A stretch of DNA of 64,000 nucleotides from Nakamurella deserti (GTDB taxonomy: Bacteria > Actinomycetota > Actinomycetes > Mycobacteriales > Nakamurellaceae), in the NCBI RefSeq assembly GCF_003260015.1, contig NZ_QCXS01000003.1, forward strand, positions 362,315 through 426,314, read 5' to 3'. Position 1 is the first letter of the stretch, and every line of letters begins with the position of its first letter. A model generated the notes under the pieces. That model was not told where the DNA came from. It saw only the letters and a program-made list of their open reading frames with translations, and ran no database searches. This document shows positions 1-64,000 of this stretch, piece by piece. Both the position numbers and the translations under genes were made by a program.

Positions 1-914
1 GGCGACGACGGGTGCGTCGTCCGCGCCCGCAGGTGCCGGTGGAAGCGGTCGGAGATGCCGTCGAGGCCGGCCGCCGAGTACGCCGCCACCACGGTGGGGG
101 TGGTGTAGGTGTCGCCCTCGGCGAGGGAGATCTCGCCGGGGGCGAGCAGTTCCGCCGCGCCCAGCGCGCGGGTGCCGTCCGGTTCGGACTCCGCCCAGGT
201 GACCTGGTCGCCGCTCCACGCCAGGTGGGTCGCCCAGACCTCGCCGCGGCGGTTGGCGAAGGCCGGCGTGCCGGCCACGGTGACGAAGGAGCTGTCGGCG
301 CCGGTGCGTCCCCGGCGGTTCTCCCGCACCACGGAACCGAACTGGAACGGCCGGCGGACCGGGCCGCGTTCGTAGCACCAGCGTCCGGTGAAGTCGAGCA
401 GTTCCGCCGCCCGGGCCGGCACCGGCAGGCTGACTCCCAGCTCGCCGAGCTCGAACGGTCCGGTCCCGGTGTTGCGGACCTGGTGCCGGGCCGAGAGCAC
501 GCCGTGGGCGTCCAGCGCCCAGGACGAGCGGACCTCGAGACCCGCGTCGGTGTCGGCGAGGGTGAAGACGACGTCCCAGGCCGCCCCGCCGTCGCGGCCG
601 GCCTCCCCGTGGTCGGCCGCCACCCCGGTCAGCTGCAGCGCGGAGTCGAACCCGCTGCCGTCGGCGCGGTGACCGGCCAGACCGGGGCGGCCCCGGTAGG
701 CCAGCGCCCGCTCGGGCAGCAGCGTGTGCGGTACCCGGACGTCGACGACCGAGTTGGCCAGCGCGGGCGTCCGCGCGACCCGCAGGGCGGCGACCTCGTC
801 GGCGCTGAGCTCTCCGAGATCGGCTCCCCAGTGGAGGATCTCGGGTTGCCCCGGACCGGCGCAGTCGATCAGCAGGCTGACGCTGTCGCGCCGGAGGTGG
901 ACGTGCTCGGTCAT
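1..914 (-). CDS. Alpha-galactosidase (GH36), N-terminal part; runs off the window
   Basis: The reading frame starts at ATG 914-912 and stays open to base 1, so 304 residues are visible and the C-terminal catalytic part is missing. The N-terminal segment resembles the beta-sandwich domain of GH36 alpha-galactosidases: an ILHWG motif near residue 26, PGLAGHR near residue 77 and a long stretch of beta-strand-like sequence. The enzyme would cleave alpha-galactosides in the cytoplasm after uptake. Its start overlaps the stop of the DeoR gene (ATGA), so it is the last visible gene of the galactoside operon. The TIM-barrel nucleophile cannot be checked here, so the family assignment rests on the N-terminal domain and the context. 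Confidence 0.8.
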   Translation of the reverse strand, partial: MTEHVHLRRDSVSLLIDCAGPGQPEILHWGADLGELSADEVAALRVARTPALANSVVDVRVPHTLLPERALAYRGRPGLAGHRADGSGFDSALQLTGVAADHGEAGRDGGAAWDVVFTLADTDAGLEVRSSWALDAHGVLSARHQVRNTGTGPFELGELGVSLPVPARAAELLDFTGRWCYERGPVRRPFQFGSVVRENRRGRTGADSSFVTVAGTPAFANRRGEVWATHLAWSGDQVTWAESEPDGTRALGAAELLAPGEISLAEGDTYTTPTVVAAYSAAGLDGISDRFHRHLRARTTHPSS

Positions 915-1750
915 GCGTGTTCTCTCTCGCGTTGACGGGTGGTGGTGCCGGCGAAGGCCTTGCCGAGGGTCCCCTCGGACACCGGAACCACGATCAGCTT
1001 GCCGACCTGGTCCTCCAGCACCCGCCGGGCCTCGGCGGAGATGCCGTCGTCGGTGATGAGGATGTCGGCGGCGCCCAGCTTGCCGAAGTTGGCCAGCCCG
1101 ACGACGCCCCACTTGGTCGAGTCGGCCAGCACCACGATCTGCCGGGCGCTGTCGATCAGCGCCTGGTTCGTCTGCGCCTCGGCCAGGTTGGGGCAGCTGA
1201 AGCCGACCCGGGCGTCCATCCCGTGCACGCCGAGGAACAGCCGGTCGACGTGCAACGAGCCGATCGCCCGGTCGGCGATGGCCCCGACCAGCGCCGCGCT
1301 GGGGGTCCGCTCGCCACCGGTGAGCACCACCCGCAGGTGGGGACCCGCGTTGACGGCGAGGATGTCGGCGACGGTGGTCGAGTTGGTGACGACCGACAGC
1401 GGCATCTCGGTGCCCTGCAGCCCGCGGGCCAGCATCCAGGTGGTGGTGCCCGCGGACAGCCCGATCGCGGTGTGCGGCTCGACGAGCTGCAGCGCCCGGG
1501 CGGCGATGGCCCGCTTGGCCGGTTGCTGCAGCGCGCTCTTGGCCTCGAAGCTGGACTCCTCCACGCTCGACTGGCTGAGCACGGCGCCGCCGTGCACCTT
1601 CCGCAGCCAGCCCCGCGCCTCGAGGTGCTCGAGGTCGCGCCGGACCGTCATGTCCGACACGCCCAGCAGCTCGGTGAGCTCGCTGATCCGGATGGCCCCG
1701 GTGCGCTCCACCTCGGCCAGGATGAGCTCACGCCGCTGATCGGCGAGCAC
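911..1750 (-). CDS. DeoR-family transcriptional repressor
   Basis: This 279-residue protein has an N-terminal winged helix (about residues 1-56, with the DeoR signature VSDMTVRRDLEHLE and a following KVHGGA). A C-terminal sugar-phosphate sensor domain follows, with a GLSAGTTTWML motif near residue 100. DeoR proteins repress sugar catabolic operons and are usually released by a phosphorylated sugar. The GTG start at 1750 lies four bases after the GH42 stop, and the gene overlaps the GH36 gene by ATGA. It therefore sits inside the operon it probably controls. Likely targets are the dyads at 7344-7360 and 7634-7649 in the divergent promoter region; that link is inference. Confidence 0.9.
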   Translation of the reverse strand: MLADQRRELILAEVERTGAIRISELTELLGVSDMTVRRDLEHLEARGWLRKVHGGAVLSQSSVEESSFEAKSALQQPAKRAIAARALQLVEPHTAIGLSAGTTTWMLARGLQGTEMPLSVVTNSTTVADILAVNAGPHLRVVLTGGERTPSAALVGAIADRAIGSLHVDRLFLGVHGMDARVGFSCPNLAEAQTNQALIDSARQIVVLADSTKWGVVGLANFGKLGAADILITDDGISAEARRVLEDQVGKLIVVPVSEGTLGKAFAGTTTRQREREHA

Positions 1751-1754
1751 GGGG

Positions 1755-3902
1755 TCAGCCCCCGCCCGGGGTGCGGCGCGCCGCGATCACGGCCGCGCCG
1801 CCGGCCGCCAGCCGGCTCTCCGGCGACCACGCCGCACCGGTCAGCAGGTCCGTCCCGGTAGCCGGCACGGCGACGTCGGAATCGGCGGCGTTGAGCGCGA
1901 AGACGAAACGGGTGTCGTCGTTCTCGCGGACGACCACCTCGAGACCGGCCGGCCAGTCGGCGATGTCGAGCGCCGGTGCGACCCCGGCCTGCCGGCAAGC
2001 GGTGAGCAGCACCCCGCTCAGCGTCGCGTCGTCGGGCACCGTGGCGAGGTACCAGGCGACGCCGCCGACCGAGCCCTGCGGGCCCGGCTCCGGACGACGC
2101 CGGGTGATGGCGGGGCGACCGGCGAACATGCCGTCGGCGAAGGTGGCCAGCACCTCGACGTCGTGGTCGGCCGTGCCGATGAGCTCGGTCCAGACCGTCC
2201 CGGTCGCGGCGCCGACGAGGTCGCCCGCCAGGGTGAGGGTGACCTGCTGGTCGGGCAGCAGCGGGCCGAACTCCTCGGTGCGGACCCCGAGCAGATCGGT
2301 GAAGGCACCCGGGTAGCCCCCGAGCCGGATGTGGTCGTTCTCGTCGACGATGCCCGAGAAGTGGTTGACCACCACGGTCCCGCCCCGGGCCACCACCGCG
2401 GCCAGGCTGGCGGCCGCCTCGTCGGTGACCAGGTACAGCGACGGCACCAGCACCACCTGGTAGCGGTCCAGATCCCGTCCGGGATGGACGAAGTCGACGG
2501 TGTGGCCGTGCTCCCACAGGGTGCGGTGCCAGCGCCGGACGGCGGTCATCATGTCGATGTCGGTGCTGGGGTGCGAGTCGAGTTCGACGCCCCACCAGGC
2601 GTTCCAGTCGAAGGCGATGGCGATCCGGGCGGTCCCGCGGCTGCCGGCGACCGGGGCCAGCTTGACCAGATCGGCACCCAGTTCACACACCTCGCGCCAG
2701 CGGGACGACGTGGTCCCGGCGTGCGGCAGCAGCGCCGAGTGGAACTTCTCGGCCCCGGCCCGGGACGCCCGCCACTGGAAGAACAGCGCCCCGTCGGCGC
2801 CCCGGGAGACGTGCGACAGGCTGTCGCGCCGCATCTGACCGGCGGCCTTGGGCACGTTGCGCGGCTGCCAGTTGACCGCCGAGGTGGAGTGCTCCATCAG
2901 CAGCCACGGCGCGGTGTCGGACAGCGACCGGATGAGGTCGGCCGACATCGAGAGGTTGTGTGTCGCACCGGTGCCACCGAGGTGGCCGAGGCGGTAGTTG
3001 TCGTTGGACACCAGGTCCATCTCCTGCGCCCAGGACCAGTAGTCCAGCGGCTTGAAGAAGTCCATGAAGTTCGTGGTCACCGGCTGGCTCGCACCGGCAC
3101 GGATGATCGCGGCCTCGGCGCGGTAGCAGTCCAGGAGCTCGTCGGAGCTGAAGCGGGCGAAGTCCAGCTGCTGCGTGGGGTTGGCGAAGGTGTTGTAGGA
3201 CGGCCGCCGTGGCGGGATCACCTCGTCCCAGTCGTAGTAGCGCTGGCTCCAGAACGCGGTCCCCCACGCGTCGTTGAGCACCTCGAGCTCGCCGTAGCGG
3301 CGCTGCAGCCAGCTGCGGAACGCCGCGGCCGAGGTGTCGCAGTAGCAGTTCCAGTTGTGACAGCCGTACTCGTTGTGCACATGCCACATCACGACGGCGG
3401 GATGGTCGGCGTACCGCGCCACGATCGCCTCGGTGAGGGCCGCGGCCGCGGCCCGGTACTCCGGTGACGACGGGCAGAACGCCTGCCGGCCGCCGTAGCT
3501 GCGGCGGACGCCGTCGACGTCCACCGGCAGCGAGTCGGGATGGGCGACGGAGAACCACGGCGGCGGGGTGGCCGAGGCGTTGGCCAGGTCGACGGCGATG
3601 CCGCCGTCGTGCAGCAGGCCGAGGATCTTGTCCAGCCAGCCGAACTCGTACCGGCCCGCTTTGGGCTCCAGCCAGGCCCAGGAGAAGATCCCGAGCGAGA
3701 CCAGATTGACGCCGGCCTCCTTCATCAGCGCGACGTCGGACGCCCAGACGTCCTCCGGCCACTGCTCGGGGTTGTAGTCGCCACCGAAGGCCAGCCGGCC
3801 GCCGAGGGCCGCGGTCACCCGCGACATGGATTCGGCGAACCGCTCCGACCGGTCGGGCAGGAAGCCCGGGCCGCCGGCGGTGACCGTGGTGGTGGTGCTC
3901 AT
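1755..3902 (-). CDS. Beta-galactosidase, GH42
   Basis: The protein has 715 residues, a usual length for GH42. It hydrolyses terminal beta-galactosides in the cytoplasm. The family start motif FGGDYNPEQWP is at residues 39-49. The acid/base glutamate is E178 in HVHNEYG, and the nucleophile is E337 in LLMEHST. The metal-binding cysteines of GH42 are visible at C143, C181, C186 and C188. There is no signal peptide, so the enzyme is intracellular and fits with the upstream ABC importer. Its ATG overlaps the stop of the preceding permease gene (ATGA). With GH36, galT and galK in the same locus, beta- and alpha-galactosides would feed the Leloir pathway. Confidence 0.95.
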   Translation of the reverse strand: MSTTTTVTAGGPGFLPDRSERFAESMSRVTAALGGRLAFGGDYNPEQWPEDVWASDVALMKEAGVNLVSLGIFSWAWLEPKAGRYEFGWLDKILGLLHDGGIAVDLANASATPPPWFSVAHPDSLPVDVDGVRRSYGGRQAFCPSSPEYRAAAAALTEAIVARYADHPAVVMWHVHNEYGCHNWNCYCDTSAAAFRSWLQRRYGELEVLNDAWGTAFWSQRYYDWDEVIPPRRPSYNTFANPTQQLDFARFSSDELLDCYRAEAAIIRAGASQPVTTNFMDFFKPLDYWSWAQEMDLVSNDNYRLGHLGGTGATHNLSMSADLIRSLSDTAPWLLMEHSTSAVNWQPRNVPKAAGQMRRDSLSHVSRGADGALFFQWRASRAGAEKFHSALLPHAGTTSSRWREVCELGADLVKLAPVAGSRGTARIAIAFDWNAWWGVELDSHPSTDIDMMTAVRRWHRTLWEHGHTVDFVHPGRDLDRYQVVLVPSLYLVTDEAAASLAAVVARGGTVVVNHFSGIVDENDHIRLGGYPGAFTDLLGVRTEEFGPLLPDQQVTLTLAGDLVGAATGTVWTELIGTADHDVEVLATFADGMFAGRPAITRRRPEPGPQGSVGGVAWYLATVPDDATLSGVLLTACRQAGVAPALDIADWPAGLEVVVRENDDTRFVFALNAADSDVAVPATGTDLLTGAAWSPESRLAAGGAAVIAARRTPGGG

Positions 3903-4846
3903 CCCTTGTTGGCTCCGAGTGTGAGGCCGGCCTTGAAGTGCTTCTGCAGGACCAGGTAGACGATCAGGACCGGTAGCGCCGACATCAGCGCGCCGGCGGC
4001 GAGCAGGTTGTAGTTCTGCGCGAACTGCCCGTTGAGGTTGTTCAGCCCCGAGGTGATCGGCAGCCGGTCACCCTTCTGCACCAGCAGCAGTGCCCAGAAG
4101 AAGTCGTTGTAGATCCAGATGACCTCCAGCGTCGCCAGCGCGGCGAGCGCCGGACGGCACAGCGGCAGCACGATCTTCCAGTACTGCTTCCAGATGCCGG
4201 CGCCGTCGACCTGGGCCGCCTCGGTCAGTTCCACGGGCAGCGCCTTCATGTAGTTGCTCATCACGAAGGTGCAGAAGCCGAGCTGGAAGGCGACGTTGAC
4301 GGCGATCACGACGTAGTAGGTGTTGATGAACGAGCCCGAGTCGGAGATGGTCTCCGGCAGCGGCGTGTGCTTGGCCATCTGGAACAGCGGCGTCGCCAAC
4401 ACCTGTTGCGGCAGCAGGTTTCCCGCGGTGAACAGGATGAGCAGCGGGACGTTGTACTTCCACGCCACCCGGGACAGCTTGAACGCCGCGAGCGACGCCA
4501 GCAGCAGGGTCAGGATGACGGCCGGGATGGTGATGATCGCCGAGTTGGCGAAGAACTTCAGCAGCTGCGCCTGCTCGAAGGCGTCGACGTAGTTCTGGAA
4601 GTCGTACGTCCCGCCGATGGAGAAGTACGAGTGGTCCTTGAAGTAGTCGATCGGCCGCAGCGAGGTGTAGATCGTCCAGGCCAGCGGGATGATCCACAGG
4701 AACGCGGCGCCGCCGAGGAACACCGTGATGCCGATGCGGCTCGCCCTGCTGCCCCGGGTGAGCGGGGTGGTGTAGTTCTGCCTGCGGTTGCGACGGCGTC
4801 CGCGCGCCTGCGGTTCCGGGTCGATGACAGCGGCGGGGGTGGTCAC
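3899..4846 (-). CDS. Carbohydrate ABC transporter permease, MalG type
   Basis: This 315-residue inner-membrane protein has six predicted membrane segments and the permease EAA loop (EAAQVDGAGIWKQYWKIVLP) near residue 205 that docks the ATPase. The N-terminus is basic and cytoplasmic. I chose GTG 4846, which overlaps the stop of the upstream permease (GTGA); longer frames upstream only read through that neighbour. The protein would pair with the next permease and the binding protein to import galactosides. No ATPase gene is present in the operon, so a shared MsiK-type ATPase encoded elsewhere is likely, as is common for actinobacterial CUT1 transporters (inference). Confidence 0.93.
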   Translation of the reverse strand: MTTPAAVIDPEPQARGRRRNRRQNYTTPLTRGSRASRIGITVFLGGAAFLWIIPLAWTIYTSLRPIDYFKDHSYFSIGGTYDFQNYVDAFEQAQLLKFFANSAIITIPAVILTLLLASLAAFKLSRVAWKYNVPLLILFTAGNLLPQQVLATPLFQMAKHTPLPETISDSGSFINTYYVVIAVNVAFQLGFCTFVMSNYMKALPVELTEAAQVDGAGIWKQYWKIVLPLCRPALAALATLEVIWIYNDFFWALLLVQKGDRLPITSGLNNLNGQFAQNYNLLAAGALMSALPVLIVYLVLQKHFKAGLTLGANKG

Positions 4847-5808
4847 CGGTTCTCCTCCTTGAAGGCCTGGCTGAGGTAGGTGACGATCGGCACCAGGGCG
4901 ATGACCAGCAGGATCACCGCGAGGGCGGAGGCGTACCCGACCCGGGCCGCGGCACCGCTGTTCGTGTAGATCATCGTGGAGAGCAGCTGCAGGCCGTTGT
5001 TGCCCTTGTTGATGATGAACACGATGTCGAAGGCGCGCAGCGCCTCGATGACGGTGATGACGACGACCACGATGTTGATCGGCTTCATCGCCGGGAACAC
5101 CACCCGGAAGAAGGTCTGCCGGTTGTTGGCGCCGTCCAGCGCCGCGGCCTCGCGCAGCGACGGGTCGACGCCCTTCAGCCCGGCCAGATACAGGATCATG
5201 ATGTAGCCGACATGCTTCCAGCTGGAGGCGATCAACGCGGCCCACAGGTTGATGCCGGAGTCACCGAACCAGTCGATGTCCGTCCCCAGCACACCGTTGA
5301 CCAGACCCTGCTCCGGGGAGAACATCAGCTGCCAGATGACGCCGATGAGGGCCAGCGAGAAGATGACCGGCAGGAAGAACACGCTCTGGAACAGTTTGCT
5401 GCCCGGCGTCTCCCGGTCCAGCAGCACCGCCAGGAAGACGCCGAGCGGGGTGGCCACGACGGCGAGGAACACCAGCCACAGCACGTTGTGCTGGACCGCC
5501 GGCCAGAAGTTCGGGTCGACCTCGAAGATGTTCTGGTAGTTCGTCACCCCGATCCACTGGATCCGCGCGAGCGAACCGACGCCGTTCCAGTTGCCGAACG
5601 ACAGCACGATCGACGCGACCGCCGGGAACCAGACCAGCACCGCCTCGATGAGCGTCGGGATGCCGATCATCAGGCCGATGACGACCTTGTCGGTCGTGCT
5701 CAGCTTCTTCAGCTTGCCCTTGACCTCGACGATCTCGACGGGCTTCGCCGGCGCGGCGGGAGCGCCACCGCGCGGCGCGGGGGGCGCGATCGGCGTTGAT
5801 CCGGTCAT
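4843..5808 (-). CDS. Carbohydrate ABC transporter permease, MalF type
   Basis: The protein has 321 residues. A proline- and alanine-rich cytoplasmic N-terminus of about 50 residues precedes six membrane segments. An EAA loop (EAAALDGANNRQTFFRVVFP) lies near residue 220. The ATG at 5808 is preferred over the upstream in-frame ATG because a good ribosome site (CTGGAGAG) sits just before it. It forms the translocation channel with the MalG-type partner, whose start it overlaps by GTGA. It is separated from the binding-protein gene by a strong hairpin (5867-5914), which could lower permease expression relative to the binding protein. Confidence 0.93.
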   Translation of the reverse strand: MTGSTPIAPPAPRGGAPAAPAKPVEIVEVKGKLKKLSTTDKVVIGLMIGIPTLIEAVLVWFPAVASIVLSFGNWNGVGSLARIQWIGVTNYQNIFEVDPNFWPAVQHNVLWLVFLAVVATPLGVFLAVLLDRETPGSKLFQSVFFLPVIFSLALIGVIWQLMFSPEQGLVNGVLGTDIDWFGDSGINLWAALIASSWKHVGYIMILYLAGLKGVDPSLREAAALDGANNRQTFFRVVFPAMKPINIVVVVITVIEALRAFDIVFIINKGNNGLQLLSTMIYTNSGAAARVGYASALAVILLVIALVPIVTYLSQAFKEENR

Positions 5809-5866
5809 ACGACTCTCCAGGAGGACGGGGGTGACGAACACTCGGGGTGGAACAGGGGGAACGGGC

Positions 5867-5914
5867 CGGTGGCGGGGTCCGGGCGCGGCCGGGCCACGCC
5901 GGACCCCGCCACCG
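5867..5914 (-). terminator. Strong stem-loop between binding-protein and permease genes
   Basis: Two perfect 14-base arms (5867-5880 and 5901-5914) flank a 20-base GC-rich loop that can pair further. The hairpin lies 7 bases past the binding-protein stop and has no T-run. It is best read as a partial terminator or mRNA-stabilising element that sets the binding protein:permease ratio. Confidence 0.6.
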
Positions 5915-5920
5915 CGCGGA

Positions 5921-7300
5921 TCAGACGAAGATCGTCTTGGCCTGGTCCTCGAGGCTGTTGGTCACGGAGTCGACGTCGCCGTCCTTGAGGAACTGCTGCA
6001 GGGCGGGGATGACGACCGGGCTGGCGAAGTCCGGGCGGGTGTCGCGGTCGAGGAACTGCGAGATGTTCTTGGCCGAGCTGATCAGCTCGACGGCCTTCTT
6101 CTGCAGCGGGCTGTAGCCGCTGGTGTCGGCGGTCTTGTTGGCCGCGACGTTGGACGGATCACCGCCCAGGTACTGCAGCTGCGCCTCGGGGGACGCCAGG
6201 TAGGTCAGCAGCGCCCTGCTCTGGTCGGTGAGGCCCTTGCTCGACGCGAGGAAGCCGTCGATCGGGGCCTCGACCGCGTCGGCGCCGATGGTGGAGTCGA
6301 TCTCCGGGAAGGCGAAGAAGTCGAGGTCGTCGTACTCCTCGGTGGGCATCTGCTGGCCGACGAACATGCCGAGCAGGTACATGCCGGCTTCCTTCTTGAC
6401 CATCGACTGCGCCGCCTCCTGCCAGGTGCGGCCCAGCGGGTCGGACTGGTGCAGCGGCAGCAGGCCCTTCCAGGTGTCGAAGACGGTCTTGACCTTGGGA
6501 TCGGTCCAGGCCTCCTTGTGCGCCATCAGGTCCATGTGGAACTGGTAGCCGTTGGTGCGCATGTTGAGGTAGTCGAACGTGCCCATCGCGGGCCAGCCGT
6601 CCTTGTCGCCGAACGCGATCGGGGCGAGGCCGTCGGCCTGCATCGTGGCGCCGAGGGTCTTGAGCTCGTCCAGCGTCGTGGGGACCTCGTAGCCCTTCTC
6701 CTCGAACAGGCTCTTCCGGTAGAAGAAGGCCCACGGGTAGTTGTAGAACGGCACGAAGTACTTGTTGCCGTCGGCGGCGGTGGAGGCGTTGATGAAGCCC
6801 TCCGAGTACTGGTCCTCGAACCCGGCCCAGACGTCGTCGATGGGGGTCAGCAGGCCCTGCTCGGCGAAGAACTGCATGCGGTTGCCGGCGAACCAGGTGA
6901 ACAGCTCGTCGGGGCTGCCCTGCAGGTAGTTGTTGATGTTCTCCTGGAAGGAGTTGTGGTCGACGGTGTTGACGTTGACCGTCGTGCCCGACTGCTCGGT
7001 GAACTTGGCGAAGACGGCCTCGTAGGCCTTCTTCGGCACCTCGTCGGACAGGTTGGACCCGAAGGAGACGGAGCCGCCGACCTGTCCACCGCCGGCGGCG
7101 GAACCGCCGGTCGCCGAGCCGGCGGCCGAGGCGGTGCTGGTGGAGGTGGCGGAGGTGTTCCCGCCGTTGGACGTGCCGGTGCAGCTGGACAGCAGCGGGA
7201 CGGCGGCCGCACCGGCCACGCCCATGCCCATCAGCCGCAGCATCGACCGGCGGTTCATGCCGGTCTTGCGCAGCAGAGCATCGAAATCAGAACCAGTCAT
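5921..7300 (-). CDS. Extracellular solute-binding lipoprotein (Tat), sugar ABC transporter
   Basis: This 459-residue protein is the substrate-binding component of a CUT1 sugar importer. The signal region carries a twin-arginine motif (NRRSMLRL, arginines at 17-18), a hydrophobic core and a lipobox ending at C40 (PLLSSC). The protein should therefore be exported folded by Tat and lipid-anchored. A Ser/Gly/Thr-rich linker of about 35 residues follows, then the binding domain. I chose ATG 7300 because GGAGGT lies 5-10 bases upstream; an upstream in-frame start has no such site. It is the first gene of the galactoside operon and has a readable promoter and operator 60-90 bases upstream. The substrate is probably galactosides, inferred from neighbours. 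Confidence 0.92.
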   Translation of the reverse strand: MTGSDFDALLRKTGMNRRSMLRLMGMGVAGAAAVPLLSSCTGTSNGGNTSATSTSTASAAGSATGGSAAGGGQVGGSVSFGSNLSDEVPKKAYEAVFAKFTEQSGTTVNVNTVDHNSFQENINNYLQGSPDELFTWFAGNRMQFFAEQGLLTPIDDVWAGFEDQYSEGFINASTAADGNKYFVPFYNYPWAFFYRKSLFEEKGYEVPTTLDELKTLGATMQADGLAPIAFGDKDGWPAMGTFDYLNMRTNGYQFHMDLMAHKEAWTDPKVKTVFDTWKGLLPLHQSDPLGRTWQEAAQSMVKKEAGMYLLGMFVGQQMPTEEYDDLDFFAFPEIDSTIGADAVEAPIDGFLASSKGLTDQSRALLTYLASPEAQLQYLGGDPSNVAANKTADTSGYSPLQKKAVELISSAKNISQFLDRDTRPDFASPVVIPALQQFLKDGDVDSVTNSLEDQAKTIFV

Positions 7301-7343
7301 CGTTGACCTCCGGATCGGACGAAGCACACCAGTGCCGCCCACC

Positions 7344-7388
7344 TGTGTTGAGTGAACACAATCTGTCAGTGACCGATGGTGAAGTCAA
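7344..7388 (-). promoter_or_regulatory. Promoter with overlapping DeoR-type operator for the galactoside operon
   Basis: On the minus strand a TTGACT -35 box (7383-7388) and a CAGATT -10 box (7360-7365) are separated by exactly 17 bases. A perfect dyad TGTGTT-GAGTG-AACACA (7344-7360) abuts the -10 box and covers the expected start point. That is the classic position for repression. Binding by the operon's DeoR protein is inferred. Confidence 0.6.
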
Positions 7389-7633
7389 CAGGCCGTCGTC
7401 TCGGATTGATAACGTCACCAGCACTGCTGTCCGGTGCCGGCGCACCGGCGGCGCCGCTGTCCATCCGAAACATGTCCCGGCTGACCGCACCCCGACTGAC
7501 CAGCAGCGACGTTCGCCGTCATCGCTGTACCGCGAAAGTTCGACCGGCGTCGGCCGCGGTGTCGACGGGTCTTCTACACGGCCACCTGCGTGGACACAAG
7601 CTGTAACACGCGCCACAGAGCTGGCGGTGTCGA

Positions 7634-7649
7634 TGTTGGAAAATCAACA
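7634..7649. promoter_or_regulatory. Second TGTTG/CAACA dyad, in front of galT
   Basis: TGTTG-GAAAAT-CAACA is a perfect 5-base-arm dyad 75 bases before galT. It shares the TGTT/AACA half-site character of the 7344-7360 dyad and may let the same repressor control the divergent galTK operon. The rest of 7301-7723 holds no gene; it is markedly less GC-rich than the flanking genes, as expected of a control region. Confidence 0.4.
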
Positions 7650-7723
7650 CTCTTTGGCGTTAACCTGTTGCCCTGTCGGGCCGTCCGGTCCGCCAATCCG
7701 TCACCGACGTCGGAGGTCGACCC

Positions 7724-8881
7724 ATGACGGTCACACCCACCACCCGGACGTCCGCGCCGGTGTACCGCAGCCCCGCTGCCGTGCTCCCGACGCGGCTGGC
7801 CGACGGCCGGGAACTGATCTACTTCGACGACACCGAAGGTGGGGCCCGGGTCCTGACCGATCCGCGTGACCTGCCCGTCGTCGAGGTCGGGTCCACGGCG
7901 CGCTACGACGCCCTGCTCGGCGAGTGGGTCGGGATCGCCTCGCACCGGCAGACCCGCACCTACCACCCGCCGGCCGACCAGTGCCCGCTCTGCCCGACCC
8001 GCGGGGCCTTCGCCACCGAGATCCCCTCCCCCGACTACGACGTCGTGGTGTTCGAGAACAGATTCCCGTCGTTCGGCGGGATCCCGACCGCGTTGGACCG
8101 GGACCTGTTGGCACCGCACGGATCCGACGTGCTCCAACTGCAGATCCCGGGCGTCGGCCGCTGCGAGGTGGTCTGCTTCACCGCCGATCACGACGCGCAG
8201 GTCGTCGACCTCGACCCGGCCCGGATGCGCACCGTCGTGCAGGCGTGGGCGCACCGGACCGCCGCGCTGAACCGGGTCCCCGGCGTCGAGCAGGTGTTCT
8301 GCTTCATCAACCAGGGCATCGAGATCGGGGTCACCCTCGCGCACCCGCACGGCCAGATCTACGGCTACCCGTTCGTCACCCCCCGGACCGCGGTGATGCT
8401 GGCCAACGCGGCCGACTACCGGGAACGCACCGGCGGCAACCTGTTCGGCGACCTGCTCGACCGCGAACTCGCCGACGGCTCACGGGTGGTGGCCGGCAAC
8501 GACCACTGGGTCGCCTTCGTGCCCTTCGCCGCCCGCTGGCCGGTCGAGGTCAGCATCTACCCCCGCCGCCGACTGGTGGACCTGCCCGCCGCCTCCGACG
8601 AGGAGCAGGCGTCCCTGGCCGCGCTGTACCTGGAGGTGCTGCGCCGGATGGGCGGCGTCTTCGACGACACGCTGCCCGCCATCACGGCCCTCCACCAGGC
8701 CCCCGCGCACACCGGCCGCGACGACTTCTGGATGCACCTGTCGGTGTTCTCCATCCGCCGCGCGGTCGGCAAGATCAAGTACCTGGCCGGTTCGGAGTCG
8801 GCGATGGGTGCCTTCGTCAACGACATCTCCCCCGAGGACGTCGCCGCGCGGCTGCGCGCCGTCGAGGTGACCGCCCGATGA
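7724..8881 (+). CDS. galT: Galactose-1-phosphate uridylyltransferase
   Basis: The 385-residue enzyme exchanges UMP between UDP-glucose and galactose-1-phosphate in the Leloir pathway. The catalytic HPHGQ motif is present around residue 206 (within LAHPHGQIYGYPF). The N-terminal zinc-type CPLCP motif and the FENRFPSF segment are also present. ATG 7724 is preceded by GGAGGT at good spacing. It overlaps galK by ATGA and is divergent from the galactoside uptake operon, sharing its control region. Confidence 0.96.
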   Translation: MTVTPTTRTSAPVYRSPAAVLPTRLADGRELIYFDDTEGGARVLTDPRDLPVVEVGSTARYDALLGEWVGIASHRQTRTYHPPADQCPLCPTRGAFATEIPSPDYDVVVFENRFPSFGGIPTALDRDLLAPHGSDVLQLQIPGVGRCEVVCFTADHDAQVVDLDPARMRTVVQAWAHRTAALNRVPGVEQVFCFINQGIEIGVTLAHPHGQIYGYPFVTPRTAVMLANAADYRERTGGNLFGDLLDRELADGSRVVAGNDHWVAFVPFAARWPVEVSIYPRRRLVDLPAASDEEQASLAALYLEVLRRMGGVFDDTLPAITALHQAPAHTGRDDFWMHLSVFSIRRAVGKIKYLAGSESAMGAFVNDISPEDVAARLRAVEVTAR

Positions 8882-10023
8882 GCGCCCCCGGACTGTTCGG
8901 CAAGACCTGGGGCCACTCGCCTTCCGGCGTCTGGTCGTCCCCCGGGCGGGTCAATCTGATCGGTGAGCACACCGACTACAACGACGGTCTCGTCCTGCCC
9001 TTCGCCATCGACGACCGCGCTGCCGTCGCCGCCGCGCTCACCGACGACGGGCTCGTCTCGGTCGTCAGCGACGTCGCACCCGACGAGGTGCACACCGCGG
9101 CGATCACCGACCTGACCCCCGGTGGCACCGGCGCGCAGGGGTGGTCGGCCTACCTCAACGGCGCGGTGTGGGTGCTGACCGAGGCCGGGCACGCGGTACC
9201 CGGGGTGCGCTTCGCCCTGTCGTCCACGGTTCCGGTCGGCGCCGGCCTGTCGTCGTCGGCGGCATTGGAGTGCGCGACCCTGCTGGCCCTGTCGGACCTG
9301 CTCGGCCTGGGTCTGGAGCGACCCGAGCTCGCCCGGCTCGCGCAGCGCGACGAGAACGACTTCGTCGGGATGCCCTGCGGGCTGATGGACCAGATGGCCT
9401 CGGCCGCGTGCACCGCCGGCAACGTGCTGTTCTTCGACATCGGCGCCGACACCACCGAACAGGTCCCCTTCGACCCGGTCGCGGAGGGCCTGCGGGTGCT
9501 CGTGATCGACACCCAGGTCAAGCACGCCCTCGTCGACGGCGAGTACGCGAAGCGACGCCGATCCTGCGAGGCGGCGGCGGCCGAACTCGGGGTGCCGAAC
9601 CTGTCGGTGATCGACGTCGCCGACCTGGACGCCGCCCTGGCGAAGCTCTCCGACGACGTGCTCGTGCGGCGGGCGCGGCACATCATCACCGAGAACGCCC
9701 GCGTCACCGACACCGTCGCACGGCTGCGGGCCGGCCGGATCACCGACATCGGCGATCTCATGGTCGCCTCGCACGTCTCCCTGCGCGACGACTACGAGGT
9801 GAGCGACCCGTCGCTGGACCTCGCCGTGGACGTCGCGACGAGCTCCGGCGCGCTGGGTGCGCGGATGACCGGCGGCGGCTTCGGCGGCTCGGCCATCGCA
9901 CTGGTGCCGGCCGATCTGGTGGACACCGTGGGTGAAGCGGTCACCGCCGCCTTCGCCGCCGACGGGCGCACCCCGCCGGTGCTGCGCACCGTGCTGCCCA
10001 GCGCCGGCGCCGCCCGGGACTGA
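8878..10023 (+). CDS. galK: Galactokinase
   Basis: The protein has 381 residues and belongs to the GHMP kinase family. It phosphorylates galactose at C1 with ATP. The galactokinase signature GRVNLIGEHTDYNDG is at about residues 23-37. The ATP-binding GLSSSAALE motif is near residue 123, and the C-terminal GHMP motif MTGGGFGG is near residue 330. Its ATG overlaps the galT stop (ATGA), so the two are translationally coupled. A small GC hairpin follows the stop at once. Confidence 0.97.
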   Translation: MSAPGLFGKTWGHSPSGVWSSPGRVNLIGEHTDYNDGLVLPFAIDDRAAVAAALTDDGLVSVVSDVAPDEVHTAAITDLTPGGTGAQGWSAYLNGAVWVLTEAGHAVPGVRFALSSTVPVGAGLSSSAALECATLLALSDLLGLGLERPELARLAQRDENDFVGMPCGLMDQMASAACTAGNVLFFDIGADTTEQVPFDPVAEGLRVLVIDTQVKHALVDGEYAKRRRSCEAAAAELGVPNLSVIDVADLDAALAKLSDDVLVRRARHIITENARVTDTVARLRAGRITDIGDLMVASHVSLRDDYEVSDPSLDLAVDVATSSGALGARMTGGGFGGSAIALVPADLVDTVGEAVTAAFAADGRTPPVLRTVLPSAGAARD

Positions 10024-10038
10024 GGGGAGGGTCTCCCC
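10024..10038 (+). terminator. GC hairpin after galK
   Basis: GGGGAG-GGT-CTCCCC directly follows the galK stop. It is short and has no T-run, so it is a weak terminator candidate. The remaining bases up to 10257 show no gene; the next gene is convergent. Confidence 0.35.
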
Positions 10039-10257
10039 GGGTCGGGATGCGATGCCCGCTGAAGGGGTGTCTCCCTTGTCGATCCGGGGGGCCGTCCCGG
10101 TTGCGCCGCGCAGGCCCACCGGGACCTCCAGCCACCGCCACACACCGTCCGCGGCACCCTCCCGCCGCCGCCGCGCACCGTCGGTCGCTGCTCGCCTCCG
10201 GCGCGGAAACCGCCGGGACAGTGGCGTTTCGACGGTGCCGGAGCGTCGTGGAGCAGA

Positions 10258-11007
10258 TCAGCGGGGCGCCATCCGAATGGCGCCGTCGAGCCGGATGACC
10301 TCACCGTTCAGCATCGGGTTGGCGACGATGTGCTCGACCAGCTGCGCGTACTCGTCCGGCCGGCCGAGCCGCGCGGGGTGCGGCACCTGGGTGCCCAGCG
10401 ACGCCCGCGCCTCCTCGGGAAGCCCGGCCAACAACGGGGTCTCGAAGAGTCCGGGGGCGATGGCCACCACCCGGATCAGCAGCGGCGCCAGGTCCCGGGC
10501 GATCGGCAGCGTCATGCCGACGATGCCGCCCTTGGACGCGGCGTACGCGGCCTGTCCGACCTGCCCGTCGTAGGCCGCGACCGATGCGGTGTTGACAACG
10601 ACCCCACGTTCACCGTCGATCGCGTCGTTGCCGGCCATCGCCGCGGCGGCCAGCCGCACCACCGTGAAGGTGCCGATCAGGTTGATCCGGATGGTCCGGT
10701 CGAAGATCTCCGCCGGGTGCGGACCGGACCTGCCCACCGTCTTGACCGCGGGGGCGATGCCCGCGCAGTTGACCACCACCCGCAGGGTGCCCTCGGCGTT
10801 GGCCTGCGCCACCGCCGCGGCGACCTGGTCCTCGTCGGTGACGTCGGCTTCCACGTGGTCGGCGTGCGCCGGCAGGTTGACCACCTCCGCGCGGGGCAGG
10901 TCGACGACGGTGACCCGGGCACCCGCCGCGGCCAGCCTGTGCACCGTGGCCAGTCCCAGCCCGGAGGCCCCGCCCGTCACCAGTGCCGTCGCTCCCTCGA
11001 TACGCAT
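10258..11007 (-). CDS. Short-chain dehydrogenase, 3-hydroxyacyl-CoA dehydrogenase (HSD10-like)
   Basis: This 249-residue SDR has the NAD-binding TGGASGLG motif at residues 10-17, an NCAG motif near residue 82 and the catalytic YAASKGG (Tyr-x-x-x-Lys) near residue 158. The C-terminal segment ([12 protein letters not shown], then [16 protein letters not shown] and [13 protein letters not shown]) is typical of type II 3-hydroxyacyl-CoA / 2-methyl-3-hydroxybutyryl-CoA dehydrogenases. ATG 11007 starts directly at the SDR core with GGTGACCTCC upstream. It stands alone and is divergent from the homocysteine methyltransferase. The exact acyl-CoA substrate cannot be fixed from sequence. Confidence 0.85.
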
Positions 11008-11049
11008 GGAGGTCACCGTAGGCGGGGGCGGCTCGTTAGTCTCGTCGAG

Positions 11050-11958
11050 GTGTCCGCTCCCCCGCCCCACGTCCCGCTGGCCGAGGCCCTGACCGCCGGC
11101 CCCGTCGTGCTCGACGGTGGTCTCGGCACCCTGCTCGAGGCGCGCGGCGCGGACCTGACCTCGTCGCTGTGGTCGGCGCGGCTGCTGCGCGACGGGCCGG
11201 GAGCGATCGAGGCCGCCCACCGGGAGTACTTCGAGGCCGGTGCGCAGGTCGCGATCACGTCGTCGTACCAGGCGTCGTTCGAGGGTCTCGCGGAGCTCGG
11301 CACGGACCGGGCCGCGGCCGCCGCGCTGATGACCGCCAGCGTCGACATCGCGCGGCGGGCTCGGGATGTCGTCCGGCCGGACGGCTGGGTGGCGGCGTCG
11401 GTGGGACCGTACGGCGCGGTGCTGGCCGACGGGTCGGAATACCGCGGCGACTACGGGCTGTCCGCCGAGGAGTTGCGGGACTGGCACCGGCCGCGACTCG
11501 AGGTGCTGAGGGCGGCCGGCGCGGACGTGCTCGCGGTCGAGACCGTGCCCAGCCTGGCCGAAGCCGCCGCCGTGCTCGGTCTGATCGCCGGAACCGGGCA
11601 CCCGGCGTGGCTGTCGCTGACCGTCGACGGCGAGCGGACCCGCACCGGTGAACCGCTCGACGAGGTCTACGCGATGGCCGCCGAGGTCCCCGAGATCATC
11701 GCGCTGGGGGTGAACTGCACCGCGCCGGACGACGTGGCCGCCGCGGTGGCGATCGCCGCCCGGTACCGGCCGGTGGTGGTGTACCCGAACAGCGGACAGG
11801 GCTGGGACGCGGTGCGGCGCCGGTGGACCGGATCGGCGGCGTTCGACGCCGACCAGGTGCGGGAGTGGATCGACGCCGGCGCCCGCCTGGTCGGCGGCTG
11901 CTGCCGGATCGGCCCCGCCGAGATCACCGCCGTCGCCGCCGCGGCACGGGGCCGCTGA
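11050..11958 (+). CDS. mmuM: Homocysteine S-methyltransferase
   Basis: The protein has about 302 residues and the Zn-dependent homocysteine methyltransferase fold. It transfers a methyl group from S-methylmethionine or SAM to homocysteine, giving methionine. The start [14 protein letters not shown] is diagnostic. The zinc cysteines are the single Cys in GVNCTAPDD and the pair in VGGCCRIGP near the C-terminus. The GTG at 11050 is chosen because longer frames run into the upstream divergent gene; its ribosome site (GTCGAGG) is weak. The gene is monocistronic and is followed by degenerate repeats that resemble its own tail. Confidence 0.92.
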
Positions 11959-12075
11959 CCTTCCCGCTCCGCCGGCGCGGCACCCCGGGGGCGCGGCACC
12001 CGGGGGCAGTTCGGTACCCGAGGCGCGGCGCGGTACCCCGGGCGCGGCGCGAAACCTGGGGCGCGGGTCGCGGTC
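11959..12075 (+). repeat. Degenerate GCGCGGCACCCCGGGG-type repeats after mmuM
   Basis: About six irregular units of 16-20 bases (for example GCGCGGCACCCCGGGG, then GCGCGGCACCCGGGGG, and so on) follow the stop codon. They resemble the last codons of mmuM (GCGGCACGGGGCCGC). They may be decayed copies of the gene end, as seen more clearly at other genes in this window. Confidence 0.45.
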
Positions 12076-12077
12076 TC

Positions 12078-12113
12078 GGGCGGATAACTCTCACCGGTGA
12101 GAGTTATCCGCCC
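12078..12113. repeat. 36-bp perfect loop-free palindrome
   Basis: The left half GGGCGGATAACTCTCACC (12078-12095) is exactly the reverse complement of the right half (12096-12113). It is AT-richer than its surroundings and lies between convergent mmuM and gabT. It could act as a bidirectional terminator in RNA, a cruciform, or a protein site or interspersed palindrome in DNA. The whole gap 11959-12348 has no gene. Confidence 0.85.
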
Positions 12114-12253
12114 CGGGAGCAGCGGACCCCTGCCGGATGGGCGTTCTTCGACCGGAATCGGGGAGCTTTCCGCTCAGGTCGCGCTCCGCCCGGATGTGCA
12201 GCCGGGGCTCCCCACCCGAACCCCGGCCGCCCGCCCGAGGCCGGCTCCAAGCT

Positions 12254-12348
12254 CCGGTTCCGGCTCCGGTTCCGGTTCCGGTTCCGGCTCCGGCTGAGAG
12301 GCCCCGGTTCACAGGGCCGGTTCAGAGGGCCGGTTTACAAGCCCCGGT
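12254..12348. repeat. CCGGYT hexanucleotide run and gabT-tail-like repeats
   Basis: Seven tandem CCGGTT/CCGGCT units fill 12254-12295. From 12296 to 12360 three or four further units of 13-16 bases read, on the minus strand, as variants of CCTGTGAACCGG. That sequence contains the gabT stop codon (CTG TGA) and what follows it. The repeats therefore seem to have grown from the gabT end. Confidence 0.6.
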
Positions 12349-13707
12349 TCACAGGCCCCGGACGGCGTCGGCCAGCACGTCGAGGCCCTCGGACAGCAGG
12401 GCGTCGCCGATGACCAGCGGGGGCAGCAGCCGGATGACGTTGCCGTAACTGCCGCAGGTGAGCACGACGACCCCGGCGGCGTGACAGGCCCTGGCCACCG
12501 CACCGGCGGCGGCCGCATCGGGGTCGGTCGTCCCGCGCGCCACGAACTCGACGGCGATCATCGCGCCGCGGCCGCGCACCTCCCCGATCCGGCCGGTCTC
12601 GGCGGCCAGCGCCTCCAACCGCGGCCGGGCGATCGCCTCGATGCCGCGGGCCGCTCCGACCAGGTCCTCGGCCTCCATGGTCTCGATGGCCGCCAGTGCC
12701 GCGGCGCAGGCGATCGGGTTGCCGCCGTAGGTTCCCCCCAGGCCACCCGCGTGCACGGCGTCCATCAGCTCCGCCCGGCCGGTGACCGCGGCGAGCGGCA
12801 TCCCGCCGGCGATGCCCTTGGCCGTGGTGATCAGGTCGGGCACCACACCCTCGTGATCGCAGGCGAACCAGTCGCCGGTGCGGCAGAAGCCGGTCTGGAT
12901 CTCGTCGGCGATGAACACCACGCCGTTGGCGGTGCACCACTCCGACAGAGCCGGCAGGAACCCGTCGGCCGGCACCACGAAGCCGCCCTCGCCCTGGATC
13001 GGCTCGATCAGCACCGCGGCCACGTTGCCCGCCCCGATCTGCGTCTGGATCTGCGAGATCGCCCGCGCCGCGGCTTCCTTGCCGTCGAGGCCGTCCCGGA
13101 ACGGGTAGCTCATCGGCATCCGGTAGATCTCGCCGGCGAACGGCCCGAACCCCGCCTTGTAGGGCATCGCCTTCGCGGTCAGGGCCATGGTCAGGTTCGT
13201 CCGGCCGTGGTAGGCGTGGTCGAACACCACCACCGCGGTCCGCCCGGTCGCGAGACGGGCGATCTTGACGGCGTTCTCGACGGCCTCGGAGCCGGAGTTG
13301 AACAGCGCCGTCTTCTTCGCGTGCGACCCGGGCGTCACCTCGTTGAGCTTCTCGGCGACGGCCACGTACCCCTCGTAGGGCGTGACCATGAAGCAGGTGT
13401 GGGTGAAGTGCGTGATCGCCTCCTGCACCGCGTCGACCACCCGCGGGGCGGCGTTGCCCACCGAGGCGACGGCGATGCCCGAGCCGAGGTCGATGAGCGA
13501 GTTGCCGTCGATGTCGACGATGACCCCACCCGCGGCGTCGGCCACGTACACCGGCAACGTGGACGCCACCCCGTCGGACACCGCGCCGCGGCGTCGCTCG
13601 TGCAGCGCAGCGGATCTCGGCCCCGGCACGGCGGTGACGAGCCGGCGCTCCTGCGGCAGGCCGGCGGTGGCGGCGGCGGCGGTGGTGTCGGGGGCCAGCG
13701 TGGTCAC
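12349..13707 (-). CDS. gabT: 4-aminobutyrate aminotransferase
   Basis: This class III PLP aminotransferase of 452 residues moves the amino group of GABA to 2-oxoglutarate, giving succinate semialdehyde. Visible motifs are NSGSEAVENAVK (phosphate binding, near residue 120), HAYHGRTNLTMAL, the DEIQTGFCRTG aspartate region and the PLP lysine in TTAKGIAGG near residue 290. GTG 13707 is preferred to the TTG two codons upstream, since GAGAGG sits 8 bases before it. It is divergent from the XRE-cupin regulator and gabD, which complete the GABA shunt. Two operator-like dyads lie in the shared control region. Confidence 0.93.
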   Translation of the reverse strand: MTTLAPDTTAAAATAGLPQERRLVTAVPGPRSAALHERRRGAVSDGVASTLPVYVADAAGGVIVDIDGNSLIDLGSGIAVASVGNAAPRVVDAVQEAITHFTHTCFMVTPYEGYVAVAEKLNEVTPGSHAKKTALFNSGSEAVENAVKIARLATGRTAVVVFDHAYHGRTNLTMALTAKAMPYKAGFGPFAGEIYRMPMSYPFRDGLDGKEAAARAISQIQTQIGAGNVAAVLIEPIQGEGGFVVPADGFLPALSEWCTANGVVFIADEIQTGFCRTGDWFACDHEGVVPDLITTAKGIAGGMPLAAVTGRAELMDAVHAGGLGGTYGGNPIACAAALAAIETMEAEDLVGAARGIEAIARPRLEALAAETGRIGEVRGRGAMIAVEFVARGTTDPDAAAAGAVARACHAAGVVVLTCGSYGNVIRLLPPLVIGDALLSEGLDVLADAVRGL

Positions 13708-13776
13708 GGGCAACGCCTCTCGGAGAATGTCACGACGGTCACTGCAATCGAATGCTTTACAGCGGCACCAGGATGC

Positions 13777-13819
13777 GGTTTAGTATCACCAAACCCCTGC
13801 GGTTTAGCAATACCAAACC
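13777..13819. promoter_or_regulatory. Tandem operator pair for the XRE-cupin regulator
   Basis: Two 19-base near-palindromes, GGTTTAGTATCACCAAACC (13777-13795) and GGTTTAGCAATACCAAACC (13801-13819), lie 24 bases apart centre to centre. They sit immediately before the regulator gene and about 70 bases before gabT. The outer arms GGTTT/AAACC are perfect. Placement and repetition strongly suggest autoregulation plus control of gabT. Confidence 0.7.
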
Positions 13820-13827
13820 CGGAGCCG

Positions 13828-14436
13828 ATGGAGGTGGTGGAGGTGCCCGAACCCGACGACACCGCCATCGCGCCATCCGGGATGGGCCAGGCCGGTCCCC
13901 GGCTGCGCGAGATCCGCGTGGAGCAGGGGCGGTCCCTGGCCGCCGTCGCCAGTGCGGCCGGCGTTACCAAGGGCTTCCTGAGCCAGGCCGAACGCGGCCT
14001 GACCCGGGTCTCGGTGCCGACCCTGCTGCAGATCTGCGGCGTCCTCGGCGTCGGCATCGGCAGCCTGTTCGACTATCCGGAGACCACCGTCGTGGCGCCG
14101 GTTCCGCTGGACATGGGCGGTATCGGCGTGCAGGAGTACCTGCTCACCCCGGCGTCGGAGAAGCTCGTCCAGGTCATGCGCACCCATCTGCAGCCGGGTG
14201 GTGGTTCGGGCGGCGTCTTCGCACTCGACACCGAGACCATCTTCGTCACCGTCCTGCGCGGTTCGTTCGAGCTGGTCATCGAGGGTGAGCCGCGACTGCT
14301 CGGCACCGGCGAGTCGACCACCTTCGGCGGCCGCAGCCAGCACGAGTGGCGCAACCCCGGCGCCGACGCCGCCGAGGTGCTCTGGGTGCTCGCGCCCCCG
14401 CTGCCCGGCGACCGCGCCCGCCCGGGAACGACCTGA
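13828..14436 (+). CDS. XRE-family regulator with cupin sensor domain
   Basis: The protein has up to 202 residues: an N-terminal helix-turn-helix (about residues 25-80, with GVTKGFLSQAERGLTRVSVPTL split across the two helices) and a C-terminal cupin domain (about 120-195) ending in HEWRNPG-type beta-barrel sequence. XRE-cupin proteins commonly control GABA, putrescine or amino-acid catabolism by binding small acids in the cupin. ATG 13828 has GGAG only 3 bases away. The GTG at 13843 has GGAGG at better spacing and may be the true start, which would shorten the protein by five residues. It is followed by gabD 76 bases later. Confidence 0.88.
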   Translation: MEVVEVPEPDDTAIAPSGMGQAGPRLREIRVEQGRSLAAVASAAGVTKGFLSQAERGLTRVSVPTLLQICGVLGVGIGSLFDYPETTVVAPVPLDMGGIGVQEYLLTPASEKLVQVMRTHLQPGGGSGGVFALDTETIFVTVLRGSFELVIEGEPRLLGTGESTTFGGRSQHEWRNPGADAAEVLWVLAPPLPGDRARPGTT

Positions 14437-14512
14437 CCGCACCGCATCCCGCGCCCGACACCGGCGTCCGCCACCGTCCGCCCCACCGCCCGCCCGACCC
14501 CCTGGAGCCCCG

Positions 14513-15976
14513 ATGACCGTCCCGTCCGCCACCATCTCCGCCCTGATCGACCGCACCCCGACCAAGCTGCTCATCGGCGGCGACTGGGTCGGCACCGGCC
14601 GCACGTTCTCCGTCGAGAACCCCGCCACCGAGGACACCCTCACCGAGATCGCCGACGCCGGCGTCCCCGAGGCGGTCGCCGCCCTGGACGCCGCGGTCGG
14701 CGCGCAGGAGGCGTGGGCGGCCACCGACCCCCGCCAGCGCGGCGAGATCCTGCGCAAGGCCTTCGAACTCATCACCGCCCGCGCCGACGACTTCGCGCTG
14801 CTGATGACGCTGGAGATGGGCAAGCCGCTGTCCGAGGCCCGCGGCGAGGTCACCTACGGGGCGGAGTTCCTCCGCTGGTTCTCCGAGGAGGCCGTCCGCA
14901 TCGCCGGCCGCTACGCCGTCGCCCCGTCCGGCGGCACCCGGCTGATCACCATGAAGCAGCCGGTCGGCCCGGTGTACGCCATCACCCCGTGGAACTTCCC
15001 GCTGGCCATGGGCACCCGCAAGCTCGGCCCCGCGCTCGCCGCCGGTTGCACCGTCGTCATCAAGCCCGCCGCGCTGACGCCGTTGACCACGCTGGCGTTC
15101 GCGCAGGTGCTCTCGGAGGCGGGCCTGCCGGACGGCGTGGTCAACGTCGTCACCACCACGAAGTCCGGTGACGTCAGCAAGCGCATCATCAGCGACCCGC
15201 GGCTGCGCAAGCTGACCTTCACCGGCTCCACCCCGGTCGGCCAGCAGCTGATCGCCCAGTCCGCCGAGCAGGTGCTCAAGGTGAGCATGGAGCTCGGCGG
15301 CAACGCCCCGTTCCTGGTCTTCGGCGACGCCGACCTCGACAAGGCCGTCGACGGGGCGATGCTGGCCAAGATGCGCAACATCGGCGAGGCCTGCACCGCG
15401 GCCAACCGGTTCATCGTCCACGAGTCGGTGGCCCCGGAGTTCTCGCGCCGGTTCGCCGAGCGGATGGGCGCGCTGAGCGTCGGCCCCGGGTACGAGGACG
15501 GCATCCAGGTCGGCCCGCTGATCGAGCAGAAGGCCGTGAACAAGGTCAACGAGCTGGTCGCCGACGCGGTCGACTCGGGTGCGACGGTGCTGACCGGCGG
15601 GTCCGAGATCGACGGCAAGGGCTACTTCTACCGTCCGACCGTGCTGACCGACGTGCCCCCCACGGCCGACGTCTTCCACCAGGAGATCTTCGGCCCGGTC
15701 GCCCCGGTGACGACGTTCAGCTCCGACGAGGAGGGTCTGCTGCTGGCCAACGACACCGAGTACGGGCTGGTGGCCTACGCCTTCACCTCCGACCTGAGCC
15801 GGGCGCTCAAGGTCGCCGAGGGCCTGCAGACCGGCATGGTCGGCATCAACCAGGGTGTGGTCAGCAACCCGGCGGCGCCGTTCGGCGGGGTCAAGCAGTC
15901 CGGGCTCGGCCGCGAGGGCGGCAACGAGGGCATCGACGAGTACCTGGAGACGAAGTACGTCGGTATCGCGCTCTAG
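14513..15976 (+). CDS. gabD: Succinate-semialdehyde dehydrogenase
   Basis: This 487-residue aldehyde dehydrogenase family protein oxidises succinate semialdehyde to succinate with NAD(P)+. The nucleotide-binding segment TPWNFPLAMGTRK is near residue 160. The catalytic glutamate is in MELGGNAPF (near 262), and the catalytic cysteine is in NIGEACTAANR (near 296), as in GabD-type enzymes. ATG 14513 has CTGGAG upstream. It lies in the same direction as the XRE-cupin regulator and completes the GABA shunt with gabT. A 10-base-stem hairpin follows. Confidence 0.92.
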   Translation: MTVPSATISALIDRTPTKLLIGGDWVGTGRTFSVENPATEDTLTEIADAGVPEAVAALDAAVGAQEAWAATDPRQRGEILRKAFELITARADDFALLMTLEMGKPLSEARGEVTYGAEFLRWFSEEAVRIAGRYAVAPSGGTRLITMKQPVGPVYAITPWNFPLAMGTRKLGPALAAGCTVVIKPAALTPLTTLAFAQVLSEAGLPDGVVNVVTTTKSGDVSKRIISDPRLRKLTFTGSTPVGQQLIAQSAEQVLKVSMELGGNAPFLVFGDADLDKAVDGAMLAKMRNIGEACTAANRFIVHESVAPEFSRRFAERMGALSVGPGYEDGIQVGPLIEQKAVNKVNELVADAVDSGATVLTGGSEIDGKGYFYRPTVLTDVPPTADVFHQEIFGPVAPVTTFSSDEEGLLLANDTEYGLVAYAFTSDLSRALKVAEGLQTGMVGINQGVVSNPAAPFGGVKQSGLGREGGNEGIDEYLETKYVGIAL

Positions 15977-15992
15977 GGCGCTGCCGCGGTGG

Positions 15993-16016
15993 CGGGTGTC
16001 GGGCGGCCGACACCCG
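15993..16016 (+). terminator. Hairpin after gabD
   Basis: A 10-base perfect stem (CGGGTGTCGG with its complement) and a GCGG loop lie 17 bases after the stop. There is no T-run, so it is a structure-only terminator typical of GC-rich actinobacteria. No gene is seen between here and 16236. Confidence 0.55.
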
Positions 16017-16236
16017 GCCGCCGGGCGCCGCAGGCCGCCGACCCACCGCAGCCGGTGTCGGGCTGCAGTCGGTCGTCCACAGCGCGTACCGCACCCGCGT
16101 TCGTGCTGGTCGGCGGAGGGTCACCGGGTAGGATCGGCACAGGGCCACAGGCCCTTCGTCGGGTCCGCCCGGCCCTCGCCGCTCCGCCGGTGGGTGCCGT
16201 CGTGGCCCGGTGTGAGTCACATCGAGGAAGGCCCGC

Positions 16237-16518
16237 ATGCGCTACATCCGGCAGATCCACCTGGAGTACCCGGCCACCTCCAACCAGCACATCTCGCAGA
16301 TCCGGTTCTCCATCACGCCCACGGGTGCGATGTCGACCGAGACCCGCGCGTCCGTGGTGCGCAACATCGAGAACCGTTGGCAGAGCTACTACTGGTACGA
16401 CGAGCGCTCCGGCGAAGAGGGCAAGGTGACCACCGGCAGCACCGACTGGGGCACCAAGTGCATCGCCACCGTGCACGACTCGGCCGCGGAGGACCTGCTC
16501 AAGCTCCCCCGCTTCTGA
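16237..16518 (+). CDS. Small DUF3892-like protein
   Basis: This 93-residue soluble protein has no signal or membrane segment. It begins with a short strand (RYIRQIHLEYP), has aromatic-rich NRWQSYYWYDE in the middle, and ends with GTKCIATVHDSAAEDLLKLPRF-like sequence. The pattern GTK-x-TxxD followed by LLxLP at the end resembles DUF3892 proteins, whose function is unknown. GAGGAAGG lies just before the ATG. Codon use is strongly biased as in its neighbours, so it is a real gene. A terminator hairpin follows inside the end of the convergent alkyltransferase gene. Confidence 0.75.
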   Translation: MRYIRQIHLEYPATSNQHISQIRFSITPTGAMSTETRASVVRNIENRWQSYYWYDERSGEEGKVTTGSTDWGTKCIATVHDSAAEDLLKLPRF

Positions 16519-16522
16519 CCCG

Positions 16523-17116
16523 TCAGCGGACGGACGCTCCCTCCAACGCGAGGAGCGTCCGTTTCGCCTCGACACCGCCGAGGTAGCCGCCGAGCGCCCC
16601 GTCCGAACGCACCACCCGGTGGCACGGCACCACGATGGGGACCGGGTTGGTCCCGCACGCCGTCCCCACGGCCCGCACCGCCCGTGGATTCCCGGACAAC
16701 CCGGCGACCCCGCCGTAGCTGGCCACCTCGCCGAACGGCACCTCGGGCAGGTGCTCCAGCACGGTCCGCCGGAACCCGGCCGCCAACCGCAGGTCGACCG
16801 GCACGTCGAACACCCGCCGCCGCCCGCTGAAGTACTCCTCCAGCTCCCGCGCCACCGCGTCCAGTCGCCGCGGCGCGTGCAGCACCCGCGGGCTGATCCG
16901 CTCGGCCAGCGTCGCCAGCACCGCGTCGAACCCGAGGCTCTCGAACGCGACCCGCACCAGGCCGGCGTCGGTCCCGGCCAGCAGCAGCGGTCCGACGGGG
17001 CTGTCGATCGTGCGGTAGGCGACGTCGACCAGTCCGGCGGCGTCGGCCTCGGCGACCAGCCGCGCGTGCAGGCGGTCCAGCGCCACCGGCTCGGTCATCA
17101 CGTCGAACAGGCTCAC
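16523..17116 (-). CDS. ogt: Methylated-DNA--[protein]-cysteine S-methyltransferase
   Basis: The 197-residue protein is a suicide repair enzyme that takes methyl groups from O6-methylguanine in DNA. The acceptor cysteine lies in the canonical PCHRVV motif near residue 165. The DNA-binding helix region RAVRAVGTACGTNP precedes it, and GALGGYLGG follows. The N-terminal domain is of the usual non-Ada type. GTG 17116 overlaps the stop of the ECF sigma gene (GTGA) and has GGAGGT 6 bases upstream, so the two genes are translationally coupled. The pairing suggests the sigma factor controls alkylation repair. Confidence 0.93.
   Translation of the reverse strand: MSLFDVMTEPVALDRLHARLVAEADAAGLVDVAYRTIDSPVGPLLLAGTDAGLVRVAFESLGFDAVLATLAERISPRVLHAPRRLDAVARELEEYFSGRRRVFDVPVDLRLAAGFRRTVLEHLPEVPFGEVASYGGVAGLSGNPRAVRAVGTACGTNPVPIVVPCHRVVRSDGALGGYLGGVEAKRTLLALEGASVR
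16531..16561 (+). terminator. Terminator of the DUF3892-like gene, inside the end of the neighbouring CDS
   Basis: CGGACGCTCC (16531-16540) and GGAGCGTCCG (16552-16561) form a perfect 10-base stem followed by TTTC. It begins 13 bases after the stop and lies within the last codons of the convergent alkyltransferase gene. Confidence 0.55.
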
Positions 17117-17613
17117 CACAGCACCTCCACGGATGTTAGGGCGCGCCGCAGCGCGGCGACCCCGTCGGCGGCCGACCGCCGGGCGGCGGCCTCGCTGTTG
17201 CCCAGGATCGCCGCGACCTCCCGGTACGGCAGACCTCCCAGGTGGTGGTAGGCCACCGCCTGCCGTTGCCCCGGCGGCAGCGCGGCCAGTGCGGCCCACA
17301 GGGCGGCGTCGGGTTCGGCCCTGGTCGCCGCCCGCTCCGGCAGCTCCCCGACGGGCACCGGCCGCCGTCCGCGGGCCCGGCCCTGGTCGACCGCCTTGCG
17401 GTGGGCGATGGTCACCAGCCAGGCCTCGACGTTGGCCGTCGCCGGCAGCTCGGGGTAGGCGCGCAGCGCGGCCAGGAACGTCTCCGACCACGCGTCCTCG
17501 GCGTCGGACGGACCGACGACGGCCCGGCAGACCCGCAGCACGGTCGGACCGTGCCGGGTCACCACGTCCTCGAAGGGCGGCTTCACGACAGGTAGACGCC
17601 GGCGATCGAGCAT
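17113..17613 (-). CDS. ECF-type RNA polymerase sigma factor
   Basis: The protein has about 166 residues. Region 2 (about residues 15-80, with DAEDAWSETFLAAL and VEAWLVTIAHRKAVD) and region 4 (about 105-160, with LPPGQRQAVAYHHLGGLPYREVA split over the helix-turn-helix) are both present. ECF factors redirect RNA polymerase to stress promoters. No anti-sigma gene lies nearby. The start is uncertain: ATG 17613 lacks a clear ribosome site, and GTG 17586 is an alternative. It is coupled to the downstream ogt gene. Confidence 0.85.
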   Translation of the reverse strand: MLDRRRLPVVKPPFEDVVTRHGPTVLRVCRAVVGPSDAEDAWSETFLAALRAYPELPATANVEAWLVTIAHRKAVDQGRARGRRPVPVGELPERAATRAEPDAALWAALAALPPGQRQAVAYHHLGGLPYREVAAILGNSEAAARRSAADGVAALRRALTSVEVLW

Positions 17614-17721
17614 TCGTGAGCTGCCGGCATGCAGGGACGGTACGTCAGCTGGTGGTGTCACGATCGATTGATGAACGAACGCCAGTGAACAGCACCGAAT
17701 GAGCGACAGGCAGCCCGGGAC

Positions 17722-17948
17722 TTGGCCCGTCGGTCCGACCGGCTGCGCAGCCGCCAGCTTCGCCGACTGCTCGACGAGGTCGACGACGACCCCGATGTCG
17801 AGAACCGACTGGAAGAGGCTCTGATGATCCACCCTGGACCCGAGGCCGCCGCCCGGGCTCTGTTCGGTATGGCGCGCAGCTCATCGACGAGCTCTGCGCC
17901 GCGATCGGAGAGGACCGCAACGCCCTGGTCGTCCGGGTGCTGCGCTGA
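17722..17948 (+). pseudogene. Frameshifted remnant of a small coding region
   Basis: From about 17693 one frame reads ARDLARRSDRLRSRQLRRLL and on to HPGPEAAARALFGMA. Near 17872 the coding character moves to the frame one base earlier, which reads AQLIDELCAAIGEDRNALVV and ends in VLR and TGA at 17946-17948. That stop lies one base before the convergent ABC gene ends. Codons after the shift are almost all G/C-ending. No good start codon is visible upstream, where an in-frame TGA occurs. I do not recognise the family. It is either a decayed gene or a sequencing error in a short helical protein. The surrounding gap 17614-17948 has nothing else. Confidence 0.45.
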
Positions 17949-19067
17949 CTACGCGACCGACGTGGCCAGCGCCTCCGTCGGCTGCACGACCACGGTGACC
18001 TGGTCGCCCGGGGACAGCGCCGACACCTCCGGTGCCGACAGCTGCGCGATGACCAGGGTGTCGTCGCGGAGCCGGACCTGCACCCGCCCGTGGGCCCCGA
18101 GGAAGCTGGTCGCCACCACGCTCGCCGCGCCCGGGCCGTCGGCCCCCGGACCGACCCGGACCGCCTCCGGCCGCACCAGCACGGTCACCGGACCGCTCGT
18201 GGGCGACCCCGGCAGCAGCGGCACCCGGGAGCCGAGCACGTCGGCGACACCGCCGGACGCGGTCCCCGGCAGCCGGTTGGTCGAGCCGATGAACTCGGCG
18301 ACGAAACTCGTGGCCGGTCGGTTGTAGATCTCGTCGGGCGCGGCGATCTGCTCGATCTTCCCCTCCCGCATCACCCCGACCCGGTCGGCGACGGCGAGCG
18401 CCTCCTCCTGGTCGTGGGTGACGAACAGCGTGGTGATGCCCACCTCGAGCTGGATGCGGCGGATCTGGTCCCGCAGCTGCACCCGGACCTTCGCGTCCAG
18501 CGCGGACAGCGGCTCGTCCAGCAGCAGCACCTGCGGCCGGATGGCCAGCGCCCGGGCCAGCGCGACCCGCTGCTGCTGTCCGCCGCTCATCTGGTGGGCG
18601 TACCGGTCGGCCTGCGCCGACAGCCCGACCAGCTCGAGGTTCTCCGCGGCCCGCTTCGCCCGCGCGGCACCGTCGACCCCGCGCAACCGCAGCCCGAACT
18701 CGACGTTCTGCCGGGCCGTCATGTGCGGGAACAACGAGTACGCCTGGAAGACCATGCCCATGTCGCGCTTGTTCGTCGGCACCCGGGTGATGTCGCGGCC
18801 GTCGACGACGATGCGCCCCTCGTCGGCCTCCTCGAGCCCGGCGAGCACCCGCAGCGCGGTCGTCTTGCCGCAACCCGACGGGCCCAGCAGCACCACCATC
18901 TCGCCCGGCGTCATCGCCAGCTGCATGCCGTCCAGCGCGCGGACGGCCCCGAAGCTCCGCCGCAGTCCGGCCAGCTCGACGGTGACACCCTCGGTGGCGG
19001 CGGCACCGGCGGGTGACGCAGAGGACGCGGAGGACGCGGAGGACGCTGACGACGCGGTGGCGGTCAC
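17949..19067 (-). CDS. ABC transporter ATP-binding protein, PotA type
   Basis: The protein has 372 residues. An unusual N-terminal Ser/Ala linker made of 9-base repeats (ASSASSASSAS) is followed by the ATPase domain. Walker A is GPSGCGKTTA (near residue 58), the Q-loop is VFQAYSLFPH, the signature is MSGGQQQR, and Walker B is VLLLDEPLSALD. A C-terminal TOBE domain of about 110 residues follows, as in spermidine/putrescine-type importers. The GTG at 19067 overlaps the upstream permease stop (GTGA). It powers the importer made by the next three genes. Confidence 0.93.
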   Translation of the reverse strand: MTATASSASSASSASSASPAGAAATEGVTVELAGLRRSFGAVRALDGMQLAMTPGEMVVLLGPSGCGKTTALRVLAGLEEADEGRIVVDGRDITRVPTNKRDMGMVFQAYSLFPHMTARQNVEFGLRLRGVDGAARAKRAAENLELVGLSAQADRYAHQMSGGQQQRVALARALAIRPQVLLLDEPLSALDAKVRVQLRDQIRRIQLEVGITTLFVTHDQEEALAVADRVGVMREGKIEQIAAPDEIYNRPATSFVAEFIGSTNRLPGTASGGVADVLGSRVPLLPGSPTSGPVTVLVRPEAVRVGPGADGPGAASVVATSFLGAHGRVQVRLRDDTLVIAQLSAPEVSALSPGDQVTVVVQPTEALATSVA

Positions 19068-19927
19068 GGAGTGGCCTTTCGGGACGTGCGGGAACTGACC
19101 AGGGAGAGCAGGAACAGCAGCACGAAGCCCAGCGCCAGGGCGACCAGCGCGAGCGCCGACGCGGTCTTCACGTTGTTCTGGCCGACCAGGAAGATCGCCG
19201 TCTGCAGGTTGCGCCGAGCGAGCAGCGAAGCCACCGTGTACTCGCCGAGCACCAGGGCCAGCGAGATGAAGCTGGCGCTGACCACGGCGGTGCGGATGTT
19301 GGGCAGCACGATGCGGAACATCACCGTGCCCCAGCTCGCCCCCAGCGACCGGGCGGCCTCCGACAGCGTGCGCACCTCGATGCTGTCCAGCCCGGCGTCC
19401 AGTGCCCGGTAGGCGAAGGGCAGGACCAGGATGGCGTAGATGAAGCACAGCCACACGCTGCCGGTGCCGAGCACGTCGGCCACCCGCCGGTACACCGGCC
19501 CCAGACCCACCACCAGTACGATCGCCGGGATGGTCAGCGGCAGCAGGCAGATGAACTCCATCGCCCGCCGCAGGTAGGGCACCCGCAGCCGGATCCAGAT
19601 CATCGTCGGGATGAGCAGCAGCAGCATCAGCACCAGCGTCGCCACCACCAGCAGCAGCGAGTTGAGCAGGCCCTCGCGGATCAGCCCGCTGGACGGGTCC
19701 GACGAGGTGGCGATCTGCAGGATCGGGTCCCAGGCCGACCAGTCGCGGCCCCCGCCCCGCAGCCGGCTCGACGAGTCCAGCAGCGACAGGATCGGCACCG
19801 CGAAGAACAGCAGCACCAGCGTGACGATCGCCCAGCGGAAGATGCGCTGCGAACGGCGGCGCCCGGCGTGCAGCGAGCGCCCCTGGTCCGGCGGGGTCTC
19901 GGTGATGCCGGCCAACGTCGCGGTCAT
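19064..19927 (-). CDS. ABC transporter permease, PotC type
   Basis: This 287-residue inner-membrane protein has six predicted membrane segments and the EAA loop (EAARSLGASWGTVMFRIVLP) near residue 190. AGGAGT lies before the ATG. It pairs with the PotB-type permease encoded 11 bases upstream and with the PotA-type ATPase downstream. Six-helix permeases of this kind import polyamines, iron or phosphonate-like solutes; the substrate cannot be fixed here. Confidence 0.92.
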   Translation of the reverse strand: MTATLAGITETPPDQGRSLHAGRRRSQRIFRWAIVTLVLLFFAVPILSLLDSSSRLRGGGRDWSAWDPILQIATSSDPSSGLIREGLLNSLLLVVATLVLMLLLLIPTMIWIRLRVPYLRRAMEFICLLPLTIPAIVLVVGLGPVYRRVADVLGTGSVWLCFIYAILVLPFAYRALDAGLDSIEVRTLSEAARSLGASWGTVMFRIVLPNIRTAVVSASFISLALVLGEYTVASLLARRNLQTAIFLVGQNNVKTASALALVALALGFVLLFLLSLVSSRTSRKATP

Positions 19928-19937
19928 CGGGACTCCT

Positions 19938-20834
19938 TCATCGGATCCACCGGGAGGCCCGGCGCTGCATCCAGGCGTAGAGCGCCATCACGATCGCGAC
20001 GATGACGACCATCAGGAAGGCCAGCACCTTGGCCGTGTTCTGCTGGTCGCTCACGACCTCACCGGACAGCGCCCCACGGATCTGCAGGGCGAGCAGCGGG
20101 TTGGCCTGGCTGATCAGGGCGGCCGCGGTGGCGTAGGCGGAGAAGGCGTTGGCGAACAGCAGCAGCACCGAGGAGACGAACGCGGGCATCAGGATCGGCC
20201 CGGCGACCCTGGTCCAGTACGTCCAGGTCGAACCGCCCATGGTCTCGGTCGCCTCCCGCCACTGCGGCCGGATGCCGTCCAGCGCGGGCAGGAACACGAT
20301 CACCATCAGGGGGATCTGGAAGTAGGCGTACACCAGCACCAGCCCGGGGAACTCGTAGAGCCAGGCCGTGGTGATCCGGGTGCCGGTGAGGTCGAAGAGG
20401 ATCTGCGTGACGCTGCCGTTGCGGCCGATCGCGGCGATGAAGCAGAACGCCAGCATGACGCCGCCGAACTGGGCGAGCACCGAGCAGACCGCCAGCACCG
20501 TGCGGCGCAACCGGCCCTCGGGGTCGGCGGTGGCCAGCGCGTAGGCCAGCAGGCCGCCGATCACCGCACCGGTGACCGCCGAGATGGCCGACAGCCCCAG
20601 CGTGGTCAGGGTGGCCGAGCGCACCGACGGAGTGTTCAGCAGCGACAGGTTGGACAGGGTGAACGCCCCGTCGTTGCCCTGGAAGGCGCCGACCACGACG
20701 ATCAGCGTCGGCAGGACGAGGAAGATCCCCACGTAGAGGAAGAACGGCACGGTGGGGGCGAGAACGCCCAGCCGGCCACCGCGGCGCCGGCCGCCACCCG
20801 CGGGGGTGACGGCCGGCGCGACCGGAGCGGTCAT
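19938..20834 (-). CDS. ABC transporter permease, PotB type
   Basis: The protein has 298 residues, with six membrane segments after a short basic N-terminus (RRRGGRLG). The EAA region is ATETMGGSTWTYWTRVAGP near residue 198, followed by a helix ending in FANAFSAYATAAAL. The gene lies 19 bases after the binding-protein stop in the same operon. It forms the second half of the channel. Confidence 0.91.
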   Translation of the reverse strand: MTAPVAPAVTPAGGGRRRGGRLGVLAPTVPFFLYVGIFLVLPTLIVVVGAFQGNDGAFTLSNLSLLNTPSVRSATLTTLGLSAISAVTGAVIGGLLAYALATADPEGRLRRTVLAVCSVLAQFGGVMLAFCFIAAIGRNGSVTQILFDLTGTRITTAWLYEFPGLVLVYAYFQIPLMVIVFLPALDGIRPQWREATETMGGSTWTYWTRVAGPILMPAFVSSVLLLFANAFSAYATAAALISQANPLLALQIRGALSGEVVSDQQNTAKVLAFLMVVIVAIVMALYAWMQRRASRWIR

Positions 20835-20853
20835 GGGGTGCGGATCCGGCGGC

Positions 20854-22128
20854 TCAGCCGTTGATCTTCGGCCAGCCGGCCGCGATCAGCTCGGTGGCCT
20901 TCGCGATCTGGTCGGCGGTCTGCACGACCGGGGTCTCCGAGCTCGGCAGCGCGTCCAGGTACTCCTGGTTGATGGTGCCGGCCTCGACCATGGCCTCCTG
21001 CAGGACCGGGTTGGCCCCACCCTTGAGCCACATGTTCTGGGCGTCGGCGGAGTAGAGGAACTCCTGCCACAGGCGGGCCGCCGCCGGGTGCGGGGCGTCG
21101 ACGTTGATCGCCTGGTTGTAGTACGAGCCCAGCGCGGCGCCTTCGGGGATGAAGACCTTCCACTCGATGCCCTCGGCCTCGAGCGCCTTGGCGTAGCCGG
21201 GCATGTTGTACGACCAGTCGAACACCGCGCCGGCCTCGCCGGACTGGATGATCGCCGGGGTGATGTCACCGGGGTACAGGTTGCCGGCGTCCTTGACCTT
21301 CTGGAAGAAGTCCAGGCCGGGCTGGACGTCGTCCAGCGAGCCGCCGTTGGCCAGCGCGGCCATCACGACACCGTTGAAGGCCGCACCGGCCTGGGTCGGG
21401 TTGCCGTTCGGGCCGACGACGCCGGCGAACTTCGGGTCGAGCAGGTCGTCGATGCTGGTGACCTCCCCGTAGGTGGTGGCGTCGTAGCCGATGGCCATCG
21501 TGCCGGTGTAGTCGTTGACCCACAGGCCGGAGGCTTCCTTGTTGACGTCCGGGATGTCCTCCCAGGCGGCCACCTTGTACGGCGCGAAGTAGGCCGTGGA
21601 CTGCAGGGTGACGGCGGTGCCCAGGTCGAACACGTCCGGAGCGACGTCGGTGCCCTTGTTGGTCTCCGCCGCGGCGATCTCGTCGGCCGAGGAGGCGTTC
21701 GGGTTCTGCTCGGTGACGGTGATCTCGGGGTACTTCGCCTTGAAGGAGGCGATGATCTCGCCGTAGTTGGCCCAGTCCGGCGGCAGCGCGATGACGTTCA
21801 GCGCGCCCTCGGCCTTCGCCGCGGCCTCCAGGCCCTCCATCCCGCCGAAGTCGGCGAGCGAGGTGGCGGTCGCGGCCTCACCGGACGCGGTACCCGGGGC
21901 CGACGAACCGGACCCGGTGGAACCGGCCGTGGTCGAACCGGCCGTGGTCGACGAACCGGAGGTCGTCGAGGACGAGGCGGCGGGCGAGGTCGACGACGGC
22001 GTGCTGCTGCCCGTCGTGCTGGAACCACCGTCGCTGGAACCGCATCCCGCGACGACGAGGGCGAGGGCGGCCAGAGCGGCCACCGCCCCGGTGCGTGGCG
22101 CGGAGCGCGAGAAGAGGGAATTGCGCAC
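20854..22128 (-). CDS. ABC transporter substrate-binding lipoprotein, PotD/AfuA class
   Basis: This 424-residue exported lipoprotein has a basic n-region, a hydrophobic stretch and a lipobox ending VVAGC at about residue 28. A roughly 55-residue Ser/Thr/Gly linker follows before the binding domain (GALNVIALPPDWANYGEI). The fold-type matches polyamine, ferric or aminoethylphosphonate binding proteins. The GTG at 22128 has AGGAGGT 7 bases upstream. Nearby gabT/gabD make putrescine or GABA-related solutes attractive, but the two loci are 4 kb apart and have no shared site that I can see. Confidence 0.9.
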   Translation of the reverse strand: MRNSLFSRSAPRTGAVAALAALALVVAGCGSSDGGSSTTGSSTPSSTSPAASSSTTSGSSTTAGSTTAGSTGSGSSAPGTASGEAATATSLADFGGMEGLEAAAKAEGALNVIALPPDWANYGEIIASFKAKYPEITVTEQNPNASSADEIAAAETNKGTDVAPDVFDLGTAVTLQSTAYFAPYKVAAWEDIPDVNKEASGLWVNDYTGTMAIGYDATTYGEVTSIDDLLDPKFAGVVGPNGNPTQAGAAFNGVVMAALANGGSLDDVQPGLDFFQKVKDAGNLYPGDITPAIIQSGEAGAVFDWSYNMPGYAKALEAEGIEWKVFIPEGAALGSYYNQAINVDAPHPAAARLWQEFLYSADAQNMWLKGGANPVLQEAMVEAGTINQEYLDALPSSETPVVQTADQIAKATELIAAGWPKING

Positions 22129-22281
22129 GAACGACCTCCTGGGTCAACCGGTGTGCCGTGGACGGAGCAGGGACAACGGGTGAATGTGTTGCGAAGGGCG
22201 AACCGCCTCTCGCATGGCGCTCACTGTGACATCTGAATACACCATGAGGGGCGTTCAGGGGTCACCTGACGTGAACGGCTG

Positions 22282-22298
22282 GGTAACGGACCGTTATC
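22282..22298. promoter_or_regulatory. Near-perfect palindrome upstream of the PotD-type gene
   Basis: GGTAACGG-A-CCGTTATC is a 17-base dyad with one mismatch. It lies in the 470-base divergent control region 22129-22598 and is a candidate operator. No gene is seen in this region. Confidence 0.45.
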
Positions 22299-22355
22299 GT
22301 CACGCAATCGACAACTAGCCGTGCGGGCGCCGCCCGGGGAATCTCACCCGGCTGC

Positions 22356-22398
22356 CCGGCATACCTGAGGCGTTTACCACGTTGTGTAGGTATGCCGG
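22356..22398. promoter_or_regulatory. 11-bp inverted repeat in the divergent control region
   Basis: CCGGCATACCT (22356-22366) and AGGTATGCCGG (22388-22398) are perfect inverted copies around a 21-base spacer. They lie about 200 bases before the GT4 operon. They could be paired half-sites for a dimeric regulator or an RNA stem in the leader of the GT4 operon. Confidence 0.5.
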
Positions 22399-22598
22399 AA
22401 TGCCGGTGTTACGGTTCGCTCACAGGTTGCCCACCGGTGGCGTCCCGGCCATCTGATCTGGGCATTCCATTCACCGTCCGTGTGTGAGTCCCCCGCGCGG
22501 TCCCCGGTGCCACCCGGCACCACATCGTTTCCTTGTGCGGTCGAAACCACGGCTGCGCGCGGCCTCGTCGCCGCTGGACGTCGTCAGGAGGGTCAGCC

Positions 22599-23810
22599 GT
22601 GTTTGAAACCATCGAACCGTTCGCAGCCAGGACAGCCGGGCCCGACCCCGTGCGCTTCGCCGTCCTCGGCACCTATCCCCCCACCCAGTGCGGGCTGGCC
22701 TCCTTCGCCAACTCCCTGCTGGAGGCCCTGCGTTCACCGCGGGACGACGTCCGCGTCCTCGGCATCGTCGACGAGCCCAGCGCCGACCGGCACCCCGACG
22801 TGGCCCACGAATGGGTCCGCAACGCCGACGGGGCGGTCGCCGCCGCCGCCGACCACCTCAACGGCTACGACATCGCGATCATCCAGCACGAGTACGGCAT
22901 CTACCCCGGCCGTGACGGTGTCGTCCTGCTCGACCTGTTGCCGCTGCTCACGGTGCCGACGGTGACGGTCCTGCACACCGTCCTGGTCACGCCCAGCGAG
23001 TCGCAGCGCAGCATCCTCGAAGCGCTGGTGGCGCACAGCGTGGCCGTGGTGACCATGACGCACACCGCCAAGGAGCGGCTGATCGCCCACTACGACATCG
23101 ACCCCACCAAGGTCCGGGTCATCCCGCACGGCGCCGCCGACAACCGCCCGTCGCTGCGCGAGGTCCGCTCCGCCGACACCGCGCCGCTCACCGGTGAGCA
23201 CGCCGACCGCGCCCCGGTCGTGCTGACCTGGGGACTGCTCGGCGAGGGCAAGGGCATCGAATGGGCCATCGAGGCGATGGCCGGCCTGCGCGACCTCAGC
23301 CCGCAGCCGCAGTACCACGTGGTCGGGCAGACCCACCCGAAGGTCGTCGAGCGCTTCGGCGAGCGGTACCGCGAGAGCCTGGTGGCCCGGGCCGTCGAAC
23401 TCGGTGTCGAGGACGCCGTGCACTTCGACGCCCGCTACATCGACAAGACCGAGCTCAACGCGCTCGTCCAGCAGGCCGACATCGTGCTGCTCCCCTACGA
23501 CTCCCGCGAGCAGGTCACGTCCGGGGTCCTCATCGAGGCGGTCACCGCCGGCAAGCCCGTCGTGTCGACCGGGTTCCCGCACGCCCGTGAACTGCTGGCC
23601 TCCGGCGCCGGCCTGCTCGTCGAACGCCAGGACCCGGAAGGGATGACCGCCGCCCTGCGCCGCGTCCTCACCGAGCCGGGACTGGCCGCCGCGATGGCCG
23701 CCGAGGCCACCCGGGTCGCTCCCGAGCTGCTCTGGCCGGCCGTCGCCGACGGCTACCGGCGGCTCGCCGCCGAGGCGCTCGGCACCGCCGACCTGCGCGA
23801 GTCCGCGTGA
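22599..23810 (+). CDS. Glycosyltransferase family 4
   Basis: The protein has 403 residues and a GT-B fold. The N-terminal domain opens with FAVLGTYPPTQCGLASFANSL, the glycine-rich loop of GT4. The C-terminal domain has the donor-site sequence LLPYDSREQVTSGVLIEAV, with the conserved glutamate, near residue 305. GTG 22599 is chosen because AGGAGGGT precedes it at good spacing. Its stop overlaps the next start (GTGA). It probably transfers a sugar from an NDP-sugar, and with the two downstream genes it forms an oligosaccharide module of unknown product. Confidence 0.9.
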   Translation: MFETIEPFAARTAGPDPVRFAVLGTYPPTQCGLASFANSLLEALRSPRDDVRVLGIVDEPSADRHPDVAHEWVRNADGAVAAAADHLNGYDIAIIQHEYGIYPGRDGVVLLDLLPLLTVPTVTVLHTVLVTPSESQRSILEALVAHSVAVVTMTHTAKERLIAHYDIDPTKVRVIPHGAADNRPSLREVRSADTAPLTGEHADRAPVVLTWGLLGEGKGIEWAIEAMAGLRDLSPQPQYHVVGQTHPKVVERFGERYRESLVARAVELGVEDAVHFDARYIDKTELNALVQQADIVLLPYDSREQVTSGVLIEAVTAGKPVVSTGFPHARELLASGAGLLVERQDPEGMTAALRRVLTEPGLAAAMAAEATRVAPELLWPAVADGYRRLAAEALGTADLRESA

Positions 23811-24895
23811 CGGCTCCGGTCGCGGTTCCCTCCGCCGCGACCGCCGACACGACGGCGGTGTCGGATCGGCCGGCGGGGTCGGATCGGCCGGCGCTGCCGG
23901 CGGTGTCCTTCGCGCACGTGTACCGGCTCACCGACGACGTCGGTCTGTTCGAGCACGCTGAGTTCACCCGGCCCCGCGAGGAGCACGCCTACTGCGTCGA
24001 CGACGTCTCGCGCGGCCTCGTCGCCATCGCCCGTGAGGACGCACCCGACGCCCGGCTCCTCGCACTCGGCGAGCTCTACCTGCAGTTCGTCCTCGACGCC
24101 CAGGCCCCGGACGGCCGCTTCGCCAACCGGCGCGCGCTGGACCGGCACTGGGAGGACGAGCCGTCCGTCGAGGACTGCTGGGGACGTGCCCTGTGGAGCC
24201 TCGGCACCGCCGCGGCCCGGTTGCCGCTGTCCGCCGACCGCGCCCTGGCCGCTTTCGACCGGGGTGCGACGCTGCGGTCGGAGTACCCGCGGGCGATGGC
24301 CTTCGCCGGACTCGGCGCCGCCGAGGTGCTGGCCGTGCACCCCGACCATGCCGGAGCCCGCGCGCTGCTCGCCGACTCCGTGGCGTCGGTCGGCGTCCCC
24401 GGCGACGATCCGCGGTGGTGCTGGCCCGAGGACCGGTTGCGGTACGCCAACGCCGCCCTCGCCGAGGTGCTGCTGCTGGCCGGCGCCCGCCTCGACGACG
24501 CCGCCGCCCTGGACCGCGGCCTGGCCATGCTGGGCTGGCTGTTCGACGTCGAATCCGTGCAGGGCCACCTGTCGATCACCCCGGTGGACGGCTGGTCGCT
24601 GGGCGAGCCCCGGCCCGCCTTCGACCAGCAGCCCATCGAGGTCGCCGCACTGGCCGACGCCTGCGCCACCGCCTTCTCCCTCACCGGCGACCACCGCTGG
24701 GCCGACGGGGTACGGCTGTGCGCCGCGTGGTTCCTCGGCTACAACGACGCGGCGGTGGCGCTGCACGACCCGGTCAGCGGCGGCGGCTGTGACGGCCTGC
24801 TGGTCTACGGCCGCAACGAGAACCAGGGTGCCGAGTCCACCCTGGCGCTGCTCTCCACCCTGCAGCAGGCGCACCGGATGCCCGCATCCCGGTAG
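23807..24895 (+). CDS. Alpha/alpha-toroid-like protein of the GT4-GH130 operon
   Basis: This 362-residue soluble protein is rich in paired helices. It has repeated aromatic and acidic motifs (EEHAYCVDDVSRGLVA near residue 60, EDCWGRALWSLG near 125, FDQQPIEVAALADAC near 270, GRNENQGAEST near 343). These look like a six-hairpin glycosidase or glycosyltransferase-associated barrel. Such proteins are often only labelled glycosyltransferase in annotations. I cannot name catalytic residues with certainty, although the acidic pairs are candidates. Its GTG start overlaps the GT4 stop and GH130 follows 23 bases later, so the three act together. Confidence 0.7.
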   Translation: MTAPVAVPSAATADTTAVSDRPAGSDRPALPAVSFAHVYRLTDDVGLFEHAEFTRPREEHAYCVDDVSRGLVAIAREDAPDARLLALGELYLQFVLDAQAPDGRFANRRALDRHWEDEPSVEDCWGRALWSLGTAAARLPLSADRALAAFDRGATLRSEYPRAMAFAGLGAAEVLAVHPDHAGARALLADSVASVGVPGDDPRWCWPEDRLRYANAALAEVLLLAGARLDDAAALDRGLAMLGWLFDVESVQGHLSITPVDGWSLGEPRPAFDQQPIEVAALADACATAFSLTGDHRWADGVRLCAAWFLGYNDAAVALHDPVSGGGCDGLLVYGRNENQGAESTLALLSTLQQAHRMPASR

Positions 24896-24918
24896 CGGTG
24901 GGATAGCGTTCGGCTCCT

Positions 24919-26391
24919 ATGAGTGACCAGCGGCGTCTCCTCACCCGCGGCTCCGTGGTCCTGCGACCGGATCCGACGCGCGTCATCGCCAAGCTCTTCC
25001 TGCCCGGCCAGGAGCTCGTGGCCAGCGGCGTCTCCCGCGCCGACGCGGTGATCGCCCGCGCGCTGGCCATCCCGGAGGACGAGGTCGACGCGCTGCTGGC
25101 CGACATCGTCGACCGCTTCGGCGGACGGCACCACGACCTGCCGGCGGTGTTCGACGAACACTGCGCGATGATCTCGCACCACCTGCCGGACGGCGCCGAG
25201 CCGAGCGAGGGGCGACGACGGCTGATCGGCGCCTACTGCACCCAGGAGTTCGCCGTCGAGGCGGCGGCGTTGTTCAACCCGTCGATGGTCCGCCACCCCG
25301 ATCAGAGCGGACTCCCCGACGGCGCCCTGCGGTACGCGATGAGCGTCCGGGCCGTCGGCGAGGGCCACGTCTCCAGCATCGAGTTCCGCACCGGTGTGAT
25401 CACCGCGGAAGGGGTCACCGTCGACGACCCCGGTCGCCGGATGGTCACCGGACGGGCCGCACCCGCCGAGATGAACCGCGACCGCCTGCGGGACGCGCTC
25501 TCCCTGGACCACGACGACGCCGACGCCGCCGACCCGGTGCTGCGTCTGCTCCGCACGTCGTTCAGCGCGACCCGGATCGAGGACGCCGTCGCCGACGCCC
25601 GCCACCAGGGCTTCACCGGCGCCGCCAACGACGCCGTCGTCGAACGCATCCGGCGGATCGCGCGGGGTCACTACCGTCTGGAGTTCCCCGCCGGGCCGCC
25701 GCTGTCCGAGCGGGTCATCTACCCCACCGGGGAGTCCGAACGGCAGGGCATGGAGGACGCCCGCTTCACGCTGTTCACCGCCGACGACGGCACCCGCTCC
25801 TACGTCGGCACGTACACCGCCTTCGACGGCCGCGAGATCTCCCCCCGGCTGATCCGCACCGACGACTTCAGCTGCTTCGAGATCAGCCCGCTGATCGGAC
25901 CGGCCGCGACCAACAAGGGGATGGCGCTGTTTCCCCGCACCGTGGGCGGGCGTCATCTGGCGCTGTCCCGCTGGGACCGCGAGAGCATCACGCTGGCCAC
26001 CTCCCCCGACGGCCACCGCTGGGACATCGGCCCGATCGTCCAGCGACCGACCCAGCCGTGGGAGCTGATCCAGCTCGGCAACTGCGGGCCGCCGATCGAG
26101 ACGCCGGCCGGCTGGCTCGTCCTCACCCACGGCGTCGGTGCCGTCCGGACGTACGGGATCGGAGCGCTGTTGCTGGACCTGGACGACCCGACGACCCTGA
26201 TCGGTGCGCTCCCGGAACCGCTGCTCACCGCCGACGCCGACGAGCGCGACGGGTACGTGCCCAACGTCGTCTACTCGTGCGGAGCGCTCGTGCACGGCGA
26301 CCGACTGGTCCTGCCGTACGGCTGCAGCGACTCCTCCATCCGGATCGCCACCGTCGACCTCCCCGCCCTGCTCGACCGTCTCACCGCCTGA
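24919..26391 (+). CDS. GH130-family glycosidase/phosphorylase
   Basis: This 490-residue protein has a helical N-terminal extension of about 170 residues (FNPSMVRHPDQSGLPDGALR near residue 118) and a five-bladed beta-propeller. Propeller motifs include GMEDARFTLF (near 282), TNKGMALFPR, LSRWDRESI and the C-terminal YVPNVVYSCGALVHGDRLVLPYG. GH130 enzymes act on beta-mannosides, either as mannoside phosphorylases or as hydrolases. Which applies here cannot be decided. It lies in an operon with GT4 and the toroid-like protein, so it may trim, recycle or build the same glycan. Confidence 0.88.
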   Translation: MSDQRRLLTRGSVVLRPDPTRVIAKLFLPGQELVASGVSRADAVIARALAIPEDEVDALLADIVDRFGGRHHDLPAVFDEHCAMISHHLPDGAEPSEGRRRLIGAYCTQEFAVEAAALFNPSMVRHPDQSGLPDGALRYAMSVRAVGEGHVSSIEFRTGVITAEGVTVDDPGRRMVTGRAAPAEMNRDRLRDALSLDHDDADAADPVLRLLRTSFSATRIEDAVADARHQGFTGAANDAVVERIRRIARGHYRLEFPAGPPLSERVIYPTGESERQGMEDARFTLFTADDGTRSYVGTYTAFDGREISPRLIRTDDFSCFEISPLIGPAATNKGMALFPRTVGGRHLALSRWDRESITLATSPDGHRWDIGPIVQRPTQPWELIQLGNCGPPIETPAGWLVLTHGVGAVRTYGIGALLLDLDDPTTLIGALPEPLLTADADERDGYVPNVVYSCGALVHGDRLVLPYGCSDSSIRIATVDLPALLDRLTA

Positions 26392-26410
26392 CCCGCCCTA
26401 CGGTGGGGCG

Positions 26411-27262
26411 ATGAACCGCAGAGCCGCCGGTGCCGCGGCGCTGCTGCTCGCGTTCGTGCTGGTGCTCGCGGTGCGGGCGGTGGGCCACCCCGGCCTGCCC
26501 GGTTCGGCGACCGCAGCCCCGTTGCCCGGGCCGCCGCCCGTCGGGGCGTGCCTGCTGCTCACCGACGGCCGACCCGCCGTCGTCGACTGCGTCGCGCCCC
26601 ACGACCTGGAGGTGACCGCCGGGGTCTCCGCCGACGCCACCCCGCCGACGCTGTCGCAGTGCGACGCGCGGACCGCCGGGTACCTGCCGCCGGTCGTGGT
26701 CGACGACTGGCTTCTCCCACTCGAGGTGCGCACCACGGTCGTGCCGGCACCACCCGGGCAGCGGTCGGCCGACCGGGGCTGGCAGGTCTGCGCCGTGCGT
26801 CCGGACACCGGGGAGCGATTCGCCGGCTCCGTCCGCGGCATGACCCTCGAGACCTTCCGGGGCGACGTCGTCGGCCGCTGCTCCGACGACCCCACCGGTC
26901 CGGCGGTGCCGTGCGGGGATCCGCACGCCGCCGAGCTGCTGGGCACCACCGACCGCAGCTACCCCGACGTCGACCTGGGCGGCGTCTACCTCGGGGTGGC
27001 GCTCAACGCGGGCAGCGTGCCCGACGCGGTCGGCGCGGACCTGGACGCCCGCTGCACCGCGTTGGCCGGGCGGTTGACCGACAGCGACGACCCCACCTAC
27101 GACGGGCAGCTCGACCTGCGGGTACAGGTGCTGACCGTGGTGCCGACGGACGTCCCGGGGACCATCCGGGTGTACGCCTCCTGCGTGGCCGCCGGGCCGC
27201 CCGGCCGGGCGTTGACCGCGTCGGTCGTCGGTCTCGGTCCGGGTCCTCTGCCGTTGGACTGA
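26411..27262 (+). CDS. Septum-formation-family (PF13845-like) exported protein
   Basis: This 283-residue protein has one N-terminal hydrophobic helix (ALLLAFVLVLAVRAV) that acts as a signal or anchor. Two repeats of the Septum_form pattern follow: GACLL...VVDCVAPHDLEV near residue 47 and GRCSD...VPCGDPHAAEL near residue 157. Each has a Cys pair and a PH motif. The family is found in actinobacteria, and its exact role in septation is poorly known. ATG 26411 has GGTGGGG upstream. Three decayed copies of its last 22 bases follow the stop. Confidence 0.8.
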   Translation: MNRRAAGAAALLLAFVLVLAVRAVGHPGLPGSATAAPLPGPPPVGACLLLTDGRPAVVDCVAPHDLEVTAGVSADATPPTLSQCDARTAGYLPPVVVDDWLLPLEVRTTVVPAPPGQRSADRGWQVCAVRPDTGERFAGSVRGMTLETFRGDVVGRCSDDPTGPAVPCGDPHAAELLGTTDRSYPDVDLGGVYLGVALNAGSVPDAVGADLDARCTALAGRLTDSDDPTYDGQLDLRVQVLTVVPTDVPGTIRVYASCVAAGPPGRALTASVVGLGPGPLPLD

Positions 27263-27371
27263 ACCGGTGTTCGATCCCGGGCCCTGCCGATGCACCGAGC
27301 CGGCGGTCGGCCCCGGGCCCCCTGCCGATGGACCGAGCGGTCCCCGCTCCCCTGCCGATGCACCGAGCCGG
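27246..27371 (+). repeat. Copies of the septum-formation gene end after its stop
   Basis: The gene tail CCTCTGCCGTTGGACTGA(ACCGG) at 27246-27267 recurs as CCCTGCCGATGCACCGAGC (27282), CCCTGCCGATGGACCGAGC (27320) and CCCTGCCGATGCACCGAGC (27350). The spacings are 36, 38 and 30 bases. All copies lie between the stop and the convergent acetyltransferase gene. Confidence 0.7.
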
Positions 27372-27374
27372 CCG

Positions 27375-27686
27375 TCAGCTCACCGACGCCCGGTGGTGCT
27401 CGTCGACGACGTCCAGGTAGTCGGGGTGCTTGCGGATCCAGCCGGCGATGAACGGGCAGAGCGGGATCGCGTGCCGACCGGTGTGCCGGACGTCGTCCAG
27501 GGCGGCCCGGGCCAGCGCCGACCCGACGCCGCGGCCCTCCCAGACCGGGTCGACCTCGGTGTGGGTGAACACCACCCGGCCGTCGTGGAAGCGGTAGTAG
27601 GCACCGCCGGCGGGTCGGCCGTCCACGGTCACGGCGTAGCGGGAGTGGTCCGGGTCGTCGGTGACGGCGATAGCGAGGTCGGTCAC
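27375..27686 (-). CDS. Small GNAT-family N-acetyltransferase (YidJ type)
   Basis: The protein has 103 residues, the size of the single-domain Gcn5-related family with a C-terminal CPFIAGWIRKHPDYLDVV signature. The acetyl-CoA loop VWEGRGVGSALARAAL is at about residues 49-64. Its GTG start overlaps the DUF1275 stop (GTGA), so both are in one operon. Its substrate is unknown. Confidence 0.88.
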   Translation of the reverse strand: MTDLAIAVTDDPDHSRYAVTVDGRPAGGAYYRFHDGRVVFTHTEVDPVWEGRGVGSALARAALDDVRHTGRHAIPLCPFIAGWIRKHPDYLDVVDEHHRASVS

Positions 27687-28417
27687 GGGGCGTCCTTCCG
27701 GTCGGGAGCGACCGGCCGGCGGGACCGCCGGCCGGAGAGGGCGCCGCCGGAGGTGGCGGCGGCGAGCAGGACGAGGACCAGGCCGAGCCCGGCGGGAACG
27801 CCCACGTGCAGCACCAGCAGCGCACCGACGACCGCGCCGGCGAACATCGCGGTCACGGCCAGCAGCCGGCGGGCCGCACCGGCCCGGTGGCCGGTGCGCA
27901 GGTCCGCAGCCAGTCCGGTGAGCGTCATCGTCAGCACGGTGGTGGTCAGATCGGGGACGGCGAGTCTGCGGGCGACGGCATTCTGAGCGCCCATGGCGAG
28001 TGCGGCGCAGGCGGCCACCAGCACGGCCGAAGTGTTGCCGGGCTCCACGGTGGTCACCGCGGCGACGACCAACGCGACGGCGACCAGCACGCACTCCACG
28101 GCGCAGGTCACCGTCAGCAACCGCGGCCGGTCCGCCGGGATCCGGTGCACCAGCTCGCCGCCCAGCCAGGCACCGGCCAGGAAGCCGACCAGCGCCGCGA
28201 GTGACGCCAGCAGCGCGAAGCCCGGGGCACCGGCCAACGCGAACCCGAGAAAGACGACGTTGCCGGTCATGTTGGCGACGAACACCCGGCCGAGGGCGAG
28301 CACACTCACCGCGTCGATCACCCCGGTGGCCACCGTCAGGATCACCAGCAGGGCGGGCAGTGCGCCGTGCGCGGGATCGCGCACCAGGCCGCGGAACAGG
28401 CCCGGACGCTGCGGCAC
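27683..28417 (-). CDS. DUF1275 (YoaK-type) membrane protein
   Basis: This 244-residue integral membrane protein has about six hydrophobic helices. It contains the family motif GVIDAVSVLALGRVFVANMT (glycine, aspartate and MTGN) at residues 32-53 and QNAVARRL with TTTVLTMT after the fourth helix. The family is transporter-like and uncharacterised. GTG 28417 has GGGGGAGG upstream. The gene is coupled to the downstream GNAT protein. Confidence 0.88.
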   Translation of the reverse strand: MPQRPGLFRGLVRDPAHGALPALLVILTVATGVIDAVSVLALGRVFVANMTGNVVFLGFALAGAPGFALLASLAALVGFLAGAWLGGELVHRIPADRPRLLTVTCAVECVLVAVALVVAAVTTVEPGNTSAVLVAACAALAMGAQNAVARRLAVPDLTTTVLTMTLTGLAADLRTGHRAGAARRLLAVTAMFAGAVVGALLVLHVGVPAGLGLVLVLLAAATSGGALSGRRSRRPVAPDRKDAP

Positions 28418-28444
28418 GGCGCCTCCCCCTGACGGTCCCGCACA

Positions 28445-28864
28445 ATGGGTGCGGTGTCGGTGCTGCTGGTGGTCCATCTGCTGTTCACCGCGGCCTACGC
28501 CGGGTTCCAGTGGACCGTACAGGTGGTGGTCTACCGGCAGTTCGGGCTGGTCCCGGCGGCCGCCTTCACCGCGTTCGAGGCCGCCCATCAGCGTCGGGTG
28601 ACCTACGTGGTGGGTCCGCTCTTCGCCGGCCAGGCGATCACGTCGGCCGGGTTGCTGATCGCCGGCGACGGCGCGCTCCGCTTCGTCTCCATCGGGCTGT
28701 TCGCCGCTGTGCTGGGCGTCACCGGGCTGCTGGCCGTACCCCTGCACCGGCGGCTGTCGACGGGCTTCGACGCGGCCACGCACCGCTGCCTGCTGCGGGT
28801 CGATCTGGTCCGCGCCGGCCTCGCGACGGTCAACGCGATCGTGGCGGCGGCACTGCTGCGGTGA
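28445..28864 (+). CDS. Small four-helix membrane protein, unknown
   Basis: This 139-residue protein has four predicted membrane helices: residues 4-22, a second starting near 55, a third near 78-98 and a fourth near 120-138. A conserved-looking FEAAHQRRVTYVVGP segment lies between the first two. I do not recognise a family; it resembles DUF1772- or DUF4149-like four-helix proteins. It is divergent from the DUF1275-GNAT pair and precedes the AlaRS paralog by 61 bases on the same strand, so the two could be co-transcribed. Confidence 0.75.
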   Translation: MGAVSVLLVVHLLFTAAYAGFQWTVQVVVYRQFGLVPAAAFTAFEAAHQRRVTYVVGPLFAGQAITSAGLLIAGDGALRFVSIGLFAAVLGVTGLLAVPLHRRLSTGFDAATHRCLLRVDLVRAGLATVNAIVAAALLR

Positions 28865-28925
28865 CCCGATCCGGGGATCCCGGGTTTCCCGACGGACCCC
28901 GCCGGCCGTGTGTCACCATCCGTGC

Positions 28926-30323
28926 ATGGACGCCGACCGCATCAGGACCCTGTTCCTCGAGTTCATGGCCGAGAACGGCCACGTGATCATCCCGCGCGCA
29001 CCCCTGGTGCCGGCCGACGACCCGAGCACCCTGTTCACCGGGAGCGGCATGCAGCCGCTGCTGCCGTACCTGCTCGGCGCCGAGCACCCGGCCGGGCAGC
29101 GGCTGGCCGACAGCCAGACGTGCCTGCGCGCCCAGGACATCGAGGAGGTCGGCGACAACCGGCACACCACGTTCTTCGAGATGCTGGGCAACTGGAGCCT
29201 CGGCGACTACTTCAAGCGAGAGCAGATCCGTCAGGTGTGGACGTTCCTCACCGACCGGGTCGGCCTGGACCCGGAACGCATCTACGTCACCTGCTTCATC
29301 GGTGACGAGGCGCACGGCATCGGAAAGGACACCGAGGCCGCCGCCATCTGGACCGAGCTGTTCACCGCCGCCGGCATCAGCGCCGGCACCGCCGAGGTCG
29401 GGACCGAGGAGCACGCCGCCGCGGTCGGCACCGGCGGCGCGCGGATCGCCTTCTACGGCAAGAAGAACTGGTGGTGCCGGGGCGGCTCGGCGGAGCACAT
29501 GCCGGTCGGCGAGCCCGGCGGGCCCGACTCGGAGATGTTCTACCTGTTCCCGGAGGTCGAACACGACCCCGCCTACGGCGAGCACTGCCACCAGAACTGC
29601 GACTGCGGCCGGTTCATCGAGATCGGCAACTCGGTGTTCATGGAGTACCGCCGCACCGCCGACGGGTTCGAGCCGCTGCCCCGCCGGAACGTCGACTTCG
29701 GCGGCGGGCTCGCCCGGATCGCGGCCGCGTCGATGGGCACCTCGGACGTGTTCCGGATCAGCCTGCTGTGGCCGATCGTGGCCCGGTTGGAGGAGCTGTC
29801 CGGGAAGAGCTACGAGGAGGCAACGGCGTCGATGCGCATCGTCGCCGACCACCTGAGGGGTGCGACGTTCCTGGCCGCCGACGGGGTGCGACCGAGCAAC
29901 AAGGCGCAGGGCTACGTGATGCGCCGGCTGGTCCGGCGGGCCGTCCGCTACGCCTTCGACCTGGGCCTCGAGCAGGACTTCCTGCCCCGCATCGTCCCCA
30001 CCGTCGTCGGCATCTACGAGCACTCCTACCCGGAGCTGCACCGGCACGAGGCCGAGATCGTCGCCGTCCTGGTCAAGGAGGAGAAGGCGTTCCGCCGCAG
30101 CCTGACCAAGGGGCTCAAGCAGCTGCGCGGACTGCGCCGCACGGGCGCGACCGGGTCCGACCTGTTCACTCTGCACGACACCTTCGGCTTCCCGGTCGAG
30201 CTGTCGACCGAGGAGGCCGGCCGGAGCGGCGTCACCCTGTCCGTGGACTGGCAGGCCGAGTTCGACGCGGCGATGGAGGACCAGCGGCTGCGTTCGCGCG
30301 GAGCCTCCGTCATGCATCCGTGA
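28926..30323 (+). CDS. Truncated alanyl-tRNA synthetase paralog (no editing or C-Ala domain)
   Basis: The 465-residue class II protein covers only the aminoacylation and tRNA-recognition parts of AlaRS; full enzymes have about 880 residues. Motif 2 is RHTTFFEMLGNWSLGDYFK (79-97). Motif 3 is GGGLARI (259-265), with Ala where AlaRS usually has Glu. GYVMRRLVRRAVRY (329-342) and LHDTFGFPVEL (416-426) match AlaRS. The chain ends at FDAAMEDQRLRSR, where the AlaRS catalytic fragment ends. An HCHQNCDCGRF cluster (220-230) with a nearby His/Cys set may bind metal. ATG 28926 starts at the conserved region. A tRNA-like RNA gene follows 58 bases after the stop. I infer that it aminoacylates that RNA; translation use is unlikely because no editing domain is present. 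Confidence 0.9.
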   Translation: MDADRIRTLFLEFMAENGHVIIPRAPLVPADDPSTLFTGSGMQPLLPYLLGAEHPAGQRLADSQTCLRAQDIEEVGDNRHTTFFEMLGNWSLGDYFKREQIRQVWTFLTDRVGLDPERIYVTCFIGDEAHGIGKDTEAAAIWTELFTAAGISAGTAEVGTEEHAAAVGTGGARIAFYGKKNWWCRGGSAEHMPVGEPGGPDSEMFYLFPEVEHDPAYGEHCHQNCDCGRFIEIGNSVFMEYRRTADGFEPLPRRNVDFGGGLARIAAASMGTSDVFRISLLWPIVARLEELSGKSYEEATASMRIVADHLRGATFLAADGVRPSNKAQGYVMRRLVRRAVRYAFDLGLEQDFLPRIVPTVVGIYEHSYPELHRHEAEIVAVLVKEEKAFRRSLTKGLKQLRGLRRTGATGSDLFTLHDTFGFPVELSTEEAGRSGVTLSVDWQAEFDAAMEDQRLRSRGASVMHP

Positions 30324-30328
30324 CCGGT

Positions 30329-30360
30329 CTGCGCGGCCGGGTTGCCAACCGGTCGCGCAG
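30329..30360 (+). terminator. Long hairpin after the AlaRS paralog
   Basis: CTGCGCG pairs with CGCGCAG, a G-T pair follows, then CCGG/CCGG and TT/AA around a GCC loop with one bulged G. This gives about 14 stem pairs beginning 5 bases after the stop. It probably ends or protects the synthetase mRNA. It overlaps the -35 box of the following RNA gene. Confidence 0.6.
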
Positions 30361-30371
30361 ATGGGTAGTGT
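30342..30371 (+). promoter_or_regulatory. Sigma70-like promoter of the tRNA-like RNA
   Basis: TTGCCA (30342-30347, one mismatch to TTGACA), an 18-base spacer and TAGTGT (30366-30371, matching TAnnnT) lie in front of the RNA. The predicted first base of the RNA, G30382, is 11 bases past the -10 box. The transcript may therefore start at or a few bases before the mature 5-prime end. Confidence 0.55.
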
Positions 30372-30381
30372 TGCGCCCCTC

Positions 30382-30435
30382 GGGGGATGCGCACTTGGGG
30401 CGCCTCGCTAGGTTCAAGTCCTAGGTCCTCCACCA
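30382..30435 (+). ncRNA. 54-nt tRNA-like RNA with G3:U70 acceptor stem, T-arm and CCA; no normal anticodon arm
   Basis: GGGGGAT (30382-30388) pairs over all seven positions with GTCCTCC (30425-30431). The third pair is G:U, the identity element of tRNA-Ala. A73 (30432) and an encoded CCA (30433-30435) follow. The T-arm is canonical: stem CTAGG/CCTAG (30408-30412 and 30420-30424) and loop TTCAAGT. Only 19 bases lie between the acceptor and T-arms. They can form a 4-base GCGC stem with a 7-base loop ACTTGGG, which lacks U33. D and anticodon arms are therefore missing or reduced to one tiny arm. It lies 58 bases after an AlaRS-like gene and has its own promoter and terminator. AlaRS is known to charge minihelices through G3:U70, so charging with alanine is plausible; its role is unknown. 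Confidence 0.75.
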
Positions 30436-30438
30436 CCT

Positions 30439-30480
30439 CGAGAACCGCTCCCCGCTCCGGCGGGGGGCGGTTCTCGTGTT
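30439..30480 (+). terminator. Intrinsic terminator of the tRNA-like RNA
   Basis: A 17-pair stem (30439-30455 with 30460-30476, one T-G pair) and a TCCG loop are followed by TGTTT. It begins 3 bases after the CCA and cleanly ends the RNA unit. The bases from 30481 to 30581 show no gene. Confidence 0.85.
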
Positions 30481-30581
30481 TCCGGGGCCGTCGCCCGGGT
30501 CCCGGGTCGTCCACCGCCGGCATGGGACGCACCGCAGCCCCGGACCCTGTGGCCCCGGGCTGCCGGGCGGGTGACCCGGGC

Positions 30582-31829
30582 CTACCCGTCGGTCTTCGGC
30601 GCCTTGTCGGCGGTCGGGACCTGCTCCTGCAGATCGGCGATCTTCTGCGGATCCTGCGCCTCCATCCAGGCGATGACGTCCTGGTAGGTCGTGCAGATCG
30701 TCTCCGGCTGTCCGCAGGTCTCCTTCATGAACTGCTCGGCCGCCGGGTTGAACGAGTTGCCGTTCCAGTCGTTGAAGTGGTTGGCGATCAGGATGGGCGC
30801 CCGGTTGTCGTGGTAGGCCTGCTGGTACATGAAGCGGTAGGTGTCCAGCACGAGCTGGGTGAGCTGCGGCTGGGTCTCCGGCTGCTCCTGGGCCTCGTTG
30901 AACTTGTACCAGAAGTTGTAGTCCATGGCCTTGACCAGCGGTGAGTAGCCGGCGTCGGCGAACGCCTGGGAGTAGATGGTGGGGATCGGGAACTGCCAGA
31001 TCCCGTTCTCCTTGGTCGGCCACGAGATGCCGGTGTACGGGCTCTCGCCCGAGGTGTCGTAGGTCATGCCGTGCGACTGCCAGGACGGGATCAACTGGTC
31101 GAACTGGCCGGCCAGGCACGGGGTGCGGCCGCCCTTGACCTCCTCGACCGGGATCTTGAGGTCGGGACCGTCGGTGATCCCGTTGACCGCCTTGTAGTCG
31201 GTGAACCAGCTCAGGAACTGGTCGAGCTCGCTGTTCCACTCCGCGGTCGACCAGTTGGCGCCCAGCTCGCAGAAGTGCCCGTTGTAGTGGGTGCCGACCT
31301 CGTTGCCCAGCGCGTAGAAGTTGTTCAGGTCGTCGACGCGCTGGATGACCTCGGCCCGGTCGCCGCCGAAGCCGATGGACGACGTACCGGGCGTGGTGCC
31401 GGGCGCGGCGTAGGCGTCGGCGTGGTCGTCGGTGAGCAGGTAGGTGCCCGACAGGAAGCCGGTGAAGCGGCTGTCGGTGGGAGCGGCCGCGGCGAGGAAC
31501 TCCTGCATCTTGCTGTGGCTGCCGGCGCCGTCGAAGGAGAAGATGACGAACTGCGGGACCTTGGTGCCCTTGGGGATCTTGTCCATCGGGACGTTCGAGG
31601 GCTTCGGGGTGATCCAGCGGTCGTCGGTGATCTCGGCCTGCGGTACCGCCCCGTCCGGGAGCGGCGCCGCCGACGCCTCGTCCACGCTCTCCGCCTGCGG
31701 CGCGGGCGGCGGCGTGGTGCCGGACAGTCCGGTCGCCGACGTCGCGCTCGACGTCTGCGCGATCAGCACCCCGGTGACGACGGTCAGGATCACCGCGGCC
31801 ACCAGGCCGGCCAGTCGTCCTCGGTTCAC
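30582..31829 (-). CDS. Exported polysaccharide deacetylase-like protein
   Basis: This 415-residue protein has an N-terminal hydrophobic helix (LAGLVAAVILTVVTGVLIA) that acts as an anchor or signal, then a Pro/Ala-rich linker. The NodB-like domain starts at VPQFVIFSFDGAGSH (near residue 91), with the metal/base aspartate in FDGAG. The zinc-type motif is THYNGHF near residue 177. The long insertions are typical of actinobacterial secreted relatives. It would act on cell-wall or extracellular glycans. GTG 31829 has GGGAGGG upstream. It is convergent with the tRNA-like RNA gene. Confidence 0.8.
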   Translation of the reverse strand: MNRGRLAGLVAAVILTVVTGVLIAQTSSATSATGLSGTTPPPAPQAESVDEASAAPLPDGAVPQAEITDDRWITPKPSNVPMDKIPKGTKVPQFVIFSFDGAGSHSKMQEFLAAAAPTDSRFTGFLSGTYLLTDDHADAYAAPGTTPGTSSIGFGGDRAEVIQRVDDLNNFYALGNEVGTHYNGHFCELGANWSTAEWNSELDQFLSWFTDYKAVNGITDGPDLKIPVEEVKGGRTPCLAGQFDQLIPSWQSHGMTYDTSGESPYTGISWPTKENGIWQFPIPTIYSQAFADAGYSPLVKAMDYNFWYKFNEAQEQPETQPQLTQLVLDTYRFMYQQAYHDNRAPILIANHFNDWNGNSFNPAAEQFMKETCGQPETICTTYQDVIAWMEAQDPQKIADLQEQVPTADKAPKTDG

Positions 31830-31960
31830 AGCTGCACCCTCCCGCGGCCGCCCGGCGTTCGGCGGGTGGTGTCGCCACCCGCGTCCGCGTCCAGAATCGC
31901 AGGTCAGCGCGCCCGTCCGGGGTGGACGCGCCGACCACGGCGGTGGCGGGCACCGGACGA

Positions 31961-32100
31961 TCAGCCCAGGGCCTCGACCTCGGTGAGCACGGCGGCGCCA
32001 AGGGCCGCGGCGGCGGTGGGTGCGGGTCGCTAAGCCCAGGGCCTCGACCTCGGCGAGCACGTTGGCGCCAAGGGCCACGGCGGCGGTGGGCGCGGGTCGA
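31961..32100 (-). repeat. Two 70-bp copies of the aspartate decarboxylase gene end
   Basis: The motif TCAGCCCAGGGC (stop codon plus last codons on the minus strand) recurs exactly every 70 bases at 31961, 32031 (as TAAGCCCAGG) and 32101, where it is the real gene end. Translated, the outer copy reads AALGAAVLTEVEALG-stop against AAVGTAVLAVVDALG-stop in the gene. The copies are therefore diverged duplications of the last 23 or so codons. The rest of 31830-31960 shows nothing. Confidence 0.85.
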
Positions 32101-33645
32101 TCAGCCCAGGGCGTCGACCACGGCGAGCACGGCGGTACCGACGGCGGCGGCGTCCGCGGCGGTCAGCGAGGCCAGCGACAGCCGGAGGTCCCAGGGCGCC
32201 GCCCGGAAGCTGGACCCGGGTTGCACGATCACGCCGTGATCAGTGGCCAGTCTGAGCGCCACCGCCCCGGGGTCGACCTCGGCCTCCAACCGATCGGCGA
32301 AGGCGTCGCCCCGGCGGGCCCGGGCGACGGCCAGCACGTCGACGATCGCGTAGTACATGCTGTCGGTCCCCCCGGGCGGTGCCACGCCGAAGGCCCCCAT
32401 CAGGGCGTCCATCCGCCGCGCCAGCTCCCGGCGGGTGGCCTGCACGTAGGCGTCCCCGCCCGGCATCAGGAAGGCGAGTTCGAAGAACGTCATCTGCACC
32501 TGGTCGGGGGTGGCCAGGCCGGCGATGTTGTGCAGCGCCACCTCGCGGCTGTCGGCCACGAGCCGACGCAGGAACGACAGGTTGTCCACGTCCGCGGTGA
32601 CCGGGGCGTAGCGGATGCGCAGCGCGTCCTTGGTGTCGTCGGGCAGGGCGGCCAGCGCCTCGTCGGCGACGCTGTCCTCGTGCACGGCGAGGAACCCGAC
32701 CCGGTTGCCGGTGCCGGCGAAGTTCTTGGAGAACGAGTGCAGCACGACGACGTTGCGCGGGAGCACCGCGGTGATGCCGCGGTAGCCCTCGACGAACGTC
32801 GAGTAGGCGGTGTCGACGACGATCAACAGGTCGGGCCGCCTGGTCTCGACGAGCTCACGGAGCTGCTCCAGACGCTCCGGACGCATCGCCCGGCTGTCGG
32901 GGTTGCCCGGGTTGATGACGAAGAAGACCTTGATCCGGGGGTCGAGGAGCTTCAGCAGCACCTCGTCGTCGAAGCGGTAGGACCGGTTGTGGGCGGCGTC
33001 GATGTCCACGACCGTGAAGCCGTACGACTGCAGCACCGGGATCTGCAGGTACGGGGTGAAGGTCGGGGTGGCGATGGCCACCGCATCCCCCGGGCCCACG
33101 ATCCGGTTCTCCAGGAGGGTCTTGAACACGTAGGTCATCGCGGCGGCGCCGCCCTCCGTCGCGAACACCCGGAACCGGTGCGACGGGGCGACCGGCGAAC
33201 CGGTGAAGGTCAGCAGGTACCGCTCGGCCACCTTCTCCAGGTGCGTCAGCATCGACGTCGGCGACGGATAGCCGAAGCCCAGGACGGCGCGCACCAACTC
33301 GTGCACCCAGGCGTCGGGCTCGAAGCCGAGTTGCTCGGCGGCGTAGCGGACGGCCTCGGCCAGGAACACCGCCCCGGTGCTGTCGTCGCCCGCCAGGTCG
33401 GCGGTGAGCCGGTCCGCGATCCCGGCGGCGGAGGGCATCTCCCCCCATTCCGGGCGGCCACCGGCGGCGGCGGCTTCGGCGACCGCGAACTGCCCGAGCC
33501 GGAAGAAGCCCGCCCGGGGAGCGACGGCCGTCCAGTTCGGCTGACCCCGACCGGCGTCGATGACGGGGTGACCGGAGGCGTGCGCCGCGGCGTTGACCCT
33601 CGCCTGCAGGGTGAACGGTGTCGCGCTCGCGGGGGTCGGGTCCAT
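32101..33645 (-). CDS. asdA: Aspartate 4-decarboxylase / aspartate aminotransferase
   Basis: This 514-residue PLP enzyme is longer than ordinary class I aminotransferases and fits bifunctional aspartate 4-decarboxylases, which convert aspartate to alanine and CO2. It has the N-terminal DAGRGQPNW motif, an ATPTFTPYLQIP segment, an FVINPGNPDSRAM motif and the PLP lysine in SFSKNFAGTGNRVGF (near residue 320). GAGG lies 7 bases before the ATG. The gene produces alanine and lies 1.7 kb from the AlaRS-like/tRNA-like pair; a functional link is only speculative. Its 3-prime end is duplicated downstream. Confidence 0.87.
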   Translation of the reverse strand: MDPTPASATPFTLQARVNAAAHASGHPVIDAGRGQPNWTAVAPRAGFFRLGQFAVAEAAAAGGRPEWGEMPSAAGIADRLTADLAGDDSTGAVFLAEAVRYAAEQLGFEPDAWVHELVRAVLGFGYPSPTSMLTHLEKVAERYLLTFTGSPVAPSHRFRVFATEGGAAAMTYVFKTLLENRIVGPGDAVAIATPTFTPYLQIPVLQSYGFTVVDIDAAHNRSYRFDDEVLLKLLDPRIKVFFVINPGNPDSRAMRPERLEQLRELVETRRPDLLIVVDTAYSTFVEGYRGITAVLPRNVVVLHSFSKNFAGTGNRVGFLAVHEDSVADEALAALPDDTKDALRIRYAPVTADVDNLSFLRRLVADSREVALHNIAGLATPDQVQMTFFELAFLMPGGDAYVQATRRELARRMDALMGAFGVAPPGGTDSMYYAIVDVLAVARARRGDAFADRLEAEVDPGAVALRLATDHGVIVQPGSSFRAAPWDLRLSLASLTAADAAAVGTAVLAVVDALG

Positions 33646-33721
33646 CGCACGTCCTCGGTGGTGCCGGCTGCGGCGCGGTGTGCCTCAGCGGTGGGCGGCG
33701 GCAGACGTCTGCACGGTCCGC

Positions 33722-33743
33722 GACGATGCGCCGACGCATCGTC
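33722..33743. promoter_or_regulatory. 9-bp-arm dyad upstream of the aspartate decarboxylase
   Basis: GACGATGCG-CCGA-CGCATCGTC lies 77 bases before the asdA start and is a candidate operator. The 362-base divergent gap 33646-34007 also holds TACAAT at 33915-33920 on the plus strand, a possible -10 box for the DUF5995 gene. No clear -35 box precedes it and no gene is visible. Confidence 0.45.
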
Positions 33744-34007
33744 AGATCGCAGTAAACCGCAGCCGGGACGCCGACGGAGGCGATCCGGGTCGCCTCCGCC
33801 GCGTCCACGGTCGGGGAACCGCCTCCGGGACGGCGGCGACCGCGTCCGGTTTGTTCACGCAGCGCTTGACCTCGGATGGACCATTGGAGCGACTGTGGTC
33901 ACTACGGGTGTGTGTACAATCACAGCAGGTCAGGACGGGTTCACGGTTCCGTGCTGACCGCCGCTCGCGGGTCCACCTGTTTCGCTCATCAGTGCAGGAG
34001 TGTGGCC

Positions 34008-34925
34008 ATGAGGTCTTCGGTGCTTCGCCGTGTGGCGACCGTCGCCGTCAGCCTGTCCGTCGCGATGTCGTCGTGGGCGGCGCCGTCCGCGGCCGCCGAC
34101 GACCCGCTGTTCGTCGGCTGGGCGGAGTTGCTCCCCGCCCTGACGTACGAGTACCAGCCCACCAGTCTGGACGACTGCGTGGCCGGCCGGCTGCGGTGCG
34201 TCGACGCCACCATCCGGGCGATGGAGAAGCGGTACGCCCCCCTCGCCGCGTCGTGCAGCCACCAGGCGGTGTTCGCGCTGGCCTACCTGCGCACCACCGA
34301 GGCCTACCGGCGGTTCAGTGCCACCGACGGCAACCTGGCCGACCCGACCTTCGTCAACCACCAGGACGTGGCCTTCGCCCGGATGTACTTCGACGCCTAC
34401 GACGCGTGGTCGGCCGGATCCCTGGAGCGGGTGCCGCCGGCCTGGCGCATCGCCTTCGACGCCGCCGGACGCGACGGGGTCAGCGGGCTCGGCAACCTGC
34501 TGCTGGGGATGAACGCCCACGTCAACCGCGACCTGCCGTTCGTCCTGGCCGCGATCGGCCTGACCCGGCCCGACGGCACCAGCCGCAAGAACGACCACGA
34601 CCGGATCGACCGGATGCTCAACGGTGTGGTCCAGCCGCTGATCGACGAGACCGCCGCGACGCTGGACCCGCAGATCCCGGCGTTGAACACCCCGTGGGGC
34701 GTCGGGTACACCGCGCTGCTGCAGGCCATCGTCGGCTGGCGCGAGGTCGCGTGGCGCTTCGCCGAGCTGCTGGTGGCGGCCCCGACACCGCAGGCGCGCG
34801 AGCTGGTGGCCCAGCAGATCGAGACCTACGCCGCGGTCACCGCACGGACCATCGTCGTCGCGACGTCCTACCTGCCGCCGGCGACGAGCCCCGTCCGGCG
34901 CGACGCGTTCTGCGCCGGCCGGTGA
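34008..34925 (+). CDS. Exported DUF5995-family protein
   Basis: This 305-residue protein has a Sec signal peptide (basic MRSSVLRR, a hydrophobic core, cleavage after SAAA near residue 28). The mature part is helical and has the family-like features TIRAMEKRYAPLAASCSHQA, a HQDVAFARMYFDAYDAW segment and LPFVLAAIGL with a preceding NAHVNRD. The last suggests a buried polar or metal-binding core. Function is unknown. AGGAG lies 8 bases before the ATG. Its stop overlaps the start of the GGDEF-EAL gene (GTGA), an unusual coupling that may imply a shared signalling role. Confidence 0.75.
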   Translation: MRSSVLRRVATVAVSLSVAMSSWAAPSAAADDPLFVGWAELLPALTYEYQPTSLDDCVAGRLRCVDATIRAMEKRYAPLAASCSHQAVFALAYLRTTEAYRRFSATDGNLADPTFVNHQDVAFARMYFDAYDAWSAGSLERVPPAWRIAFDAAGRDGVSGLGNLLLGMNAHVNRDLPFVLAAIGLTRPDGTSRKNDHDRIDRMLNGVVQPLIDETAATLDPQIPALNTPWGVGYTALLQAIVGWREVAWRFAELLVAAPTPQARELVAQQIETYAAVTARTIVVATSYLPPATSPVRRDAFCAGR

Positions 34926-37054
34926 CGCTGAGCGGGTACCTGCGCGGGCGACCGCTGCCGTGGTGGGTGGCACCGGGCCGGCGGCCGGTGATCCGCGCCC
35001 GCCGTGACCTGACCCGGACCACGGTGGCGCTGGCCGTCGGCGCGGGACTGCTGGTCGGCTGCGGTGTACTGGCGGCCGGCGCGGACCCGACCGCGGGGGC
35101 GCTGGACCGCTGGCTAATCGTCGGTCTGACCGTCGCGGTCGTCGCGCTGTTCCTCAGCCGGGTCAACCGGCACCTGTACCAGCGCGCGGCGATGGCCGAG
35201 GCCGTCGCCCAGCTGGGGCAGCGCGCGCTGCGGGTGAGCGAGCCCGACGAGTTGCTGACCACGGCGCTGACGGTGGCCGTCGAGGCGCTGGGCACCGAGT
35301 ACGGCACGGCGTTGCGGCGGTTGCCCGACGGCGGGCTGCGGGTGGCCGCCGAGCTCGGCCCGGACACCATCCAACCCGGGACGGTCATCCCACTGGCGGC
35401 GTCGGGCTCGTACGCGATGCACGTCGTCGAGTCGGCCGAACCGTTCGTCTCCCGCGACCTGCGGCGCGACCCTCGCATCACCCCGCCGGTGCCGCTGATC
35501 GCCCGGGGCATCGTCAGCGGCGTCGCGGTCCCGGTGCCGGGCGTGCACGGGGCGCTGGGGGTGCTGGCCGTGCACGCCACCCGCCGGCGCTGGTTCCCCG
35601 CCCACGAGGTGGCCCTGCTGCAGGCGATGGCCAACATCGTGGCCACCGCCTGGGAGCAGGTGGCCTTCCGCGAGCAGCTCAGTCACCAGGCGCTGCACGA
35701 CCCGCTGACCGGCCTGGCCAACCGCGCGCTGCTGCTGGACCGTCTCGAGCAGGCGCTGTCGCGCCGGCCCAGCGGGCGCGCCGACGAACCCGGCATCGCC
35801 GTGGCCCTGATCGACCTGGACCGGTTCAAGAGTGTCAACGACGGTCTCGGGCACGCCGCCGGCGACGTGGTGCTGCAGACGGTCGGCCGGCGGTTGGCGG
35901 CCGCGGTGCGCCCGTCGGACACCCTCGCCCGGTTCGGCGGTGACGAGTTCGCGATGCTGTGCGAGCACGTGTCGGAGGAGCACGTCACCGACCTGACGTC
36001 GCGGATGGTGGAGGCCGCGACGATGCCGGTGGAGTTCGAGGGCACCGTGCTCACCGTCACCGCCAGCGTCGGGGTGACGCTGACCTCGCCGCGTCGGCAC
36101 GGCGCCAACGCCGAGGACCTCCTCCGCGAGGCCGACATCGCGCTGTACCGGGCCAAGGACCACGGCGGCAACCGGATCGAGCTGTTCAACGAGCGCATGC
36201 AGGCGCAGGCACAGGCCCGGGTGAAGCTGGAGGCGGAACTCCGCACCGCGATCGACCGGGACCAGCTCTGCCTGCACTACCAGCCGATCCGCACCACCGC
36301 CGGTCAGCACCTGGTCAGCCTGGAGGCGCTCGTGCGCTGGCGGCATCCGGAGCGTGGACTGCTGCCGCCGGACGATTTCCTGCCGCTGGCCGAGCAGACC
36401 GGGCTGATCGTGCCGCTGGGCCGGTGGGTGCTCCAGGAGGCCTGCCGACAGACCGCCCGCTGGCAACGCGAGCTCGGCGGGCGCCCCGTGCGCATCGCGG
36501 TCAACGTCTCGCCGCGTCAGCTCGACGACCCGGAGCTGGCGGCGCTGGTGACCACCACGATCGCCGCCAGCGGGCTGGTCCCGGGGACGCTGACCCTGGA
36601 GATCACCGAGACCGCCCTGCTCGACGGCGGCGACGCGGCCCACGCCGCGTTGAACGCGCTGGTGACGGCCGGCGCGAGCCTGGTGCTGGACGACTTCGGC
36701 ACCGGCTACTCGTCGCTGACCCACCTGGCGCGGTTCCCGATCCAGGCGCTGAAGATCGACCGGTCGTTCGTGGCCGGGCTGGACAGCGACTCGCGGGACG
36801 CGGTCATCGTGGCGGCGGTCATCGCGCTCGGGGCCGAGCTGGGGCTCAACGTCATCGCCGAGGGCGTGGAGAACGAGCGGCAGCTGGAGATGCTGCTGCA
36901 GATGGGCTGCCCCGCGGTGCAGGGCTACCTGCTGGACCGGCCGCTGCCGCAGCCGTCGTGGACGGCCCGGCTGCCGCTGCAGCGGCTGAGCGGACCGACC
37001 CCAGAGACGGATCAGGCCCCGTCTCGCGACGGGGCCCGTTCGGCGCTGCGGTGA
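34922..37054 (+). CDS. GAF-GGDEF-EAL cyclic-di-GMP protein
   Basis: The 710-residue membrane protein has two N-terminal helices (about 33-55 and 62-82), a GAF-like domain (about 95-235), a GGDEF domain (about 250-410; active-site RFGGDEFAML) and an EAL domain (about 430-690; SLEALVRW, NVSPRQL, LDDFGTGYSS, KIDRSFV). Both catalytic signatures are intact, so it could make and degrade c-di-GMP. GTG 34922 overlaps the DUF5995 stop, and no independent ribosome site is evident. A terminator hairpin lies inside its last codons. Confidence 0.95.
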   Translation: MTLSGYLRGRPLPWWVAPGRRPVIRARRDLTRTTVALAVGAGLLVGCGVLAAGADPTAGALDRWLIVGLTVAVVALFLSRVNRHLYQRAAMAEAVAQLGQRALRVSEPDELLTTALTVAVEALGTEYGTALRRLPDGGLRVAAELGPDTIQPGTVIPLAASGSYAMHVVESAEPFVSRDLRRDPRITPPVPLIARGIVSGVAVPVPGVHGALGVLAVHATRRRWFPAHEVALLQAMANIVATAWEQVAFREQLSHQALHDPLTGLANRALLLDRLEQALSRRPSGRADEPGIAVALIDLDRFKSVNDGLGHAAGDVVLQTVGRRLAAAVRPSDTLARFGGDEFAMLCEHVSEEHVTDLTSRMVEAATMPVEFEGTVLTVTASVGVTLTSPRRHGANAEDLLREADIALYRAKDHGGNRIELFNERMQAQAQARVKLEAELRTAIDRDQLCLHYQPIRTTAGQHLVSLEALVRWRHPERGLLPPDDFLPLAEQTGLIVPLGRWVLQEACRQTARWQRELGGRPVRIAVNVSPRQLDDPELAALVTTTIAASGLVPGTLTLEITETALLDGGDAAHAALNALVTAGASLVLDDFGTGYSSLTHLARFPIQALKIDRSFVAGLDSDSRDAVIVAAVIALGAELGLNVIAEGVENERQLEMLLQMGCPAVQGYLLDRPLPQPSWTARLPLQRLSGPTPETDQAPSRDGARSALR
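37015..37036 (+). terminator. Hairpin in the last codons of the GGDEF-EAL gene
   Basis: GGCCCCGTC-TCGC-GACGGGGCC is a perfect 9-base stem ending 18 bases before the gene end. It is followed by CGTT. It probably ends this transcript before the convergent tRNA gene. Confidence 0.5.
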
Positions 37055-37099
37055 TGGTCGGTGCTGCGTGATTGTCGGTGCTGTGGTGATGGTGGTGCG

Positions 37100-37175
37100 T
37101 GGTGGAGCTGCGGGGAATCGAACCCCGGACCTCTTCGATGCGAACGAAGCGCGCTACCAACTGCGCTACAGCCCC
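37100..37175 (-). tRNA. tRNA-Ala (anticodon CGC)
   Basis: Read on the minus strand, the sequence folds fully. The acceptor is GGGGCTG/CAGCTCC with G3:U70, followed by a D-arm with AGTTGGTA. The anticodon stem is CTTCG/CGAAG with loop TTCGCAT (anticodon CGC), and the T-arm is CGGGG/CCCCG with loop TTCGATT. Discriminator A and an encoded CCA (37100-37102) complete it. It reads GCG codons and is a standard tRNA, which makes a useful contrast with the tRNA-like RNA at 30382. Confidence 0.97.
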
Positions 37176-37275
37176 GCGCACGGTTCCCCGTGAGCATCGA
37201 AAGACTACCAGCCGCCGAGGGGCGGTCGTGCACACCGCGGGGTGCCCACCGGTTCACCGCCACCCGGCGCGTCCC

Positions 37276-38058
37276 TCAGGCGGCGGTGAACGCCTCGCCG
37301 CGCAGGATCGGCACGACCGAGGAGGCGCCGAGCTCGGCGGCCACCGCGATCTCGGCGCCGAAGCCGTCGGCGGTCAGCTCACGGCCGGAGGCGCACGCCT
37401 GCAGGGCGAGCCCGATGCGGCCGCGCACGTCGCGGTAGGTGGCGACCGCGGCGTCGGCCTCGGGTGAGGAGGTCCGGATGCCCGACGACTGCAGTTCGGC
37501 GATGACCGCGCCGGCGCCCCACATGTCCTCCACGGACGGCCGCAGCAGGTCACCCGGCCACCGCTCCCCCGACGCGATCACCGCGACCGGACGGCCCTGC
37601 CCGGATCGGACGATCCAGCGGGCCACGGCGGCGGCGTTGCGCAGGCACGCACCGATGACGACCGCGCCGCGGTCGGCCATGCTGCGGGCGATGGCCGAGC
37701 CGTTCGGCGACGGCAGGACGAGACGGCGGGCCCGGTCGAGCGGGCCGTCGGGGGCGGCGGCGGCGCGCACCGACAGCGGGGAGAGGCTCACGCCGGTGGC
37801 CCCGGCCTCGCTGCGGCCCACGGCGAGCACGGCCTGCCGAGAGGCGGCGAAGGCGGCGGCCGAGGCGTCGCGGACCCGGTAGGGGAAGACCTCGACACCG
37901 TGGTCGACGGCGACGGACAGCGTCGTGGTGAACGACAGGACATCGACGACGACGACGATCCCGGCGCCAGCGGCCGTGGCGGCCGCGCCCTCAGCGCCCC
38001 AGTCGAAGCGGATGGTCGCGTCGGCCTGCTGATAGACCCCGGCACCCACGCCCGTCAT
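37276..38058 (-). CDS. 2-phosphosulfolactate phosphatase family protein (ComB-like)
   Basis: This 260-residue protein has the ComB fold signatures: VVVDVLSFTTTLSVAVDHG (near residue 36), LPSPNGSAIARS (near 115), VIGACLRNAAAVA and PSVEDMWGAGAVI. The family removes phosphate from 2-phosphosulfolactate in coenzyme M synthesis in archaea. In actinobacteria its substrate is not established, so the name marks the family only. ATG 38058 has no strong ribosome site; the TTG two codons upstream is an alternative. It lies downstream of glpR on the same strand, 12 bases away. Confidence 0.85.
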   Translation of the reverse strand: MTGVGAGVYQQADATIRFDWGAEGAAATAAGAGIVVVVDVLSFTTTLSVAVDHGVEVFPYRVRDASAAAFAASRQAVLAVGRSEAGATGVSLSPLSVRAAAAPDGPLDRARRLVLPSPNGSAIARSMADRGAVVIGACLRNAAAVARWIVRSGQGRPVAVIASGERWPGDLLRPSVEDMWGAGAVIAELQSSGIRTSSPEADAAVATYRDVRGRIGLALQACASGRELTADGFGAEIAVAAELGASSVVPILRGEAFTAA

Positions 38059-38070
38059 CGTCAACGGACG

Positions 38071-39159
38071 TCACTGCCCGACGGCGCGGCGGTACTCCAT
38101 CGGCTCGTAGTACTCCAGGTCGTCGAAGCCGGGATCGTCGTCGTCCAGGTCCAGGACGACCCGGTTCGACCGGTGACGGACCGGACCGGCGGCGTCCCGG
38201 GGGCCCGGCGCGCGGCGGGCGTACGGGTCGGCGAAGCCGTCGAGGTCGGCGGCGTGCTCGGGGCGGATCTGGCGGGCGCGCTGAAGCTTGGCGAGCCGGC
38301 GCGCCCGGATGTCGGCCTCGATGCGGACCTGGCGGCGCAGGTAGGTCAGGAACAGCACCAGCAGCAGCGCGGAGATCCCGGCACCGATCCACAACGTGCC
38401 CGAGACCAGGATCGCGGCCAGCGCGAACCCGACGATCAGCAGGGTCAGCACGAGGACGGCGCGGCGGCGGCGGGCGAACTTCCAGGCGCGGGCGCGCTCG
38501 GCCGCTTCCGGGTCGTACAGACCGCGGCCGGGGCGGCGCGGGATCGGCCGGACGTTGTCCGGCTCCGGCTCCGCGTCGGCGGACCGGGAGTCGGTGGCGT
38601 CGGCGTCGGCCGGGGCGTCGGTGCGGGTGGAGGCGCGCCACGCCTGGTACTGGCGGCGCAGCTCGGCCTCGTCGTGCTCGTCGTAGGCGGCGGCCTCCTC
38701 GCGGGCGTCCTCGTCGTCGAGGTGGGCGGGGGCGTCGTCGGCGCGGCCGTCGAACTCGGCGACGTCGGTGCCGTCGTCATCTGCGCCGTCACGGTCGGCC
38801 GTGTCCCGGGCCGCGTCGAACGGATGACTGCCGTGGGGCTCGGGAGCCGCTCCGGCCGCCGCCACCGGCTCGAGCACGACGGTGTCGTCGTCGGCGCGGG
38901 CGCTGTCGTTCACCTGCTGGCTGGACATCTGATCCTCACTCCGGACGGTTCTGGTCGGGCTCTGGGCGGTGCGTCGGGAGACGGCGGGGAACCGGCGGCC
39001 GGGCCGGCGCCCGCCGGCGGGGACACGGCTGAGGACCCGGAAGCCGCTGCCCTCCACGGTCTCCTTGACGTGGCCGCGGCGACGCGACCACGAGGGGACC
39101 AGCAGGACGATCCAGGCGACGGCGAGCGCCACCAGCAGCAACGACTGCGGAACCGTCAT
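38071..39159 (-). CDS. glpR: Divisome protein GlpR/SepX
   Basis: This 362-residue membrane protein has an N-terminal helix (SLLLVALAVAWIVLLVPSW). A long acidic disordered region (about 75-230) rich in Asp/Glu follows. A double membrane hairpin follows (RRRAVLVLTLLIVGFALAAI and ISALLLVLFLTYL), with a basic cytoplasmic tail ending in DDDDPGFDDLEYYE. This architecture and the adjacent glp and rimJ match GlpR (SepX), the membrane receptor for Glp that stabilises division rings in actinobacteria. ATG 39159 is preferred over ATG 39165, because AGGAGG abuts the latter and sits 6 bases before the former. Confidence 0.88.
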   Translation of the reverse strand: MTVPQSLLLVALAVAWIVLLVPSWSRRRGHVKETVEGSGFRVLSRVPAGGRRPGRRFPAVSRRTAQSPTRTVRSEDQMSSQQVNDSARADDDTVVLEPVAAAGAAPEPHGSHPFDAARDTADRDGADDDGTDVAEFDGRADDAPAHLDDEDAREEAAAYDEHDEAELRRQYQAWRASTRTDAPADADATDSRSADAEPEPDNVRPIPRRPGRGLYDPEAAERARAWKFARRRRAVLVLTLLIVGFALAAILVSGTLWIGAGISALLLVLFLTYLRRQVRIEADIRARRLAKLQRARQIRPEHAADLDGFADPYARRAPGPRDAAGPVRHRSNRVVLDLDDDDPGFDDLEYYEPMEYRRAVGQ

Positions 39160-39327
39160 ACCCATCCTCCTGGCACTGCCGAGTTGGTCGCGCCCGCAGT
39201 CCGCGCCGTGTACGGCGCGCAGCCTCGAACCAACCCTTCTGCGCTGTCACGCTAGCCACCCGGGTCCCACCCGTTCGGGAGGACACGCGGTCGGGAGGCG
39301 GCCGCCCGGTCACAGGGCGGGCCGGCC

Positions 39328-39981
39328 CTACGGACGTGCGAATCCGTCCGCCGACCAGGAGCGCAGCAGACCCGCGGCGCCGCCGGTTGCCTCCTCGGCG
39401 GTGAGCGCCCAGAGCTGGTGGTCGCGCCAACCGCCGTCGATGTCCAGATAGCGCTGCAGCAGGCCCTCCTGACGGAAGCCGAGGTGCGCCAGCACCCGCT
39501 GGCTGGCGTGGTTGGCCGGCGACACCGTCGCCTCCACCCGGTGCAGCGCACCCTCGGTGAGGGCGTGCGCGACGACCTGGGCGACGGCCACCGTGGCGAC
39601 CCCTCGACCGGCGAACTCCGAGCCGATCCAGTAGCCGACCCAGCCGCTGTGCAGCGGGAAGCGTTGGATGCCGCCGATGGTGACCTGACCGGCGAACCGG
39701 CCGCCGACGGTCACCGCGAACGGCAGCGCGGTGCCCAGCCGCGCGGCCTGCCGCAGCATCGCCCGATGGTCCATCCACGCGGGCCGGGTGTGCCTGGCCA
39801 CCCAGGTCAGGCTCGAACTCGGGTCCCAGGGCCGGATGAGGGCCTCGTCCCGGATACGCATCCGCCGCCAGTCCACGCCGTCGGCGGCCCGCAGCGGGCG
39901 CAGTTCGACAGGCCCCAGGGCCGACGGCACGGGGCCGAGCCGGCCCGGCCAACCCGGCGTGCTCGGGGCGAACCAGCTCAC
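39328..39981 (-). CDS. rimJ: GNAT N-acetyltransferase, RimJ/RimL type
   Basis: This 217-residue GNAT protein has the N-terminal strand VELRPLRAADGVDW, the acetyl-CoA loop motif SEFAGRGVATVAVAQVVAHA (near residue 137) and the C-terminal HRVEATVSPANHASQRVLAHLGF that marks RimJ/RimL ribosomal-protein acetyltransferases. The start is GTG 39981. It lies 7 bases after glp, the fixed order in actinobacteria, where its role in the divisome cluster is unknown. Confidence 0.9.
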   Translation of the reverse strand: MSWFAPSTPGWPGRLGPVPSALGPVELRPLRAADGVDWRRMRIRDEALIRPWDPSSSLTWVARHTRPAWMDHRAMLRQAARLGTALPFAVTVGGRFAGQVTIGGIQRFPLHSGWVGYWIGSEFAGRGVATVAVAQVVAHALTEGALHRVEATVSPANHASQRVLAHLGFRQEGLLQRYLDIDGGWRDHQLWALTAEEATGGAAGLLRSWSADGFARP

Positions 39982-39988
39982 GGCCGGA

Positions 39989-41212
39989 TCAGGCCCGTTG
40001 GGCCAGGAACGAGACCGCCACCTCGGAGCCGACGTTGACGTCGGTGGCCTGTTCGTCGATCAGCACCAGGCAGTTGGCCTCGGCCAGCGACGCGAGCAGG
40101 TGGGTGCTGTGGCCCCCCAGGATGTGCACCAGGTAGTCGTTCTCGTCGTCGCGCATCAGCTGCCCCCGCAGGAACGACCGCCGCCCGAACGGCGACGTGA
40201 TCGGCTCCAGCGTGCGCGCCGAGACGGTGCGCCGGTAGGGGTTGCTGCGGCCCAGCATCACCCGCAGCGCCGGCCGCACGATGACCTCGAAGACGACCAG
40301 CGCGCTGACCGGGTTCGCGGGCAGCAGGAACGTCGGTACCCGGTCGGGCCCGAGCAGACCGAAGCCCTGGGCCGAGCCGGGCTGCATGGCGACCCGGGTG
40401 AGGTCGAGCTGGCCGAGGTCGGCCAGCGCTTCGGCGACGACCGCGCCCGACGACCCGCCGGCCGCGCCGGCGATGATGACGGCCTCGCTGACCAGCAGCC
40501 GCGCCTCCACCATTTCGCGCAGTCGGCGCAGGTCGCGGGGGCCGATGCCGATGCGGTTGACGTCGGCGCCGGCGTCACGGGCGGCGGCGGCCAGCGCGAA
40601 GGAGTTCACGTCGTAGACCTGACCGGGACCGGGGGTCCGCGCGACGTCGACGAGCTCCTCGCCCACGGAGATGATGGACAACCGCGGCCGCGGGTGCACC
40701 AGCACCTTGTCGCGGCCGACGGCGGCCAGCAGACCGACCTGCGCCGCGCCGATGAACGCACCGGAGCGGACCGCGACGTCCCCCGGTTGGACGTCCTCGC
40801 CGATGCGGCGCACGTAGCTGCCCGAGGGCACTGCCGCGGAGAACGCGACCCGGGCGGCGTGCCCGTCGGTCTCGTACCGCGGCACCACGGTGTCGGCGAT
40901 GATGGGCAGCGGCGCGCCGGTGGCGACGTAGACGGCCTGGCCGGGCTGCAGCCGGTGCGCGGTGCGGGCACCGGCGGTGATCTCACCGACCACGGGCAGC
41001 TCCACCGGGGTCGCGTCGGAGGCCTGGGCGATGTCGACGTACCGGACGGCGTAGCCGTCGACGGCGGCCTGGTCGAAGGCCGGCAGCGCCGACTGGGCCA
41101 CCACCTCCTCCGCGCACAGCAGCCCCTGCGCCTCGGAGATCGCGGTACGGACCGGGGACGGTGTGACCGCGGACCGGAGCACCAGGTCGAGCTGTTCGCT
41201 CACCGATCGCAT
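39989..41212 (-). CDS. glp: Gephyrin-like divisome protein Glp (MoeA-related)
   Basis: This 407-residue MoeA-family protein has the N-terminal LPAFDQAAVDGYAVR motif (near residue 44), ATGAPLPIIADTVVP (near 96), the domain III sequence RLSIISVGEELVD...YDVNSFALAAAARDAGA and the C-terminal domain IV. The family signature GGSSGA is present where catalytic MoeA usually has GGVSVG/GGxS-D; this suits the gephyrin-like Glp subfamily. Glp works in actinobacterial cell division with GlpR, whose gene follows. GalU, which often precedes this gene, is not here; the divergent neighbour is the folate cyclo-ligase. Confidence 0.88.
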   Translation of the reverse strand: MRSVSEQLDLVLRSAVTPSPVRTAISEAQGLLCAEEVVAQSALPAFDQAAVDGYAVRYVDIAQASDATPVELPVVGEITAGARTAHRLQPGQAVYVATGAPLPIIADTVVPRYETDGHAARVAFSAAVPSGSYVRRIGEDVQPGDVAVRSGAFIGAAQVGLLAAVGRDKVLVHPRPRLSIISVGEELVDVARTPGPGQVYDVNSFALAAAARDAGADVNRIGIGPRDLRRLREMVEARLLVSEAVIIAGAAGGSSGAVVAEALADLGQLDLTRVAMQPGSAQGFGLLGPDRVPTFLLPANPVSALVVFEVIVRPALRVMLGRSNPYRRTVSARTLEPITSPFGRRSFLRGQLMRDDENDYLVHILGGHSTHLLASLAEANCLVLIDEQATDVNVGSEVAVSFLAQRA

Positions 41213-41411
41213 CAGACGGCCCCGCCCCGCCGACCGGACCGGCCGGTCCGGCGTCGACCTCCGGACACCGGACGGGCTGAGCTCAGAGTGGTCATGACTG
41301 CCCAACCTATAGCGCGGCGGCACCTGTACGCGGCACCGCGGGCCGGTGACGTGCGCGTCCGGTGCCCACGCCGCCTTCCCGGCGGAGCCCGCGATGGGTG
41401 AAGGTGGCCGG

Positions 41412-42080
41412 ATGACCCGGTCACCTCGCTCCTCCCCCGACGCCCCGGACGACCCGTCGGTCACCGCCGCGAAACAGCAGCTTCGCCGCCGGCTGCTCGA
41501 CCGCCGGCGACACCGCACGCCCGAGCACCGCGCAGCGGTGGGCAGGGCGAACGCCGACCACCTGTTCGCCGCGGCGTCCCCGGGCACCACGGTGTGCGGC
41601 TTCCTGCCCCTGCCGTCCGAGCCGCTCGACGGCCGGCTGCTCGACCGGTTGACCGGAGCGGGGGTCACGGTGCTGGTGCCGGTCGTCACCGGCGCGGCCC
41701 CCCTGGACTGGAGCGACTGGTCGGCCGCCCGCCGGGCCGCCGGGTCCGGGGAACTGCCACGCCGCGCAGGCCCGGTGGGGATCGACGAGCTGGACGCCCC
41801 GCGGCTGGGCCCGGGCGCGGTCGCCTCGGCCGATCTCGTGCTCGTGCCGGCGCTGGCGGTCGACCCGGCCGGTCACCGGCTGGGCCGTGGGGGCGGGCAC
41901 TACGACCGCACCTTGGCGCTGCTGGGCACCCTGACGCGTCGACGGCCGCCGCTGGTCGCGGTGCTGGACGACGACGAGGTGCTCGACACCGTGCCGCACG
42001 ACCACCTCGACGTGCCGGTGTCACTGCTGGTCACCCCCCGGGGTGGACTGCGCGTTCCGGGGGCGTCGCGGGCGGGGTGA
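41412..42080 (+). CDS. 5-formyltetrahydrofolate cyclo-ligase
   Basis: The 222-residue protein converts 5-formyl-THF to 5,10-methenyl-THF with ATP. The N-terminal KQQLRRRLLDRR motif and the C-terminal substrate/ATP loop LGRGGGHYDRTL (near residue 160) are both present. A basic helix and the PLPSEPLD segment complete the fold. ATG 41412 has AAGG 8 bases before it; an ATG six codons upstream is an alternative. It is divergent from glp, as part of the conserved actinobacterial neighbourhood. Confidence 0.92.
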   Translation: MTRSPRSSPDAPDDPSVTAAKQQLRRRLLDRRRHRTPEHRAAVGRANADHLFAAASPGTTVCGFLPLPSEPLDGRLLDRLTGAGVTVLVPVVTGAAPLDWSDWSAARRAAGSGELPRRAGPVGIDELDAPRLGPGAVASADLVLVPALAVDPAGHRLGRGGGHYDRTLALLGTLTRRRPPLVAVLDDDEVLDTVPHDHLDVPVSLLVTPRGGLRVPGASRAG

Positions 42081-42232
42081 GCAGGACCGCACCCGACGGT
42101 GTTTGCGTGCCGGGCGTCGCCCATGGATCATCGAACTGGCACTCCGACCGGTCGAGTGCCAACCGGATGCCCGGGGCGGTCGTTCGCCCATCGGCCACCC
42201 ACCGGGATGCGCAGTCAGCGGAGGAACCCTCG

Positions 42233-42601
42233 ATGCCCACCTATCAGTACGCCTGCACCGAATGCGGGCACCAGTTCGAGGAATTCCAGTCGTTCAGCGA
42301 CGCCGCCCTCACCGACTGCCCGGTCTGCGGCGGGCGCCTGCGCAAGGTCTACGGATCCGTCGGCGTGGTCTTCAAGGGCTCCGGCTTCTACCGGACGGAC
42401 TCCCGCAACGGCGACGGCAAGGTCGCGAAGAGCGCCGATCCCGCCGCCCCCAAGAGCAGCCCGGAGAAGTCCTCGTCCGGTGACGGCGGCAGCAGCAAGC
42501 CGGCCCCGGCGACCACCTCGAACGGCAGCTCGACTCCCGCGAGCTCCTCGACGTCGTCCGCCAGCAGCACGGCGTCGGGTTCGGGTAGCACCGGCTCCTG
42601 A
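42233..42601 (+). CDS. FmdB-family zinc-ribbon protein
   Basis: This 122-residue protein starts MPTYQYACTECGHQFEEFQS. It has two Cys pairs (C8-x2-C11 and C29-x2-C32) that form a small zinc ribbon, then GVVFKGSGFYRTD as in the FmdB family. The last 55 residues are a Ser/Thr/Ala-rich disordered tail. The family is regulatory or DNA-binding by annotation, and its function in actinobacteria is unknown. GGAGGA lies before the ATG. Confidence 0.92.
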   Translation: MPTYQYACTECGHQFEEFQSFSDAALTDCPVCGGRLRKVYGSVGVVFKGSGFYRTDSRNGDGKVAKSADPAAPKSSPEKSSSGDGGSSKPAPATTSNGSSTPASSSTSSASSTASGSGSTGS

Positions 42602-42604
42602 CGA

Positions 42605-42628
42605 CGGCGGGCCGGCGCCGGCCCGCCG
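42605..42628 (+). terminator. 24-bp perfect palindrome after the FmdB gene
   Basis: CGGCGGGCCGGC and its exact complement lie back to back 4 bases after the stop. They give a loop-free GC palindrome that would form a strong hairpin at the transcript end. The rest of 42629-42846 shows no gene. Confidence 0.6.
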
Positions 42629-42846
42629 AAGCGCGGCCGGACGTTCGTCGGTCGCCCGCACCCGTCGGTCCTCCGGCACCGTCGCGGCCCGTCGGACCTC
42701 CGACACGCCGCTACGAGCCGCCGGAGGCGTGATCGGCGGTCCCCAGTTGCACCCCATCGTGGGGTTGTCCCCTCCGGCACCGTCCGTCGACGGCCGACCG
42801 TCCGTGCGCTCCCTAGCGTCCTGGGTGTCGAGGACGGGGACCAGAC

Positions 42847-43689
42847 ATGCGCATCAGCGACAGTGCTGTACAGCCGAGCCGCCACCGGGCCGGGCGGGGC
42901 ACCGCGCGCCGCGCGGCCGACGCACCGACCGGCGCGCCGCGTCGGCGGCCGGGCGGGGCGGTCCGCGCCGAACCGATCGACCGCGACTCGCAGATCGATC
43001 GCACGGGCGGGTGCGACCGCGCCGGCGGCGCTGTGACGGCGGCCGCCGAGGCGCGGCGGCGGTCCGTACGGGCACTCACCCCACGCTGGCGCCGCGAGCG
43101 CTGGACCGGGCGGGCCGGCGGTCGGCGTTACCGGGCGGCGCGGCGGGCGGTGGCGGTCCTGCTCCTGGTGCTGGCCGGGTTGTCGGCCGCGCGGGGCAGC
43201 GCGGCCGAGCCGGGGGTCGAGGCCCTCGCCCTGACCCGCGATCTGAAGGTCGGGGCGGTCCTCACCGCGACGGACGTCGCGGTCACCCGTGTCGTGTCGC
43301 CACCCGACGGTGCGCTGGCCGACCCCGCTGACGTCGACGGCCGACGCCTGACCTCGGCCGCGCGGCGTGGCGAGGTCCTCACCGATCGCCGGCTGGTCGA
43401 CACCCCCGGGCCCGAGCCCGGGCCGGGACGCGCGGCGGTGGCGGTCCGGCCCGCCGACCCTGCGGTCCTGCAACTCCTGCAGGCCGGGAGCGCGGTCGTC
43501 GTCGTCGGGATCGACAGCGCCGGCGCGGTGCAGCCACTGACGTCGGACGCGTTGGTGCTGGCGGTGCTGGTCGCGGGGAGCGGCTCGGGTGACCGGTCGC
43601 AGCCGGTGCTGCTGTCCGTCCCCGAGGCCGAGGCCGACCGTCTCGCCGCCGCCGCACTGACCGGTGACGTCGCCCTGCGTCTGCGGTGA
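42847..43689 (+). CDS. SAF-domain protein (CpaB/RcpC-like)
   Basis: The 280-residue frame has a low-complexity Arg/Ala-rich N-terminus, one membrane helix (AVAVLLLVLAGLSAARG near residue 107) and a SAF domain (about 125-190: LTRDLKVGAVLTATDVAVTRV and RRGEVLTDRRLVD). A second beta-rich region like RcpC follows. SAF proteins of this kind assist Flp pilus or cell-surface assembly, but no pilus genes are nearby. The first 60 residues may not be real; GTG 43033 is a possible later start. Confidence 0.78.
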   Translation: MRISDSAVQPSRHRAGRGTARRAADAPTGAPRRRPGGAVRAEPIDRDSQIDRTGGCDRAGGAVTAAAEARRRSVRALTPRWRRERWTGRAGGRRYRAARRAVAVLLLVLAGLSAARGSAAEPGVEALALTRDLKVGAVLTATDVAVTRVVSPPDGALADPADVDGRRLTSAARRGEVLTDRRLVDTPGPEPGPGRAAVAVRPADPAVLQLLQAGSAVVVVGIDSAGAVQPLTSDALVLAVLVAGSGSGDRSQPVLLSVPEAEADRLAAAALTGDVALRLR

Positions 43690-43812
43690 CCGGCCCGGAC
43701 CGGGCGCACGCCGTGCAGGCGTTTCACCCGGCCGGCGGACCGGCGGATACGCTCCGTCCGTCAGTTGCGCGGTGTTGCGCGCCACCCCCTCCCCCGACCC
43801 CGAGGAGAACCC

Positions 43813-44238
43813 GTGCTCAAAGGCTTCAAGGACTTCCTGTTCCGCGGGAACATCGTCGAACTGGCGATCGCCGTGGTCATCGGCGGTGCCTTCACCGCCC
43901 TCGTCGGCAGCTTCACCACCGCGATCATCCAGCCCATCCTGGCCAGCATCGGCGGCGTGAACGCCGACGGGCTCGGCTTCAACATCCTCGGGTCGGACGG
44001 CCCCGCGACGTCCTTCGTCAACATCGGCGCGGTCATCACCGCCGCGATCACCTTCCTGATCACCGCGGCCGTCGTCTACTTCATCTTCATCGTGCCGATG
44101 AACACGATCACCGAGCGCCGCAAGAAGGGAATGAAGCCCGTTGACGCCGCACCCACCGACAACGAGCTGCTGCTGCAGATCCGCGACCTGCTCAAGGCGC
44201 AGAACGACGGGAAGGCCACCGACAACCCGCTGATCTGA
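43813..44238 (+). CDS. mscL: Large-conductance mechanosensitive channel
   Basis: This 141-residue protein begins LKGFKDFLFRGNIVELAIAV, the conserved N-terminal helix and first membrane segment. The second segment is VITAAITFLITAAVVYFIFI, and a cytoplasmic helix (NELLLQIRDLLK) ends it. MscL opens under membrane tension to release solutes. GTG 43813 has GAGGAG 5 bases upstream. Confidence 0.96.
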   Translation: MLKGFKDFLFRGNIVELAIAVVIGGAFTALVGSFTTAIIQPILASIGGVNADGLGFNILGSDGPATSFVNIGAVITAAITFLITAAVVYFIFIVPMNTITERRKKGMKPVDAAPTDNELLLQIRDLLKAQNDGKATDNPLI

Positions 44239-44272
44239 GGCACTCGACCCGGACGTCCCGGGTGGGCCGTCC

Positions 44273-44362
44273 CGGTGTCGGCCGTGCGATCCGGGGCGGT
44301 CCCGGTGTGGGCCGGCCCGGTGACGGCCGTGCGGTCCGGGGCGGTCCCGGTGTGGGCCAGCC
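44273..44362 (+). repeat. 45-bp direct tandem repeat, two copies
   Basis: CGGTGTCGGCCGTGCGATCC (44273-) and CGGTGACGGCCGTGCGGTCC (44318-) start two units of 45 bases. The units differ at only about three positions and lie 35 bases after mscL. No gene is visible here. Confidence 0.75.
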
Positions 44363-44363
44363 C

Positions 44364-44681
44364 GAGTCGAGAGCGTCCGTGCCGTCCCGCACCGCCCGCT
44401 GTCGATGGCTACGGAAGGCGCTCAGCCGCCGTGGTGCGGCGGCCGGTCGTCCAGGACCAGGCGTCCGCACCGCCTGCTGCCCGAGGCCGCGGACGGCGAC
44501 CAGCCGCCGGGGTGCGGCGGCCGATCTCCAGAAACCAAGGGCGTCCACGCCGTCCACCACCGCCGCTGTCGGTGGCTGCGGGCGGCGGAGCGCTCAACCG
44601 CCGTGCTGCGACGGCCGGTCCTCCAGGACCAGGCGTCCGTGCCGTCCCGCACCGCCCGCTGTCGGTGGCTACGGAAGGCGC
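44364..44681 (-). repeat. Degenerate copies of the 44682 gene end
   Basis: The gene tail around GCTCAGCCGCCGTGGTGCGG (true copy starting at 44681) recurs at 44592, 44499 and 44421, with spacings of 89, 93 and 78 bases. A partial copy lies near 44364. Each copy keeps the pattern stop codon, GG-HH-PP codons, then a CCGGTC(C)TCCAGG region. The whole 44239-44681 gap is repeats and has no gene. Confidence 0.75.
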
Positions 44682-44945
44682 TCAGCCGCCGTGGTGCGGC
44701 GGCCGGTTCTCCAGGTACCAGGCCTCCGCCGGGTCCCGACCCGACGGCACCTCGGGGTCGGGCAGGTCGTCCCGGGTGCTCACCGGATCGGTGCCGAAGA
44801 TGCGGTCCAGCTCGGCCCGGCTGCGCACCGGGGTCGAACCGGCGGGCGGGGGTGCGGTGGTGCTCCCGGTCGGTGTGGCGCCCGGATCGGCCGGCGGCTC
44901 GGGCGGGCCGTCGGCCGGGACGACCGACCGGTCGGGCGTCACCAT
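44682..44945 (-). CDS. Small proline-rich hypothetical protein
   Basis: This 87-residue protein has a disordered Pro/Ala/Thr-rich first half (GPPEPPADPGATPTGSTTAPP). It has a more conserved-looking second half, SRAELDRIFGTDPVSTRDDL and AEAWYLENRPPHHGG. No signal or membrane segment is seen. The acidic C-terminal motif is reminiscent of short actinobacterial proteins encoded next to mogA. It lies 43 bases after the mogA stop on the same strand. I do not recognise its function. Its end has been copied several times downstream. Confidence 0.65.
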   Translation of the reverse strand: MVTPDRSVVPADGPPEPPADPGATPTGSTTAPPPAGSTPVRSRAELDRIFGTDPVSTRDDLPDPEVPSGRDPAEAWYLENRPPHHGG

Positions 44946-44988
44946 GCGCCCGTCGACGCCGCCGCGGCCACGCTGCCCCGCATCCGGC

Positions 44989-45489
44989 TCAGAGCTCTTC
45001 GAGGTCCGACAGCTCGCCGATGAGGTAGGCGGCCAGCGGGGTGAGGGTCGCGAGGGCATCGCGGATGGCCTGCCGTGAGCCCGGGATGTTGGCGACCAGC
45101 GTCGAACCCGACACCCCGACGAGCCCGCGGGAGATCACCGCCTCCATGACACCGGCGGTCATCCCCGACCAGCGCAGGGCCTGGCTGACCCCCAGCAGCT
45201 CGCGGTCCAGGATCTCCGCGGTCACGTCCGGGACGACGTCGCGCGGCGACACCCCGGTGCCGCCGACGGTGATGACCAGGTCGACGCCGCCGATGACGGC
45301 CGTGTTCAGCGCGTTGCGGATGACCGGTTCGTCGGAGGGCACCGTGACGCTGCCGTCGACCACGAACCCGGCCTCCACCAGCAGCTCGGTGACCAGCGCA
45401 CCGGTGCCGTCGTCCTCGGCCTCGTGAAGGTGCCGATCCGCCACCAGGACGATCAGTGCACGTCCGGAGCGGTCGTTGATTGCGGGCAC
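44989..45489 (-). CDS. mogA: Molybdenum cofactor protein MogA/MoaB
   Basis: This 166-residue protein is a MogA/MoaB-type molybdopterin adenylyltransferase. The family motif GGTGVSPRDVVPD is at about residues 85-97 and SGSTLVANIPGSRQAI near 134. It adenylates molybdopterin before metal insertion. The GTG at 45489 has AGGAAAGG some 9 bases upstream; longer frames add a non-conserved arginine-rich leader. Confidence 0.88.
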   Translation of the reverse strand: MPAINDRSGRALIVLVADRHLHEAEDDGTGALVTELLVEAGFVVDGSVTVPSDEPVIRNALNTAVIGGVDLVITVGGTGVSPRDVVPDVTAEILDRELLGVSQALRWSGMTAGVMEAVISRGLVGVSGSTLVANIPGSRQAIRDALATLTPLAAYLIGELSDLEEL

Positions 45490-45657
45490 TCGGCAAACCT
45501 TTCCTCGTCCGGTTCGCGGTCGCCGCTCACCGGTCCACACCCCCGTCGCGCTGGTGCGCCGACAGGCATTCGAGCCTAGTCGTCGGCGACGGAGCGGGTA
45601 CGCCCGGACGCGGTGCGCAGCCGGTCGGGCCGAACCCCGCCGGTGACCGGGGCGGGC

Positions 45658-46446
45658 TCAGCCCAGGAACGCCACCGCCGCGGAGCGGAACACCCCGGAC
45701 GGCACCGCCGACACGTGGGTTCGACCCGGCAGCCCGACGAACGTCGCCGCGGGCAGTCCCGCCGTCCAGGCCCGGGCCGGGTCGTGCAGCGGGTCGTCGG
45801 TGCCCACCGCCACCAGCGTCGGGACCGCCGGGTCGGGTGCGCGACGGACGGCGGCCGGGTCGGTGTGGAGTCCGCGGACGAGCGCGGCCAGCGCGCGCTC
45901 GTCGTTGCCCGGCAGCGCGGCGATGGTCCGGGCGATCCGCGCCGTCTCGGCGTGCGCCGGCACCGGCCCGCCCCCCAGCGCCCGATCGACCAGGTCCGGG
46001 TCGAAGCCCTGGAGCAACGGCTGACCGGCACTGCCGCCGAGCACCAGTCGCCGCACCGGCGCGGGCATCCCCGGGGTGGCCAGGTACTCGAGCAGCACCC
46101 GCGAGCCCAGCGAGTAGCCGATCGCGTCGACCGGACGGCCGGCCCCCACCGTCGACGCCACGACCGCGGCGAGGTCGCCCACCAGCAGCGGCAGCCGGTA
46201 GGCGGCCGGATCGTGGGGCGCACCGCTCCCGCCGTGACCCCGCTGGTCGAGGCGGATCAGCGGCCGGCCCGTCGCGCGCAGCGAGCGCAGCCAGCCGGCC
46301 TGCTCCCAGTTCACGAACGCATCCGACCCCAGCCCGTGGACCAGCACCACCGGGACGGCGTCCGCCGCTCCGGGGGTCACGTACACCCGGACCGGGGTGC
46401 CGTCAGGTCCGGTGACGTCGGTCGGCGACGGGGGTGCGGTGGACAT
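45658..46446 (-). CDS. Alpha/beta-hydrolase
   Basis: The 262-residue protein has the alpha/beta-hydrolase core: oxyanion motif VHGLGSDAF (near residue 38), nucleophile serine in GYSLGSR (near 113), acid in VGTDDPLHD (near 216) and histidine in PGRTHVSA (near 242). All triad residues are present. The natural ester or amide substrate is unknown. ATG 46446 follows GGGGCGG; an ATG three codons upstream is possible. It is divergent from the biotin transport operon. Confidence 0.88.
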   Translation of the reverse strand: MSTAPPSPTDVTGPDGTPVRVYVTPGAADAVPVVLVHGLGSDAFVNWEQAGWLRSLRATGRPLIRLDQRGHGGSGAPHDPAAYRLPLLVGDLAAVVASTVGAGRPVDAIGYSLGSRVLLEYLATPGMPAPVRRLVLGGSAGQPLLQGFDPDLVDRALGGGPVPAHAETARIARTIAALPGNDERALAALVRGLHTDPAAVRRAPDPAVPTLVAVGTDDPLHDPARAWTAGLPAATFVGLPGRTHVSAVPSGVFRSAAVAFLG

Positions 46447-46511
46447 CCGCCCCATGCTCCCCCATCAGCGGCGACGGCGGCGGACGACACCACACCCAGT
46501 AAGGTCCGTCT

Positions 46512-47246
46512 GTGACTCGACACCGCCACCCGGCACGCGATCTCGCCCAGATCGCCGTTTTCGCCGGTCTGATCGCCGCCCTCGGACTCCCCGGGGGCAT
46601 CCAGGTCGGCTCGACCAGCGTGATGATCACCTTCCAGACCCTCGGGGTGATGCTCGCCGGCGCCGTCCTCGGACCCCGCAAGGGCGTCGCCGCCGTCGCC
46701 GTCTTCGCGGTGCTGGTCGCCGCCGGCCTGCCGCTGCTGTCCGGCGGCCGCGGCGGCATCAGCTGGCTCACCACCGCCCCCAGCGCCGGCTACCCGTACG
46801 GCTGGCTGCTCGGCGCCTTCGTCATCGGACTGGCCACCCGGCGGCTGCTGCCGGCCTACCGGCTCTGGCTGGCCCTGCCGCTCACCGCGCTCGGCGGGAT
46901 GGTCGCCGTCTACGCGGTCGGCGTCCCGGTCACCGCGCTCAACGCCGGCGTGCCCCTGGGCGCGGCCTTTGTCGACTCGCTCAAGTTCTGGCCCGGTGAC
47001 CTGATCAAGGTCGTCGTGACCGTGCTGGTCGCCCGTCAGGTGCACCGCGCCTACCCGGGCCTGATCGGCCGGCCGGCCGGCGGCCGCCCGACCCGCGCCG
47101 TCGCGGGCGACCCGGTCGCCGCCGACGGTCGCGCGCCCGGCGGCAGCACTCCCTCCCGCGCCCGCCCGGCCGGTTCACGCGACGGCGGTTCCCCCGCCCC
47201 GGCTGCCGCCCACCCCGACCATCACCCGACCGGCGGAGACCGATGA
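46512..47246 (+). CDS. bioY: Biotin ECF transporter S-component
   Basis: This 244-residue membrane protein has six hydrophobic segments and the BioY features QVGSTSVMITFQTLGVMLAG (near residue 31), GGRGGISWLTTAPSAGYPYG (near 77) and the C-terminal KFWPGDLIKVVV. It captures biotin in the membrane. A 55-residue Pro/Gly/Arg-rich tail is added beyond the usual family length. GTG 46512 has AAGG upstream. Its stop overlaps the next start (ATGA). Confidence 0.93.
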   Translation: MTRHRHPARDLAQIAVFAGLIAALGLPGGIQVGSTSVMITFQTLGVMLAGAVLGPRKGVAAVAVFAVLVAAGLPLLSGGRGGISWLTTAPSAGYPYGWLLGAFVIGLATRRLLPAYRLWLALPLTALGGMVAVYAVGVPVTALNAGVPLGAAFVDSLKFWPGDLIKVVVTVLVARQVHRAYPGLIGRPAGGRPTRAVAGDPVAADGRAPGGSTPSRARPAGSRDGGSPAPAAAHPDHHPTGGDR

Positions 47247-48568
47247 ACGCGTCCGACCACCCGGGCAGCCAGCCCACACCCCCGCACGATCAGCAGGACA
47301 CCGAGCACCGGGACACCGAGCAGCGGGACGCCGAGGCGCCACCCGCGGGCCTGGCCGGCTGGCTCCGCGGCGCCCTGGAGCACCGGGCCGTCGACCTGGA
47401 CGGGATCCGGCTCAGCTACGGCGAGCTGGCCGCGGAGATCAACGAGGCCGTCGACGAGTTGCACGCCACCGAGCGGGGCGACGGCCCCGCCGACATCCTG
47501 GCGGTCAGCGACACCGATCCGCTGGCCACTCTCATCGCCTGTTACGCAGCGCTCATCGCCGGCCGCCCGGTACTCGTCACCGACCCGGAGCAGCCGGTCC
47601 CGGCCGTCACCTCGCTGCCCGCGGGGGCCCAGCTGCTGCTCACCACCTCCGGCTCGACCGGCCGGCCGCGGGTCATCGCCCGCACCTGGGAGTCCTGGCG
47701 GGTGTCGTTCCCGCCATTCACCGAGATCACCGGCATCGACGGCGACGACACCGTCGCCCTCACCGGGCCGCTGCACGGCAGCATGCACCTGCTCGGGGCG
47801 CTGCACACGCTGTGGGTCGGCGCCACCCTGACCGACGACGTCACCGCGGCCACGGTGATGCACTGCGTCCCGACGGTGCTCGACACGCTGCTCCGCGACG
47901 ACGAGACCGCCACGCCGGCCGTCCGGCTCGCGGTCATCGGGGGCGCGCCGCTGACCACCGGCCTCGCCGACCGTGCGCGGGCCGCCGGCATCGAGCTCGT
48001 CGAGTACTACGGCGCCACCGAGCTGTCCTTCGTCGCCGCCCGCCGGTACCGCCGGCCGCTCGCCCCCTTCCCGGGGGTGGAGGTGGTCGCCCGCGACGGG
48101 GTCATCTGGGCGCGGTCGCCGTACCTGTCGCTGGGCTACGCGGGGGCGTCGGGCGAGATGCGTGTCGACGACGAGGGCTTCGCCTCGGTGGGTGACCTCG
48201 GCGCCTTCGTCGGCGAGTCGCTGGCCGTGCGGGGCCGCGGCGACGCCGCCATCACCACCAGCGGCGCGACGGTGCTGGCCGAGGACATCGAGGCGAGCCT
48301 GCTCGAGCTGCCCGGGGTGCGGGCGGTGGCGGTCGTCGGCCTGCCGCACGAGCGGCTCGGAGAGATCGTCGCCGCGGTGATGGAGGTCGCCCCCGGCACC
48401 AAGGGGGCGCTGCTGCGCACCGAGGCGCGCTCCCGGCTGCAGAGCGCCGCGCTCCCCCGCCGCTGGTACGTCGCCACCCTGCCGCGCACCTCCGCGGGCA
48501 AGATCGTCAGGGCCGCCATCCGCGCCGGCCTCATCGACGGAACCCTGGATGCGCAACCGCTGGCCTGA
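47243..48568 (+). CDS. AMP-forming acyl-CoA ligase in the biotin operon
   Basis: The 441-residue ANL-family enzyme is shorter than typical (about 500-550). The ATP-binding P-loop LLTTSGSTGRPR is near residue 133, the YYGATELSFVA motif (A5) is near 253, and the C-terminal LPRTSAGKIVRAAI lysine motif (A10) is near 414. The enzyme should activate an acid to its CoA thioester. Placement between bioY and the transporter ATPase, with a thiolase next, suggests a fatty-acid or pimelate-type substrate linked to biotin, but this is inference. Confidence 0.9.
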   Translation: MNASDHPGSQPTPPHDQQDTEHRDTEQRDAEAPPAGLAGWLRGALEHRAVDLDGIRLSYGELAAEINEAVDELHATERGDGPADILAVSDTDPLATLIACYAALIAGRPVLVTDPEQPVPAVTSLPAGAQLLLTTSGSTGRPRVIARTWESWRVSFPPFTEITGIDGDDTVALTGPLHGSMHLLGALHTLWVGATLTDDVTAATVMHCVPTVLDTLLRDDETATPAVRLAVIGGAPLTTGLADRARAAGIELVEYYGATELSFVAARRYRRPLAPFPGVEVVARDGVIWARSPYLSLGYAGASGEMRVDDEGFASVGDLGAFVGESLAVRGRGDAAITTSGATVLAEDIEASLLELPGVRAVAVVGLPHERLGEIVAAVMEVAPGTKGALLRTEARSRLQSAALPRRWYVATLPRTSAGKIVRAAIRAGLIDGTLDAQPLA

Positions 48569-48589
48569 CCGGGCCGGCTCGCCGCGGCC

Positions 48590-49702
48590 GTGACCGCCGC
48601 GGTCGTGGCCGCGCGCCGAACGCCGATCGGCACGGCCGGGCACGCCCTGGCCGGGGTGACCGTCGACCGGTTGGCGGCCCCGGTGCTGCGCGTCCTCGCC
48701 GACGACCCCCTCCTGGGGCCGGTGGACGACGTCCTGCTCGGCAACTGCCTCGGACCGGGCGGCAACCCGGCGCGGCTGGCCGCGCTGGGTGCGGGCCTGG
48801 GCACCGCCACCCCGGCGGTCACCGTCGACCGGCAGTGCGGCTCCGGTCTGGACGCGATCCTGCAGGGCGCCGCCCGGATCGCCGCCGGCCAGGCCGGTGT
48901 GGTGCTGGCCGGCGGCGCCGAATCCGCGTCCACCGCACCGGTGCGTGCCCGGCGGGACACCGGGCAGACCTACGCCCGCGCCCCGTTCGCCCCCGCCGGC
49001 TTCCCGGACCCGGACATGGGCCCGGCCGCCGACGCGCTGGCCGCGCACCTGGGCATCGGGCGGGCCGACCACGACGCGTGGGCGGCCCGTTCGTTCGAAC
49101 GGGCGCAGCGCGCCTGCGAACGGGGGGCGTTCGCCGCCGAGTGGGTGCCGCTGCCCGGCCTCGACCACGACGAGCGGGTCCGCCCCGGGGTGACCACCGC
49201 GCGGCTGGCCCGGCTGCGGCCGGCCTTCGGTCCGGACGGCACCCACACCGCCGGCAACTCCTGCGGCATCTCCGACGGCGCCGCCGCGGTCGCGCTCACC
49301 TCTCCCGACGCCGCCCGCGGGCGTCCGCACCTGCGGATCCTCGGCGGGGCGGTCCGCGGCTGCGACCCGGCGCTGCCCGGTCTCGGCCCGACCGCCGCGG
49401 TGCCGCCGCTGCTGGAGCGGCTCGGGCTGGGCGTCGCCGAGCTCGGCGCCGTCGAGATCACCGAGGCCTTCGCCGCGCAGATCCTCGCGGCCGTCCGCAC
49501 CCTGGATCTGGACCCGGACACCGTCTGCACCGACGGCGGGGCGATCGCCATGGGCCATCCCTGGGGCGCGTCCGGCGCCGTCCTGGTGGTCCGGCTGTTC
49601 GCCCGGATGCTGCAGCCCGGCGGCCCGGAGTTCGGTCTGGCCGCCTGTGCCATCGGCGGCGGACAGGGCATCGCCCTCGTCGTCCAGCGGGTGGCGCCGT
49701 GA
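48590..49702 (+). CDS. Thiolase (acetyl-CoA C-acyltransferase) in the biotin operon
   Basis: This 370-residue thiolase has the nucleophilic Cys in DRQCGSGLDA (near residue 83), the ITEAFAAQ motif (Glu/Ala in the NEAF position), the histidine in GGAIAMGHPWGASGA (near 318) and the second Cys in CAIGGGQG (near 350). It condenses or cleaves acyl-CoA. The GTG start at 48590 has no strong ribosome site. It follows the ligase by 21 bases, so the pair probably works on one acyl-CoA substrate. Confidence 0.92.
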   Translation: MTAAVVAARRTPIGTAGHALAGVTVDRLAAPVLRVLADDPLLGPVDDVLLGNCLGPGGNPARLAALGAGLGTATPAVTVDRQCGSGLDAILQGAARIAAGQAGVVLAGGAESASTAPVRARRDTGQTYARAPFAPAGFPDPDMGPAADALAAHLGIGRADHDAWAARSFERAQRACERGAFAAEWVPLPGLDHDERVRPGVTTARLARLRPAFGPDGTHTAGNSCGISDGAAAVALTSPDAARGRPHLRILGGAVRGCDPALPGLGPTAAVPPLLERLGLGVAELGAVEITEAFAAQILAAVRTLDLDPDTVCTDGGAIAMGHPWGASGAVLVVRLFARMLQPGGPEFGLAACAIGGGQGIALVVQRVAP

Positions 49703-49739
49703 GCCGGCCGTGCACCGCCGGCAGCGGACGCGGCGCGCC

Positions 49740-50426
49740 GTGACCCGCGAGATCCGCTTCGAGCACGTCTCGCACGCCTTCGGCGACCGCCGGGTCCTCA
49801 CCGACGTCCACCTCACGCTCACCGAACCGCGGGTCGGCATCGTCGGCGCGAACGGCTCCGGCAAGTCCACGCTGGCCCGGTTGATCAACGGGCTGGTCGA
49901 GCCGAGCAGCGGCACGGTCAGCGTGGACGGGCTGTCGGTGGCCCGCGACGGCAAGCGGGTCCGGGAGCGCGTCGGCTTCGTGTTCACCGACCCGGACACC
50001 CAGATCGTGATGCCCACGGTCCGCGAGGACGTGGCCTTCACGCTGCGCCGGACGACCTTGTCCCGGGCCGAGGCCGCCGCCCGGGTCACCGCCATCCTGG
50101 AGCGGTTCGGCCTCGCCGATCACGCCGACCATCCGGCGCACCTGCTGTCGGGTGGGCAGAAGCAGCTGCTGGCGCTGGCCTCGGTGCTGGTCGCCGAGCC
50201 GGCGGTGCTGATCGCCGACGAACCGACGACGCTGCTCGACGCCCGCAACGCCGCGATGATCGCCGCCACCTTCGGCCGCCTCGACCAGCGGGTCGTGGTG
50301 GTGACCCATCAGCTGGATCTGGTGGCCGATTTCGACCGCGTGCTGGTGATCGACGACGGCCGGGTCGTCGCCGACGACCTCCCCGGGCCGGCCCTGGCCG
50401 CCTACCGCCGGGTGCTGCTCGCGTGA
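49740..50426 (+). CDS. bioM: Energy-coupling factor ATPase (BioM-type)
   Basis: The 228-residue ABC ATPase has Walker A GANGSGKSTLAR (near residue 36), an LSGGQKQL signature, Walker [13 protein letters not shown] and a TDPDTQIVMPTVREDVAF Q-loop region typical of ECF ATPases. It powers biotin uptake through BioN and BioY. GTG 49740 lies 37 bases after the thiolase stop, and its stop overlaps bioN (GTGA). Confidence 0.92.
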   Translation: MTREIRFEHVSHAFGDRRVLTDVHLTLTEPRVGIVGANGSGKSTLARLINGLVEPSSGTVSVDGLSVARDGKRVRERVGFVFTDPDTQIVMPTVREDVAFTLRRTTLSRAEAAARVTAILERFGLADHADHPAHLLSGGQKQLLALASVLVAEPAVLIADEPTTLLDARNAAMIAATFGRLDQRVVVVTHQLDLVADFDRVLVIDDGRVVADDLPGPALAAYRRVLLA

Positions 50427-51028
50427 TCGGGCTCTACCACCCCGGCCGCTCGCTGCTGCACCGCACGCCCGCGGGACCGAAGCTGCTGCTGCTGGCGGTC
50501 GCGGTGGTGCTCACCGTCCGGCTGGACACCCCGGTGCAGCTGGGCGTGGCGCTGCTCGCCGTCGCGGTCCTCTTCGCCGTGGCCGGCATCCCGGCCCGGG
50601 TGGCGCTGGCCCAGTTCCGGCCGCTGCTGTGGATCGTGCCGTTCATCGCCGCGTTCCAGCTGCTGTTCTCCGGCTGGGAACGGGCCGTGACCAGCGTCGG
50701 CACGCTGCTGGTCAACGTCGGGCTGGCTGCCCTGGTCACGCTGACCACCCGGGTCAGCGCGATGCTCGATCTCACCCGGACCCTGCTGCGGCCGCTGCGC
50801 CGCGTCGGCGTCGACCCCGACCGGATCGGTCTGATGCTGGCGCTGACGATCCGCTGCGTCCCACTGGTCAGCGGCATCGTCGGCGACGTGGTGCAGGCCC
50901 GCAAGGCCCGCGGGGTGACCGGTCTGCGCAACTCGGCGCTGGCGCTGGCCGCGCCGGCCGTGGTGCGCGCGTTGCGCACGGCCGACAGCCTGGGTGACGC
51001 GCTCCGGGCGCGCGGCGTCGACGACTGA
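50423..51028 (+). CDS. bioN: Energy-coupling factor transmembrane protein (BioN-type)
   Basis: The 201-residue protein has four or five hydrophobic segments and the two coupling motifs of EcfT proteins. The second is ARKARG near residue 160, which contacts the ATPases; the first lies near residue 129. It links BioM to the S-component BioY. Start GTG 50423 overlaps bioM. It is the last gene of the operon. Confidence 0.92.
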   Translation: MIGLYHPGRSLLHRTPAGPKLLLLAVAVVLTVRLDTPVQLGVALLAVAVLFAVAGIPARVALAQFRPLLWIVPFIAAFQLLFSGWERAVTSVGTLLVNVGLAALVTLTTRVSAMLDLTRTLLRPLRRVGVDPDRIGLMLALTIRCVPLVSGIVGDVVQARKARGVTGLRNSALALAAPAVVRALRTADSLGDALRARGVDD

Positions 51029-51060
51029 GCCAGGGATCCGACGGTCCCGCAGAATCGGAC

Positions 51061-51091
51061 TTGACCCTGACGCTACGTCAGGCTCCAGGCT
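51061..51091 (+). promoter_or_regulatory. MerR-type autoregulated promoter of the TipA gene
   Basis: TTGACC (51061-51066) is followed by the perfect dyad CCTGACG-CTA-CGTCAGG (51066-51082) and CAGGCT (51086-51091). The 19-base spacing of the two boxes and the dyad inside it are the hallmark of MerR-activated promoters. Confidence 0.7.
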
Positions 51092-51138
51092 GGTTCCCGA
51101 GGCCGGCACCCGCCGGCCGTCGAGACGAGGAGCGGTCC

Positions 51139-51918
51139 ATGGGCGTCGACCGGTACACCGTCGGACAGGTCGCGCGCCTGTCCGGGGTCACCGTGCGCAC
51201 CCTGCACCACTACGGGCGGATCGGCCTGCTGGTCCCGGACGAGCGGTCGGGGTCGGGCTACCGGCTGTACACCGCCGGCGATCTGGACCGGCTGACCCGG
51301 ATCCTGTACTACCGGGACCTGGGCTTCGCTCTCGACGCCATCGCCACCCTGCTGGACGGGTCGCAGGACCCGCAGCGGCACCTGCGTCGGCAGCACGAAC
51401 TGCTGACCGCACGTCTGGAACGCGTGCAGGCGATGGTCACCGCGATCGAGAAGGAGATGGAGGCTGCCGTGAGCGGCATCGAACTGACCGCCGAGGAGAA
51501 GCTGGAGATCTTCGGCGACACCTACGACCCGGCCTACGAGGTCGAGGCGGAGCAACGCTGGGGTGACACCGAGATGTGGCGCCAGTCGCAGGAGCGGACC
51601 CGCGGGTTCGGCCGGAAGGAGTGGGAGAAGGTGAAGGCCGACACCGACGCGGCCAACGCCCGGATGGTGGCGGTGTTCAGGTCCGGGGCCGTCCCCGGCT
51701 CGCCGGAGGCCGATGCCATCGCCGAGGAGCACCGCGCCGGGATCAACGCCTTCTACGACTGCGGCTACGACATGCAGCGCAACCTCGCCGACATGTACCT
51801 GGCCGACGAGCGGTTCACCCGGACCTACGAGGATCTGGCGCCCGGGCTGACGCAGTGGCTGCACGACGCCATCCACGCCAACGCCGACCGCGCCGGGGCC
51901 ACCCCCGAGGCGGGCTGA
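51139..51918 (+). CDS. tipA: MerR-family regulator with TipAS antibiotic-recognition domain
   Basis: This 259-residue protein has an N-terminal MerR helix-turn-helix (YTVGQVARLSGVTVRTLHHY, about 6-25), a coiled-coil linker (about 75-110) and a TipAS domain (about 130-250; WRQSQERTRGFG and NAFYDCGYDMQ). TipA-like proteins sense thiopeptide-type or other drugs and activate their own promoter. ATG 51139 has GAGGAG upstream. The promoter at 51061-51091 fits autoactivation. Confidence 0.93.
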   Translation: MGVDRYTVGQVARLSGVTVRTLHHYGRIGLLVPDERSGSGYRLYTAGDLDRLTRILYYRDLGFALDAIATLLDGSQDPQRHLRRQHELLTARLERVQAMVTAIEKEMEAAVSGIELTAEEKLEIFGDTYDPAYEVEAEQRWGDTEMWRQSQERTRGFGRKEWEKVKADTDAANARMVAVFRSGAVPGSPEADAIAEEHRAGINAFYDCGYDMQRNLADMYLADERFTRTYEDLAPGLTQWLHDAIHANADRAGATPEAG

Positions 51919-52012
51919 TGGGACGCGGCGGGGCCCGACCCGGGCCCCGCCGCACAGCCACGGCACAGGTCCACCTCCGGGTGGGCACAGTGGGCTCGCC
52001 CAGACTCGGTCC

Positions 52013-52813
52013 ATGACGCTGACGGCGGGTCCCCTGGAGCACCTCTCCGCGGCGGCCCGTCGCCGGGCCCTGACGTTCCTGGCCGTCGGGGCCGTCTGCA
52101 CGCCGGCCTACCTGGGCCTGTACGCCGGATTGCGCACCGTCCTGGCGGCGGGCACCGCCAACGTCCTCGCCCAACTGGTCACCACGCTGATGAGCACCGC
52201 GGCGAACCGCCGCTTCACGATGCACGTCACCGGCAGCCACCGCGCGCTGCGCCACCACCTGGAGATGATCGGCGTCCTGGTCCTCGGGCTCGCCGTCAAC
52301 GACCTGGCCCTGGACCTGCTGGCGCAGGCCGCCCCGGACGCGGGCAGCGTCGCCGAGATGGTCGTGCTGCTGGCCTCCGGCGGCGTCGCGACCGCCGTCA
52401 GGGTCGCGTTGATGACCCGTTGGCGGAGCGCACCGGCGGCGCGGGACCGCGCGCCGGTGTCCGTCGAGGCGGGCGGTACCCGTCCGGCCGGCCCCGGACG
52501 TCTGATCGGACGCCCCGCCGCCGTCGGTGGATCGTCGTCCGCGGCCGCGGACCCGGGGCCCACCCACCCGCACGGGCGCGACGGGGGCGCGCACCCGGCG
52601 GTGGTAAGTTCCCGGTCTGCGGGTCGCCCGTGTCGGCAACTCTTCTCACCGGTCTCGAGTCAGGAACCCCGTGTCCTCCACGACCTCTCAGCCCAGCGGA
52701 TCCCCGACGCCCGTCCGGTGGGCGGTTCTCGGAACGGCGAACATCGCCGCCAAGGCCTTCCTCCCCGCCATGCGGGCGGCCGGTGGCCGCGCCGTCGTCG
52801 TCGGCAGCCGTGA
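52013..52813 (+). CDS. GtrA-family membrane protein with doubtful C-terminal extension
   Basis: The frame codes 266 residues. The first 140 or so have four membrane helices and match GtrA-type flippase-like proteins (LTFLAVGAVCTPAYLGLY, TTLMSTAANRRFTM, LVLGLAVNDLALDLL). The remaining 120 residues are low-complexity and overlap the next gene by 143 bases. A single-base shift would end the protein near 52505, giving the usual family length of about 164. The tail may therefore come from a frameshift or lost stop. The true 3-prime end is uncertain. Confidence 0.7.
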   Translation: MTLTAGPLEHLSAAARRRALTFLAVGAVCTPAYLGLYAGLRTVLAAGTANVLAQLVTTLMSTAANRRFTMHVTGSHRALRHHLEMIGVLVLGLAVNDLALDLLAQAAPDAGSVAEMVVLLASGGVATAVRVALMTRWRSAPAARDRAPVSVEAGGTRPAGPGRLIGRPAAVGGSSSAAADPGPTHPHGRDGGAHPAVVSSRSAGRPCRQLFSPVSSQEPRVLHDLSAQRIPDARPVGGSRNGEHRRQGLPPRHAGGRWPRRRRRQP

Positions 52814-53660
52814 TCCCGACCGGGCCCGCGCCTGGGCTGCGGACCACCAGGTGGAGGCGACGGCCGACTACGCCGGGGCGCTGGACCGTCCCGACGTCGA
52901 CGCGGTCTACATCGCCCTGCCCAACGACCAGCACGTGGAGTGGGCCGCCGCCGCCGCTGCCACCGGACGGCCGGTCATCTGCGAGAAGCCGCTGGGTCTG
53001 GACGCGACCCAGGTGGACGCCCTGCTGGCCGGGATCCCCGCCGGCGCCCCGCTGTGGGAGTCGTTCGCGTTCCCCTTCCACCCGCAGACGGAGCTGCTGC
53101 GCCGGCTGGTCGACGACGGCACGCTCGGCGAGGTGCGCGAGATCGTCTCCGAGTTCCACTTCGACGTCCGCACCCCGACCAACATCCGGCTCGATCCCGC
53201 CCTCGGCGGCGGCGCGCTGTACGACGTCGGCTGTTACCCGGTGCGGTTGGCGCGGCTGCTGTTCGGCTCGGAGGTGGACACCGCGGCGGCCCGCAGCCGG
53301 TCCGCCGACTCCGGGGTGGACATCGAGACAGCCGCCGTCGCCGACTTCACGTCCGGGCAGCGGCTGATCCTGTCCGCCGGGATGCGACGGCCCGCGTCGA
53401 CCGCCACCCGCATCATCGGCTCGCACGCCGAGCTCCGCGTCGGCAACCCGTTCCACCCGACACCGACCGACACCGTGGAACTCTGGCGCGACGGAGCACT
53501 GCGGCAGACCTGGTCGGCCGACCCGGCCCCGGCGTTCCAGTGGATGATCGAGCACGCCCAGCAGGTCGTCCGGGGCGGCGACGCCCGGATCACCGCGGCC
53601 GAGACGTCGGGGGGCAACGCCCGGGCGCTGGACCTCATCCGGGCGGCCGCGGCCCGCTGA
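52671..53660 (+). CDS. Gfo/Idh/MocA-family oxidoreductase
   Basis: This 329-residue NAD(P)-dependent sugar or inositol dehydrogenase-like protein has the Rossmann start VRWAVLGTANIAAKAFLPAM, an ICEKPLGLD motif (the lysine of the EKP signature) near residue 107 and the GGALYDVGCYPVRLARLL catalytic region near residue 180. The GTG start has AGGA 7 bases upstream. It overlaps the extended GtrA frame by 143 bases, which probably means that frame is too long. Confidence 0.92.
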   Translation: MSSTTSQPSGSPTPVRWAVLGTANIAAKAFLPAMRAAGGRAVVVGSRDPDRARAWAADHQVEATADYAGALDRPDVDAVYIALPNDQHVEWAAAAAATGRPVICEKPLGLDATQVDALLAGIPAGAPLWESFAFPFHPQTELLRRLVDDGTLGEVREIVSEFHFDVRTPTNIRLDPALGGGALYDVGCYPVRLARLLFGSEVDTAAARSRSADSGVDIETAAVADFTSGQRLILSAGMRRPASTATRIIGSHAELRVGNPFHPTPTDTVELWRDGALRQTWSADPAPAFQWMIEHAQQVVRGGDARITAAETSGGNARALDLIRAAAAR

Positions 53661-53677
53661 CCGGCCGGGCGTCCCGA

Positions 53678-54523
53678 TCAGACGCCGTGGGCGATCCGGT
53701 CCCGCAGCCCGTCCTGCCAGCCGGCGCCGGGCTTGGCCGTCTCGATCCACCAGGTCGCCCCGGCGTCGGCGTAGGACGCGAGCGTCGGGCCCATCGCGGC
53801 GGGTTCGGCGGCCACCTCGGCCCAGACGACGATGTCGTACCCGGCCACCGATCCGCGCCGGTCGTGCACCAGCTCCCGGACGCCCGCGACGTCGGCGACC
53901 GACACCCGCGCCAGTTCCCGCTCGGCGAAGCGGATGGGCACGGCACCGTCCCAGCCGGCGGCCCGCCGCATCGGCCGCTGCGCGGGCAGCACCCCACCGA
54001 CCCAGACCGGGATCCGGGGCCTCTGGGCGGGTCTCGGGCGGAACCGCACCGGCTCGACGGTGAAGTGCTTCCCCTGGTGGGAGAACCAGTCCCCGGTCCA
54101 CAGACCGGCAACGACATCCATTCCCTCGTCGAGCAGTTCGGCCCGCACGACCGGGTCGGTGGCGTCACCGAAGATGCCGAAGTCGCCGTGTGCGGGTGAC
54201 CCCAGCCCGATGCCGAGGACGGTCCGGCCCCCGCTGAGCACATCCAGGGTCGCGGTCTGCCGGGCCAGCACCCAGGGGCGTCGTCGGGACACCGGGGTGA
54301 TCATCGGTCCGAGCCGGATCCGGCTGGTCCTGGAGGCGATGACCGCCAGCACCAGCCACGGGTCCACGATCGGCGGCCCGTCGCCGTCGTTGCTGAACAC
54401 CAGGTGGTCCCAGAGGAAGAAGCCGTCGAAGCCGGCCTCCTCCGCCCGGACCCCGAGCTCGACGAGCTCGGCCGGGTCCTCAGCGAAGCACGGTGCCGCC
54501 AGGCCACGTCGGACGCCGGTCAC
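53678..54523 (-). CDS. LLM-class flavin/F420-dependent oxidoreductase
   Basis: This 281-residue luciferase-like monooxygenase family protein has the N-terminal AEEAGFDGFFLWDHL motif, the LDVLSGGRTVLGIGLGSP loop (near residue 92) and the PVRFRPRPAQRPRIPVWVGG segment (near 158). The family uses FMN or F420. The GTG at 54523 overlaps the OppF stop (GTGA). It closes the oligopeptide/opine-type operon and could oxidise the imported or modified substrate. Confidence 0.9.
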   Translation of the reverse strand: MTGVRRGLAAPCFAEDPAELVELGVRAEEAGFDGFFLWDHLVFSNDGDGPPIVDPWLVLAVIASRTSRIRLGPMITPVSRRRPWVLARQTATLDVLSGGRTVLGIGLGSPAHGDFGIFGDATDPVVRAELLDEGMDVVAGLWTGDWFSHQGKHFTVEPVRFRPRPAQRPRIPVWVGGVLPAQRPMRRAAGWDGAVPIRFAERELARVSVADVAGVRELVHDRRGSVAGYDIVVWAEVAAEPAAMGPTLASYADAGATWWIETAKPGAGWQDGLRDRIAHGV

Positions 54524-55587
54524 CGCCGACCGCCGTCCGGCGCGCCGCCGGCAGTGAGCAGGATCGGGTCCGCCACGGTCGGGAAGTGGCAGCGGGTGAG
54601 ATGCCCGTCCGGCCCCACGGCCTGCGGCAGCGGCACCTCGACGGCGCACCGGTCCCGGGCCCTGAAGCAGCGGCTGCGGAACGGGCACCCCGACGGCGGG
54701 TTCAGCGGGTCGGGCAGCTCACCGCGGATGCGGGCAGGCTTGGCGATCTCGGCGCCGTCGGCGTCGAACCGGGTGGTGGCGATACTGGCCAGCAACGCCT
54801 GGGTGTACGGGTGCGCCGGCGCGTTGTAGACCGCCTCGGCGGGTCCCTCCTCGACGATGCGACCCAGATAGATGACCGCGATCCGGTCGGACACGTGCCG
54901 GACGATGGACAGGTCGTGCGAGATGAACACGTACGACAGGCCGAGCTCGGCCTGCAGCGACTCCAGCAGGTTGATCACCTGCGCCTGCACCGAGACGTCC
55001 AGCGCCGACACAGGTTCGTCGCACACCACGATCGACGGCTTCGGCGCCAGGGCCCGCGCGATACCCACCCGCTGCCGCTGCCCGCCGCTGAGCTGGTGCG
55101 GGAACTTGTTCAGGTGGTGCGCCCCGAGGCCGACCAGCGACAGCATCTCCGCGACCAGGTCCCGCCGCCGCACCCCCTGCACCAGCTCCGGGTGCGCCAC
55201 GAAGGCCTCGGCCACGATGTCGTAGATCGTCATCCGCGGGTTCAGCGACGAGTACGGGTCCTGCATCACCAGCTGGATGACGCTGCTGCGCCAGTGCCGG
55301 CTCACGGTCGACAGCTCCCGGCCCCGGAGCCGGATCTCACCGGCCGTGGGGGTCTCCAGGCCCAGGGTCATCCGCGCCAGGGTCGACTTGCCGCAGCCAC
55401 TCTCGCCGACGATGCCGAGCGTCCGGCCGCGGTGCAGGGTGAACGAGATGTCGTCCACGGCCCGCAGCGTCTGCCGCCGGGACGGGAACAGGCTGCGCCC
55501 CGGGTGGAAGTGCTTGACCACGTGGCGCACCTCGAGCACCGGGTCGTCGCCCGGGGCGGTGTCGGGCGGGGGCGGCTGCTCAGACAT
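54520..55587 (-). CDS. Oligopeptide/dipeptide ABC transporter ATPase, OppF/DppF type
   Basis: The 355-residue ATPase has Walker A GESGCGKSTLAR (near residue 59), LSGGQRQRVGIARAL signature, Walker B IVVCDEPVSALDVS and an OppF-type C-terminal Cys domain (GCPFRSRCFRARDRC near 303) that may hold an Fe-S cluster. ATG 55587 overlaps the OppD stop by 8 bases. It pairs with OppD to energise the permeases. Confidence 0.93.
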   Translation of the reverse strand: MSEQPPPPDTAPGDDPVLEVRHVVKHFHPGRSLFPSRRQTLRAVDDISFTLHRGRTLGIVGESGCGKSTLARMTLGLETPTAGEIRLRGRELSTVSRHWRSSVIQLVMQDPYSSLNPRMTIYDIVAEAFVAHPELVQGVRRRDLVAEMLSLVGLGAHHLNKFPHQLSGGQRQRVGIARALAPKPSIVVCDEPVSALDVSVQAQVINLLESLQAELGLSYVFISHDLSIVRHVSDRIAVIYLGRIVEEGPAEAVYNAPAHPYTQALLASIATTRFDADGAEIAKPARIRGELPDPLNPPSGCPFRSRCFRARDRCAVEVPLPQAVGPDGHLTRCHFPTVADPILLTAGGAPDGGRR

Positions 55588-56629
55588 GGGCGACGATCTC
55601 CTCGGCGAACAGGCAGGCCGACAGGTGGTCCGGCGCCACCTGCAGGGTGGGCGGGACCCCGGCCAGGCAGGCCGGTACCGCGTGCGAGCAGCGGGGCGCG
55701 AACGAGCAGCCGGGGCCCACGTCGCGGGGGTCCGGCGGCGATCCGGGGATGACCTTCAGCCCGGTGTGCTGGTCGGCGAGCTTGGGCACCGATTCCAGCA
55801 GCGCCCGCGAGTAGGGATGGGCCGAGCCGGTGAACAGCGCGGCGGCCGAGGACGATTCGACCACCCGCCCGGCGTACATCAGGATGATGCGGTCGGCGAA
55901 CTCGCTGACCACGCCGAGGTCGTGGGTGATGAGGATGAGCCCCATCTGCCGCTCGTCGCACAGCCGCGACAGCATGTCCATGATCTGCGCCTGGATGGTG
56001 ACGTCCAGGGCGGTGGTCGGCTCGTCGGCGATCAGCAGGTCGGGCTCCAGGGCGATCGCCATCGCGATCATCACCCGCTGGCGCATCCCGCCGGAGAACT
56101 GGTGCGGGTAGTCCTTGAGACGCTTGCGGGCATTCGGGATCTCGACCAGGTCCAACAGCTCGGCCGCCTTGGCGGTGGCCTCCCGGCGACCGAGACCCTG
56201 CCGCTTGCGGAACAACTCGGCGATCTGGAAGCCGACGCTGAACACCGGGTTGAGCGCCGACAGCGAGTCCTGGAACACCATGCCGATGTTGCGGCCGCAA
56301 ACCTCCCGCCGCTCCCGCTCGGGCAGCGTCAGCAGATCCCGGCCCTGGAAGTGGATCGAGCCGGCGCTGACGTAGGCCGGTGGGGTGTCCAGGATGCCCA
56401 TCACCGCGTGACCGGTCATCGTCTTGCCGGAGCCGGATTCGCCGAGGATGGCGACGGTCTCGCCGCGGCGGACGTCGAAGGAGACGTCCCGCACGATGTC
56501 GATGGTCTCGCCGCCGGTGCGGATCTGCACCCCGAGCGAGCGGACGGAGAGCAGCTCGCGCGACGCGAGGTCCGTGGCACCGCCGCTCGTGTCGACCGGT
56601 TGCCGGTCGGTGTTGCCCTGGATCTGCAC
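55580..56629 (-). CDS. Oligopeptide/dipeptide ABC transporter ATPase, OppD/DppD type
   Basis: This 349-residue ATPase has Walker [28 protein letters not shown] signature, Walker [15 protein letters not shown] and a C-terminal [15 protein letters not shown] domain typical of OppD. GTG 56629 is preferred to GTG 56635, because the GGAGG site overlaps the latter. The gene lies 2 bases from the OppC stop and overlaps OppF. Confidence 0.93.
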
Positions 56630-56631
56630 GG

Positions 56632-57597
56632 TCACCTCCGGTTGGCGGGGTTGAGGGCCTCCCGCAGCGCCTCGCCGGCCAGCACGAACGCGAGGATCGT
56701 GATGGCCAGGAAGATGCTGGGGAACAGCAGGACGTGGAACGCGGTGCGCAGATAGGCCTGTCCGTCGCTGACCATCTGACCCCACGACACGGCCGGGGGG
56801 CGCAGCCCGAGACCGAGGTAGGACAGCGACGCCTCGGTGGCGATGTAGCCGCCGACGCGCATGGTCGACAGCACCAGGATGGGCGACACCGCGTTGGGCA
56901 GGATGTGCCGGAACAGCACCCGGACCCCCGACAGCCCGAGAGCCTGCCCGGCCACGACGTAGTCGGCGTTGCGGGTGGTGAGCACGGTGGCCCGCAGCAC
57001 CCGGGCGATGCTCGGCCAGCCGAACACCACGATGGTCAGGATGAGGATGATCTCGACCTGCCAGTTCGGCGTCAGGAAGGTGGTCAGGGTGCTCAGCACG
57101 ATGATCGCGGCCAGCGCGAAGGGGATGCCCAGCAGCATGTCGGCGACCCGGGAGATCACGGTGTCGACGAAACCGCCGGAGTAGGCGGCGACCGCACCCA
57201 GCACGATGCCGATGAGGGTGGTGCCGACGGTGCAGGCGAACCCGACGGTGAGCGAGGCCCGGGCGCCGTACACGACCCGGGTCCAGACGTTGCGGCCGTT
57301 GACGTCGAAGCCGAACCAGCCGTCCTTCGAGGGGCCCTGCAGGCTGTGCGCGAGCACCCCCCTGTTGGGGTCGCCGGCGGCGAACCAGCCGGGGAAGAAC
57401 GCCATCAGCGCCAGCACGACGATGACCCCGACGCTGACCAGGAACATCGGCTTGCGGCGCAGGATGCGCCAGGCGTCGATCCAGACGCCGTGGCTGCGGT
57501 CGTCGGCCGCCTCGGCCTCGGCCCGGCTGACCGTCCCGGTCGGTGCGGTGGCGCGCTCGATGTCGGAGGTGGCGTCGACGGTGACCGGGTCAGTCAT
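56632..57597 (-). CDS. Oligopeptide ABC transporter permease, OppC/DppC type
   Basis: This 321-residue membrane protein has a long cytoplasmic N-terminus, then the first helix (PMFLVSVGVIVVLALMAFFP). It has the DVNGRNVWTRVVYGARASL motif of DppC-type permeases (near residue 99), and the coupling motif is VVAGQALGLSGVRVLFRHIL (near 224). ATG 57597 overlaps the OppB stop by 8 bases and has GGAG upstream. Confidence 0.93.
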   Translation of the reverse strand: MTDPVTVDATSDIERATAPTGTVSRAEAEAADDRSHGVWIDAWRILRRKPMFLVSVGVIVVLALMAFFPGWFAAGDPNRGVLAHSLQGPSKDGWFGFDVNGRNVWTRVVYGARASLTVGFACTVGTTLIGIVLGAVAAYSGGFVDTVISRVADMLLGIPFALAAIIVLSTLTTFLTPNWQVEIILILTIVVFGWPSIARVLRATVLTTRNADYVVAGQALGLSGVRVLFRHILPNAVSPILVLSTMRVGGYIATEASLSYLGLGLRPPAVSWGQMVSDGQAYLRTAFHVLLFPSIFLAITILAFVLAGEALREALNPANRR

Positions 57598-58516
57598 TCC
57601 GGCTCCTCGGATCCAGTTGGGCACAGGCGATGTCGACGATCAGGTTGATCACCAGGTAGAAGACGATGACCAGGGTGACCACCGTGGAGACGGTGAGCTG
57701 CTCACGGTCCTGGATGGCGCGGTAGATCAGCCCGCCGATGCCCTTGATGTTGAAGATGCCCTCGACGATGACGGTGCCGCCGAGCAGGGCGGCGAACTCC
57801 AGGCCCAGGACGTTCAGCGCCGGCGCCATCACGTTGCGCATCAGGTGCACACCGATGACCCGGGACTCGCGGAAACCCTTGGCCCGGGCGGTGCGCAGGT
57901 AGTCGGCGTGCATCCCCTCGGCCACCGACGCCCGCAGGATGCGCATCAGGGTGGCCAGGGTGCCGATGGCGAGCACCGCCGCCGGCAGGATCAGCTCCCG
58001 GGTGGGTGCCGCGGTGCTCACGGTCGGCTTGACCCAGTCCAGTTGGACCCCCAGGACGTACTGGGCGACGAAGGCGACCACGAAGATCGGCAGGGAGAAC
58101 AGGATCAGCGAGCCGAACAACGCGGTCACGTCGAACGGGCCGTTGGCGCGCAGTCCCGACCAGATGCCGATCGCCGCGGACAGCACGATCTGGATGACGA
58201 TGCTGATCAGCGCGAGCCGGGCCGTCACCGGCAGCGCGCGCCCGATGACGTCGGAGATCTCCAGCCCCGAGAACGTCTGGCCGAGGTTGCCGGTGAACAC
58301 GTTCTTCAGGAAGACGAGGTACTGCTCGGGCAGCGGCTTGTCGAGGCCGTACTTCTGGGTCATCGTCTGGATGTACTGGGCCGAGCACGCCACCTGACCG
58401 CACCGGCCCTTGAACGGGTCGCCCGGGAGGGCCCAGACCAGACCCCAGCAGATGATGGTGGCGCCGATCAGCACCGGGATGAACTGGACCAGCCGTCGGC
58501 CCGTGAACTTCAGCAT
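57590..58516 (-). CDS. Oligopeptide ABC transporter permease, OppB/DppB type
   Basis: The 308-residue protein starts MLKFTGRRLVQFIPVLIGAT, the typical first helix of DppB-type permeases. The coupling motif is YLRTARAKGFRESRVIGVHL near residue 204. Two Cys residues (GRCGQVACS) sit in the first periplasmic loop. It is separated from the binding-protein gene by 133 bases that contain a 36-bp palindrome. Confidence 0.93.
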   Translation of the reverse strand: MLKFTGRRLVQFIPVLIGATIICWGLVWALPGDPFKGRCGQVACSAQYIQTMTQKYGLDKPLPEQYLVFLKNVFTGNLGQTFSGLEISDVIGRALPVTARLALISIVIQIVLSAAIGIWSGLRANGPFDVTALFGSLILFSLPIFVVAFVAQYVLGVQLDWVKPTVSTAAPTRELILPAAVLAIGTLATLMRILRASVAEGMHADYLRTARAKGFRESRVIGVHLMRNVMAPALNVLGLEFAALLGGTVIVEGIFNIKGIGGLIYRAIQDREQLTVSTVVTLVIVFYLVINLIVDIACAQLDPRSRND

Positions 58517-58586
58517 GTCACCGCGCCCGTCTCCTGTTCGTCACTGGCCACATTCTGTGCACCGCCGGTGGTCCCGGCGCCGCCAC

Positions 58587-58622
58587 GCGTCTGCCGGGCC
58601 GGGATCCCGGCCCGGCAGACGC
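58587..58622 (-). terminator. 36-bp perfect palindrome between binding-protein and permease genes
   Basis: GCGTCTGCCGGGCCGGGA and its exact complement meet without a loop (58587-58604 and 58605-58622). It lies 28 bases after the binding-protein stop and 70 bases before the permease start. It would form a very stable hairpin, so a partial terminator or stabiliser is likely. Confidence 0.65.
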
Positions 58623-58649
58623 ATCTCGTTCCCGGGGACGCCCCGGGGA

Positions 58650-60302
58650 TCAGGAGGTCTTGTAGGCCTTGAGCAGGTCGGGCCAGCCGAAGCCGGTCAG
58701 GACCAGGCCCTGGGTGCTCTCCGACCAGACGCCGGCGCCCTGCTGGAAGTAGATCGGCACGTCCGGCATGTCCTTGCCGAGCACCGCCTGGGCGGCGTTG
58801 AACTGGGTGGCGGCGGCCGCCGGATCGGTTTCGGCGTTGGCCTTGTCGATCAGCGCCTGGAACTCCGGCGACGCGTAGGTCATCCAGTTCGACGAGCCGC
58901 CGTCGGTGAACCGCGGCACCAGCATGTTCTCCATCGTCGGGTAGTCGATGGCCCAGCCCCAGCGGATCGGGCCCGGGGCCTCGAACGCCTGCGCGATGCC
59001 CTTGTACGTGGTGCGGTCGGCCACCGAGTTCACCGAGCAGGCGACGCCGAGGGTGTCGGTGATGCTCTGGCAGACCGAGGTGAAGAGGGTGTTCTGCGGG
59101 GCGAGGGTGGTGATGACGACGTCACCGGGAAAGGACGTCTTCGCCCACAGCGCCTTGGCCTTCTCCGGGTCGTACGAACAGTTCTCGCCGCAGGCGCCGG
59201 CCTGGTAGCCGGGCAGTGCCGGTGAGACCCAGCCGTCGGCGGGGGTGGCCGCACCCGGCAGCAGCGCCTTGACGATGCTCTCCCGGTCGATGGCCATGGA
59301 CAGCGCGATGCGCACGTTCGGGTCGGCGTACTTCTCCTGGTACAGCGGGATCTGCATGTCCATCATGCTGGTGCCGGTGACCAGGGCGCTGGAGTTCGGG
59401 AAGTCGTCCTGGAACGTCGGCAGGTAGGCCGACGGCACCGGGGCGTAGTCCAACTGGTCGCCCTGCACCGCGGTGTAGGCGGCGGTGTCCTCGGAGAAGC
59501 TGATGAAGTTGATGGCGTCGGCCTTGCCGGCGTCCTCGTGGTCGTAGCCGACGGTCTTGACCAGGTCGACCTCCTGGCCGGGGATCAGGCTGGTCATCGT
59601 GTACGGCCCGTTGCCCACCGGCAGCTTCGCGTAGGCCTCGGGATCGGCGAAGAACGAGGTCGGCATCGGATAGAAGATCGAGTAGCCCAGGATCGACGGG
59701 AAGCTCGCCATCGGCTTGGCCAGCGTCACCGAGAACTGGTGGTCACCCAGCTTCTTCAGCCCCGACAACGTCGTGGCCGTCGGTTCCGGTGCCGTGTCGG
59801 AGCCTTCGGGGGCGGCGGGGTTCAGCGCCTCGTAGCCCTCGATGAGGCTGAAGTAGCTCGAAGACTGGGCCGCGTTCGGTCCGTAGGCGGAGTAGTTCCA
59901 GGCGTCGACGTAGCTGTCGGCGGTGACCGGGGTGCCGTCGGAGAAGGTGTAGTCCGGCTTCAGCGTGATGGTGAACGTGGTGGCGTCGGTGGTCTCGATG
60001 GACTCGGCGTTGGCGTTGTAGGGGGTCAGCGTGTCGTCGTAGCGGACCAGGCCGGTCCACACCATGTCCATCACCCGGGTGGTGGCGGTGTCCACCGTCA
60101 TCGGGATGATCGGGTCGGTGGTGATGGCGTTGGAGATCCGGAGGGTGCCACCGCCGCCGCCGGAGTCGGCACCGGAGCCGCTGCCGCCCCCCGCAGCGGT
60201 GGAGCTCGGTGCGTCACCGGAGGTCTCGGAGGAACAGCCGGCGGTGATGAGGGCGAGGGCGACCAGAGCGGTCAGCCCCGCCGTCAGCCTGGAGGTGCGC
60301 AT
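58650..60302 (-). CDS. ABC transporter substrate-binding lipoprotein, OppA/DppA type
   Basis: This 550-residue exported protein has the lipobox ALITAGC ending at about residue 23, a Ser/Gly linker of 35 residues and an SBP_bac_5-type domain (RISNAITTDPI, VWTGLVRYDDTLTPYNANAES, then DVVITTLAPQN). The family binds oligopeptides, dipeptides, nickel, opines or glycosides. AAGGAG lies before ATG 60302. It is followed by four transporter genes; a dehydrogenase/aminotransferase pair lies upstream. Confidence 0.92.
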   Translation of the reverse strand: MRTSRLTAGLTALVALALITAGCSSETSGDAPSSTAAGGGSGSGADSGGGGGTLRISNAITTDPIIPMTVDTATTRVMDMVWTGLVRYDDTLTPYNANAESIETTDATTFTITLKPDYTFSDGTPVTADSYVDAWNYSAYGPNAAQSSSYFSLIEGYEALNPAAPEGSDTAPEPTATTLSGLKKLGDHQFSVTLAKPMASFPSILGYSIFYPMPTSFFADPEAYAKLPVGNGPYTMTSLIPGQEVDLVKTVGYDHEDAGKADAINFISFSEDTAAYTAVQGDQLDYAPVPSAYLPTFQDDFPNSSALVTGTSMMDMQIPLYQEKYADPNVRIALSMAIDRESIVKALLPGAATPADGWVSPALPGYQAGACGENCSYDPEKAKALWAKTSFPGDVVITTLAPQNTLFTSVCQSITDTLGVACSVNSVADRTTYKGIAQAFEAPGPIRWGWAIDYPTMENMLVPRFTDGGSSNWMTYASPEFQALIDKANAETDPAAAATQFNAAQAVLGKDMPDVPIYFQQGAGVWSESTQGLVLTGFGWPDLLKAYKTS

Positions 60303-60429
60303 GGGACTCCTTGGGACGGGAACGGGACGGGCAGGGAGGGACGGACGACGTCGGCGCTGACGGGGGAACAAGCACCCGGCCGCACGGGGCGGGCGCGGTG
60401 GGCTGCGGCGGCGGCCGCCCGGCGGGCCG

Positions 60430-61467
60430 TCAGTACCCCCGGTCCGGGTCGTACCGGTTGAGCAGCGGTTCGCCGTCCAGCCACCGGCGGAGATTGCGGC
60501 AGAACAGGTCGGTGATGAGGCCGTTCTCGGTGGCGACGGTGGACGCCGAGTGCGGCGAGATCAGCACGGTGTCCAGGTCCCACAGTGGGGACGTGGTCGG
60601 CAGCGGCTCGACGGCGGCGACGTCCAGGGCGGCACCGCCGAGCCGGCCTTCGACGAGGGCGGCGATCATCGCCTCCTCGTCCACGACCTGACCGCGGGCG
60701 ATGTTGACCAGCACGGCCCCGGGCTTCACCAGGTCGAAACTCACTGCACTGATGAGCTTCTTGGTCTCGGTGGTGAGCGGGCAGGCCAGCACGACGCCGT
60801 CCGTCACCGGCAGCACCCGGTCGATCTCGGAGAACGCCACACTGTCCACGACCCCCGGCGCGGTGCTGGTACCGCCGGGTCGCACCGCGGCCGTCACGTG
60901 CACGTCCAGCGCGGCCAGCCTGGCCGCCGTCGCGCGCCCGACGGCGCCCAGCCCGACGACCAGAACCCGTTGCCCGGCCAGATTCCGGCTGGTGTAGCGG
61001 GTCCACCGGTGCTGCTGCTGCCACTGCCGCAGCTGCGGGAAGCCCTTGGCGAAATGGAAGAGGGCGGCGACCGCGAACTCCGCCAGCGGGACCGCGTGCA
61101 CCCCCGCCGCGGTGGTCACGACGACCCGGGACAGATCGAGGTCGAACCGCGGGATCACCTGTCCCACACCGGCGCTGGTGGCCTGGATCCACTTCAGGTT
61201 CGGGAAGTTGGCGGTGGCCCGCTCCGGCTCCCGGCGGTCGAAGTCGAAGCTGATGTCGGCCCGCGCCAGCATCTCGTGCCAGTGCCGGTCCTGCGCGGCG
61301 GTCAGCACCGGCAGGTCGCCGCCGTGGTCGGCGACGTACCGGGGCGTCGCCAGGAAGCTGGGCTCGTAGAGCACGTCGAGGCGCTCGTCGACGGCCCGGA
61401 TCGCCGCCACGTGCTCGGGCTCCAACGGCGAGGAGATGACCACCGTCACGGTCTCCGGGGTCGTCAC
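60430..61467 (-). CDS. D-2-hydroxyacid dehydrogenase
   Basis: The 345-residue NAD-dependent protein has the nucleotide loop VLVVGLGAVGRATAARLAAL (near residue 162), the catalytic Arg in VNIARGQVVDEEA (near 251), the Glu in AVEPLPTTSPLW and the His in ISPHSAST (near 305). The family reduces 2-keto acids to D-2-hydroxyacids. Start GTG 61467 overlaps the aminotransferase stop (GTGA). The two enzymes could interconvert an amino acid, a keto acid and a hydroxy acid brought in by the adjacent transporter. Confidence 0.92.
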   Translation of the reverse strand: MTTPETVTVVISSPLEPEHVAAIRAVDERLDVLYEPSFLATPRYVADHGGDLPVLTAAQDRHWHEMLARADISFDFDRREPERATANFPNLKWIQATSAGVGQVIPRFDLDLSRVVVTTAAGVHAVPLAEFAVAALFHFAKGFPQLRQWQQQHRWTRYTSRNLAGQRVLVVGLGAVGRATAARLAALDVHVTAAVRPGGTSTAPGVVDSVAFSEIDRVLPVTDGVVLACPLTTETKKLISAVSFDLVKPGAVLVNIARGQVVDEEAMIAALVEGRLGGAALDVAAVEPLPTTSPLWDLDTVLISPHSASTVATENGLITDLFCRNLRRWLDGEPLLNRYDPDRGY

Positions 61468-62687
61468 CGGCCCGCCTCCGCCACGGCGGTCAGGGCGGTG
61501 GTCATCCGGTCCAGCGCCGCGTTCCAACTGATTTCCTCACGGGCGTAACAGATCCGGAAGCGCCCGATCCCGGACGGACCGAACTGGTAGCCCGGGCTGA
61601 CCACGACGCCGGCCTCGTCCTGCAGGACCCGGGCCACCTCCACATCGCTGATGCCGAGCGCGGACACGTCCGGCCACAGGTAGGCGGTGCCGGCGCCGGG
61701 CTCGACCCGCAGGCCCGGTACCGAGCGCAGCGCCTCGACGGTCGTCTTCTGGATGGCCTGCAGCTCCAGGACCCGGTCGGCGACGAACTCGTGGTCGTCG
61801 ACCAGCCACCGGGTCATCACGTGCTGGGCGTAGGCGGGCGCCCGCAGGCACGACATGGCCATCATCTGCTCGATGGCGTCGATGACCGCCGCGCCGGCGA
61901 CCACCGCACCGACCCGGTAGCCGCTCAACGACTCGGTCTTGGAGCCGCCGAGCATGGTGACGGTCCGCTCGGCCATCCCCGGCTCGGCCGCGAGGTGGGT
62001 GAAGACGGCGTTGTCGTAGACCAGCCGGCAGTAGAGCTGGTCGACCACGACCAGGAAGTCGTCCCGGACCGCCAGCCGCGCGAGCCCGGCGATCGTCGCC
62101 GCGGTGAACACCGCGCCGGTCGGGTTGTTCGGGTTGGAGGTGAGCAGCAGCCGGATACCGTTGCGGCTCACCGTCTCCAGCGCGTCCAGGTCCAGCTGCG
62201 GTCCGTCCGGCGAGTCGACCATCGGCACCCGCACCACCTCGGCACCGAGGAAGCGCAGCATCCGCTCGACGAACAGGTACTCGGGGTCGGCCAATGCGAC
62301 CACGTCACCGTGGTCGACCAGCGCGCTCAGGGTGGCGAACAGCCCGCCCTGGGTGCCGGTGGTCATCGCCAGGTTCCGCTCGGGGTCGACGTCGATCCCC
62401 ATCAGCGTCGAGATCGACGCGGCACAGATCGCCCGCACCCCGCCGTTGCCGCGGTAGGCGGTGTAGGCCTGTTCCCCGTCACCGGCGGCGGTGGCGAAGG
62501 TGGGCAGCGCCCACGCCGGCGGCGCGAACCGGACGGTGTCGAAGTGGGTGGTGTCCAGGAGTCCGTGCCCGGTGCCGTTGAGCCGCAGCGACAGGTCGGC
62601 GTCGCGGACCGACATCCCGATGAGCGGCGCCCGCTCGGGGAGGTGGGTGCGGCGCAACCTGGTCGATTCGACGGACCGGATACTCAA
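61464..62687 (-). CDS. Class I/II pyridoxal-phosphate aminotransferase
   Basis: This 407-residue PLP enzyme has TTGTQGGLFATLSALV (phosphate region near 109), LTSNPNNPTGAVFTAATI (near 180) and the PLP lysine in GGSKTESLSGYRVG (near 248). The start is TTG 62687, supported by AAGGAGA six bases upstream; no ATG or GTG fits as well. It lies 240 bases downstream of the LysR gene on the same strand and overlaps the dehydrogenase gene. Confidence 0.9.
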   Translation of the reverse strand: MSIRSVESTRLRRTHLPERAPLIGMSVRDADLSLRLNGTGHGLLDTTHFDTVRFAPPAWALPTFATAAGDGEQAYTAYRGNGGVRAICAASISTLMGIDVDPERNLAMTTGTQGGLFATLSALVDHGDVVALADPEYLFVERMLRFLGAEVVRVPMVDSPDGPQLDLDALETVSRNGIRLLLTSNPNNPTGAVFTAATIAGLARLAVRDDFLVVVDQLYCRLVYDNAVFTHLAAEPGMAERTVTMLGGSKTESLSGYRVGAVVAGAAVIDAIEQMMAMSCLRAPAYAQHVMTRWLVDDHEFVADRVLELQAIQKTTVEALRSVPGLRVEPGAGTAYLWPDVSALGISDVEVARVLQDEAGVVVSPGYQFGPSGIGRFRICYAREEISWNAALDRMTTALTAVAEAGR

Positions 62688-62927
62688 CGGGTTTCTCCTT
62701 CACGCACGGGGCGGTGGCGGCAGACGATTGTGCCCGGGACCGGCGGTGAACACCGACAATGCGCCGCGACACGGACAGAATGGTTCCGGCAATGTCTCCG
62801 TAACATTTGTCGGATACCTGCCGCCGCATTTCCGGGAAATGCGGACCGCACCGCGGCTGCATTCATCCTCAGCGGCGGGCGCGGTGCTGCACAAGCGCGG
62901 GATGCTGTCGTGACCGGTGAAGTTCTC

Positions 62928-63884
62928 CTAACAGATTCCCCCGGTTCGCCCCGCGTCCACCGACCCACCGGGGGCCGCCGCGGGCCGTCGCCCACCCAGC
63001 GCGTCGGCCAGCGTCTGCAGGGTCGCCCGCAGCGCCGGGCGCGGCCCGGTCGCGGCCCGCCAGACGCCGTAGATGCGCCGGACCGGCGCCGACGCCACCG
63101 TCAGCGCCCGCACCTCGGCGGGTAGCGGACCGCGGCCCATGCGCGGCACCAGCGCCAGACCCAGTCCGGCGCCGACCATCTCGATCTGACTGGCGTACTC
63201 GGTGACCATGTGGCCGAACCTGGCCGGGCCCGGCGCGGCCCGGTAGGCGTGCAGCAGGAAGTCGTGCGCCACCGACCCGGGTTCGTACAGCCACGCCTCG
63301 TCGGCGAGGTCCTCGAAATCGACGCTGGCGGCGCCGGCCAGCCGGTGGGTGACGGGCACCAGCACGTCGGAGACGTCGTCGCCGAGCTGACGGGCGTCCA
63401 TCCCCTCGGGCAGTGACAGCGGCATGCCCTTCCAGTCGTGGGCGATGGCCAGATCCACCGAACCGCGGGTGACCAGGTCCACCGCCCGGTGCGAATCCAC
63501 CTCGAGCACCTGAACGGTCAGTTCGGGATGGGCCTGCGTCAGATCGCGGACCGCACGCGGCAACAATCCGCGGGCCGCGGTCGCGAATGCCGCGACTTTC
63601 ATCTCCCCGCGGACCGTCGCCCCGTGCGCCTGCAATTGCGCGCTCATCGCCTCGAGCTCGTTGATGACGCGGCCGGCCGACTCCGCCATGATGCGACCGG
63701 CGTCGGTGAGGGTGACGGTGCGGCCGCGGCGCTCGATGAGCACCTGGCGGACGTCACGCTCCAGCCGGGCGATCTGCTGCGACACGGCCGACGGCGTGTA
63801 ACCGAGCGTCCCGGCGGCCGCCGTCATCGACCCGTGCACGGCCAGCGCCGCGATCGCCCGCAGCCCGGCCAGGCTGACGTTCAC
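62928..63884 (-). CDS. LysR-family transcriptional regulator
   Basis: This 318-residue protein has an N-terminal winged helix (GLRAIAALAVHGSMTAAAGT and GYTPSAVSQQIARLERDV, about 7-52) and a type 2 periplasmic-binding-like effector domain (about 92-290). LysR regulators usually control adjacent genes. It reads in the same direction as the aminotransferase-dehydrogenase-transporter cluster, which is its probable target. GTG 63884 is the start. No gene is visible in 62688-62927 or 63885-64000. Confidence 0.92.
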   Translation of the reverse strand: MNVSLAGLRAIAALAVHGSMTAAAGTLGYTPSAVSQQIARLERDVRQVLIERRGRTVTLTDAGRIMAESAGRVINELEAMSAQLQAHGATVRGEMKVAAFATAARGLLPRAVRDLTQAHPELTVQVLEVDSHRAVDLVTRGSVDLAIAHDWKGMPLSLPEGMDARQLGDDVSDVLVPVTHRLAGAASVDFEDLADEAWLYEPGSVAHDFLLHAYRAAPGPARFGHMVTEYASQIEMVGAGLGLALVPRMGRGPLPAEVRALTVASAPVRRIYGVWRAATGPRPALRATLQTLADALGGRRPAAAPGGSVDAGRTGGIC

Positions 63885-64000
63885 GCGGCCGTCCCCGGCG
63901 GCCGGCCGCCGACCGCCGACGTCGGCCGGGACCGGCGGACCGCCACCCGCGGCCGGGTACCCGTCACCGATTCCCCCGGCCGGGGCGGGCGGGAGTCGGG

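Follow-up and report, generated by a model that had tools for sequence, protein, structure and literature searches.

Synthetase paralogs and MprF-type transferases

The closest precedents for the system described here are LysX and the VlmL/VlmA pair of valanimycin, the latter of which uses ordinary tRNA. The tRNA-like domain of tmRNA is an alanine acceptor with G3:U70 and without an anticodon arm, and tmRNA itself is a long RNA that has a tag reading frame and is charged by the housekeeping alanyl-tRNA synthetase (AlaRS). Charging by AlaRS needs no anticodon. The esterase gene pesT of Corynebacterium glutamicum is, we assume, a neighbour of alaDAGS. In LysX, a synthetase paralog has the dedicated task of supplying aminoacyl-tRNA to lipid aminoacylation of the MprF type (PMC10580965, PMC9437257), and VlmL/VlmA joins a separate SerRS paralog to an MprF-like transferase (PMC2922099). 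In the AlaDAGS/PesT system of C. glutamicum an MprF homologue puts alanine on diacylglycerol/phosphatidylglycerol (PMC10580965, PMC12637418), and joint deletion of pesT and alaDAGS removed the alanyl lipids (PMC10580965).

The window, which is the whole stretch of 64,000 nt from Nakamurella deserti that was analysed, contains an AlaRS paralog and a 54-nt RNA (Table 1). All the features that the original prediction had given for this RNA (54 nt, G3:U70, A73, encoded CCA and T-arm) were confirmed. It had overlooked a 4-bp D-like stem with a loop of 7-8 nt, as well as the separate location of RNA and paralog in the other same-genus genomes. The open reading frame and the Pfam search agree with its description of a 465-residue AlaRS paralog lacking the editing and C-Ala domains, and the coordinates give the same 58 nt between the paralog stop and the RNA start.

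Table 1. Features of the AlaRS paralog and RNA locus, in positions of the window
Feature	Position	Strand	Remarks
AlaRS paralog, 465 aa	28926..30323	+	ATG 28926, stop 30323; class II catalytic core and tRNA-recognition domain
Promoter-like pair	30342..30371	+	TTGCCA-N18-TAGTGT, just 5' of the RNA
54-nt anticodonless alanine-type tRNA	30382-30435	+	RNA-family comparison
RNA acceptor stem, 7 bp	30382-30388/30425-30431	+	GGGGGAU/GUCCUCC with G3:U70
RNA D-like stem	30389-30392/30400-30403	+	
RNA T-stem, 5 bp	30408-30412/30420-30424	+	T-arm CUAGG-UUCAAGU-CCUAG, 7-nt T-loop
RNA A73	30432	+	
RNA encoded CCA	30433-30435	+	
G+C-rich terminator-like hairpin, about 16 bp	30440..30475	+	3' of the RNA
498-aa ORF	30582-32078	-	between the RNA and aspartate 4-decarboxylase
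Aspartate 4-decarboxylase (aspartate to alanine)	32101..33645	-	1.7 kb past the RNA

The anticodonless RNA and its AlaRS paralog

When folded as a single sequence, the 54-mer was no more stable than its shuffles (z -0.75) and had a different minimum-energy fold. ARAGORN and Rfam did not report the RNA in the window, and a relaxed threshold also gave no tRNA family at this place, RF00005 included. Neither program found a tmRNA in the window. A tRNA-Ala (CGC) at 37100-37175 on the minus strand, 6.7 kb from the mini-tRNA, is the only ordinary tRNA that ARAGORN placed in the window. We judge the RNA to be real because the comparison with its relatives supports it; the lone sequence is a weak guide.

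A covariance model (R1) was made from seven same-genus RNA copies and detected the RNA in other actinobacterial families; a later model (R2) was run on Pseudonocardia. Altogether 28 copies were found and 27 were aligned (20 distinct), the copy from G338 being left out as identical to that of L130. All three helices are kept in the 27 copies and 99.7% of the 320 pairing cells form, while slid structures were 41-62% paired. Two-sided changes occur at 6 of the 16 pairs, which was matched by 2 of 500 shuffles, and the covariation score of 0.311 (0.115 in shuffles) was reached by none of 500. The count of further pair types, which was one of five measures, showed no excess (11 vs 10.8 in shuffles). 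RNAalifold, unprompted, returned the same three-helix structure from 13 copies. The acceptor stem barely varies, so that its pairing is outside the reach of covariation; the D-like and T stems show compensatory variation, and three of the five T-stem pairs differ in the group of G135, Williamsia, G637 and G369.

Compared with a canonical tRNA (RF00005), the 7-bp acceptor stem and the 5-bp T-arm are present and the anticodon arm is absent. This absence holds for 27/27 copies, in which only 4-5 nt join the D-like stem to the T-stem. Alanine identity in bacteria is given by A73, G2-C71, G3:U70 and G4-C69, plus G20 (PMC9976931). The first four of these elements are invariant in the aligned copies, with G3:U70 and A73 in 27/27, and C74 is also found in 27/27. 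With R1 the members of the family scored 49.8-87.5 bits, ordinary tRNAs up to about 25 bits and the best other match 32.5 bits. By eye, the copies at L243, L244 and L246 have the T-loop UGCGA instead of UUCRA and a D-loop from which the usual GGG is missing, a pattern that looks like a concerted change of the elbow contact.

Hits in G265 and G021 (E 7e-4, 32 bits) were set aside, one having a different acceptor stem and the other being coding-like. The stretch at G265:C1:1119635-1119689 (L126; L263 from 9036) is tRNA-like, lacks an anticodon arm and has the acceptor stem GCCGCGU/GCGCGGC; it overlaps the end of an ORF and is followed by a terminator-like hairpin. No homologue of the system's AlaRS, transferase, esterase or decarboxylase was found in 18 kb at this site.

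A promoter-like pair of the form TTGNNN-N16-19-TANNNT lies at most 60 nt upstream of 20 of the 27 RNAs (mean 0.3 and maximum 3 in 500 mono-nucleotide shuffles), a count that includes some near-identical relatives and a few pairs lying farther upstream than expected. A hairpin is found 3' of many copies, and the stretch of the window that includes it had a folding z of -3.5 vs shuffles. A reading of the RNA as tmRNA was rejected, as the 54-nt RNA is followed by a terminator-like hairpin and there is no long RNA carrying a tag reading frame.

The paralog matched positions 2-431 of the 552 in PF01411 with 355 bits (cut-off 30.3). PF01411 is its sole Pfam family, and the protein, which stops at 465 aa, showed neither an editing nor a C-Ala domain. 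With the NCBIfam AlaRS models its scores were below the curated cut-offs. A PDB search matched it to a 441-aa fragment of Escherichia coli AlaRS (E 7e-73), with chain residues 6-439 aligned. A second, full-size housekeeping AlaRS is encoded elsewhere in the same genome. Of 23 paralogs, 22 have retained the equivalents of N303 and D400 of E. coli AlaRS (numbered with Met), which we take to be the residues that read G3:U70; the exception, in G135, has S and E at these positions.

Outside the actinobacterial paralogs, the nearest sequences are AlaRS of Saccharibacteria and other Patescibacteria (NF002436-like), which are presumably those cells' own AlaRS and differ by a longer C-terminus, most being 590-665 aa. 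The C-termini of the actinobacterial paralogs differ from that of the window's protein by at most 2 aa or fall a few residues short of it. In a tree of the catalytic core the paralogs nest among the patescibacterial enzymes in two places: those of Subtercola, Brachybacterium and Brevibacterium group with one Saccharibacteria/Patescibacteria pair (support 1.0), and the remaining ones with the small genome DBS2-1.bin125 (0.99). This topology suggests that the gene was transferred twice and that the C-terminus was lost. Since the RNA is also found in Subtercola, which belongs to the first group, the two-transfer view needs a second explanation for the RNA. Searches of phage, plasmid and IMG/VR sequences gave no close relative, the best full-length match having 45% identity, and a mobile-element reading was therefore dropped.

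The occurrence of the two genes was compared in several samples. The genus of the window, which is alone in its family in the collection, was represented by 17 genomes; nine carry the paralog (E<=1e-100; 69-77% identity in the eight other carriers) and seven carry the RNA (84-100% identity), all seven being among the nine. In the order sample of 298 genomes, which includes this genus, R1 gave 11 RNA hits, of which the nine at E<=1e-7 all fall within the 11 paralog carriers. Among 62 Pseudonocardia genomes, the 11 with the RNA (R2) are the same 11 in which the protein search found the paralog; the genus was recognised from the named loci L040 and L043, which share their RNA coordinates with G338 and G364. 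Fisher tests that ignore phylogeny gave 0.0019 for the genus, 1.2e-15 for the order and 2.0e-12 for Pseudonocardia. In the class sample the RNA was found in 8 of 394 genomes; apart from the window and G135, it lies beside a paralog of 71-76% identity in G629, G717, G658 and G555, and no paralog or transferase was found within 9 kb of it in G637 and G369. Williamsia soli has two copies of the RNA and Subtercola boreus one.

Six paralog carriers that were searched whole yielded no RNA hit: the own-genus draft genomes G011 and G015, two Rhodococcus, Brachybacterium and Brevibacterium. In the last three genera neither R1 nor R2 found a divergent form. In the Rhodococcus loci L033 and L034 the paralog (6001-7398) lies within a cobalamin-type cluster in which no family RNA was found; CobN, ferredoxin-like and methylase genes were scanned in the L033 cluster, and L034 has homologues.

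The arrangement differs between lineages. In the window and in G135 the RNA is downstream of the paralog on the same strand, the two are convergent in Pseudonocardia, and they are divergent and about 92-121 nt apart in G629, G717, G658 and G555. At the eight other same-genus paralog loci no RNA was seen near the paralog (at L009 the contig ends 85 nt past the stop), and the whole-genome search placed it elsewhere in six of these eight genomes, on another contig or far from the paralog. In the Pseudonocardia genome G334 the RNA and the paralog are on different contigs. The paralog-RNA pair is conserved and real. The check proposed with the original prediction, a search for both genes with covariation analysis, thus found a conserved, covarying and co-occurring RNA, with adjacency in some lineages only. 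Absence of conservation or covariation had been named there as grounds for rejection, and this part of the comparison came out in its favour.

Transferase and neighbouring genes

Clustering of the proteins from 34 neighbourhoods showed that the commonest partner, at 13/34 loci, carries PF09924, the MprF aminoacyl-lipid transferase domain. Since the genes for clustering were called with a simple script that missed some (e.g. the L192 transferase), counts were taken by tblastn. Among 30 paralog neighbourhoods, the fetched flank held a transferase in 15, a partial one in 1 (L188) and none in 14, the window included. Thirteen of the 15 belong to one linked clade, and those of L201 and L202 to another. 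The distance from the paralog is about 5-6 kb in L201 and L250. PF09924 scored 231-270 bits in five partner genes and 261 in a sixth (cut-off 27.5), and the LysRS catalytic domain was found in none of the six. Rhomboid-type matches were weak, mostly under the Pfam cut-off, in four of five transferases scanned, and the L201 transferase matched PF16995 (transmembrane region of lysyl-tRNA synthetase).

An esterase gene (PF00756) adjoins the transferase. In 9 of the 11 Pseudonocardia genomes esterase, transferase and RNA lie in this order on one strand, with 49 to about 105 nt separating the RNA from the transferase; another Pseudonocardia genome, G353, has a partial transferase gene. At this locus (L188, 10070-10894) tblastn matched the N-terminal part of the transferase only, the PF09924 part being unmatched. 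In G006, from the genus of the window, the RNA follows the transferase after 87 nt on the same strand and the paralog is 0.94 Mb away.

Any PF09924 gene is found in 16 of the 17 own-genus genomes, including 7/8 without the paralog, which leaves only their clades informative. The 33 hits that the genus search gave were all included in a tree of the domain, along with 16 other rows, among which the Pseudonocardia sequences L186 and L190 are short slices. One transferase clade (support 0.99) is present in 9/9 paralog-positive vs 1/8 paralog-negative own-genus genomes (Fisher 0.0004, phylogeny ignored); the one paralog-negative carrier is G001. Together with the linked transferases of Pseudonocardia, Williamsia, G135 and G658 this clade is separate from all others (0.99). 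The member in the genome of the window is G000:C3:639246-640151, about 0.25 Mb away, and no RNA was found near it. A second PF09924 clade occurs in 6/9 paralog-positive vs 1/8 paralog-negative genomes (L218, L219, L220, L222, L223, L224).

Aspartate 4-decarboxylase is in or beside the system at 5 of 10 Pseudonocardia loci examined (L186, L187, L188, L191, L265), and it is possible that the enzyme is the alanine supply of the system. The 498-aa ORF next to it in the window had no Pfam or NCBIfam match at E 0.001.

Proposed function and comparison with known systems

As it has no anticodon, the RNA cannot decode and is outside normal decoding. The invariant acceptor identity elements, the anticodon-free charging by AlaRS and the kept N303 and D400 equivalents suggest, as the simplest reading, that the paralog alanylates the RNA. 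In the mechanism that we propose, the 54-nt RNA would be a free-standing alanine tRNA that lost its anticodon arm, and the short AlaRS paralog would recognise the G3:U70 acceptor stem and load alanine. The alanyl-RNA would then be the donor for an MprF-type (AlaDAGS-like, PF09924) membrane transferase that puts alanine on a membrane lipid, either diacylglycerol or phosphatidylglycerol. In the genome of the window this transferase is probably the linked-clade member named above, and the nearby aspartate 4-decarboxylase may feed alanine.

According to the original prediction, the RNA is charged by the paralog and in its aminoacylated form acts as a donor in a process other than translation; the sequence comparison supports this interpretation. 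Its range of acceptors (peptide-like or wall-like modification, or a signal) would narrow to a membrane lipid, because the MprF/AlaDAGS-like transferase is the commonest third gene and because the partner clade and the AlaDAGS precedent of C. glutamicum point to such an acceptor. We regard it as quite likely that the RNA is a dedicated anticodonless tRNA serving as alanine donor for membrane-lipid modification, insulated from translation. It is also probable that a minimal synthetase from Patescibacteria-like donors and a free-standing anticodonless tRNA form a lipid-only alanine channel separate from the ribosome.

Other readings share parts of this evidence. The alanyl-RNA might be made as proposed and its alanine passed to a cell-wall precursor, a protein or a small metabolite, given that MprF-fold transferases also use small molecules, as VlmA does with the SerRS paralog VlmL (PMC2922099). 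The 14 of 30 flanks without a transferase would also fit a non-lipid acceptor. We consider this unlikely in view of the membrane matches of Rhomboid type, weak and mostly sub-cut-off, in 4/5 transferases, and of the esterase gene that adjoins the transferases, as we take it to do in the alanyl-diacylglycerol system of C. glutamicum.

AlaRS without editing permits misacylation, and a paralog that has no editing domain could load another small amino acid, glycine or serine. The invariance of G2-C71, G3:U70, G4-C69 and A73 and the recurrence of the alanine-making decarboxylase make such a specificity very unlikely. It is hardly probable that the RNA stays uncharged and regulates, or acts as a decoy for, the paralog or the housekeeping AlaRS: although charging is a prediction and the RNA is often near its synthetase gene, A73 and C74 are kept in 27/27 copies together with a full acceptor stem and promoter-like sequence, and in six other own-genus genomes the RNA is on another contig than the paralog or far from it, in one of them beside a transferase. 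Pieces of the 3' part of tRNA mark integration sites and a lone copy resembles such a piece, but an ordinary-tRNA fragment left by an integrative element is extremely improbable and was rejected, the D-like and T stems covarying and being conserved across families and R1 scoring the RNAs far above ordinary tRNAs.

If the preferred reading of the RNA as a dedicated alanine donor for lipids is true, this tRNA would serve lipid modification alone, in physical separation from the ribosome. Such an RNA would represent a minimal tRNA in living cells, similar to the acceptor-T minihelix with which early tRNA is often modelled, and would offer a natural template for aminoacyl-RNA chemistry that does not involve the ribosome.

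We recognised no description of an AlaRS paralog with an anticodonless RNA in the open PMC literature, outside which most subscription papers lie. For AlaRS, the relevant part of a review of synthetase paralogs lists carrier-protein ligases alone (PMC9437257), and the pertinent sections of a review of odd tRNAs hold nothing similar (PMC7609411). Unlike tmRNA, the present RNA has a D-like stem and is encoded by a free-standing gene of 54 nt. The AlaDAGS/PesT system differs in that the passages describing it mention no dedicated AlaRS paralog or special RNA (PMC10580965, PMC12637418), and VlmL/VlmA in that the acceptor is a small molecule. LysX is a fused protein that is specific for lysine and retains the anticodon-binding fold, and its assays used ordinary tRNA, whereas the present system has separate genes, a synthetase of the AlaRS type and what is probably a dedicated anticodonless RNA. 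The theme of a synthetase paralog with an MprF-type transferase was thus already known; the dedicated anticodonless tRNA appears to be new.
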